A stretch of DNA of 31,458 nucleotides from positions 1 through 31,458 of IMG/VR virus record IMGVR_UViG_3300034061_001534. The stretch is one strand, 5' to 3'. Position numbers and translations under genes: made by a program. Below the pieces are notes generated by a model, which made no database searches, had not been told where the DNA came from, and saw only the letters and a program-made list of their open reading frames with translations. Source of the DNA: a virus. Of the stretch, positions 1 through 31,458 are shown piece after piece (position 1 is the stretch's first letter; each line of letters begins with the position of its first letter).

Positions 1-338
1 TTATGTGGTGGACTATGTACGAAGTCTTGCCTCATTTGTACGTTAAAACTGATAACGGAAGTCTTGTAATTCGCACAAGCGAAGACACAACACCAATATC
101 ACAAACAGACTTGCAGAACTACCGCGACCAAGCGCGTTCACAAGCAATGTTCTACACTCAAAGAATGGTTGACTATTTGTGTTTCAATCAGTCGGACTTT
201 CCAGAGTACACGACGAATGTAACGCAACAGATTTGGTCACAAACAAATGTGTATCCGTCGAACGCTTTTGAGATTAGCGACGGACGCGATAGATTACCAT
301 ATGAATACAGACGCAGAGGTTTAGGTTGGTTGAGATAA
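1..338 (+). CDS. Head-tail connector-like protein (DUF6712-like), C-terminal part, cut by window start
   Basis: This is the C-terminal 111 residues of the protein encoded in full at 30391-30963. The window opens inside a Val codon, and the ATG at position 3 is an internal Met. The protein sequence is identical to the other copy although the DNA has more than a dozen synonymous changes, so the gene is under strong purifying selection. By length and by its place after the portal gene it is probably a connector or head-completion protein that closes the capsid vertex. The function is inferred from context; the family resemblance is from memory. Confidence 0.8.
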   Translation, partial: MWWTMYEVLPHLYVKTDNGSLVIRTSEDTTPISQTDLQNYRDQARSQAMFYTQRMVDYLCFNQSDFPEYTTNVTQQIWSQTNVYPSNAFEISDGRDRLPYEYRRRGLGWLR

Positions 339-353
339 CTAAAATAAAAACGA

Positions 354-470
354 ATGGCAACAAGGGGACGCAAGAAGAATTTAACGATGCACAAGATTTA
401 CGAAGAGAAGTTTCGTAAGTATCTTGCAAAGAAAGAAAAACAAATAAAGAAACTCCAAAATGAAAGTTAA
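354..470 (+). CDS. Small basic protein, 38 aa
   Basis: A very short Lys/Arg-rich protein (begins MATRGRKK, ends KLQNES) that is probably one long charged helix. Its stop lies inside the start of the lysozyme gene, giving an 11-nt overlap, so translation is probably coupled. The second copy at 30980-31096 differs at about a dozen bases yet changes only one residue (Gln to Lys near the C-terminus), which is direct evidence that this frame is translated. It sits between the connector and the lysozyme. The function is unknown; a nucleic-acid-binding or lysis-linked role would be a guess. Confidence 0.75.
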   Translation: MATRGRKKNLTMHKIYEEKFRKYLAKKEKQIKKLQNES

Positions 471-906
471 CGCTGAAGGTTACGCGCTACTCAAAAAGTT
501 TGAAGGGTGTCGTTTGAAAAGTTACCTCTGCCCTTCTGCTGTATGGACGATAGGTTACGGAAACACCTTCTACGAAGACGGAACGAAGGTCAAAGAAGGC
601 GACGTAATAACTCAGGCGCGTGCAGAACAATTAGCGAAAAACGTCATTGATAAGTTCGCTGTTTCCGTTCGTGCATTGATAACGCAAACGCTTAACGAAA
701 ACCAATTTAGCGCGTGTGTTTCGTTAGCGTACAACATCGGAACAGGTGGGTTCAAGAAGTCCTCTGTATTGAGAAAGGTAAACGCTAATCCTAACGATCC
801 AACAATAGCAGATTCTTTTCGTTTATGGAACAAAGGTGGCGGAGTAATTCTCAAAGGTTTGGTTCGTCGTCGTGAGGCTGAAATTGAATTGTATTTTAAG
901 AAATGA
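460..906 (+). CDS. Endolysin, phage lysozyme of the GH24 family
   Basis: This muramidase cleaves the N-acetylmuramic acid to N-acetylglucosamine bond of peptidoglycan at lysis. The 148 aa cover the usual single-domain length. The catalytic Glu is E15 in the KKFEG motif, followed by the WTIGYGNT block (residues 29-36). Counting from E15, the position equivalent to T4 lysozyme Asp20 is C24, and T30 matches Thr26. This is the E/C/T variant of the triad that is known in the family. A later AYNIG motif (about 90-94) is also typical. No signal peptide or SAR segment is visible, so export should depend on the holin-like proteins directly downstream. The stop overlaps the next start (ATGA). Confidence 0.93.
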   Translation: MKVNAEGYALLKKFEGCRLKSYLCPSAVWTIGYGNTFYEDGTKVKEGDVITQARAEQLAKNVIDKFAVSVRALITQTLNENQFSACVSLAYNIGTGGFKKSSVLRKVNANPNDPTIADSFRLWNKGGGVILKGLVRRREAEIELYFKK

Positions 907-1151
907 ACACCGAACACGAAATAACATTGATACACGAACAGCTCCAGGATATGGACAAGAAGATTGACCGTATATACAACGTGTTGATTGGTGACGACGA
1001 AATGAAGATTGAAGGTCTTGTTAGCAAGGTGCAGAAGCACGACAAATATATTCAGAATCAACGTTTGCAGGTAGCTCGTTTGGGTGGTATTGCAACCGCT
1101 GCTGGTGTGGTTGGTGGTTTGCTTGTTCAATTCGTATTAAAGTTTTTATGA
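903..1151 (+). CDS. Coiled-coil protein with C-terminal membrane segment, holin-like or holin accessory
   Basis: 82 aa. Residues about 5-45 are charged and heptad-like, and residues about 60-82 form one hydrophobic, glycine-rich segment suited to crossing the inner membrane. This layout recalls XhlA-type lysis proteins (soluble coiled coil plus one TM helix), though I see no diagnostic motif. It overlaps the lysozyme upstream and the two-TM protein downstream by 4 nt each, so the three genes form one lysis cassette. The role may be membrane permeabilisation, or regulating or anchoring the partner holin. Confidence 0.7.
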   Translation: MNTEHEITLIHEQLQDMDKKIDRIYNVLIGDDEMKIEGLVSKVQKHDKYIQNQRLQVARLGGIATAAGVVGGLLVQFVLKFL

Positions 1152-1429
1152 AGGATAAGTTGAATGTGTGGCTTAAGGAATTGCTTACCTCTTCAACCAA
1201 AGTAAGTTCGAAACGAATTGTTGCTATATTTGTTACAATTAACTTAATCGTTTTGAGTTATGTTGCAACATTTACTTACTACGTTTGTCCTATTGCGATG
1301 TTTGACACACTCGCATTGCTCACAGGTGGTTTGTTTGGTGGAACAGTAATTGAACGATTCACAAAACAAAAAACAAATGGCACGACCAAAGAGCGAAGCA
1401 CGGAAGATAGCAGCGGAGATTTGCAGTAA
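1148..1429 (+). CDS. Putative holin, two membrane segments
   Basis: 93 aa. There is a short basic N-terminus, then hydrophobic segments at about 24-46 and 50-67 separated by a short turn, and a polar C-terminal tail. Small size, two TM helices and a position right behind the lysozyme fit a class II-type holin that forms inner-membrane lesions to release the endolysin. The last 53 nt overlap the likely start of the phosphoesterase gene, an unusually long overlap for this genome, so the tail of this protein and the N-terminus of the next share DNA. I recognise no specific holin family. Confidence 0.7.
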   Translation: MKDKLNVWLKELLTSSTKVSSKRIVAIFVTINLIVLSYVATFTYYVCPIAMFDTLALLTGGLFGGTVIERFTKQKTNGTTKERSTEDSSGDLQ

Positions 1430-2378
1430 GTTTCCCGATGCTCCTTCTCATTCATTAGCTGAAAAACTATTTACTGAATATCCAGAAGCGTTTGATTCAG
1501 CCGAACACGCGCGAAACTACGTTCGAACCGTTCGTGGTAAAATTGGAAAAAGAAGTAGAACATCTAACTCACAAAAAGAATTGATTGACACTAAACAAAG
1601 ACCTTCCAACCCGTACGCACTACCTAAGTCATACGCAAAAAAGCGTCGACACATTGAATTGAAAGGAACAAAGTTCTTAATGCTTTATGATATTCATATT
1701 CCCTACCAAGACAACGAGGCTTTGAGTCTTGCAATTAATGAAGGTATTCGTCAAGGGTGCGACGCAGTTGTTTTAGGTGGTGACGCTTTAGATTGTCATG
1801 AACTTTCGGACTTCGTTAAAGATCCACGCAAAAGAAAATTCAAAGAAGAATTGTACGCAATGCGTCAATTCGTAGATACATTGAGAAAGCAATTTCCAAA
1901 GGCTCACATTTACTACAAAGAAGGAAACCACGAAGAACGTTACTGGCGTTTTATGCGTGTGAAAGCTCCGCAATTAGTGGACATTGACGCGTTCGATTTT
2001 GCGTCGCTTTGTCATTTAGATAAACACAACATAACTTGGGTTGATGGAAAAAGCAAACTAAACATCGGTAAGTTGTCTATCTTTCACGGTCACGAGTTCG
2101 GAAAACAATTTATGCCTTCGGTAAACGTTGCTCGTGGTTTGTATATGAAGACCAAAGTTTCTTCGATGTGTGGACATCACCACCAGACAGCCGAACACAA
2201 TGAGAGGGACGCGAATGGAAAATTCATAACCTGTTGGGGTGTAGCTTGTTTGAGTGAACTTTCGCCCGATTACAACCCCTATTCACGTTATAACCACGGA
2301 TTTGCAATAGTCGACAAAGGCGCGAATGGTTCATTCAGCGTTCACAATTACCGCATACACGAAGGAAAGATACTATGA
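1377..2378 (+). CDS. Calcineurin-like metallophosphoesterase
   Basis: 333 aa from the ATG at 1377, which has an A-rich leader; an in-frame ATG at 1350 would add nine residues. The binuclear metal-site motifs appear in order: DIH (105-107), GGD (134-136), GNHEE (183-187), HGHE (237-240) and GHHH (266-269). The fold hydrolyses phosphomonoesters or diesters, and the substrate cannot be told from sequence. The first 100 residues are basic and helical and may bind DNA or a partner. It lies inside the lysis and late block, overlapping the putative holin upstream and the next membrane protein by 4 nt, so it is expressed late. Possible roles are nucleic-acid end processing or nucleotide signalling. 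Confidence 0.88.
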   Translation: MARPKSEARKIAAEICSKFPDAPSHSLAEKLFTEYPEAFDSAEHARNYVRTVRGKIGKRSRTSNSQKELIDTKQRPSNPYALPKSYAKKRRHIELKGTKFLMLYDIHIPYQDNEALSLAINEGIRQGCDAVVLGGDALDCHELSDFVKDPRKRKFKEELYAMRQFVDTLRKQFPKAHIYYKEGNHEERYWRFMRVKAPQLVDIDAFDFASLCHLDKHNITWVDGKSKLNIGKLSIFHGHEFGKQFMPSVNVARGLYMKTKVSSMCGHHHQTAEHNERDANGKFITCWGVACLSELSPDYNPYSRYNHGFAIVDKGANGSFSVHNYRIHEGKIL

Positions 2379-2950
2379 GAAAGAATATACTCGCAATTTC
2401 TTTGTTGCTCATTGGAACAACTGCTATTTGGACGGTCATTTGTTGGAATTGGTGGGGTTGTACGGATAAAAAGAACGTACAAGAAAACGTACAAAAGCAA
2501 GATAGCGTTATCAATTACAACGCTGGTGAGTACGATCGTCTGCTCCAAGAACAAATTGAACTTTATAAACAACTTCGCACTTATGAAGACGCTCAATCTA
2601 AAGCCAAAACCACCTATCAAAGAACTCGTGATATTGTTCTTATTCGAGATACTATTGTTCGCGTTGATGTTCTACGTTTGGTGAACAGTTGTGACAGCGT
2701 AATTGCTTCCGATTCACTTGTAATTAACAACCTCAAAGAACAATTGAACATTGAAGGGGAAAAGATTGACAACTTACAAGAAACAATCGATGCTTATGAA
2801 CAGAAGACCGATATATTAACCGAAGAAATAAACACTCTAACTGCTGAAAAGAAAAAGTTGGACAAACAAAAAAGACGCAGAAACCGCGCCTTAATTGTTA
2901 CTTCGTCAGTCGCTATTTTGTCGACTTTTGTTCTTTCAATTTTACTTTAG
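2375..2950 (+). CDS. Two-TM coiled-coil protein, spanin candidate
   Basis: 191 aa. There is an N-terminal hydrophobic segment (about 4-27) ending near Cys23 and Cys29, a long charged, predicted coiled-coil region (about 50-165), a very basic KQKRRRNR stretch (about 164-171) and a C-terminal hydrophobic helix (about 173-191). As the last gene of the lysis block it could be a unimolecular spanin joining inner and outer membranes. Two facts argue against this: no clean lipobox precedes either Cys, and by the positive-inside rule the basic stretch before the last helix would put the coiled coil in the cytoplasm. Its end overlaps the convergent gene by 38 nt. Confidence 0.6.
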   Translation: MRKNILAISLLLIGTTAIWTVICWNWWGCTDKKNVQENVQKQDSVINYNAGEYDRLLQEQIELYKQLRTYEDAQSKAKTTYQRTRDIVLIRDTIVRVDVLRLVNSCDSVIASDSLVINNLKEQLNIEGEKIDNLQETIDAYEQKTDILTEEINTLTAEKKKLDKQKRRRNRALIVTSSVAILSTFVLSILL

Positions 2951-3098
2951 ATTCAGGAACGTAGAACTTCAAAGAGAACTCAATGGCTTCACTTAAAAAT
3001 GTGTTACGACTATTCTCTCCGCGCTTTTCGTCAATCTCGTTCCACAGGTCCTTGTGTAAGTAGACACATATTCCTTTTTTAGTTTTGCTTTCTGGCAT
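2913..3098 (-). CDS. Ribbon-helix-helix (CopG/Arc-like) DNA-binding protein
   Basis: 61 aa. A KKGICVYL strand, then a helix DLWNEIDEKRG, a turn, and a second helix rich in hydrophobics (TFLSEAIEFSL) match the ribbon-helix-helix layout, which binds DNA as a dimer through the N-terminal strand. The tail is basic. It is the last gene of the leftward block and runs tail to tail into the late block, sharing 38 bp with it. A role as a transcriptional repressor of phage promoters is likely, but the operator cannot be named. It overlaps the upstream gene by 20 nt. Confidence 0.7.
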   Translation of the reverse strand: MPESKTKKGICVYLHKDLWNEIDEKRGENSRNTFLSEAIEFSLKFYVPESKVKLKEQKSTK

Positions 3099-3381
3099 AT
3101 TCGTTAAAGTTTTGAATGTAAAATTCGTCTAATAAATCAACCGTCCTTTCTGCTCCGTCGTACTTCGATTTTGCGTGTAACATTTCATTGTTTGCGTTTC
3201 TATTTTTGTCTGGGTATTTCGCTACAAATTCAGCAAATTCAATTAGCATTTCTTTTTCTACGCGTCTGCAATAAGCATATAAGTTCGTAATAGTTTCGGC
3301 TTGTAATTCATAAGGAACATTTTTTTTTATGTCGGCTAACTCGTGAAAAAAGTATGCAACAGGTGTTTTGTTAATTTCCAT
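3079..3381 (-). CDS. Hypothetical protein, 100 aa
   Basis: Start chosen at the ATG whose first bases overlap the stop of the upstream gene (ATGGAAATTAA); a TTG nine bases upstream is also in frame. Mostly helical and charged, with no membrane segment and no motif that I recognise. An A9 run on the coding strand (plus-strand T9 at 3320-3328) encodes Lys-Lys-Asn and looks like ordinary coding sequence. It belongs to the leftward early operon. The function is unknown. Confidence 0.65.
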   Translation of the reverse strand: MEINKTPVAYFFHELADIKKNVPYELQAETITNLYAYCRRVEKEMLIEFAEFVAKYPDKNRNANNEMLHAKSKYDGAERTVDLLDEFYIQNFNEYARKQN

Positions 3382-3565
3382 CTTCTTCAATTTTTAGTTT
3401 CTTCAAATAAAGCGCAAGGTCAAGAGCTTCTTCGTATGCGTGTTGCAGCCATTCTGAGCGCGTTAAGTCTGTGCGGTCGAGTGTTGTTCCATACGTCTCC
3501 ATTCCCTTCGCTTCACGCGCTTCTAATTCAGCAATGACTTGCGTGAGTAAATTACTTTTCTGCAT
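3371..3565 (-). CDS. Small MazG-like/dNTP-hydrolase-related helical protein
   Basis: 64 aa. The stretch YGTTLDRTDLT followed by a helix containing EEALD and LALYLKKL resembles small phage proteins related to the all-alpha NTP pyrophosphohydrolase (MazG-like) fold, where an EExxD helix binds magnesium. Only one such helix fits in this length, so a complete active site would require a dimer. A nucleotide-pool or accessory role is inferred with caution. It overlaps both neighbours in the leftward operon. Confidence 0.55.
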   Translation of the reverse strand: MQKSNLLTQVIAELEAREAKGMETYGTTLDRTDLTRSEWLQHAYEEALDLALYLKKLKIEEDGN

Positions 3566-3764
3566 CTGGCTTCGACATCATTGAACCAATCATAAGCGCG
3601 AGATATATTTTCTCTTTTGCGTTTAAGTCTTTGCGCTGTGAAAGTTCCAGAAGGATATCTCCAAGAATCTTTCCTTGTTGAAAGTAGTTCGCGAGTGAAT
3701 TAACAATTTCGCGCTCTCTGTCGTAAGTCATTTTTAACGACTCGTATAGTGGGGTGTTTTTCAT
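3552..3764 (-). CDS. Hypothetical protein, 70 aa
   Basis: A helical, charged small protein (begins MKNTPLYE) with a moderately hydrophobic stretch KIYLALMIGSMM near the C-terminus, probably a packed helix rather than a membrane segment. It overlaps the downstream gene by 14 nt and the upstream gene by 4 nt, so translation is probably coupled. I recognise no motif. Confidence 0.6.
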   Translation of the reverse strand: MKNTPLYESLKMTYDREREIVNSLANYFQQGKILGDILLELSQRKDLNAKEKIYLALMIGSMMSKPDAEK

Positions 3765-3958
3765 TCTTGTTCAGTTTTTTCATTTTCAGATTTGCAAAAA
3801 ATGCTCGGTGTGGTTAATGAAATTAAATATGATAATATCCAAAAATCAACATCTATAATTTCTTCTATTGCAGTTCTGGTAATAAGTGAATATCCAAGTA
3901 CAATAAGAAGTAAAATCACAATTGCAATTTCAGCTCGCTTAAAAAATTTATTTATCAT
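3761..3958 (-). CDS. Small membrane protein, 65 aa
   Basis: The N-terminal basic residues are followed by a hydrophobic helix (about 10-27, IAIVILLLIVLGYSL), and a weaker second hydrophobic stretch lies at about 38-50. The end is acidic. It is probably an inner-membrane protein. The ATG follows an A-rich leader, and the 4-nt stop/start overlap with the next gene fits operon organisation. Possible roles such as superinfection exclusion or a second holin are pure inference. Confidence 0.6.
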   Translation of the reverse strand: MINKFFKRAEIAIVILLLIVLGYSLITRTAIEEIIDVDFWILSYLISLTTPSIFCKSENEKTEQE

Positions 3959-3995
3959 TTGTTTATTTTATTTGTGCTAATATAGTCAACCTATG

Positions 3996-5294
3996 CTAAC
4001 CGACAACATATTGTCCGTAACTTGGATTGAGTTCGAAGTACATACGCATCATTATCGCGTCTGCAACGTCTGGACTTATTCCTTCGCGGTTCTTGATTAC
4101 GTCCTTCGGTGTGACTTGCAACTTTCCGTCTACGTCCGCGCGATGTCGCTTAATCATTTCAAGCTCACGAATGATTTGTTCTTTGCGCGTACTGGATAAA
4201 ATTGTGACTTTGTTTTCTTCGACGTATTGAGCCAATTTGTAATAACATTCGCTCTTTAAGTTTTGGTATTGTGGGTGTTTTGGTTTAGATCCATTCTGAA
4301 ATCCTAAGCACTTCAAAAAGTCACAGACTCCTCCGCCCACCCCATCTTCATCCGCGATGATGTTTTGAAGTAATATGTTGTGTTCTTTGGCTACAACGCG
4401 AATCTTGTTCACTACTTCGTCCAACGCTGCACGATTGAGTTCAATTATATCAATGATAGTTAATCCTTCCCAAACAATAATAATCGTTCTATCCTTTCCA
4501 AAACGCGCAATGTCGGCTGTGATATACTTCTTTCCTTCATTGATTACTTCGTTTCTAAACATTCGAAGTAAATTCTCCGTGTTGAATAGTTTGTCGCTGT
4601 CGTCGTCAAACTCCCAATTGCCTTCGAGCAGACGTTTGCGGTCATACTCTGGAAGTTTCTGTAAGTTCTCTAAATACGTCTGCGAAATGTACGGGTTATC
4701 GGTTGGTAACGCTTGAACAAAGGCGCGGTCATTTCTCAATTCACCTTTTAGATTAGCGTAGTAGAAGTCATTATACAACCAACCTTTTGAAGGGTTACAA
4801 GTCATTAATCCCTTCGGTCTGTCGTTAATCAATTTGTAACGTACACGGCTTTGCAAGATGTCAATACAACGCTTTGAAACTTCGGCTACCTCATCTACGA
4901 AGAAATCTGTGATTTCAATCGATCCAAATCTCTGAAAATCAACATCTGAGGGCATATCCGCCAAGTCCATTAATATCGTTTGACTTCCGTTGTACCACTT
5001 AATAACGTGGTCTTGTCCGTTGTATGTGTAGTGAACGTTTGGTTTTAATCCGTGTAAGGTGCAAAGTTCAAAGAATGTTTGCATCGTTGACAAGCGCAAC
5101 TTCTTCAATTCAGCACGACCGATTAAACCCTTCGTACCGGGATACTTCAATCGTCTTTTTATCTGCCAATCGCAACCGAGAAAAGACTTTCCACTAAACA
5201 CACCGCCACCATACAATACCTGCGCAATGGGGCTGTCTATTGAAAGTAATTCCAACGCGTATTTTTGTTTGTCGTGGTAAATTATTTCGGGCAT
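3996..5294 (-). CDS. terL: Terminase large subunit (TerL), packaging ATPase and nuclease
   Basis: 432 aa, normal length for TerL. The ATPase domain has Walker A GGGVFSGKS (29-37) and Walker B FFVDE (131-135, catalytic E135). The C-terminal RNase H-like nuclease shows Asp261 in ADIARFGKD, Asp315 in IADEDGVGGG, and a last acidic site in SPDVADAI near the C-terminus. It docks on the portal, pumps DNA into the prohead and cuts the concatemer. It lies on the minus strand in the early/replication block, far from the portal and from the candidate small subunit at 14096, which is unusual because the terminase and portal genes normally sit together. The previous gene's stop overlaps its ATG by one base. 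Confidence 0.95.
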   Translation of the reverse strand: MPEIIYHDKQKYALELLSIDSPIAQVLYGGGVFSGKSFLGCDWQIKRRLKYPGTKGLIGRAELKKLRLSTMQTFFELCTLHGLKPNVHYTYNGQDHVIKWYNGSQTILMDLADMPSDVDFQRFGSIEITDFFVDEVAEVSKRCIDILQSRVRYKLINDRPKGLMTCNPSKGWLYNDFYYANLKGELRNDRAFVQALPTDNPYISQTYLENLQKLPEYDRKRLLEGNWEFDDDSDKLFNTENLLRMFRNEVINEGKKYITADIARFGKDRTIIIVWEGLTIIDIIELNRAALDEVVNKIRVVAKEHNILLQNIIADEDGVGGGVCDFLKCLGFQNGSKPKHPQYQNLKSECYYKLAQYVEENKVTILSSTRKEQIIRELEMIKRHRADVDGKLQVTPKDVIKNREGISPDVADAIMMRMYFELNPSYGQYVVG

Positions 5295-5503
5295 TATTTT
5301 ACATTTATATTTTTCACCACTTTAATTTTTGGTTTAGTGAAGATTTTTAATATGTACAATTCAGCTTCTTCAATAGTTTCAAAAACCATATCGACATAAG
5401 TTCTGTAAATAGATTCAGTAACCCAACCGTACCATTTTTTACGTTGCACTTTGTATATTGTTTTACCGCAATGTTCTTGCGAAACAATTCTTAATTTCTT
5501 CAT
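5294..5503 (-). CDS. Hypothetical protein, 69 aa
   Basis: Small basic protein with alternating beta-type stretches (TIYKVQRKKWYGWV) and a helix with EEAELYILK, ending in a Lys/Val-rich tail. It might form a small alpha/beta domain. It is coupled by single-base TAATG-type overlaps to the terminase downstream and to the next gene upstream. No family recognised. Confidence 0.6.
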   Translation of the reverse strand: MKKLRIVSQEHCGKTIYKVQRKKWYGWVTESIYRTYVDMVFETIEEAELYILKIFTKPKIKVVKNINVK

Positions 5504-5850
5504 TAAAATAGTGTTAGTTGATTTTCAACCACAGGACAAAGTTCGTCTTGAAGAATCTGAACAATGCGGTCGTATTTCTTCGCGTCGTTGTTTTGCTTTA
5601 CTTGGTGCAATAGCAATTCAAGACCAGCGTTGAACGCTTCGTCTTTTGTTTTATATACGCAATATTCAGCGTGGTAAATCAAAGGTTGCGACCAACCTTG
5701 ATCCTGTCCTTTGAAACTAATTGAATAACTCCAATTTCCGTTTTGAACAATGGCTACATTGACCTGCGCTTCATAACCCTTTATACATTTGTAAGTGTAA
5801 AGAATTGGATTCTCGCAAACTCCGTGTTCGTTGAATATAAACTGACTCAT
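5503..5850 (-). CDS. Hypothetical protein, 115 aa
   Basis: The first two-thirds look beta-rich, with several aromatic and glycine positions (GNWSYSISFKGQDQGW), and the C-terminal third is a helix ending in ENQLTLF. There is no membrane segment. The C-terminal pattern resembles short hydrophobic peptides used to dock on host replication proteins such as the sliding clamp (QLxLF-like), which is only a suggestion. Its start overlaps the end of the upstream gene by 4 nt. Confidence 0.6.
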   Translation of the reverse strand: MSQFIFNEHGVCENPILYTYKCIKGYEAQVNVAIVQNGNWSYSISFKGQDQGWSQPLIYHAEYCVYKTKDEAFNAGLELLLHQVKQNNDAKKYDRIVQILQDELCPVVENQLTLF

Positions 5851-6602
5851 TGCTTCGACAAATAAAGTTTATACAATTCTCGCAACCCTTCAAACTGAAT
5901 TGATTCTTTGAGTAGCTGACGCTTCCTGTCACTCATTCGCTCAACCATTCCTTTGCTTAGTTGCTGTTCGTTGAAGACTGTCTTTCGCGCCTTCGCTTTG
6001 CAAAGATTGTATTCTTCGTCTGTGAACGTTTCAAGCGTGATACGCTTACTTTCTTCTAACCAACGCATCATTGACACTCCGCGTAATTCTAACGTCGTCA
6101 TTTTGCCTTGTTTGAAGCTCTGCACGTCTTCGTCCAACATTCTTCTCCAGCTATCGTCATTCACCGCCATTTCGTTTTCTTTTATTAGTTCTGCTTTTTC
6201 TTCTATTGATTGCGCTATTTCACGCTGAATTTGTAGGTTCGCTTTGTCCCTGTGTGGTTTGTAGTGCGTTAACACGTCACCAATAAACGACACGCTCAAC
6301 GCTCCGAAGTGTTCGGTTTTCTTTGACAGTTCATTCGCTGCGTTTAATTCAAACGCGAGATTGAAATGTTCAAACGTAACCCAACGAAAGTGTTTTACAA
6401 TGAACTCGTGAAGCATCTGGAGTAGTTGTGCTTCGGGTAACGCTATTCCGTACATAGCGCAGACCTTTGAGCATAACTTGACAAAAGTTGGCAAGTCGTA
6501 GTCGGCTACAAATGCGCTTTCTCTTTCTGCACGATCAACCCTTTGTGTAATTGTGAGCGTCTGCGTAGATGCGTTGCGCAGCGTCTGAATCGAATTTTCC
6601 AT
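5847..6602 (-). CDS. Putative replication-associated protein (helicase-loader or replisome-organiser-like)
   Basis: 251 aa, fully soluble. Residues about 35-115 form a compact helical region, and the rest is long charged helix with Met/Arg/Lys-rich segments. Position is the main clue: it overlaps by 68 nt the replication-organiser-like gene upstream, and SSB-like and DnaA-like genes follow in the same operon. Loading host DnaB helicase at the phage origin would fit, but no Walker motif is present, so it would not be an AAA-type loader. Function is tentative. Confidence 0.45.
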   Translation of the reverse strand: MENSIQTLRNASTQTLTITQRVDRAERESAFVADYDLPTFVKLCSKVCAMYGIALPEAQLLQMLHEFIVKHFRWVTFEHFNLAFELNAANELSKKTEHFGALSVSFIGDVLTHYKPHRDKANLQIQREIAQSIEEKAELIKENEMAVNDDSWRRMLDEDVQSFKQGKMTTLELRGVSMMRWLEESKRITLETFTDEEYNLCKAKARKTVFNEQQLSKGMVERMSDRKRQLLKESIQFEGLRELYKLYLSKQ

Positions 6603-6963
6603 TTTTGATTTTTGTTGTTTGGTTTGTTTGAGTTACAAAGGTAGACAAGTCCCATTTACGAACGGCAGCCTTCCAATCTTTCATCGCATTGCGTCCCACC
6701 TTCCAACCATTTGCTTCGTAGTGAGCGTGGAATTTCTCAGTAAACTTTAACGCGTCGTCGTTGCTTAGTTTCTCGCAAGCGTATTCGTATATTTCAACGA
6801 CCGTTGGTTTGACGAACGCAGTCTTTTTTTCTTTCGTCGTGACTGGAAGGTTAGCCTGTGGAACTGATAAGCGAATGAGAATGTCGTTTATCTTTTGGTC
6901 TTGTTCCTTTATTTGCGCTTCGAGTGTTTCAACTCGTTTCTTTAATTGTAGTATTAGCATCAT
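6535..6963 (-). CDS. Putative replisome organiser / replication initiation protein
   Basis: 142 aa. The N-terminal residues about 3-35 form a coiled coil for oligomerisation. A central domain runs from KPTVVEIYEYACEK to FHAHYEANGWKVGR and WKAAVRKWD. That GWKVGRNAMKDWKAA block is a pattern I associate with C-terminal domains of Bacteroidota phage replication proteins. It probably acts with the overlapping downstream gene to recruit host replication enzymes to the phage origin. Two adjacent Met codons begin the frame; either may be used. The 68-nt overlap with the next gene is the longest in this operon. Confidence 0.55.
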   Translation of the reverse strand: MMLILQLKKRVETLEAQIKEQDQKINDILIRLSVPQANLPVTTKEKKTAFVKPTVVEIYEYACEKLSNDDALKFTEKFHAHYEANGWKVGRNAMKDWKAAVRKWDLSTFVTQTNQTTKIKNGKFDSDAAQRIYADAHNYTKG

Positions 6964-6973
6964 TGTTTATTTT

Positions 6974-7135
6974 TTAATCAAACCAAAATTCTCCAGACGC
7001 TTTTGCAATCTGTTCCTTTTCCATTTGAAGTGCTTGTTTATATAAATCTTGAATAAGTTTATCGGTTAAATTTAAACTCTTATAGTTCTTTAACTTTTTG
7101 TAAAACCATTCAACAGCAGTTTGTTCTGTTTCCAT
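6974..7135 (-). CDS. Small hypothetical protein, 53 aa
   Basis: Begins METEQTAVEWFYKKL and ends ASGEFWFD. A single helical domain with a LYKQALQMEKEQ helix. The METxQTAVEW opening is one I recognise from many small uncharacterised Bacteroidota phage proteins, so this is a genuine gene. It fills the gap between the organiser-like gene and the zinc-binding small protein in the leftward operon. Function unknown. Confidence 0.7.
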   Translation of the reverse strand: METEQTAVEWFYKKLKNYKSLNLTDKLIQDLYKQALQMEKEQIAKASGEFWFD

Positions 7136-7141
7136 AGTTAT

Positions 7142-7330
7142 TCAGTATTCGTCCCTTTCCATATCCGCGTCTTCTTCGCGTGTGCATTCGTAACAAAGAC
7201 CTATTTCGTCTTCGAATAGTTCCTGCACGTCGCTGTCGTCCCAGTCACGATATTTTCTGTTTGTTCTTTTGATTTCTGAAATGCGTTCTTCAATTTGGTC
7301 TGAATCGCAATAACGGCAATAGTCGCTCAT
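7142..7330 (-). CDS. Small four-cysteine (zinc-ribbon-like) protein
   Basis: 62 aa with two CxxC pairs, C5/C8 and C46/C49, separated by a charged helical segment. The layout suits one structural zinc ion. The C-terminus is strongly acidic (EEDADMERDEY). Such acidic zinc-ribbon proteins often touch host polymerases or other nucleic-acid enzymes, but nothing here identifies the target. It is in the leftward early operon just after the DnaA-like gene. Confidence 0.65.
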   Translation of the reverse strand: MSDYCRYCDSDQIEERISEIKRTNRKYRDWDDSDVQELFEDEIGLCYECTREEDADMERDEY

Positions 7331-7348
7331 CTTTTTTGATTTTAAGGT

Positions 7349-7882
7349 TTATTTGATTTTAGATTTCTTTTTAAGTGCTAACTCTTTCTTGTATTCGATA
7401 TGCTCGACAAACTTACTAAAAAATATCATAGGTTTAGCATAACCAATCTCATTTAGTAAGTAACAGATTCTTTCAACGTTGTATCTGTATTGTCTGTCCC
7501 ACTCAACCTGTGCACTTGCTTGGTTGATACCGTGCAGGATTGTAGCGTGGTCTTTCTTGTATCGGTCGCCTACGTTCTTCAACGAAAGCAAATAGCAAGG
7601 ACGAACTAAAAAGAAAATGATTTGTCGTGCGGTTACTATCTCGCGCTTTCTTGTTGGCGAATACAACGCTTGTGAAGGAACTCCAAGAACTGAACACGTC
7701 ACGTCTTCGAGTGCGCTCCAGAACATATCTCTTTCGTTCTCCATTTCCTGTTGTTGTTTAATTTGATCCGCAGTTAATCTTTCGTACTTTGGGATAATCA
7801 TCGTCCAAAGCAATTCGAATCTTTCCATATGTCGCAAGGGAATCATCTCTGCAACCTCTTGTCTTATCTGTTCGTTAGTCAT
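7349..7882 (-). CDS. DnaA domain IV-like DNA-binding protein
   Basis: 177 aa. Residues about 55-135 match the C-terminal DNA-binding domain of DnaA: a basic TRKREIVTARQ helix (77-87) and the signature-like DHATILHGINQ (111-121; DnaA proteins carry DHSTV-type motifs here). There is no AAA+ ATPase domain, so it can bind DnaA-box-like sites but not oligomerise with ATP as full DnaA does. A role in marking the phage replication origin or competing with host DnaA is likely. The C-terminus is Lys-rich. It overlaps the upstream small gene by 8 nt. Confidence 0.75.
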   Translation of the reverse strand: MTNEQIRQEVAEMIPLRHMERFELLWTMIIPKYERLTADQIKQQQEMENERDMFWSALEDVTCSVLGVPSQALYSPTRKREIVTARQIIFFLVRPCYLLSLKNVGDRYKKDHATILHGINQASAQVEWDRQYRYNVERICYLLNEIGYAKPMIFFSKFVEHIEYKKELALKKKSKIK

Positions 7883-8114
7883 TTTCTTCGTTTATTAAGA
7901 TTGTTGGTGTAAAGGTTGAAAAAACTTCTTCGCGTGACAAACCTGTGTGCAGACAAATGTTGTTGAAGTCTTTGATTCGCATACGCTCTGGATGTGCGAC
8001 GTAAAGTCGTGCGGTTGGGTCGCTGATTCGAAGAATGTTTTTGAAGTTGTGCATCGTTTTAAATTGACTTTTGACAAGTCGTCCGAATGGGGTTGAATAG
8101 ATTTGTTTGTTCAT
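7875..8114 (-). CDS. Small putative DNA-binding protein, 79 aa
   Basis: The C-terminal half (MRIKDFNNICLHTGLSREEVF) resembles a helix-turn-helix in which a small helix, a TG turn and a second helix follow each other, as in XRE-type regulators. The N-terminal half is basic. It lies just upstream of the DnaA-like gene with an 8-nt overlap and shares 4 nt with the gene before it. It may be a regulator or a partner of the replication protein; support is weak. Confidence 0.55.
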   Translation of the reverse strand: MNKQIYSTPFGRLVKSQFKTMHNFKNILRISDPTARLYVAHPERMRIKDFNNICLHTGLSREEVFSTFTPTILINEEND

Positions 8115-8404
8115 CGTTTTAATAGTGGTTTAATCAACTGCTCTTTCTTCTTATTGGTAGCGTGGTTTGTTCCGCGTAGTTCTGGATTGTGTTCCTTAAC
8201 CAATCGCGCTATGCGTGTGATATTGTCCGCGCTTACATATTTTCCACTTTCGTACATAGCGAAGAAATTGCTTGTTATGTCTTTGCGTTCTTCGAACTGT
8301 TGTTCCCAAACTTTTACACAAAGTGCTTTGTTGTTATTACGAAGCGTCTTGTATTTTTTGAGTAGATTCTCAACGCGCTTTTCAAGTGATATTAATTTTT
8401 TCAT
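8111..8404 (-). CDS. Hypothetical protein, possibly HTH-containing, 97 aa
   Basis: A basic protein with a helical N-terminus (KRVENLLKKYKTLRNNNKALC) and a second part with the motif YVSADNITRIARLVKEHNPELRG, which could be a recognition-helix region. The C-terminus is a Lys-rich tail. A family with an LCVKVWEQ segment is common in Bacteroidota phages but has no assigned function that I know. It is the first gene after the hairpin at 8427-8473, so it may head its own transcript. Confidence 0.6.
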   Translation of the reverse strand: MKKLISLEKRVENLLKKYKTLRNNNKALCVKVWEQQFEERKDITSNFFAMYESGKYVSADNITRIARLVKEHNPELRGTNHATNKKKEQLIKPLLKR

Positions 8405-8426
8405 TGTATGGTTTATTATTCATTAA

Positions 8427-8473
8427 GTGTAATAAAAGGGCATTATGTCTGAGATAACACCCTTTTATAACAC
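8427..8473 (-). terminator. Long hairpin between SSB-like gene and next gene
   Basis: Arms 8427-8440 and 8460-8473 are inverted repeats of 14 bases with one mismatch, enclosing a 19-base loop that has its own TTAT/ATAA pairing. The stem includes the run CCCTTTT, but no long U tract follows on either strand. It sits right after the SSB-like gene's stop on the transcribed strand, so it probably terminates or attenuates that transcript, or protects its 3' end. Confidence 0.6.
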
Positions 8474-8482
8474 ATTATTCAT

Positions 8483-9271
8483 TTAGAATGGAAGGTCGTC
8501 TTCGTTCTCTGTTGGCTTAACTAAACCGCTTTGCTCCAACATTGCCTTAGCCTTATTCATTTGATCCGCAGAACGCTCTAAACGTTTGCTAAACTCAGCC
8601 GATGAACTTACTTTGTTTTGAAGCCACTCTGGAAGCATCTTGAAACGCAAGTCAAAGTCTTCGCTGTCGTAGTCTAAAAGAAACGCTGCGTTAACCTGTG
8701 GTGGACAGGTCATTCCTTTCGCAAGTGGTGACGCTCCTTTCAAGTCTGCATAAGTGCGTCCTGTGTTCGCTGTGCGGTGCATTACGCTCACCATTGCTTC
8801 CTTGCCTAACAAAGTACCGATGTCGAATTTGTTCGCTTCTGCGTCCGACATTGCCTTACCTAACCAAGATTGAACAAAGGCGCGTAAGCCACTCTTTTCG
8901 TGCATTGAAAGAGTGAAGTCGCGTCCAATTGAGAATGGTTGTTCACCTTTACCGAAGTCCGCTGTTTCAAGTGGTAGTTCAAAGACCAGGCGAACTTTGT
9001 TCACTAACTTTTCTTCGCCTTGATAAGTGTCGACGATTGTTCCAATGTGAATGATTTGGTAGCAACGCGCTACGTGTGTTCCTGCAGGGACTGTTTGACC
9101 TCCGCTGTTGTTGTTGTTGTTTTGGGCAATGATGCTCATGTTGTTGTTGTTTATTTGTTGTTGATTTATATATATTTCTAATTTGTTTGCGAGTTTCGCT
9201 TCTTCATTTTGCCAGAACCATTCGTTCGCTGACATCTGCTCTTCCTCGCTTATTCGCTTGTAATAACCCAT
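8483..9271 (-). CDS. Phage ssDNA-binding protein (SSB-like) with extra N-terminal segment
   Basis: 262 aa. From residue 45 it is a 218-aa phage SSB-type protein: an Asn-rich start (MSIIAQNNNNN), a VPAGTHVARCYQIIHIGT strand region, LSMHEKSGLR and a GKEAMVSVMH block, ending in the acidic tail ENEDDLPF. A DDLPF-type tail is the classical SSB peptide that recruits other replication proteins. Residues 1-44 read like a separate small protein fused in frame. Two starts are possible: 9271, directly after the upstream gene's TAA, or 9139, which has an A/C-rich leader typical of Bacteroidota. Both may be used. Confidence 0.7.
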   Translation of the reverse strand: MGYYKRISEEEQMSANEWFWQNEEAKLANKLEIYINQQQINNNNMSIIAQNNNNNSGGQTVPAGTHVARCYQIIHIGTIVDTYQGEEKLVNKVRLVFELPLETADFGKGEQPFSIGRDFTLSMHEKSGLRAFVQSWLGKAMSDAEANKFDIGTLLGKEAMVSVMHRTANTGRTYADLKGASPLAKGMTCPPQVNAAFLLDYDSEDFDLRFKMLPEWLQNKVSSSAEFSKRLERSADQMNKAKAMLEQSGLVKPTENEDDLPF

Positions 9272-9553
9272 TTAAATATGGTCTTGGAAGATTCTATAAT
9301 CGAACTCAAAAGTAATTCCGTCTTTCTTTAAGCGGACGTAGTGAATGTCGAATAGCGGTTCGTCTTTGCGGAAGAAGCGACCAAGAACATCGAACTCAAA
9401 GACGTTTCCTTTTTCATCCGTGAACTGGCGTCCTTCGTTTTCGTGAAACCAACCGTTCTCCTGTTCAAAGTTCTGTGCGATTACTTTGATTTCTTGGTTC
9501 AGACGCTCGATGTCGTCCATACTAAAGTGATAAGTGATTTTTGGATTGTACAT
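9272..9553 (-). CDS. Hypothetical protein, 93 aa
   Basis: A soluble protein, acidic and aromatic, with a helical N-terminal half and a beta-rich C-terminal half (VFEFDVLGRFF, ITFEFDYRIF). No catalytic motif is recognisable. The stop is immediately adjacent to the ATG of the SSB-like gene (TAAATG), so the two are translationally coupled and this gene probably takes part in the same early or replication programme. Confidence 0.6.
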   Translation of the reverse strand: MYNPKITYHFSMDDIERLNQEIKVIAQNFEQENGWFHENEGRQFTDEKGNVFEFDVLGRFFRKDEPLFDIHYVRLKKDGITFEFDYRIFQDHI

Positions 9554-9564
9554 TGATTTGATTT

Positions 9565-9700
9565 TTAGTGATTACAAATGTATTCAATTAATTGATCGTT
9601 CCAACGCGCTTCTGAAAGTTTTTGACATTTTTCAATGTTCGCGCTTATCTCGTTGTGCGTTAGGTTGTACGCTGACGCGCTCGAAGAAACACAAACAAAG
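9565..9700 (-). other. Possible coding remnant without a clear start
   Basis: This stretch, in the frame that ends at 9565, encodes a plausible protein tail (AYNLTHNEISANIEKCQKLSEARW, split for display as AYNLTHNEISANIEK then CQKLSEARW) with codon use like its neighbours. No ATG, GTG or TTG lies in frame between the upstream stop at 9701 and this segment; the nearest in-frame Met lies inside the 9701-9946 gene. It may be a truncated gene, or a gene whose start was lost by a base error. Confidence 0.35.
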
Positions 9701-9946
9701 TTAGATTTCTTTTGGTGGGGTTGGTAGTTCTTTGAAAGGCGTTGTGATAAATTTGTTGAGTACTCGCTCAAGGTCGTTAATTCGCGCTTCAATATAGGCA
9801 TCCCTACCCAGTGCTCCAGTTCTCTGACTACCGTAGTAATTTTGGGCGATAATGATTGCGTCTTGAATTTCTTGAATGTCTTCTGCAAAAAGCATAGGAG
9901 ATTTGTACGAGTAAACTGATTTGCAATAATTGTTTTCATTGTTCAT
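9701..9946 (-). CDS. Hypothetical protein, 81 aa
   Basis: Begins MNNENNYCKSVYSYK. It has a helical core (EDIQEIQDAIIIAQNYYG, then DAYIEARINDLERVLNKF) and a Pro-rich end (PTPPKEI). Base usage in this frame is coding-like, whereas the overlapping long frame ending at 9565 is not in its first part, so I choose this one. It is transcribed in the leftward operon. No known family or motif. Confidence 0.6.
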   Translation of the reverse strand: MNNENNYCKSVYSYKSPMLFAEDIQEIQDAIIIAQNYYGSQRTGALGRDAYIEARINDLERVLNKFITTPFKELPTPPKEI

Positions 9947-9960
9947 TTGATTTGTGGGTT

Positions 9961-10131
9961 TTAGATTTCTTTTGATAAAATTACTTCTTCGCGTGGAATG
10001 GCTGACTTGATTTTGTCGTAAGCGCGCACCGCTTCGTCGTAGTCGTTGTACGACATATGAAATTCTCCGTTGACTACAATCTTGTAGTACATATCGGTTA
10101 GCGTTGTTTTTTGAATTAGTTCTACTTTCAT
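9961..10131 (-). CDS. Small hypothetical protein, 56 aa
   Basis: Begins MKVELIQKTTLTDMYYKI and continues with a strand-helix pattern (VNGEFHMSYNDYDEAVRAYDKIK), suggesting a tiny alpha/beta fold. Similar short proteins with a K-kinked beta start and a DYDxAxxxYxKI helix are frequent in Bacteroidota phages. Its start overlaps the stop of the gene upstream (ATGA type), which supports translation. Function unknown. Confidence 0.65.
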   Translation of the reverse strand: MKVELIQKTTLTDMYYKIVVNGEFHMSYNDYDEAVRAYDKIKSAIPREEVILSKEI

Positions 10132-10241
10132 TTTGTTGTGTGATTTGGTTGTTGTTCTAGTTGTCTTGTTGATTCGTCAATCGTTCCTGCGATTAACATT
10201 CCTGCGAATAGCATCGCAATAAAGAGTAGTGTTTTTTTCAT
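10128..10241 (-). CDS. Small secreted or membrane-anchored protein, 37 aa
   Basis: Starts MKKTLLFIAMLFAGMLIAG, a near-perfect short signal or membrane anchor, followed by a polar tail (TIDESTRQLEQQ). The stop shares bases with the start of the next gene. It may act at the host envelope early in infection, for example in superinfection exclusion. This is inferred from topology only. Confidence 0.6.
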   Translation of the reverse strand: MKKTLLFIAMLFAGMLIAGTIDESTRQLEQQPNHTTK

Positions 10242-10298
10242 TTGATTATTTGGTTTTAGTTAATGCGCGTTGGTCAGCCGCGCCCCTGGGAAGATATT

Positions 10299-10487
10299 TT
10301 AGATTAATCCTAATTTGCATTTTGCTAAATAACGTATTGCATCAACATTGATATCTCTATCGAATCGACTATTGATTACATATTGATTCAAATAGTCGTT
10401 AACGATTTTAAAATCTTGACCTTTTTGTAAAAGTTCAACTGCAACGTTTGTAAGGATTTCTTTTTGTTGTTCGATTGTTGTTTTCAT
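10299..10487 (-). CDS. First gene of the leftward operon, 62-aa hypothetical protein
   Basis: A helical, moderately basic protein (MKTTIEQQKEILTNVAVELLQ...) ending in IRYLAKCKLGLI. No motif is recognised. It is the first leftward gene, 36 nt downstream of a Bacteroidota-type -7 element at 10523-10530, so it should be expressed very early and could be a host-takeover factor. That role is inferred only from its position. Confidence 0.6.
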   Translation of the reverse strand: MKTTIEQQKEILTNVAVELLQKGQDFKIVNDYLNQYVINSRFDRDINVDAIRYLAKCKLGLI

Positions 10488-10522
10488 TTTGTTTATCTTT
10501 GGTGTTGTTGTTAATTGTTTGA

Positions 10523-10552
10523 CAAATATATGCTAAACTTTTTAATACACAA
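10523..10552 (-). promoter_or_regulatory. Leftward early promoter, Bacteroidota type
   Basis: On the minus strand TATATTTG (complement of 10523-10530) matches the TAnnTTTG -7 consensus of Bacteroidota promoters, and TTG (complement of 10550-10552) sits 19 nt upstream as a -33 element. The ATG of the first leftward gene follows 36 nt after the -7 box. The same region holds TTGACA on the plus strand (10519-10524), with TAATAC 18 nt further, which may serve the rightward block, but this second site is weak. Confidence 0.55.
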
Positions 10553-10605
10553 TGAAAAAAAACAATCTTTTTTTCTTAAAAATACTTAACTAATTGATAA
10601 CCAAT

Positions 10606-11004
10606 ATGAAAACTTTTAAGAAAACATATAAAAAAAGTGCTACAAAGCGTAAAATTGCACCCGAAAGCGAAGCGAATCAACAAGAAATAGTTGTGAAATA
10701 CCTTCGTTTAGCATATCCCGACGCGCTTTATTGCGCTTCAGCAGGTGGAATGAGGACGAGTTACTTGCAAGCAATCAAAATGAAGCGCACAGGTTACGTC
10801 AAAGGGTTTCCCGACTTATTCATTTACGAGCCACGCGGTGAGTTTCACGGTCTTGCTATTGAAATGAAGAAAGAAAAAGGTGGTACTGCATCGCCAGAGC
10901 AGAAGCGTTGGCAGGAGCAATTGAGAAACAGAGGGTATTGTTCTTATATTTGTAAGGGAAACGAGGAAGCAATCAAAGTAATAGATGAATACTTTTCGAT
11001 ATGA
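10606..11004 (+). CDS. VRR-NUC domain nuclease
   Basis: 132 aa from the ATG at 10606; a TTG at 10594 is also in frame but less likely. The VRR-NUC (PD-(D/E)XK-type) core is visible: GFPDLFI (67-73, Asp70), then the AIEMKKE strand (84-90) with Glu86 and Lys88, and SPEQKRWQEQL (96-106). The fold cuts structured or branched DNA. In phages such stand-alone VRR-NUCs may act in recombination, repair or host DNA breakdown. It is the first rightward gene, and its stop overlaps the next start by 4 nt. Confidence 0.88.
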   Translation: MKTFKKTYKKSATKRKIAPESEANQQEIVVKYLRLAYPDALYCASAGGMRTSYLQAIKMKRTGYVKGFPDLFIYEPRGEFHGLAIEMKKEKGGTASPEQKRWQEQLRNRGYCSYICKGNEEAIKVIDEYFSI

Positions 11005-11171
11005 CACCAAAAGAAAAAGCAGTTGAATTGTTTAATAAATTTGGACGTGATGCTTCAAACAAAGTAGATGGCATGTTAAAAAACATGTCTTTTACCTTTG
11101 GGTTTATAGGTTATTCAAGCTATGTATATTGGAAAGAAGTTAAACAAGAAATAGAACAACTTGACACTTGA
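11001..11171 (+). CDS. Small hypothetical protein, 56 aa
   Basis: Begins MTPKEKAVELFNKFG and ends KQEIEQLDT. The opening MTPKEKAxELxxKF and a WKEVKQEIE segment recur in many short Bacteroidota phage proteins with no assigned role. A central hydrophobic/aromatic stretch (FTFGFIGYSSYVYW) may be a short amphipathic or membrane-touching helix. Coupled by overlaps to the nuclease before it and to the sigma-like gene after it. Confidence 0.7.
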   Translation: MTPKEKAVELFNKFGRDASNKVDGMLKNMSFTFGFIGYSSYVYWKEVKQEIEQLDT

Positions 11172-11664
11172 CCACTACATAGAAGGAAGGTACAAACACT
11201 TCAAAGAGTTAGCGTACAATATCGCTCGTAAGGAACCATTTTACGAGGACTTGTTGCACGACTCTTTACTTTCTATGTTTGGCTCAAAGCATATCGAGAA
11301 CTTAATTGACACAGGCGACTTTGAATTTTATCTTATTCGTGTAATGTATTTGTCCGTTAACAGTCCAACCTCACCTTTTTATAAACAAACGATAGCGTGG
11401 AACAGAAACCGACGCGACTTCAAAGAGTACGCACACGAAATCGACAAGACTTGGCTAGGCGCAAGAATGACCAACGAGCAACTGGATATTCTAATTAGTC
11501 GTCTAAGCGAATTTGAAAGGCTTATATTTCAAGAATATATTTTCGAAGGCTTTACCTACCGAGAACTTTCCAAACAAACAGGAATACCAATGCCATTCCT
11601 TTACCGCACCATAGATAATATCAAACAAAAAATAAGAGCAAATGTTATTCGCAAAGTCAAATGA
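11161..11664 (+). CDS. Sigma-70-like transcription factor (regions 2 and 4)
   Basis: 167 aa, read from TTG at 11161, because no ATG occurs before residue 40; the start lies in an 11-nt overlap with the previous gene. The N-terminal half (about 10-40) looks like sigma region 2 helices. The C-terminal part carries a helix-turn-helix (132-157: TYRELSKQTGIPMPFLYRTIDNIK) typical of region 4, with its recognition helix after TGIP. It may redirect host RNA polymerase to phage middle or late promoters, or be a regulator that uses only the HTH. It follows the nuclease in the first rightward operon. Confidence 0.6.
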   Translation: MTLDHYIEGRYKHFKELAYNIARKEPFYEDLLHDSLLSMFGSKHIENLIDTGDFEFYLIRVMYLSVNSPTSPFYKQTIAWNRNRRDFKEYAHEIDKTWLGARMTNEQLDILISRLSEFERLIFQEYIFEGFTYRELSKQTGIPMPFLYRTIDNIKQKIRANVIRKVK

Positions 11665-12082
11665 GTACAAACGCAGGTTAGAAATCTGTCGCACCTGTAA
11701 ATTCTTCGAATCTGCAACGCAGTCTTGTGGACCATTGATCGTGGGCGACGAAGTAGAAACCGAAGTCTTATTCCGTCGCAAGTCAATCAAACTTTGTGGC
11801 TGTGTAATGCCGATAAAAGCAAAGTTAGCGTTCGCTTCTTGTCCAGCGTCTAAATGGGACGGTGTTCTTTCAATGGAAGAACAAATCGAGTTCAAACGAT
11901 TCTTGCTCGATATGAAAGCGCAAGGACGTTTAGAGCAGAAAGATATGCTTCGCTTCTATTCATTCAAAGACAAGGCTACAGGAGCATTCAACGAGCGTTC
12001 TACGTGTCCGCCCTGCGTGAAGAAAGACATTAATACGTTTCTTGAATCAATGAAGGACGTAAATGTAGATTTCAACAATTAA
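11642..12082 (+). CDS. Cys-rich zinc-binding protein
   Basis: 146 aa. Cysteines come in groups: C16/C19 (CRTC), C29, C52/C54 (CGC), C67, and a STCPPC group near residue 123, enough for two or more zinc sites. The region after CGC (MPIKAKLAFASCPASKW) is a pattern I recall from uncharacterised Bacteroidota phage proteins next to sigma-like genes. The rest is charged helix. It overlaps the sigma-like gene by 23 nt, so the two may work together in transcription control. A strong terminator follows 72 nt after its stop. Confidence 0.6.
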   Translation: MLFAKSNEYKRRLEICRTCKFFESATQSCGPLIVGDEVETEVLFRRKSIKLCGCVMPIKAKLAFASCPASKWDGVLSMEEQIEFKRFLLDMKAQGRLEQKDMLRFYSFKDKATGAFNERSTCPPCVKKDINTFLESMKDVNVDFNN

Positions 12083-12153
12083 AAATTGAAAACTATTTTA
12101 TAGCTTCAATAAATTTCACTTTATATTCGTGAAGTCAAATGGTATAAAGTATT

Positions 12154-12207
12154 AACCCTCTTTTGTTTCCGTTTGACGACAAGAAACAATTGGGGGTTAT
12201 TTTTTTT
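12154..12207 (+). terminator. Strong intrinsic terminator after the first rightward operon
   Basis: Inverted repeat arms 12154-12169 and 12183-12198 (16 bases, three mismatches; the outer AACCC/GGGTT and the inner TTGTTTC/GAAACAA pair perfectly) are followed by eight T at 12200-12207. This is a textbook rho-independent terminator separating the nuclease/sigma-like operon from the ParB-like and late genes. Confidence 0.85.
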
Positions 12208-12249
12208 GAATAAGAGTAATGAATACACGCGTAATCTGAATAAGAGTAA
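12207..12249. repeat. Two 13-bp direct repeats 30 bp apart
   Basis: The sequence TGAATAAGAGTAA occurs at 12207-12219 and again at 12237-12249. The 30-bp pitch is about three helical turns, so both copies face the same side of the DNA, as expected for a cooperative binding site (operator or iteron). Confidence 0.7.
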
Positions 12250-12512
12250 AAAAGACCTTCGTAAGTCACAGCGAAGTAACCAATGACTACACTTGCAATA
12301 CATCAATGCTTGGAACGAGCAACTGCCCTTTTAAGGGCGAGAGTAATCTTTTTCTTGTTAGAGCGCAGCTTTTTCTTTTATTCTTTCTTTTATAGTGCTT
12401 ACACGTTTTTCTTTCTTTTTTTCTTTTCTTTGCACATTTAAGACAGTCAATAAGTTTAGTGACACAAAAGCAACAACTGAAGTAAATTAGCACAATAATA
12501 TATTTAACTTAT

Positions 12513-13022
12513 ATGAAGACACAAACTGTCAAGATTAACGAAGTAAAGTCAAACCCTAATAACCCTCGTATTATTAAGGACGATAAATTCAAAAAGTTAG
12601 TCGCTTCAATCAAAGAACTTCCACAGATGCTCGAACTACGTCCAATAGTCGTAAATGAAGATATGGTTGTACTGGGTGGTAACATGAGGTTGAAGGCTTG
12701 CAAAGAAGCAGGACTAAAAGAAATACCAATTATCAAAGCATCTGAATTGAATGAAGAACAACAACGCGCCTTTATTATTAAAGACAATGTTGGTTTTGGT
12801 GAATGGGATTGGGACGCGTTAGCTAACGAATGGGACGCAGAACAATTAGCTGAATGGGGTTTAGACGTTCCTAACTTTGACGCTGGAGAATTAGACGATT
12901 TAAGCGAACAAATACAACCTACATTTAGAATCGAAGTTCTTTGCAAAGATGAAGAACATCAAGAAAAAACATATAATAAACTAATAGCCGACGGACACGA
13001 ATGCAAACTTTTGACATTGTAA
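12513..13022 (+). CDS. ParB-like (ParB/Srx fold) nuclease-domain protein
   Basis: 169 aa. The ParB N-terminal domain is clear: NPNNPR (14-19), LRPIVV (42-47) and the box GGNMR (55-59), which replaces the usual GGHRR-type motif. A second part contains FIIKDNVGFGEWDWD and WGLDVP, then an acidic linker and the C-terminal ECKLLTL. This is the phage ParB form that normally goes with DNA-modification genes rather than with ParA partitioning, and no ParA is present. It overlaps the ABC-GNAT gene by 22 nt, so the two are co-translated and likely functionally linked. It could bind DNA, or hydrolyse a nucleotide as ParB/Srx relatives do. Confidence 0.82.
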   Translation: MKTQTVKINEVKSNPNNPRIIKDDKFKKLVASIKELPQMLELRPIVVNEDMVVLGGNMRLKACKEAGLKEIPIIKASELNEEQQRAFIIKDNVGFGEWDWDALANEWDAEQLAEWGLDVPNFDAGELDDLSEQIQPTFRIEVLCKDEEHQEKTYNKLIADGHECKLLTL

Positions 13023-14077
13023 GAAAATCACAACCGAAAAAATCTTTTCGAGTTGCTTCAATAATTGGAAAATTCGATCTTCAATCAGAAGAAGTCGTTG
13101 AACAATTTATAGGTCAATTTGATATTCCAGAACAATGGAACGTCGGACTTATTGTTGGTAAAAGCGGAACAGGTAAAACAACAATAGCAAAAGAGTTATT
13201 TAAAAACGCATACATAACCGACTACACATACACAGCCGATTGTATTCTTGACGATATGCCTTCGGATTGTTCGGTTGAACAAATAACTTCAATGTTCAAT
13301 GCGGTTGGTTTTAGCAGTCCACCAAGTTGGTTGAAACCTTATTCCGCATTAAGCAACGGACAAAAAATGCGCGTGGATCTTGCTCATTCATTACTGTTGA
13401 ATAAAGAACTAATTGTATTCGATGAATTTACTTCTGTCGTAGATAGACAAGTGGCGCAGATAGGATCGTTTGCAGTTCAAAAGGCAATACGTAAACAAGA
13501 TAAAAAGTTTATTGCGGTAACTTGCCACCACGACGTTGAAGATTGGTTATTGCCCGACTGGGTTTTTAATACTGATACAATGACCTTTCATTCATTTGAA
13601 GGGCAAAAAAAAAATAGACCAGAAATTAAATTTGAGATATTCAACACAGCAGATAAAACAATCTGGAAGATGTTTGCTAAGCACCACTATTTAAGTCATT
13701 CACACAACAACGCAGCGTCGGTGTATGTTGCTGTTGTCAATGATCAAATAGCAGGTTTTTTGAGCGTGTTACCTTTTCCTCATCCAAAAGTAAAAGGTGT
13801 TAAAAGAGTTCATCGATTAGTTATTCTTCCAGATTATCAAGGTGCTGGTTTTGGAATTAAATTTTTAGAAGAAATAGGTTTGTTTTACAAAAATCAAAAA
13901 TACAGATATAGAATTACTACAAGTTCGCCAAGTTTGATTTATGCATTAAAAAAATCAAAATTATGGGCTTGTATAGACTTTTCAAGAAAATTACAAAGTA
14001 AAAGTAATTTAATGAATACAAGCATATCTTCAAATCATTCTGCAAATAGAATAACTGGTTCATTTGAACTAAAATAA
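13001..14077 (+). CDS. ABC-type ATPase fused to GNAT acyltransferase
   Basis: 358 aa. The N-terminal ABC ATPase has Walker A GKSGTGKT (53-60), signature LSNGQ (117-121), Walker B LIVFDE (137-142), D-loop SVVD (145-148) and switch His about 176-177, with no membrane domain. After a Lys-rich linker (about 203-210) comes a GNAT domain: HHYLSHS (228-234), a strand VYVAVVNDQIAGFLSV, and the acyl-CoA-binding pattern RLVILPDYQGAGFG (272-285, Q-x-x-G-x-G). Such a fusion could modify DNA bases, in the manner of Mom, another GNAT-fold phage enzyme, or act in defence evasion. An A10 run lies exactly at the domain junction. It overlaps the ParB-like gene, and its 3' end is AT-rich. Confidence 0.85.
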   Translation: MQTFDIVRKSQPKKSFRVASIIGKFDLQSEEVVEQFIGQFDIPEQWNVGLIVGKSGTGKTTIAKELFKNAYITDYTYTADCILDDMPSDCSVEQITSMFNAVGFSSPPSWLKPYSALSNGQKMRVDLAHSLLLNKELIVFDEFTSVVDRQVAQIGSFAVQKAIRKQDKKFIAVTCHHDVEDWLLPDWVFNTDTMTFHSFEGQKKNRPEIKFEIFNTADKTIWKMFAKHHYLSHSHNNAASVYVAVVNDQIAGFLSVLPFPHPKVKGVKRVHRLVILPDYQGAGFGIKFLEEIGLFYKNQKYRYRITTSSPSLIYALKKSKLWACIDFSRKLQSKSNLMNTSISSNHSANRITGSFELK

Positions 14078-14095
14078 CAACGAACAAACAGCGAC

Positions 14096-14398
14096 ATGCC
14101 AAACCCTGAAAATATAGAAAAACATAAATTCAAAAAAGGACAAAGCGGTAATCCAAACGGACGCCCGAAGAAGTTACCACACCTTGAAGAATTACTTGCC
14201 GACATTTTAGGCGAAGACAAAGAAGGAATAACAGCAGCGGAAGCAATACTTCGAGCGTTACGGGCAAAGGCGACGAAGGGCGATATACGCGCTGCGGAAG
14301 TATTACTTGAACGCGCTTATGGAAAAGCTAAGCAAGGTATCGAGCTAAGCGGTCCAAACAGCGAACCGATTCAAATAATCATCAACGACAAATTATAA
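14096..14398 (+). CDS. DUF5681-like protein, small terminase candidate
   Basis: 100 aa. The sequence FKKGQSGNPNGRPKK (12-26) is the hallmark of DUF5681 proteins, which are often encoded beside terminases. The central part (ITAAEAILRALRAKATKGDIRAAEVLLER) is a helical, likely DNA-binding or oligomerising domain. It is the best candidate for the small terminase subunit that recognises the packaging site, although TerL lies about 8.8 kb away on the other strand. It begins 18 nt after the ABC-GNAT gene. Confidence 0.6.
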   Translation: MPNPENIEKHKFKKGQSGNPNGRPKKLPHLEELLADILGEDKEGITAAEAILRALRAKATKGDIRAAEVLLERAYGKAKQGIELSGPNSEPIQIIINDKL

Positions 14399-14421
14399 CA
14401 ACCAATTCGACAAATTACCGA

Positions 14422-14667
14422 ATGAGTACCGCAACTTTGACATTTGACCTTTCAGATTCCAACGATCGTGTTGAGTTCAACAGAATAACAAAGGCGCGTG
14501 ATATGGCTTCGTTACTTTGGGAAATTGAAATGAACGGTTACAGGAAGTTTACGAAGTACAACGACAGGCAAGAAGCCGCGTATCAGGAAGGTATCGAAGA
14601 AGTGTTTGAATACTTTCGCGCACTACTCAGCCATCACGAAATAGACATTGACCAATTGATTGTATAA
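14422..14667 (+). CDS. Small hypothetical protein, 81 aa
   Basis: Begins MSTATLTFDLSDSNDRVEF and ends HEIDIDQLIV. The opening TATLTFDLxDxxDRxEF and a helix KARDMASLLWEIE are a pattern I know from small uncharacterised phage proteins placed between terminase-type and structural genes. It is soluble and helical. A link to packaging or early virion assembly is possible from position only. Confidence 0.65.
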   Translation: MSTATLTFDLSDSNDRVEFNRITKARDMASLLWEIEMNGYRKFTKYNDRQEAAYQEGIEEVFEYFRALLSHHEIDIDQLIV

Positions 14668-14669
14668 CG

Positions 14670-14729
14670 TACCCGAAAGGGTAAACTTTATAATGTAAAT
14701 TCGTCGCAAGTATAGTAGATTTTTGCGAC
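14670..14729 (+). terminator. Two hairpins in the gap before the next gene
   Basis: A TACCC/GGGTA stem closed by a GAAA tetraloop (14670-14683) is followed by a second inverted repeat GTCGCAA/TTGCGAC (14703-14709, 14723-14729). Neither is followed by a long T tract, so they may be attenuators, mRNA-processing or stability elements, or operators rather than full terminators. Confidence 0.45.
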
Positions 14730-14760
14730 AAACAACGAAGAAATAAACGTACAATAAGGA

Positions 14761-14916
14761 ATGAGCGAAAACAAATTAAACTTTTTGAAATCTCAAATAC
14801 GCGCTTTCAACCCAGAGTGGACGAAGGAGCAGATTGAAATGGAAGCAATACGCATATACAACGAAGCAAACACCATCGACGATGACGACGAAGGATGTTT
14901 GTACTGTGGTTCATAA
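14761..14916 (+). CDS. Small acidic protein with C-terminal CxxC, 51 aa
   Basis: Begins MSENKLNFLKSQIRAFNPEW and ends in DDDDEGCLYCGS, so the C-terminus combines an Asp-rich stretch with a CLYC pair. A helical N-terminal half (TKEQIEMEAIRIYNEA) precedes it. It is found just upstream of the tail chaperone gene. The function is unknown. Confidence 0.65.
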   Translation: MSENKLNFLKSQIRAFNPEWTKEQIEMEAIRIYNEANTIDDDDEGCLYCGS

Positions 14917-14934
14917 ACGAATAAATACGAATAA

Positions 14935-15519
14935 ATGAGTATAAAAGTAAGTATACCTGCTGACTATTCTTCAATCAGCGTCAAGCAATACGTTGACTAT
15001 CACAACGCGAAAAGCGACATTGAGCGTTTAGTTTCAATCAGCAACCTAACGAAAGAACAGGCAGAACAAATTCCCTTCCAACACTTGCCGACTTTAGTCC
15101 AAGCATTCGAAGGAACGTTGTTGAATGAGAGCGCAAAATTCTTTGAGACTATCACGATCAAAGACAAGGACTTCGGTTTTATTCCCGACCTTTACTCAAT
15201 CAGTATGGGCGAGTACGCTGACATCTCAACGTGGGCGTCGGACGTGTCAACGAATATGGTCAAGATAATGGGAACGCTTTACAGACCTATCGACAAACGC
15301 GTAGGAACAAAGTACACAATCGTCCCACACAGCAAAGCAAACCGCGAACTCGTTGAAGGCTATGTTGAGCAGATGACGCTCGAACAATTCAATGGTGCGA
15401 TGCTTTTTTTTTCGACTTTGCTCAACGAACTAAGCAACACTTCGCTAGATTATTTGGAGAACGAGGTGAAGAAGTTGACGGAGGAGTTGACGGAGCAATT
15501 GAAGACAGAGACAACCTAA
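14935..15519 (+). CDS. Tail assembly chaperone, G-type product
   Basis: 194 aa. Soluble and alpha-rich, with no membrane or DNA-binding motif. It is placed upstream of the tail genes, as the G gene is in lambda-like phages, and the frame reads normally to its own stop. The C-terminal 35 residues (STLLNELSNTSLDYLENEV...) are encoded after the T9 run. G-type proteins coat and hold the tape measure until tail-tube polymerisation. Assignment rests on position plus the frameshift layout. Confidence 0.65.
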   Translation: MSIKVSIPADYSSISVKQYVDYHNAKSDIERLVSISNLTKEQAEQIPFQHLPTLVQAFEGTLLNESAKFFETITIKDKDFGFIPDLYSISMGEYADISTWASDVSTNMVKIMGTLYRPIDKRVGTKYTIVPHSKANRELVEGYVEQMTLEQFNGAMLFFSTLLNELSNTSLDYLENEVKKLTEELTEQLKTETT

Positions 15520-15695
15520 ACCAAGTGCTTGGTCGCTACGGTTGGTATCACTTGTTTATGGAAGCGTGCGGCAGAGATATAACAAAACTTGATGCAATTA
15601 CGGAAAAAAGCGCGTGGGAGATATTTACATTCATGACTTACCTAATAGACTACAATTATGTCCAACATTCAAAGTTACAACGCCTTAATCGATAG
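14935..15695 (+). CDS. Tail assembly chaperone, GT-type fusion by -1 frameshift
   Basis: A -1 slip at T TTT TTT (15405-15411) joins 159 residues of the G frame to 94 residues of the -1 frame, giving about 253 aa that end at 15695. The -1 frame is open from about 15370 to 15695 and carries a protein-like segment (RYGWYHLFMEACGRDITKLDAI, in two parts RYGWYHLFMEACG and RDITKLDAI), a pattern I know from small tail-gene frames in Bacteroidota phages. Its only ATG is late and it has no good independent start. In lambda and many siphoviruses a few percent of ribosomes shift at such a site to make GT, which binds the tube protein. It overlaps the next gene by 38 nt. Confidence 0.7.
15405..15437 (+). 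promoter_or_regulatory. Programmed -1 frameshift site with downstream stem
   Basis: Nine T at 15404-15412 give the perfect heptamer T TTT TTT in the 0-frame (codons TTT 15406-15408 and TTT 15409-15411). Six bases later a 5-bp stem TTGCT/AGCAA (15418-15422, 15433-15437) with a 10-nt loop fits the usual spacing for a stimulatory structure. A sequencing indel in the homopolymer is the main alternative explanation. Confidence 0.65.
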
Positions 15696-18132
15696 GTTCA
15701 AAGCATTTGCTTCTGGACACTTTATACTGAAAAGATTCTCTCACGGACAAATCGAGGTATCAGACCTTGAAAAGTTTGGTGAATATCCATTTATGCACGT
15801 CATACCTTCCAACGTGACGTATTCGCAAGGGATGAAGACTTTCTCTTTTCAGATTGTCCTTGCCGACTTACCACGCGACAAAGAAGACAAGAGCGAATAC
15901 CAACGTGAAGCGTTATCAGACCTTCAACGAATTGCAGAAGATTTGATTGCTGAGATTACAAACCACCGCGTTTTGTTCGGTGACTTAATCACGGTGCAGA
16001 ACGTAAGCCTTGAACCATTCCTTGAAGAGTTTCAACACACGCTAACAGGTTGGACGGTTAGTTTAGATTTACTCGTTCCTTACTATTGGGACGCGTGTTC
16101 TATTCCTGCTGAGTGGAATGACTTCTTTGAAAGCGGAAGCGGTGGCACAGGATCAATCTTGACTTTCATTGATAGTATCACACGCGACGAAAACGGAAAT
16201 GTTTCTTTGGTTAATGACGAAGCAGAACCTTCGCCAAATTATTACTACGGAACGAACGACGAAGGGGTGCGCGGTTGGTATCTATTGACCGACGAAATAG
16301 GATTGACGTGTGAAACGATTGGAGATTGTCAAACGATTATAGACATCGAAGCGGCAATCGACGACCTACAAGAAGAAATTTTGTTGAAGGCAAACACAGC
16401 CGACATCAGCGCGGTTGGTTTCTCGAATGATTACAACGACCTTGACAACAAGCCAACTATACCAACGGGAACAGTTACAAGCGTTGGTTTAACAATGCCT
16501 TCTGCATTTAGTGTGGCGAATAGTCCAATTACTTCGTCTGGAGATATAGCGGTAACAGGTGCAGGAACGGTATCTCAATATGTAAGAGGTGACGGAAGCC
16601 TTGCAACCTTCCCTTCTTCAACAGGTGGTGGTGCTTCTGTATCCTACTATCTCAACGGATCGGTATCGCAGGGTACATTTGGCGGTGTTGCTTTTAGAGA
16701 AATGGACAGAACACCTATCTTGGGTGCAGGAACAGATTTCACCATTGCAACGAATGGATATATTCAAAGTTTTATCACAGACGCTAACGTCCCAAATCAG
16801 TTAGAGATACCTGCAGGAAATTGGAACTTCGAAACATATTTCAGCGCATCGAGTAATGGCGGTACTCCTTCATATTACATTGAATTATACAAGTGGGACG
16901 GAGCGACATTATCTTTGATTGCGTCGGGTTCTGCTAATCCAGAAGGCATAACGAACGGAACGGCAACACACCTGTACGTTAGCGCGATAGCAGTACCACA
17001 AACGACGTTAGCTTTAACGGACAGATTAGCGGTTCGAATCTACGTTAACAATTCAGGTAGAACAATTAAACTTCACACCGAGAACGGTCATCTTTGTCAA
17101 GTGATAACGACATTCTCAACAGGCTTGACTGCTTTGAATGGTTTAACGGCACAGGTGCAGAACTTCGCAACGGGGACAAGTGGAACTGATTTCGGTATTT
17201 CGTCTGCGACAAGTACGCACACGTTCAATCTTCCAACGGCAAGCGCAACGAATAGAGGTGCTTTGAGTTCTGCGGATTGGTCTACGTTCAACGGCAAGTT
17301 CAACCTTCCTTCTTTAACAAGCGGAAGCGTTCTATTCAGCAACGGCACAACGATAGCGCAAGATAACGCTAATCTATTTTGGGATGATGCTAATAACAGG
17401 TTGGGGATTGGTACGGCTACACCTGCATCAAGATTGGAAGTTATTGGTACTTTTGACGCATTACCAGTAAGAGTATTACGTCAAGCAACTTATGGTGAAA
17501 TACTTAGAATAGGTAGAAATGGAGTTAGTGAAACTGCAAGTATAAATTATCCTGCTGACGGAGTATTTGCTATAAATACAGCTGCTTCAGAACGTATGCG
17601 TGTTAATGCTTCAGGCAACGTACTAATCAACACAACCACAGACGCAGGATATCGATTGGATGTAAATGGGATAACCCGAATAAGTGGATTAACAAGAAGC
17701 ACCGAAGTTTTTGTGGTTGGTGGAACGGCTACAACTAATACAGCCAACGCTCGCTTTTGGTCAAGTGGCGGTCAAGCTCCAACAAGCGGATTATTCAGAG
17801 GTTTCTACACAGACATTTCATTTATTCCTTCAAGCGGAAGTGCTGAGTGGTATGGTTTAGATTTAAGACCTACCATAAACCAAACAGGAACGGCAAATGC
17901 AATAACAAGAGGTTTATACATTGCGCCAACGCTAACATCAGCTACTGATTTCAGAGCAATTGAAGTAACGGCAGGAATTACAATTTTAGGAGCATCTACA
18001 ACGGCTAAGGCATCGTTGAGAATACCGAGTGGAACAGCACCTACCTCACCTGTTGACGGAGATATTTGGTTTAATGGAACAAATCTTCAAATGAGAATAG
18101 GCGGAGTAACAAGAACATTCACTTTAATATAA
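15658..18132 (+). CDS. Tail-terminator-like domain fused to receptor-binding tail fibre
   Basis: 824 aa. Residues about 1-160 resemble a separate small tail protein of the tail-completion/terminator size (SYNALIDRFKAF, IPSNVTYSQGMKTFSFQIVL). The rest is fibre-like: GTVTSVGLTMPSAFS near residue 270, long Thr/Ser/Gly/Asn-rich beta stretches, a LEVIGTF and ASINYPADGVF section, and an ERMRVNASGNVLINTTTDAG region common in phage fibres and Bacteroidota surface repeats. The C-terminus (TAPTSPVDGDIWFNGTNLQMRIGG, shown as TAPTSPVDGDIWF then NGTNLQMRIGG) is a typical trimerising tip. Fusion of a terminator-like domain to the fibre is unusual. Confidence 0.75.
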   Translation: MSNIQSYNALIDRFKAFASGHFILKRFSHGQIEVSDLEKFGEYPFMHVIPSNVTYSQGMKTFSFQIVLADLPRDKEDKSEYQREALSDLQRIAEDLIAEITNHRVLFGDLITVQNVSLEPFLEEFQHTLTGWTVSLDLLVPYYWDACSIPAEWNDFFESGSGGTGSILTFIDSITRDENGNVSLVNDEAEPSPNYYYGTNDEGVRGWYLLTDEIGLTCETIGDCQTIIDIEAAIDDLQEEILLKANTADISAVGFSNDYNDLDNKPTIPTGTVTSVGLTMPSAFSVANSPITSSGDIAVTGAGTVSQYVRGDGSLATFPSSTGGGASVSYYLNGSVSQGTFGGVAFREMDRTPILGAGTDFTIATNGYIQSFITDANVPNQLEIPAGNWNFETYFSASSNGGTPSYYIELYKWDGATLSLIASGSANPEGITNGTATHLYVSAIAVPQTTLALTDRLAVRIYVNNSGRTIKLHTENGHLCQVITTFSTGLTALNGLTAQVQNFATGTSGTDFGISSATSTHTFNLPTASATNRGALSSADWSTFNGKFNLPSLTSGSVLFSNGTTIAQDNANLFWDDANNRLGIGTATPASRLEVIGTFDALPVRVLRQATYGEILRIGRNGVSETASINYPADGVFAINTAASERMRVNASGNVLINTTTDAGYRLDVNGITRISGLTRSTEVFVVGGTATTNTANARFWSSGGQAPTSGLFRGFYTDISFIPSSGSAEWYGLDLRPTINQTGTANAITRGLYIAPTLTSATDFRAIEVTAGITILGASTTAKASLRIPSGTAPTSPVDGDIWFNGTNLQMRIGGVTRTFTLI

Positions 18133-18145
18133 AAAACAAAATACA

Positions 18146-18400
18146 ATGGCTAAAATTCAACCAATCACATTTCCTTTGAACGCAGGAACAGCAACAGAGA
18201 TGAGTGTTCTAATCTTGAACTTCGAAACATCTGCAACAACTTGCACAACTTACTATGAATTAAAGACCGAAGAAGGCAAAGTCCTAAGCAATGGTAACTA
18301 CACTTTAACTACTGCTGAGTTCGAAGCGTGGGGAACGGATAACGAGTGGGTAACAGAGTGCGTGGCTAAATCAATAGGTGTAACAATTTTATCTTTATAA
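18146..18400 (+). CDS. Small virion-like protein, 84 aa
   Basis: Soluble, beta-rich protein (begins MAKIQPITFPLNAGTATEMS, ends SIGVTILSL). It is encoded 13 nt after the fibre gene and before the neck gene. Its size and place suit a small structural or fibre-associated protein, but I recognise no motif. Its N-terminal half has the feel of a beta-sandwich with alternating hydrophobics. Confidence 0.65.
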   Translation: MAKIQPITFPLNAGTATEMSVLILNFETSATTCTTYYELKTEEGKVLSNGNYTLTTAEFEAWGTDNEWVTECVAKSIGVTILSL

Positions 18401-18401
18401 T

Positions 18402-18530
18402 ATGAACTTAACAGAGGAACATTTGAAGCAGTTAGATGCTTTCATTCAAGAGATGCCTACAAAGTTTGGCTTACCATTGATTCAATTCTTCAACAAGATA
18501 AAAGAGGAAGCAGAAGAAACAAATGGCTAA
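18402..18530 (+). CDS. Small acidic helical protein, 42 aa
   Basis: Begins MNLTEEHLKQLDAFIQEM and ends in KIKEEAEETNG. It is one amphipathic helix followed by a Glu-rich end. It starts one base after the upstream gene's stop and overlaps the next gene's start by 8 nt, which supports translation coupling. It is too short for functional assignment. Confidence 0.65.
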   Translation: MNLTEEHLKQLDAFIQEMPTKFGLPLIQFFNKIKEEAEETNG

Positions 18531-19128
18531 CGAGCAGAGCGCACCAAACTTCTTCGCTGTGGTCAACGATATGGCAAAACGCTTTGTCGAGTTGATGCAG
18601 TCCGACTATCGTATGAAGCGAAAGGTCGGCAAGAACTTTACTAACGCTGTTGCAAGTGGTACGCTCGAAAAGTCTTTGAAGTACAGGTTACAAATCAAAG
18701 GTCAAAACATCAACGTTTCTGTCTATGCGAAGGGTAAAGCAGGACAATACTTTTTGTTCCGCGAGAACGGTGTGAATGGAACGCAGAAGTCGCAAGGTGC
18801 GCCATACTCTTTCAAGAAAGGTTCTGGAAGCAAACCTACAAAGGGACAAATGTCGCCAATGCAAAAGGCTATCTACGATTGGATGTCGATAAAAGGAATA
18901 CGACTACGCGACACAAGTAGTGGTAAGTTCAAAAAGTCGACGGAAGAACTGAAGCAACAGGTGGCGAAGCTTATTATGTTCAAGGTTCGTCGTGACGGAA
19001 TAAAGGGGTGGAAAGCGTTCGACTACGCAATGGAGAACATTTGGGACGAATACGAATCGAAGGTTGTCGCAGCATACCAGAAAGACTTCACCGCAACAAT
19101 AGAAAATCAATTTAACGAGATACAATAA
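18523..19128 (+). CDS. Putative head-tail joining / tail-completion protein (HK97 gp10-like)
   Basis: 201 aa, basic and soluble. The N-terminal half (FFAVVNDMAKRFVELMQSDY) is helical, and a central KGSGSKPTKGQMSP loop is followed by a helix-strand region. HK97 gp10-type neck and tail-completion proteins are similar in size and charge and lie among tail genes in many phages, which is the reason for this label; I see no diagnostic motif. The stop shares a base with the start of the next gene. Confidence 0.45.
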   Translation: MANEQSAPNFFAVVNDMAKRFVELMQSDYRMKRKVGKNFTNAVASGTLEKSLKYRLQIKGQNINVSVYAKGKAGQYFLFRENGVNGTQKSQGAPYSFKKGSGSKPTKGQMSPMQKAIYDWMSIKGIRLRDTSSGKFKKSTEELKQQVAKLIMFKVRRDGIKGWKAFDYAMENIWDEYESKVVAAYQKDFTATIENQFNEIQ

Positions 19129-20366
19129 TGGCAATTACAATAGACGATCAACCATACCAATACACACCAATAGGTCAGCGACTTATGCTCGTTGCGTCGA
19201 GCGACAACGTGAGCAACGCAGGTTTTCGCTTCGTGTTTGACTTCGGTTCGTTTCAAGTGAACGTACAACCTAACGCAGCGAACAAAGGAATCTTAGACCT
19301 TGCACCTATCTTTCGTGAACAACTGCAACACGACGCTTTACTCTTGACAACTTCATCGGACACGGAGAGCACCAGCGTCGCGTTTATCTCTTGCACGATT
19401 AAAGAAGGGTGGTTGGTCGACGGAGTATTCACGGTAAGCGGTAGCGGTATGACTGACATTGACGACGTGTACGCGTTCCTTGCGGAATACCAAGTGAGCG
19501 ACGGATATAAACCTAATCCTAACACCCGCTATGCGTTAGACGGAGTTGACAAGTACGCAATGAGCGAAAGAAATGTTGACACGCACAAATGGATTGAAGC
19601 ACCTTCACGCGGTCTTTCAAACGATTGGGTGTACGTTCCAACGCGCGTGGCCGACTATGGTGTTTTATACGCACCTTCTGAAACAACATTACTTGCAGAT
19701 AACGATTTCGACATAGTGGTTTTTTCTTCGTACGACAACAACGACGATTTGATAGACACGCAGTTTTTACCTTTGGCCGATAATCCTTCAATCGTGAATG
19801 TGATTGGTGCTTTTTACGCTAACGTCAATTTGTGGGGTGGGTTAGATTTAACAGGTGCTAAATACTACACTATTCAATTTGGAAAAGAAACAACCTTCCC
19901 GATTTACACACCTTCTTCACGCGTGTATTGTTTTTACCTTGTTCCTGACGATTGTCGCTTTGACAATGTGCGTCTGGGTTGGACGAATACTTGCGGTGGT
20001 GTGGATTACTTCAACTTCACGAAGAAGTCGGAGTTGTCGTTTAACTACGATCGTAAGCAATACCAAAAAGTAGTTGGAACATACAACGCTTCGTCGTTTA
20101 CTTTCAACAATTACGACAGAGGGGTAACGGATAGATACGTTACAACAACGAAAGGACTGCAAATAAACAGCGACTGGGTTTCTGTTGGTGAGTTCAACCT
20201 ACTTCAAACGCTTTGTCGTTCTAACGATGTCTTTATCATCAACGACGACGGAACACAAACACCTGTTCTTGTGGATACTCAAAACTTTGTTATCAAGGAC
20301 GAAAGATATTCGAAACTTTATAATGTTACTTTGAATCTTAAATACTCACAACCCGTTGGCTTATGA
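19128..20366 (+). CDS. Virion structural protein of the tail tip region
   Basis: 412 aa, beta-rich, with many aromatic, Asn and Gly residues and few Cys; no membrane segment. It begins MAITIDDQPYQYTPIG and continues with strands such as FRFVFDFGSFQVNV and a conserved-looking YDRGVTDRYVT stretch. It lies between the neck-like gene and the large baseplate protein, and its stop overlaps that start by 4 nt, so it is probably a tail-tip or distal tail protein. I could not tie it to a named family. Confidence 0.6.
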   Translation: MAITIDDQPYQYTPIGQRLMLVASSDNVSNAGFRFVFDFGSFQVNVQPNAANKGILDLAPIFREQLQHDALLLTTSSDTESTSVAFISCTIKEGWLVDGVFTVSGSGMTDIDDVYAFLAEYQVSDGYKPNPNTRYALDGVDKYAMSERNVDTHKWIEAPSRGLSNDWVYVPTRVADYGVLYAPSETTLLADNDFDIVVFSSYDNNDDLIDTQFLPLADNPSIVNVIGAFYANVNLWGGLDLTGAKYYTIQFGKETTFPIYTPSSRVYCFYLVPDDCRFDNVRLGWTNTCGGVDYFNFTKKSELSFNYDRKQYQKVVGTYNASSFTFNNYDRGVTDRYVTTTKGLQINSDWVSVGEFNLLQTLCRSNDVFIINDDGTQTPVLVDTQNFVIKDERYSKLYNVTLNLKYSQPVGL

Positions 20367-23002
20367 TGAATCAAGTAATACTTACGCTTACTGACAACGA
20401 CGGAAATAGTGCGATTCTCGACCTTTACGAGAACGAGAAGATGCACTTGAACTACAAGTTCACAGACATCACCGACTTCGCTTCTGTGGGTAATTACTCG
20501 CAAGAGTTTCGCGTTCCTGCCAGTAAGACTAACACGGACTTCTTTGGTGCTATTTTCAACGTAAACTTCGACGGGTGGTTTGACTTTCGCAAGAAGGTCG
20601 ACGCGGTGTTAACGGTGAACACAATACCAATTGCAAGCGGTCACATTCAAGTCAAGAAGTTGTACTGGCAGAGTGGTAAGTTGTTCGAATTTGAGGTTGT
20701 ATTCTTTGGTGAAGTTCCAAACCTTGCAAGACTATTAAATGAAAAGAAACTTAAAGATATTGAATCGATTGTTGCTGGTGATTTGGACTACGATTTACTT
20801 CACGAAAATGTTGAAACACCACCTAACGCGCACACGATTTTAACTCTTTGCGATAAGTGGAATTTAACAGCAAGTAATACGGAAGGACAACCTGTTTATT
20901 CAACTACTATCGGAGGACAACCGACGTACAAACCGCTTTATGTTGGTCACTTAACACCAGCTGTCAAGGCGCAATACTTGTTCGACCAAATAATGAGCGA
21001 CGCAGGGTTGCAGTATTCGAGTGACTACTTAGGAGAGATACTCGAAGATGTGTACGTTCCTTTCGTGAATGGTCAGTATTTGAACGCTTCACTTGGATTA
21101 AACGATAACGCTTCAAATCTTGCTCTTGCTTCAGACGTGAACGGATTGACATTTGCACCTTCAAACAACATTTACAATTTATACAGCGCGTTAACTGAAT
21201 ACGAAGACGCGGGATCAAATTGGAGCGGTGGTGTTTTTACTGTTCCTTACACGGCACAATACTCTTTTCGTATTACTGCTCACGGAGTAGTTAACACTTT
21301 GAACGGACAAGATTTCGGAAACTATCCTTTACGACTTTTAGTTTATGTTGACAATGTTTATACATACGACTACGAATTACTTCAAACAAGTTATTTGTTT
21401 TATTTAGACACAACACAAACATTCTCATTTAATGAAGGGCAAGGAGTAAAATTTAAATTACAAATACTTCCACAAGATTCAACGGCAGGAACATTTACTT
21501 GGGACGTTGATTTATACGGAAACGCAGGTGTCAATTCTTTTGGAACAGGTTTAGAAATTGTAAGTATTGGAACGTCTTTAACAGGTGACCAAGTAGTAAT
21601 GGAGTTCAACGCTCCAGATATGCGACAAATAGATTTTATCACTTCTATTCAAAAGATGTTCAACCTTGTTTTCGTTGCGGACAAAACGCTTCCAAACACG
21701 CTTAAGATTGAACCAATGGTTGAGTATATCGCAAGTGGTAATACGCTCGATTGGTCGCAGAAAATGGACTTGTCGAAAGATATAATGTACTCTCCAACGA
21801 CAGACCTTCAGAAGGCGAAGTTCTCTTTCACATACGCAAGTGATTCAGACTTTTTCAATTCAGTTTACACCGATAACGGACGCACTTATGGACGCTACGA
21901 AGTAACCGAATCAGACTTTGAAGTAATCAATGAGTTCGCAACAGGTGAGGAAAAGGTTGAGTTAGCGTTTGCGTCTACACCTTCCGCTCCTGTCGAAAAT
22001 ACAGATGTAGTTGTTCCTAAATTCTTGAACGCTGAAGGACAATTCGTACAACCGAAGCCACGCATCCTTTATTACTTCGCAGACTTCTTCGTGAATATGT
22101 TTGACGAAGTAAGCGGTGACGTAGTGCAAACAGCGGTAAAGTGTTTGAATAACTATTCAACGATGAACGCAACTGTGTCCGATAGTGACTTAAACTTCGC
22201 TCCCGAAATACCGCCGCATACAATCATTGCGAATCCATATGACAACCTTTACAATCGTTGGTGGAGAAACTACTACCGCGAACTATTCGACGGACAAGCG
22301 AGAATCTTGGAAGGAATGTTTGCTCTTAGCTTAAACGACGTATTTAGTTTTCAATTCAGCGACAAGATTTGGATTATCGATTCTTGGTGGAGAGTTCTTG
22401 AAATTCAAGGCTACGTTGTAGGCGAACAAGACCTAACGAAAGTGAAACTTATTCGCGTTCTCGACATCGAAAATGGGTGCGACCTTATACCTGTTTCCGC
22501 TAATCTTGACCAATCGTTGAACTGGGAAACACCGAACGGTGATCCTGCGACGATAACACAAGATTGTTGTCTTCGTTTCGGCTACAATTGGAACAGCGCG
22601 AAAAACAACTGCTACTCGCAACCCAACAACGGAACGCGTTCTTTCATAACGCAACAAGCGCCTTCGTTAGCGCCAACGCGCTTCGGTGCGCCTGTTAGTT
22701 TTGGTGGTTCGATTAGTCAGCCAGTAAGAACGATAACGACAGACTACGTTGTAACGAATTTCGACAGAATGATTTTTGCAGATACGACAGGCGGAAGCAT
22801 CACAATTTATTTGCCTTCAGCAACGACAACGGCAGGACGCGAATTGATAATTCAAAAGTCGGTGGCGGCTAACGGAGTAACTATCCAAGCATACACAGGA
22901 GAAACGGTTGAAGGAAGCGGAAGCGTGACGTTGAGCGCAATGGGTGACACAATAACAATAATAAGTAATGGAAGCGACTTCAAAGGAACATCTACAAAAT
23001 AA
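20363..23002 (+). CDS. Large baseplate / tail-tip structural protein with fibre-like C-terminus
   Basis: 879 aa, the largest virion protein here. Its N-terminal half (ILTLTDNDGNSAILDLY, then YSQEFRVPASKTN) is beta-rich, like tail-tip hub proteins that carry fibres. The C-terminal 95 residues (VVTNFDRMIFADTTGG, SITIYLPSATTTAGRE, then SGSVTLSAMGDTITI) resemble a fibre or adhesin domain. It comes just before the tape measure and next to the other tip protein, as the baseplate hub does in siphoviruses. It may anchor the receptor-binding fibre. It overlaps the next gene by 35 nt. Confidence 0.65.
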   Translation: MMNQVILTLTDNDGNSAILDLYENEKMHLNYKFTDITDFASVGNYSQEFRVPASKTNTDFFGAIFNVNFDGWFDFRKKVDAVLTVNTIPIASGHIQVKKLYWQSGKLFEFEVVFFGEVPNLARLLNEKKLKDIESIVAGDLDYDLLHENVETPPNAHTILTLCDKWNLTASNTEGQPVYSTTIGGQPTYKPLYVGHLTPAVKAQYLFDQIMSDAGLQYSSDYLGEILEDVYVPFVNGQYLNASLGLNDNASNLALASDVNGLTFAPSNNIYNLYSALTEYEDAGSNWSGGVFTVPYTAQYSFRITAHGVVNTLNGQDFGNYPLRLLVYVDNVYTYDYELLQTSYLFYLDTTQTFSFNEGQGVKFKLQILPQDSTAGTFTWDVDLYGNAGVNSFGTGLEIVSIGTSLTGDQVVMEFNAPDMRQIDFITSIQKMFNLVFVADKTLPNTLKIEPMVEYIASGNTLDWSQKMDLSKDIMYSPTTDLQKAKFSFTYASDSDFFNSVYTDNGRTYGRYEVTESDFEVINEFATGEEKVELAFASTPSAPVENTDVVVPKFLNAEGQFVQPKPRILYYFADFFVNMFDEVSGDVVQTAVKCLNNYSTMNATVSDSDLNFAPEIPPHTIIANPYDNLYNRWWRNYYRELFDGQARILEGMFALSLNDVFSFQFSDKIWIIDSWWRVLEIQGYVVGEQDLTKVKLIRVLDIENGCDLIPVSANLDQSLNWETPNGDPATITQDCCLRFGYNWNSAKNNCYSQPNNGTRSFITQQAPSLAPTRFGAPVSFGGSISQPVRTITTDYVVTNFDRMIFADTTGGSITIYLPSATTTAGRELIIQKSVAANGVTIQAYTGETVEGSGSVTLSAMGDTITIISNGSDFKGTSTK

Positions 23003-23186
23003 AGCAGGCGCAATGGTCGCTTGTTTAGAGTTTATTAAACTCAATGTAAAGAGCGAAAGTGAGTTCGGCAAAGTGGCGAACGGAAAGCGTAAACTACAAA
23101 TGTGGAAGCACTACGCGTGGAAAGTAACGCGTATTTCGGTAAACCTCGCATTTTGGATATTTATCTTATATAAACTACTATTCTAA
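22968..23186 (+). CDS. Small basic protein with C-terminal membrane segment, 72 aa
   Basis: Begins MEATSKEHLQNKAGAM and has a basic mid-part (KRKLQMWKHYAWKVTR) and a C-terminal hydrophobic helix (VNLAFWIFILYKLLF). The gene starts inside the preceding baseplate gene and ends directly before the tape measure ATG. The TM segment may help insertion into the host envelope during DNA entry, or it could be a minor virion protein. This is inferred from topology and position. Confidence 0.55.
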   Translation: MEATSKEHLQNKAGAMVACLEFIKLNVKSESEFGKVANGKRKLQMWKHYAWKVTRISVNLAFWIFILYKLLF

Positions 23187-25226
23187 ATGGCGAATACAAT
23201 TGATTTTAATGTAGGCACAAACGCAATGACCGTCCTCAATCAGACGGCAACAGCGGCAGACAATACAGCGAAAGGATTTACATCTGCGAAGGCGGAGTTA
23301 CGCGCGTTGAATCAGCAGTTGTTGCAAATGGATTCTTCGAGTGAGGAGTTCAAGAAAGCGTCTGAACGTGCTGCTGAGTTGAAAGATAACATAAGCGACT
23401 TATCCGCTGAGATTAGTGCCAACGCGGGTAATGCATTTGAAGGTCTTTCGAACAACGTTAACTTGTTTGGTAGTCGTCTTATGGACTTGGACTTGAAAGG
23501 AGCAGGACAAGCGTTGAGTGGAATGGGTGCGGCAGTTTCTCGAATAAATTTCAAGACTGTCAAAGATGAATTAGGTGGTTTAGCCAAAGGGTTGAAAGAT
23601 TTAGGAACGGCTGTTTTGACTAATCCATTCTTTTTGATTGTTGGTGTTTTGGCTGCTATTGCTTACAATTTTGAAGAGATTTCAAAGTGGGCAACGCAAA
23701 CTTCATTAAGCCAACAGAATTTAGCGAAAGCAACAGAAGACTTAAACAAAGCAACCGAACAAGAACTTCTTAAAGGTGCTGAAAAAATAACTCAAATTGA
23801 AGTCTTAACAGCGAGAGTTAAAGACAACAATTTAACAGAGAAAGAAAGAAGACAAGCGTTGAAAGATTTAGAGACAATGTACCCAGCGTACTTCTCAAAT
23901 CTTAACGGAGACATCAACGACACGGAAGCGTTAAACGCAGCGAAAGAAAAGTTAATTGCAAACATTAAATCAGAAGCAAAAGCGAACGCGGCAAAGTCTT
24001 TACTTGAGGCGGAATACGCAAAGAAGTTGGCTTTAGAAACTGAAGTAAACACAAAGAAAGCAAAGTTTACACAAGAGCAATTAAACGAGGCTTTAGAAAA
24101 TGCGAAGTTCAACCAACAAACATTCTTCAAAGACGCAAACCAAAATTTAAGTGACTGGTATAACGGAACGGAAGGAATTGGAAAAGCACAACTTGACCTT
24201 GAACAAAGTATCGAGCGAATTGCATTTCTTGAAAAAGAGGCAACGTCTGCTGTTTTAGCAAATGTTGAAACTGAAGTAAAAGGAATAAGAGAAAAAACAA
24301 AGGCAGCGGTAACAGCAGCACAAACGGAAGCGGAAAAGAAAGAGGCGGAGCGTCAAAAAGAACTTGAAGCAAACGCGGTAAAGGCTGCAAAAGAATTAAA
24401 ACAAGAGAAAGAACTTGCAGACGCAAAACTTAAAGTTCGTGAAGATTATATCAAAGCAAATCAAGGCGCACAAGCCAACGAACTTTATGAGTTAGAAAAG
24501 AAAAAAGAACTTGAACTTCAAACGTGGGAAGGAGCAGAAGAAGATAAAGTTTTTATCATTGAAAAATATCGTCTTTTAGAATTAGACATTGAAAAAAAAT
24601 ACGACGATTTAGCACTTCAACAACAAATTGAGGCTAACGACAAGCAAAAGGCTATTGACGAAAAAGCAAAAGAAGACGAGTTAGCAAGAGAGAAACAATT
24701 AGCCACTGACAAGTTAGAAGCGGAACGTGCGTTAATTGATGCGAAATTCACTCTTGCTTCCGCTTCGGTGAACTTATTAGGTACACTATTCGCAAAGAAT
24801 AAGAAAGCGGCAGACGTTGCCTTTGCACTTGACAAAGCGTTAGCCATTGCACAAGTAGTCGTGAACACGCAACGAGAAATAAGCAGTTACAATTCGAACC
24901 CATTCTGGTCTGCTTCAATAGACGGTGGTGCTTCAATTAAGATTCCTGCAATCATTGGAGCTAAGCTTCGTGCTGCGGCTTCCATTGCAACAATAGCAGG
25001 AACGGCAATAGGTCGTTTTGCAGGTGGTGGCGCAAGTGGTGGTAGTGGATCAGGAGCAAATGGCGGTGGCGGAACAACCGCTCCTTCACCTGCGAACTTC
25101 GCCTTTGTAGGCAACCAACCCAACCAACAACAACCACCATTACAAGCGTACGTTGTTGGAACGCAAGTCAGCAGCAATTTAGAGGCTCAACAATTAATTC
25201 AAAACCAATCAAGATTAGGAGGATAA
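23187..25226 (+). CDS. Tape measure protein
   Basis: 679 aa. It has long charged, Ala/Glu/Lys-rich coiled-coil regions (about 190-530), a hydrophobic patch TNPFFLIVGVLAAIAY (about 145-163) that could cross the host membrane, a second hydrophobic part around 585-610 and a Gly-rich stretch (about 612-630). It sets tail length during assembly and leaves the tail first on infection. By the usual 0.15 nm per residue the tail would be about 100 nm, an inference from length only. It stands next to the chaperone and baseplate genes as expected, although the protease and head genes follow it, which is an unusual order. Confidence 0.82.
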   Translation: MANTIDFNVGTNAMTVLNQTATAADNTAKGFTSAKAELRALNQQLLQMDSSSEEFKKASERAAELKDNISDLSAEISANAGNAFEGLSNNVNLFGSRLMDLDLKGAGQALSGMGAAVSRINFKTVKDELGGLAKGLKDLGTAVLTNPFFLIVGVLAAIAYNFEEISKWATQTSLSQQNLAKATEDLNKATEQELLKGAEKITQIEVLTARVKDNNLTEKERRQALKDLETMYPAYFSNLNGDINDTEALNAAKEKLIANIKSEAKANAAKSLLEAEYAKKLALETEVNTKKAKFTQEQLNEALENAKFNQQTFFKDANQNLSDWYNGTEGIGKAQLDLEQSIERIAFLEKEATSAVLANVETEVKGIREKTKAAVTAAQTEAEKKEAERQKELEANAVKAAKELKQEKELADAKLKVREDYIKANQGAQANELYELEKKKELELQTWEGAEEDKVFIIEKYRLLELDIEKKYDDLALQQQIEANDKQKAIDEKAKEDELAREKQLATDKLEAERALIDAKFTLASASVNLLGTLFAKNKKAADVAFALDKALAIAQVVVNTQREISSYNSNPFWSASIDGGASIKIPAIIGAKLRAAASIATIAGTAIGRFAGGGASGGSGSGANGGGGTTAPSPANFAFVGNQPNQQQPPLQAYVVGTQVSSNLEAQQLIQNQSRLGG

Positions 25227-25230
25227 AACA

Positions 25231-25818
25231 ATGAAAAAAATTAAAGTTATTGAATACGGAATCGACGATGCAGGACTGCTCGGAGTGTACGCGATAAGCG
25301 TCGTAGAACAACCTGCAATCGGTGTAGACTTCGTTGCACTATCAGAACAACACAGCGTGAAGTTCAAAGAAGATTTCAGAGGTCTTTTGTATGGAGCCTT
25401 ATTGATTCCCGATCAACTTATTTACCGACGCAACGACGAAACGGACGAAGAATACTACGTTAAGTATTCCAAAGATACCATTCGTGCAATTGCTTACAAT
25501 TATTTGAAACAAGCAAACCAAAACAACGCAACAGTTGAACACGCGAAAGTTGTTGACGGAGTTTCTTTGGTTGAGACGTGGATAATCGAAGGCGAGAACG
25601 ACAAGTCAAAGAACTTCGGCTTTGACCTTCCAGAAGGTACTTGGTTCGGTTGCATGAAAGTGGAGAATGAAGAAGTAAAGAAGCAAATACAAAATAAAGA
25701 GGTGTTAGGTTTCTCAATTGAGGGAAACTTTATCGCAGAGAAAGAAATGTATTTGAGTAAGCACGAAGAATTTGCAGCACTTCTTGATGAAATAAACGAA
25801 CTTTTAAAAGAAGAATAA
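25231..25818 (+). CDS. XkdF-like prohead protease
   Basis: 195 aa. The C-terminal part reads NFGFDLPEGTWFGCMKV and VLGFSIEGNF, matching the XkdF family of phage prohead serine proteases. Probable catalytic residues are His104 in VEHAK and Ser162 in GFSIEG, the usual His/Ser pair of this fold. It cleaves scaffold and possibly capsid protein during maturation. Scaffold and major capsid genes follow, which agrees with that role. It begins 4 nt after the tape measure. Confidence 0.85.
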   Translation: MKKIKVIEYGIDDAGLLGVYAISVVEQPAIGVDFVALSEQHSVKFKEDFRGLLYGALLIPDQLIYRRNDETDEEYYVKYSKDTIRAIAYNYLKQANQNNATVEHAKVVDGVSLVETWIIEGENDKSKNFGFDLPEGTWFGCMKVENEEVKKQIQNKEVLGFSIEGNFIAEKEMYLSKHEEFAALLDEINELLKEE

Positions 25819-25995
25819 ATGAATATCGAGGCAGGTGGGTTTTTAAAGTTGGAATTGTTCAACGATGACGCTAACCTGTTTCTCAATGCTCTCACGAAGA
25901 TTACCAATGAGGGCGGTAAAATGGGTTTTAAGACGTATGGATTGAACGAAGATGAATTGAAAGTATTGAATACTATTCTTGACAATTTAGGATAA
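25819..25995 (+). CDS. Small hypothetical protein between protease and scaffold, 58 aa
   Basis: Begins MNIEAGGFLKLELF and ends ILDNLG. It starts exactly after the protease stop (TAAATG), so it is co-translated with it. A short strand-helix protein with a DANLFLNALTKI segment and a LNEDELKVLNTI helix. No known motif. A hairpin follows 6 bases after its stop. Confidence 0.6.
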   Translation: MNIEAGGFLKLELFNDDANLFLNALTKITNEGGKMGFKTYGLNEDELKVLNTILDNLG

Positions 25996-26000
25996 AAAAA

Positions 26001-26024
26001 ACGGAGGGTAATCACTCCCTCCGT
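26001..26024 (-). terminator. Perfect 8-bp hairpin whose T tract lies on the minus strand
   Basis: Arms 26001-26008 (ACGGAGGG) and 26017-26024 (CCCTCCGT) pair perfectly around an 8-base loop. On the minus strand the stem is followed by a run of eight T (plus-strand A from 25994), making an intrinsic terminator in that direction. On the plus strand no T run follows, so forward transcripts from the protease operon may only be slowed or processed here. Confidence 0.7.
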
Positions 26025-26121
26025 CAAACCTAAAAATCAAATTCAACCTATGAAAAATCGAATTACGAAACAAATATACATCTTTTTATATCTATCATTC
26101 AAACAAACAATTAACAGAATT

Positions 26122-26694
26122 ATGAATTTACGAGAAAAAGTAAACGCTCTTTTCGCAAAACACAACGTTAGCCTATCAGCCGAAGAGGTTGTTGAGGTTA
26201 AACAAATGGTTGAGGCGATATTAGAGGACGGTACAAGCATTTACTCAGACAGCGACACTTGGGCAGCTGGTGTTCGTGTATTCGGCAAAGACGCAGAAGG
26301 CAACGAGGTTGTTTTGGCTGACGGCGAGTACAAGACAGCTGAAAGCATCATCGTTGTAGTTGCTGACGGTGTTGTAACCGAGTTAAAGCCAATGGAAGAA
26401 GAAAAAGAACCAGAGGTTGAAGTAGTAATCGAAGAAGAACAAACTTCTGAGGTTGTTGCTGAAGAATCACTAAGCGCAGAGGTTGAAGGACTTTTGTCGT
26501 TGGTTGCTAAGTTGGAAAGCGAACTTGCTGACATTAAGAAAGCAAACGAAACACTTTCAAGCGAAGTAACAAAATTAAGCGCACAGCCTGCTGCGTCTTC
26601 AATCAAAGAAGTAAAACAGGCAAAACAAACACCTTCAAAGCCATACGCTAAAATGTCGGCTGAGGAGCGTTTCTTATTTCATCTTAAAAAATAA
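26122..26694 (+). CDS. Putative scaffolding protein
   Basis: 190 aa from the ATG at 26122; a 24-residue extension from an ATG at 26050 is in frame but looks like leader sequence. It is acidic, with a Glu/Val-rich stretch (about 95-130), a coiled-coil region (AKLESELADIKKANETLSSEV) and a basic C-terminus (SKPYAKMSAEERFLFHLKK). Long helical proteins of this composition, placed between a prohead protease and the major capsid gene, are usually the scaffold that shapes the prohead and is then digested. The upstream A/T-rich leader may carry a promoter. Confidence 0.65.
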   Translation: MNLREKVNALFAKHNVSLSAEEVVEVKQMVEAILEDGTSIYSDSDTWAAGVRVFGKDAEGNEVVLADGEYKTAESIIVVVADGVVTELKPMEEEKEPEVEVVIEEEQTSEVVAEESLSAEVEGLLSLVAKLESELADIKKANETLSSEVTKLSAQPAASSIKEVKQAKQTPSKPYAKMSAEERFLFHLKK

Positions 26695-26714
26695 AAAAAA
26701 ACAAACAATAAAAA

Positions 26715-27617
26715 ATGGCTACTACTACAAATTTGACCACAACATACGCTGGTCGCGAGGCGGCAGGTTATATCCGTGCTGCGTTTTTAAGCAACGAATC
26801 ACTTTCTGCGCTTACAGTAAAAGAAAACATCGAGTACAAACAAGTTGTTCGTCGTCTTGTTGACAACATAACTTTCGCAAATGCTACTTGTGACTTCACT
26901 CCAACAGGAACTGTTAACTTAACAGAGCGCATCTTAACTTTGGAGAAATTCCAAGTACAGCGCGAATTGTGTAAAAATACGTTTTTATCGGATTGGGAAT
27001 CTCGTTCAGAGCAAAACAACGAACTTCACGCTTCATTGACCGACGCATTAATTGCTAACGTAATGGCAGGTGTTGCAGCTCGTAACGAAGTTTTGATTTG
27101 GCAAGGTGTTAACGCAAACGCAGGTGAGTACGCAGGATTCGAGACATTGTTCTTGGCTGATGCTGCTGTTCTTGACGTTGCTGATCCAGAGGCAATCACT
27201 TCTGCAAACGTAATCGACGAAATGAACAAACTTGTTTTAACACTTCCAACACGCGTTCGTCGCGCTACTGAGAAGCCTGTTATCGCGGTTTCTTCAAATG
27301 TTGCTGAAGCATTCAGAACTGCAATCTTAGGTCTTGGCGGTGGTTCTTACTTGTATCAAGGAGAAACTGTTAAGATGACTTGGCAGGGACAATACGACAT
27401 CATCGAGTGTCCTGGTATGTCTGACGACACAATGGCTATGTACCAAAAGTCAAACCTTTGGTTCGGAACTAACTTACTTGACCAATGGAACACCGTTGCA
27501 GTTTTAGATATGTATCAGTACGATCTATCAAACAACGTTCGTTTCTCTTGTTCATTCTTCGCAGGTGTTCAGTACGGATTCGGTGACGAAATCGCATTCT
27601 ACCAATACTCTGCATAA
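26715..27617 (+). CDS. Major capsid protein, HK97-like
   Basis: 300 aa, no Cys cluster, no membrane segment. It is rich in Ala, Asn and Val with strand-helix alternation like the HK97 fold, with a likely A-domain around VIAVSSNVAEAFRTAILGLGGG and WQGQYDIIECPGMS. It follows the scaffold gene after 20 nt and is followed by a strong terminator, as highly expressed capsid genes usually are. The N-terminus (MATTTNLTTTYAGREAAGYI) may be the part removed by the XkdF-type protease. Family assignment is by context and general fold features. Confidence 0.78.
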   Translation: MATTTNLTTTYAGREAAGYIRAAFLSNESLSALTVKENIEYKQVVRRLVDNITFANATCDFTPTGTVNLTERILTLEKFQVQRELCKNTFLSDWESRSEQNNELHASLTDALIANVMAGVAARNEVLIWQGVNANAGEYAGFETLFLADAAVLDVADPEAITSANVIDEMNKLVLTLPTRVRRATEKPVIAVSSNVAEAFRTAILGLGGGSYLYQGETVKMTWQGQYDIIECPGMSDDTMAMYQKSNLWFGTNLLDQWNTVAVLDMYQYDLSNNVRFSCSFFAGVQYGFGDEIAFYQYSA

Positions 27618-27644
27618 TCTCAACCATTCTAACCCTTGCATAAT

Positions 27645-27676
27645 AGAGGTGGTGGCATAAAAACCACCCCTCTTTT
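27645..27676 (+). terminator. Terminator after the major capsid gene
   Basis: A 10-bp stem with one bulged T: AGAGG-t-GGTGG (27645-27655) pairs with CCACC-CCTCT (27664-27673), with an 8-base loop and a short T run behind it (27673-27676). It would limit read-through from the capsid gene into the next genes. Confidence 0.75.
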
Positions 27677-27698
27677 GTGCTAATAAAATAATAATAAT

Positions 27699-28211
27699 AT
27701 GGCTTGTGAATTAAGTACAGGATTTACACTCGATTGCAAAGACGGAATCGGTGGTATCAAAAAAATAGTTTTGGTTGACAAAACAGAAGTAACGTCTTTT
27801 ACTTTAGACGCGAACGAAATTGTAACTGCAATCAACGGCCCTGCAAGTGGTGATTTGTACACTTACGAACTACCAACGCAAACAGGATCGTTTGAAGAAA
27901 CAATTAACTTCAACCGCGACAACGGAACGGTATTCTACACGCAAACTGTGAACGTAATGTTGCAAAAATTATCAAGCGCAAAGCGTTTGGAATTGCAATC
28001 AGTTGCACAAGCACGCGTGATTGTTTTCGTTGAAGACACTAATGGAAATTGGTGGGCTGTTGGATACGAATATGGAGCAGACCTTTCAACTGGAACTGCT
28101 GCAACAGGAACTGTTCTTGGAGATATGAACGGATACACTTTGGCTTTCGTTCACGAGGCTGCAAAACGCGCTTACAAATTGAGCGGTGCGCCTTCGACAA
28201 TTCTTGACTAA
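27699..28211 (+). CDS. Putative major tail tube protein
   Basis: 170 aa, beta-rich, begins MACELSTGFTLDCKDGIGG. It alternates hydrophobic strands (IKKIVLVDKTEVTSFTL, VNVMLQKLSSAKRLEL) with Gly/Asn/Asp turns and has no charged coiled coil. It is isolated by a terminator on each side, the layout of very strongly expressed virion genes, and follows the major capsid gene. Tube proteins of this size assemble hexameric rings around the tape measure. No diagnostic motif is visible; a capsid decoration protein is the alternative. Confidence 0.55.
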   Translation: MACELSTGFTLDCKDGIGGIKKIVLVDKTEVTSFTLDANEIVTAINGPASGDLYTYELPTQTGSFEETINFNRDNGTVFYTQTVNVMLQKLSSAKRLELQSVAQARVIVFVEDTNGNWWAVGYEYGADLSTGTAATGTVLGDMNGYTLAFVHEAAKRAYKLSGAPSTILD

Positions 28212-28229
28212 TCAATAAAAAACTTTTAC

Positions 28230-28258
28230 ACACATAGGGACAAAGCGTCCCTACGTGT
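28230..28258 (+). terminator. Terminator after the putative tail tube gene
   Basis: Inverted repeat with TAGGGAC/GTCCCTA inner arms (28235-28241, 28247-28253) and outer ACAC/GTGT pairing with one mismatch, about 12 bp in total around a 5-base loop. Downstream is an AT-rich TGTAATTTTAG rather than a clean T tract. It separates the tube gene from the next virion gene. Confidence 0.7.
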
Positions 28259-28286
28259 TGTAATTTTAGCGTAAAGGAATAAGGGA

Positions 28287-28670
28287 ATGGTTTACCTCAA
28301 CACAAACACAGCGAATCAATACGCGTGGCTTTCACTCGATGAAGGTCGCCAGTATTTCAATGTTGCCTTTACACACTACCTACTCGTTTTGACTTACGAA
28401 ATGACAGGAGAACAACTCGCGCAAGTAGTAACCGTGATAAACGAGAACGAACGCGTGACAAAAATAAGACTTACCACAGTTGGATTGACCGATGCAGGAC
28501 GTTATCATTACGAAGTGTATGGTCAAAACAGCTCAAGCAATATAAACCCAACCAATGCTTCCGTCGTTGGATTGGTTGAAAAGGGTTTGATGATTTTACA
28601 AGACGGAACAATTTACTTTGACGTTTCAACACCTACGATTCCCGTAGATGTAATTTATACAGGCGCATAA
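28287..28670 (+). CDS. Small virion-associated protein, 127 aa
   Basis: Begins MVYLNTNTANQYAWLSLDEGR. Beta-rich, with strands such as FTHYLLVLTYEMTG and IRLTTVGLTDAGRYHYEVYGQ, recalling an immunoglobulin-like or fibre-associated domain. It stands between the tube and portal genes after a terminator and overlaps nothing. Structural role assumed from position. Confidence 0.6.
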   Translation: MVYLNTNTANQYAWLSLDEGRQYFNVAFTHYLLVLTYEMTGEQLAQVVTVINENERVTKIRLTTVGLTDAGRYHYEVYGQNSSSNINPTNASVVGLVEKGLMILQDGTIYFDVSTPTIPVDVIYTGA

Positions 28671-28671
28671 A

Positions 28672-30378
28672 ATGGAAAACAATATACAATCAATTAATCT
28701 TTCATTATATCAGCCAGTTGAAGCGGTTGAAAAAGAAAACAGAAGCGGTTGGATTGATTATGGAAATAACAATCTTTTCCCTCAACATCTCATAAACCTT
28801 TACCAAAACTCACCAATTCACAACGCGTTAGTTAATTCTATCGCGTATATGATTGAAGGGCAAGGAACAGGAACAATTCTCGACAATGCGTTGCAAGGTA
28901 TTGCGTTCGACTTAAAGTTACAAGGCGCGTTTGTTGCCGAAGTAATTTGGTCAATGGACTTTACACGCGTTGTACAAATCAACCATTTGCCTTTTGAGAA
29001 CTGTCGCCTTGCTTACGACAAAGAAGAGGACGACATCACAGGAATTTTCTATTCGAAAGACTGGGCAAATACAAGAAGCAAAAGAGGAAAGCCAGAGTTC
29101 ATCCCTGCGTTCAATCCTTCCATTGCACAAGAACAACCAAGACAAGTTATTTACGCTCACGGAATGTCTGCGGGAAGTGTTTACTATCCAAAACCCGACT
29201 ACTTCGGAGCGTTGAACTACGTTGAGTTGAGTTACCAAATGGGACTTTACCACGTTAACAATATCTTAAATGGTCTTTTCCCTTCGTTCATTATTAACTT
29301 CTTGAACGGAATACCGCAGAAAGAAGAACGTGAAGCTATTCGTCGTGAGTGGGAAACAAGATTAAGCGGTGCTGCGAACGCGGGTAAGTTCTTAATGACA
29401 TTTAACGAAGATCCTGCACGTGCGCCACAAATCGAAGCGTTTCCTCTTTCAGATGCTGACAAGCAATATCAATTCTTAAGCGAAGAAACAGCGAAGCAAA
29501 TTATGGTCGGTCACCGCGTTGTTTCACCATTGATTCACGGAATTAGAGATACAACAGGTTTTGGTTCGAACAAAGATGAAATGTTGGTAGGTTTGGAAAT
29601 CTTCAACAACCAAGTTATTAAGCCTTATCAAAGAATAATTGAAAGAGTTTTCACTCCAATTTTAGGAGAGATAAACATCGAAATGAACTCGCCTTTTGAC
29701 GCAGAAGTTGTAGTTGTTGAACCAACAACACAAGCAATCGAGTTAAAAAAAAAAGTAGTTGCGGATGCTGAGAATGATTTCAGCGACGAACAAGGCAAAG
29801 AGTGGATTGATGTACTAAAAGAAAAAGCGGAATACATCGATTTAGACGAATGGCAGTTGGTAAGTGAAGAAGATGTTACCGACCCAGACAACGAAATGAA
29901 CTACACAAGCGAGTTCTTTGCAAAGCGTAACAAGATGCCGACAATGAGCGACGCTCAAGGTGAAAAAGAATCTAAGTGGGGAGATAGAGGACTTTATAAA
30001 TTACGCTATGCCTATTCACAAAACATAAGCGAAAATAGTCGTGAGTTCTGCAAAGAAATGGTTCAAATGTCGCAGTTAGGCGCAATCTTTCGTTATGAAG
30101 ATATTGAAGCAATGAGCAAGGAAGGAGTGAATGGAAATTTTGCTCCTGCGGGGTCTCAAACTTATTCGCTCTTCCGCTTCGTCGGGGGGTGCTTCTGCCA
30201 TCATGTTTGGAAGCGTTTAATTTATATTCGCAAACGCGATTCGAAAGGACGCATACTTCCAAACGATGGATTGAACAACGATAAGCGTGTTGGTAATAAC
30301 CCTTACGTTCCACAAAAAGGCATCGAAGGAACAGCACCAATCAACAGACCAGACAGAGGTTCTTTAAAATACCCTTAA
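28672..30378 (+). CDS. Portal protein with C-terminal extension
   Basis: 568 aa. Residues about 1-360 are the portal core: RSGWIDYGNNNLFPQHLI at the start, SPIHNALVNSIAY, HGMSAGSVYYPKP and RVVSPLIHGIRDTTGFGSN. The portal is the dodecameric ring at one vertex where TerL docks and the tail attaches. After an A10 run (29745-29754, Lys359-361) comes an extension of some 200 residues with a Cys/His cluster GGCFCHHVWKRLIYIRK near 505-520, a pattern I know from Bacteroidota phage portal/minor-head fusions (MuF-like). It begins one base after the previous gene. Confidence 0.82.
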   Translation: MENNIQSINLSLYQPVEAVEKENRSGWIDYGNNNLFPQHLINLYQNSPIHNALVNSIAYMIEGQGTGTILDNALQGIAFDLKLQGAFVAEVIWSMDFTRVVQINHLPFENCRLAYDKEEDDITGIFYSKDWANTRSKRGKPEFIPAFNPSIAQEQPRQVIYAHGMSAGSVYYPKPDYFGALNYVELSYQMGLYHVNNILNGLFPSFIINFLNGIPQKEEREAIRREWETRLSGAANAGKFLMTFNEDPARAPQIEAFPLSDADKQYQFLSEETAKQIMVGHRVVSPLIHGIRDTTGFGSNKDEMLVGLEIFNNQVIKPYQRIIERVFTPILGEINIEMNSPFDAEVVVVEPTTQAIELKKKVVADAENDFSDEQGKEWIDVLKEKAEYIDLDEWQLVSEEDVTDPDNEMNYTSEFFAKRNKMPTMSDAQGEKESKWGDRGLYKLRYAYSQNISENSREFCKEMVQMSQLGAIFRYEDIEAMSKEGVNGNFAPAGSQTYSLFRFVGGCFCHHVWKRLIYIRKRDSKGRILPNDGLNNDKRVGNNPYVPQKGIEGTAPINRPDRGSLKYP

Positions 30379-30390
30379 TAAAAACACACA

Positions 30391-30963
30391 ATGGCACTAC
30401 AACCCGAAGTTCTACTCATTGACGAGAATTACATAAAAAAATATACTTGGATTAACGGTTCAGTTGATCCGTTGTTGATGTACCCTGCAATCTATTTGTC
30501 ACAAGACAAGTACGCACAATTGTATTTAGGAACTGACCTTTACAATCGCATCAAAGAAGACGTTGTAAACGAAGATATTACGGGCGCATACGCTACCCTT
30601 CTTGACAATTACTTACGTCGAATGGTTATGTGGTGGACTATGTACGAAGTCTTGCCTCATTTGTACGTTAAAACTGATAACGGAAGTCTTGTAATTCGCA
30701 CAAGCGAAGACACAACACCAATATCACAAACAGACTTGCAGAACTACCGCGATCAAGCGCGTTCACAGGCGATGTTTTACACGCAAAGAATGGTTGACTA
30801 TTTGTGCTTTAATCAATCAGACTTTCCAGAGTACACAACAAACGTAACGCAGCAGATTTGGTCACAAACAAATGTTTATCCGTCGAACGCTTTCGAGATT
30901 AGCGACGGACGTGATAGATTACCATATGAATACAGACGCAGAGGTTTAGGTTGGTTGAGATAA
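30391..30963 (+). CDS. Head-tail connector-like protein (DUF6712-like), complete copy
   Basis: 190 aa, helical and soluble, beginning MALQPEVLLIDENYIKKYTW and ending YEYRRRGLGWLR. It begins 12 nt after the portal gene, the usual place for the head-completion connector that joins portal and tail. The last 111 residues recur at 1-338 with the same protein sequence and synonymous DNA changes. Family recognition is moderate; no structure-based motif can be listed. Confidence 0.8.
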   Translation: MALQPEVLLIDENYIKKYTWINGSVDPLLMYPAIYLSQDKYAQLYLGTDLYNRIKEDVVNEDITGAYATLLDNYLRRMVMWWTMYEVLPHLYVKTDNGSLVIRTSEDTTPISQTDLQNYRDQARSQAMFYTQRMVDYLCFNQSDFPEYTTNVTQQIWSQTNVYPSNAFEISDGRDRLPYEYRRRGLGWLR

Positions 30964-30979
30964 ACTAAAATAAAAACGA

Positions 30980-31096
30980 ATGGCTACAAGGGGACGCAAG
31001 AAGAATTTGACAATGCACAAAATCTACGAAGAAAAGTTTCGTAAGTATTTAGCAAAGAAAGAAAAACAAATAAAGAAATTGAAGAATGAAAGTTAA
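30980..31096 (+). CDS. Small basic protein, 38 aa, second copy
   Basis: Equivalent of 354-470. The protein differs only by Lys for Gln near the C-terminus while about a dozen bases differ, so the frame is selected as protein. Its stop lies within the lysozyme start as in the other copy. Confidence 0.75.
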   Translation: MATRGRKKNLTMHKIYEEKFRKYLAKKEKQIKKLKNES

Positions 31097-31458
31097 CGCT
31101 GACGGTTACGCGCTATTGAAGAAGTTCGAAGGATGTCGTTTGAAGAGTTACCTCTGCCCTTCTGCTGTATGGACGATAGGTTACGGAAACACCTTCTACG
31201 AAGACGGAACGAAGGTTAAGGAAGGCGACGTTATAACACAAGCAAGAGCGGAGCAATTGGCGAAAAACGTTGTAGATAAATTCGCGGTTTCTGTTCGTGC
31301 ATTGATAACGCAAACGCTCAACGAGAATCAATTTAGCGCGTGTGTTTCGTTAGCTTACAACATTGGAACAGGTGGGTTTAAGAAATCGTCTGTATTGAGA
31401 AAGGTAAACGCTAATCCTAACGATCCAACAATAGCAGATTCTTTTCGTTTATGGAACA
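31086..31458 (+). CDS. Endolysin, phage lysozyme (GH24), second copy, cut by window end
   Basis: First 124 codons of the same lysozyme as at 460-906. Two conservative changes (Glu6Asp, Ile63Val) accompany some thirty synonymous ones. Catalytic Glu15 with Cys24 and Thr30 is unchanged. The window ends inside the gene. Confidence 0.9.
   Translation, partial: MKVNADGYALLKKFEGCRLKSYLCPSAVWTIGYGNTFYEDGTKVKEGDVITQARAEQLAKNVVDKFAVSVRALITQTLNENQFSACVSLAYNIGTGGFKKSSVLRKVNANPNDPTIADSFRLWN

Follow-up and report, generated by a model that had tools for sequence, protein, structure and literature searches.

An ABC ATPase–GNAT fusion in an exchangeable, ParB-anchored slot of tailed phages is a probable DNA-base acyltransferase

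We analysed a window of 31,458 bases, an IMG/VR virus contig that carries endolysin, terminase, tape-measure and portal genes, and propose that its ABC ATPase–GNAT fusion protein (hereafter ABC-GNAT) is a phage DNA-base acyltransferase encoded in an exchangeable, ParB-anchored modification slot. The probability that we assign to this reading is roughly 0.77. The decisive evidence for the predicted DNA-modification role is partner exchange, as read from the comparison of related loci. Since the slot in the closest relatives holds proven or predicted DNA modifiers, ABC-GNAT very probably modifies phage DNA, and the modification probably serves to shield this DNA from host defences. The features of the locus are as follows.

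12513–13022, plus strand: ParB-like gene, 169 aa (Pfam ParB_N, E 1.7e-8, 34.8 bits against a cut-off of 26.3)
12513–12869, plus strand: ParB N-domain, residues 1–119, common to all partner types
12870–13022, plus strand: ParB C-terminal tail, with a tendency to move together with the enzyme encoded downstream
12870 to about 14355, no strand assigned: exchanged segment comprising the ParB tail, ABC-GNAT and the 5' part of the DUF5681 gene (BLAST boundaries, windowed identity)
13001–13022, plus strand: overlap of the ParB and ABC-GNAT reading frames, 22 nt
13001–14077, plus strand: ABC ATPase–GNAT fusion gene, 358 aa, ATG start
13001–13627, plus strand: ABC ATPase domain, residues 1–209 (Pfam ABC_tran; Z about 14–15 to ABC ATPases)
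13157–13183, plus strand: Walker A, GKSGTGKTT, residues 53–61 (G53, S55, G56 and K59 invariant in 35 relatives)
13349–13363, plus strand: ABC signature, LSNGQ, residues 117–121 (L117, S118 and G120 invariant)
13412–13447, plus strand: Walker B with the catalytic Glu (IVFDEF, 138–143) and D-loop (SVVDR, 145–149)
13523–13534, plus strand: H-loop, CHHD, residues 175–178 (C175, H176 and D178 invariant)
13619–14077, plus strand: GNAT domain, residues 207–358 (domain-only model; structural matches)
13682–13696, plus strand: HHYLS motif, residues 228–232, candidate acceptor site (H229, Y230 and L231 in 35/35)
13811–13849, plus strand: beta-4 Arg272 and acyl-CoA loop HRLVILPDYQGAG, residues 271–283
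14096–14398, plus strand: DUF5681 gene (Pfam DUF5681, E 4.2e-19), its 5' part inside the exchanged segment

Domains, motifs and fold of ABC-GNAT

The first-pass annotation had described the product of 13001–14077 as an ABC ATPase fused to a GNAT acyltransferase, and this description was confirmed. Pfam detected ABC_tran (E 4.9e-9), Acetyltransf_7 (E 3.6e-7) and Acetyltransf_1 (E 4.6e-6), each above its cut-off, and phrog_11143 (function unknown) matched the full length at E 2.6e-96. A whole-protein AlphaFold2 model based on an alignment with 35 relatives reached a pLDDT of 86.7; its residues 1–209 matched ABC ATPases (Z about 14–15) and its residues 207–358 matched GNATs (Z about 15).

The full set of ABC motifs that the annotation had listed was recovered except for one element. 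The Walker A motif, the signature, the Walker B Glu, the D-loop and the H-loop His176 are conserved, with D141, E142, S145, D148 and R149 invariant in the Walker B/D-loop region of the 35 relatives, whereas the Q-loop Gln is not. Within the Q-loop region, conservation of a polar residue is confined to Asp84 (34 of 35 aligned relatives), which, judging from its position, appears to replace the Gln of transporters. As annotated, no membrane domain was seen in the protein, nor was a coiled coil. These absences, together with the replaced Gln, fit a soluble, non-transporter ABC unit.

A GNAT-only model (pLDDT 88.1) matched 1y9k at Z 14.6 (3.1 Å, 136 residues) and RimI (5isv) at Z 14.1 (2.7 Å, 130 residues), which bears out the expected GNAT match. 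The nearest folds include the protein N-terminal acetyltransferases RimI, Naa50 and Ard1, and structure comparison also matched the domain to CoA-bound GNATs. As modelled, the domain is a canonical acyl-CoA-type acetyltransferase fold, for which acyl transfer itself is predicted. All 35 relatives keep H229, Y230, L231, R272, V274, P277, Q280, G281 and R350, and 34 of them keep G283. The acyl-CoA loop PDYQGxG is thus invariant or nearly so, and it contains the Q/RxxGxG pattern of GNATs.

Linkage to the ParB-like gene

The best PHROG match of the ParB-like gene was phrog_498 (DNA methyltransferase with an N-terminal ParB; E 2e-32), and its best PADLOC match was MTase_II. Membership in a defence system was rejected, the PADLOC matches to ABC or methylase entries being weak.

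The overlap of the two genes is exactly 22 nt, as had been noted (ORFs 12513–13022 and 13001–14077), and within it the ATG of ABC-GNAT sits over the Cys codon of the ParB C-terminal motif EGxxC. The linkage is conserved in relatives, contrary to the outcome that the first-pass annotation had named as refuting its proposal. At 80% identity, a ParB gene was found upstream of ABC-GNAT in 155 of 183 representatives, 9 of which had no room for it (155 of 174 testable). The corresponding numbers were 50 of 63 at 60% identity, with 3 lacking room, and 20 of 29 at 50% identity. The exact 22-nt overlap was present in 73/183, 24/63 and 6/29 representatives at these three levels, and occurred in phages of Firmicutes and in contigs of Bacteroidota, Pseudomonadota, Planctomycetota and Chloroflexi. 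With so many recurrences at 80% identity (73/183), spread over several phyla, the overlap is not a matter of chance.

ParB and ABC-GNAT form a single ORF in two loci, L112 and L157, both from Planctomycetota. Two other apparent long fusions (L140 and L180) gave no ParB match and were rejected as reading frames that merely run on in GC-rich DNA. Split, adjacent genes behind ParB encode ABC and GNAT in phages of Oenococcus, Streptococcus and Lactococcus. In T4-like phages, P12024S and some others, ABC-GNAT occurs but this ParB does not accompany it. The pair often sits just before terminase genes; the large terminase gene of the window lies away from it, at 3996–5294 on the strand opposite to ABC-GNAT.

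Exchange of enzymes behind the ParB N-domain

Two viral scans with single-sequence ParB queries gave 159 loci with a close ParB relative, and the enzyme fused to, or directly after, the ParB N-domain was taken as its partner. The partners were N6/N4 methylase (49), Mom (36), ABC-GNAT (31), TAGT glycosyltransferase (25), m5C methylase (3), DpdA-like TGT (1) and others (11), with 3 loci cut by the contig end; these counts hinge on the relatives returned by the scans, and many of the loci are metagenome contigs. DNA-modification families accounted for 114 of the 125 scorable partners other than ABC-GNAT. When near copies at 95% identity within one label were removed, the counts became 27 for ABC-GNAT, 19 each for Mom and methylase, 12 for TAGT, 2 for m5C, 1 for DpdA and 8 for others. 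Pfam checks of example partners returned TAGT at E 7e-24, C5 methylase at E 1.6e-45 and N6_N4_Mtase at E 1e-34, and the DpdA-like partner (L500) matched a queuine-transglycosylase PHROG at E 1e-59. All 49 fused cases were scored as methylase, 48 by clustering with the checked L499 and L587 by a check of its own. Partners with no Pfam match in L566, L525, L527, L510, L517 and L512 are candidate DNA-modification enzymes.

The exchange is seen at the sequence level between the window and two sister phages (L458 and L460); the swap is documented by these two contigs together with the wider partner survey. Both are collinear with the window at 83–84% nucleotide identity over 11159–12869. The identity breaks off at ParB codon 119 and resumes at 14355 in L458 and at 14423 in L460, and the DNA between is unrelated. 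In place of the exchanged segment, the sisters have a ParB tail and Mom, the two Mom genes being different. The ParB N-domains of the window and L458 are 98% identical, and the ParB tree groups the two as a starred pair. On this tree the ABC-GNAT label switches 18 times; since the tree has few columns, only the minimum of at least 6 changes forced by starred branches is safe.

Among pairs whose ParB N-domains are at least 75% identical, the tails were similar in 96% of ABC-GNAT/ABC-GNAT pairs and 82% of Mom pairs, as against 8% of ABC-GNAT/TAGT and 40% of ABC-GNAT/Mom pairs. By this comparison, the ParB tail tends to follow the enzyme and is not strictly enzyme-specific.

Mom is found with this ParB family in other settings as well. 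In L448, a ParB 71.6% identical to that of the window is followed by Mom (Pfam E 1e-38) and then by terminase genes that resemble those of window relatives. This ParB family was present in the flank of 9 of 33 Mom representatives, nearly always directly upstream. In L410 (2974–4772), Mom precedes ABC-GNAT with a 4-nt overlap. Aeromonas phage AsFcp_1 matches both Mom and ABC-GNAT. A CPxC mini zinc-ribbon-like end is frequent on ParBs upstream of Mom (L102, L394, L421, L427, L435, L441 and L443). In phage Mu, the zinc-finger gene com overlaps mom.

Relation to known systems

PMC7824862 restates the prediction of Iyer et al. 2013 that ABC-GNAT has a role in DNA modification and names Tenacibaculum phage pT24 as an example. 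The window protein belongs to the same family, as tblastn against pT24 gave 34.8% identity at E 3e-43. The idea of a DNA-modification role is thus an already published prediction and not new, and the base acylation is likewise a prediction. What is added here is the conserved 22-nt overlap with ParB and the exchangeable slot, although Iyer et al. 2013 may already mention ParB. The literature searched contained no experiment on the ABC-GNAT family, and within its partial coverage no description of enzyme-cassette exchange behind ParB was found.

The first-pass annotation had proposed DNA modification by analogy with Mom. The role itself is strongly supported by partner exchange, linkage and fusion in the sequences compared, but membership in the Mom family (PF25680) was rejected: Mom was not among the Pfam matches listed, and hhalign gave no significant match (E 0.11 and 0.38). 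The Mom structure 8bv8 was absent from the 50 structural matches listed for the GNAT-only model, which by itself does not speak against a match. The annotation's further ideas, that the ParB-like protein may locate phage DNA and that ABC ATPase cycling may serve as a gate, are hypotheses. Mom of phage Mu belongs by published assignment to the GNAT superfamily, as does the GNAT domain of ABC-GNAT, and the two enzymes have ParB as a common partner and exchange with each other. Unlike ABC-GNAT, Mom has neither a QGxG acyl-CoA loop nor an ABC domain. The signature considered for the Mom family is a His-Tyr after helix 1 and an Arg in strand 4. H58, Y59 and the Arg are invariant in that family, and ABC-GNAT has invariant H229 and Y230 at a like position by sequence and an invariant R272; this putative shared signature is a lead, not proof.

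The phage ParB–DNA methyltransferase fusions (phrog_498; PF02195 and PF01555) contain a close relative of the window's ParB N-domain, but their enzyme is a SAM methylase, unlike ABC-GNAT. DpdB is a ParB-like ATPase that acts with DpdA in DNA modification (PMC12839542). The DpdB/DpdA pair resembles the present one in joining a ParB-family protein to a base-modifying enzyme and provides a precedent for a ParB partner, whereas its deazaguanine chemistry differs; L500 was the one locus here with a DpdA-like partner.

Other neighbours of ABC-GNAT

One ABC-GNAT subfamily is followed by a gene for a formyltransferase-like protein (PF00551), mostly with an overlap of 4–13 nt. The gene occurs in L092:1805-2449, L093:4122-4592 and L096:4107-4721, three seeds in which another residue seems to stand in place of the Asn of N-x-H, and in 40 of the 80 loci L293–L372. 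Its product may act on the transferred group in a further step or provide it. In phage Jace (L084:5101-5526), ABC-GNAT is directly followed by PanD, aspartate 1-decarboxylase (Pfam E 2e-33), a possible link to CoA or beta-alanine supply. An Oenococcus phage encodes an ASCH-domain protein (L082:6151-6531) after the split ABC and GNAT genes; the ASCH protein YqfB hydrolyses N4-acetylcytidine (PMC12707154). In large Pseudomonas and Rhizobium phages, phrog_886 proteins (L087:5968-6849 and L101:5545-6414) are encoded beside ABC and ParB genes. They are labelled ABC transporter, yet gave no ABC match, and a His-Tyr motif early in the sequence is a hint that they may be enzymes of an acyltransferase-like kind.

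Alternative explanations

The GNAT domain might acetylate a host or phage protein, such as RNA polymerase, a restriction enzyme or the terminase, with the ABC part as a regulatory or docking domain. This would agree with its nearest folds, which are protein N-acetyltransferases, with the adjoining terminase genes and with the phage GNAT Rac, which targets RNA polymerase (PMC7552054). We consider it unlikely, since it leaves unexplained why Mom, methylases, glycosyltransferases and a DpdA-like enzyme fill the same ParB slot, and why sister phages replace the segment. A role in modifying RNA or a small molecule, through tRNA acetylation or tRNA-dependent chemistry, is very unlikely. A P-loop ATPase is joined to a GNAT domain in RNA cytidine acetyltransferases, phmmer matched one of these at E 0.23, and tRNA genes occasionally lie nearby (tRNA-Ser in L083, tRNA-Asn in L085). 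However, such genes were near only 5 of the 60 surveyed loci and none was in the window, on which count aminoacyl-tRNA was also rejected as the donor, and the partner exchange points to DNA.

The least probable alternative is a packaging or partition factor, in which ParB and ABC would form a loading clamp on phage DNA and GNAT would merely regulate them. The ParB fold and the small and large terminase genes adjacent in many phages favour it. Against it, the relatives of the window with Mom or methylase do without ABC-GNAT altogether, the catalytic loop of GNAT is fully or almost fully conserved, and the window's own large terminase gene (3996–5294) is elsewhere on the other strand.

Proposed mechanism and implications

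Several points count against the favoured reading, a DNA-base acyltransferase: protein N-terminal acetyltransferases are among the nearest folds, the sequence comparison with Mom is not significant, some phages have ABC-GNAT but not this ParB, the tails are not strictly enzyme-specific, and all contexts were read from sequence, many of them from metagenome contigs. For this reading we propose the following mechanism. Because one ParB N-domain serves chemically unrelated DNA modifiers, it should supply something that all of them need, and it would act as a common DNA-engaging or licensing module, while the enzyme-associated tail would recruit the partner. The ABC domain would dimerise with ATP and may clamp or open the DNA, exposing a base. 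The GNAT domain would then take an acyl group from acyl-CoA, in the simplest case acetyl, and attach it to an exocyclic amine of a base, presumably adenine N6 or cytosine N4, via the His229/Tyr230/Arg272 region. Modification would take place late, the genes lying beside those for packaging, and would guard virion DNA against restriction.

The evidence leans, with less assurance, towards a wider picture. Tailed phages would carry a plug-in slot in which cassettes of a ParB tail and an enzyme are swapped behind the ParB N-domain, the latter being a universal DNA-engaging platform and recombination anchor, so that the chemistry switches between close sisters; the ABC-GNAT cassette would write an acylated base with ATP.

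If this is true, a phage family that is widespread but uncharacterised produces a new acylated base in DNA, and a phage can change the chemistry of its DNA by replacing a single cassette behind a ParB module that stays fixed. The ParB-like genes that are common beside phage terminases would be explained without a partition role, and near-isogenic sister phages would allow DNA chemistry and restriction resistance to be compared. The enzymes behind this ParB would then offer a direct route to new modification enzymes.
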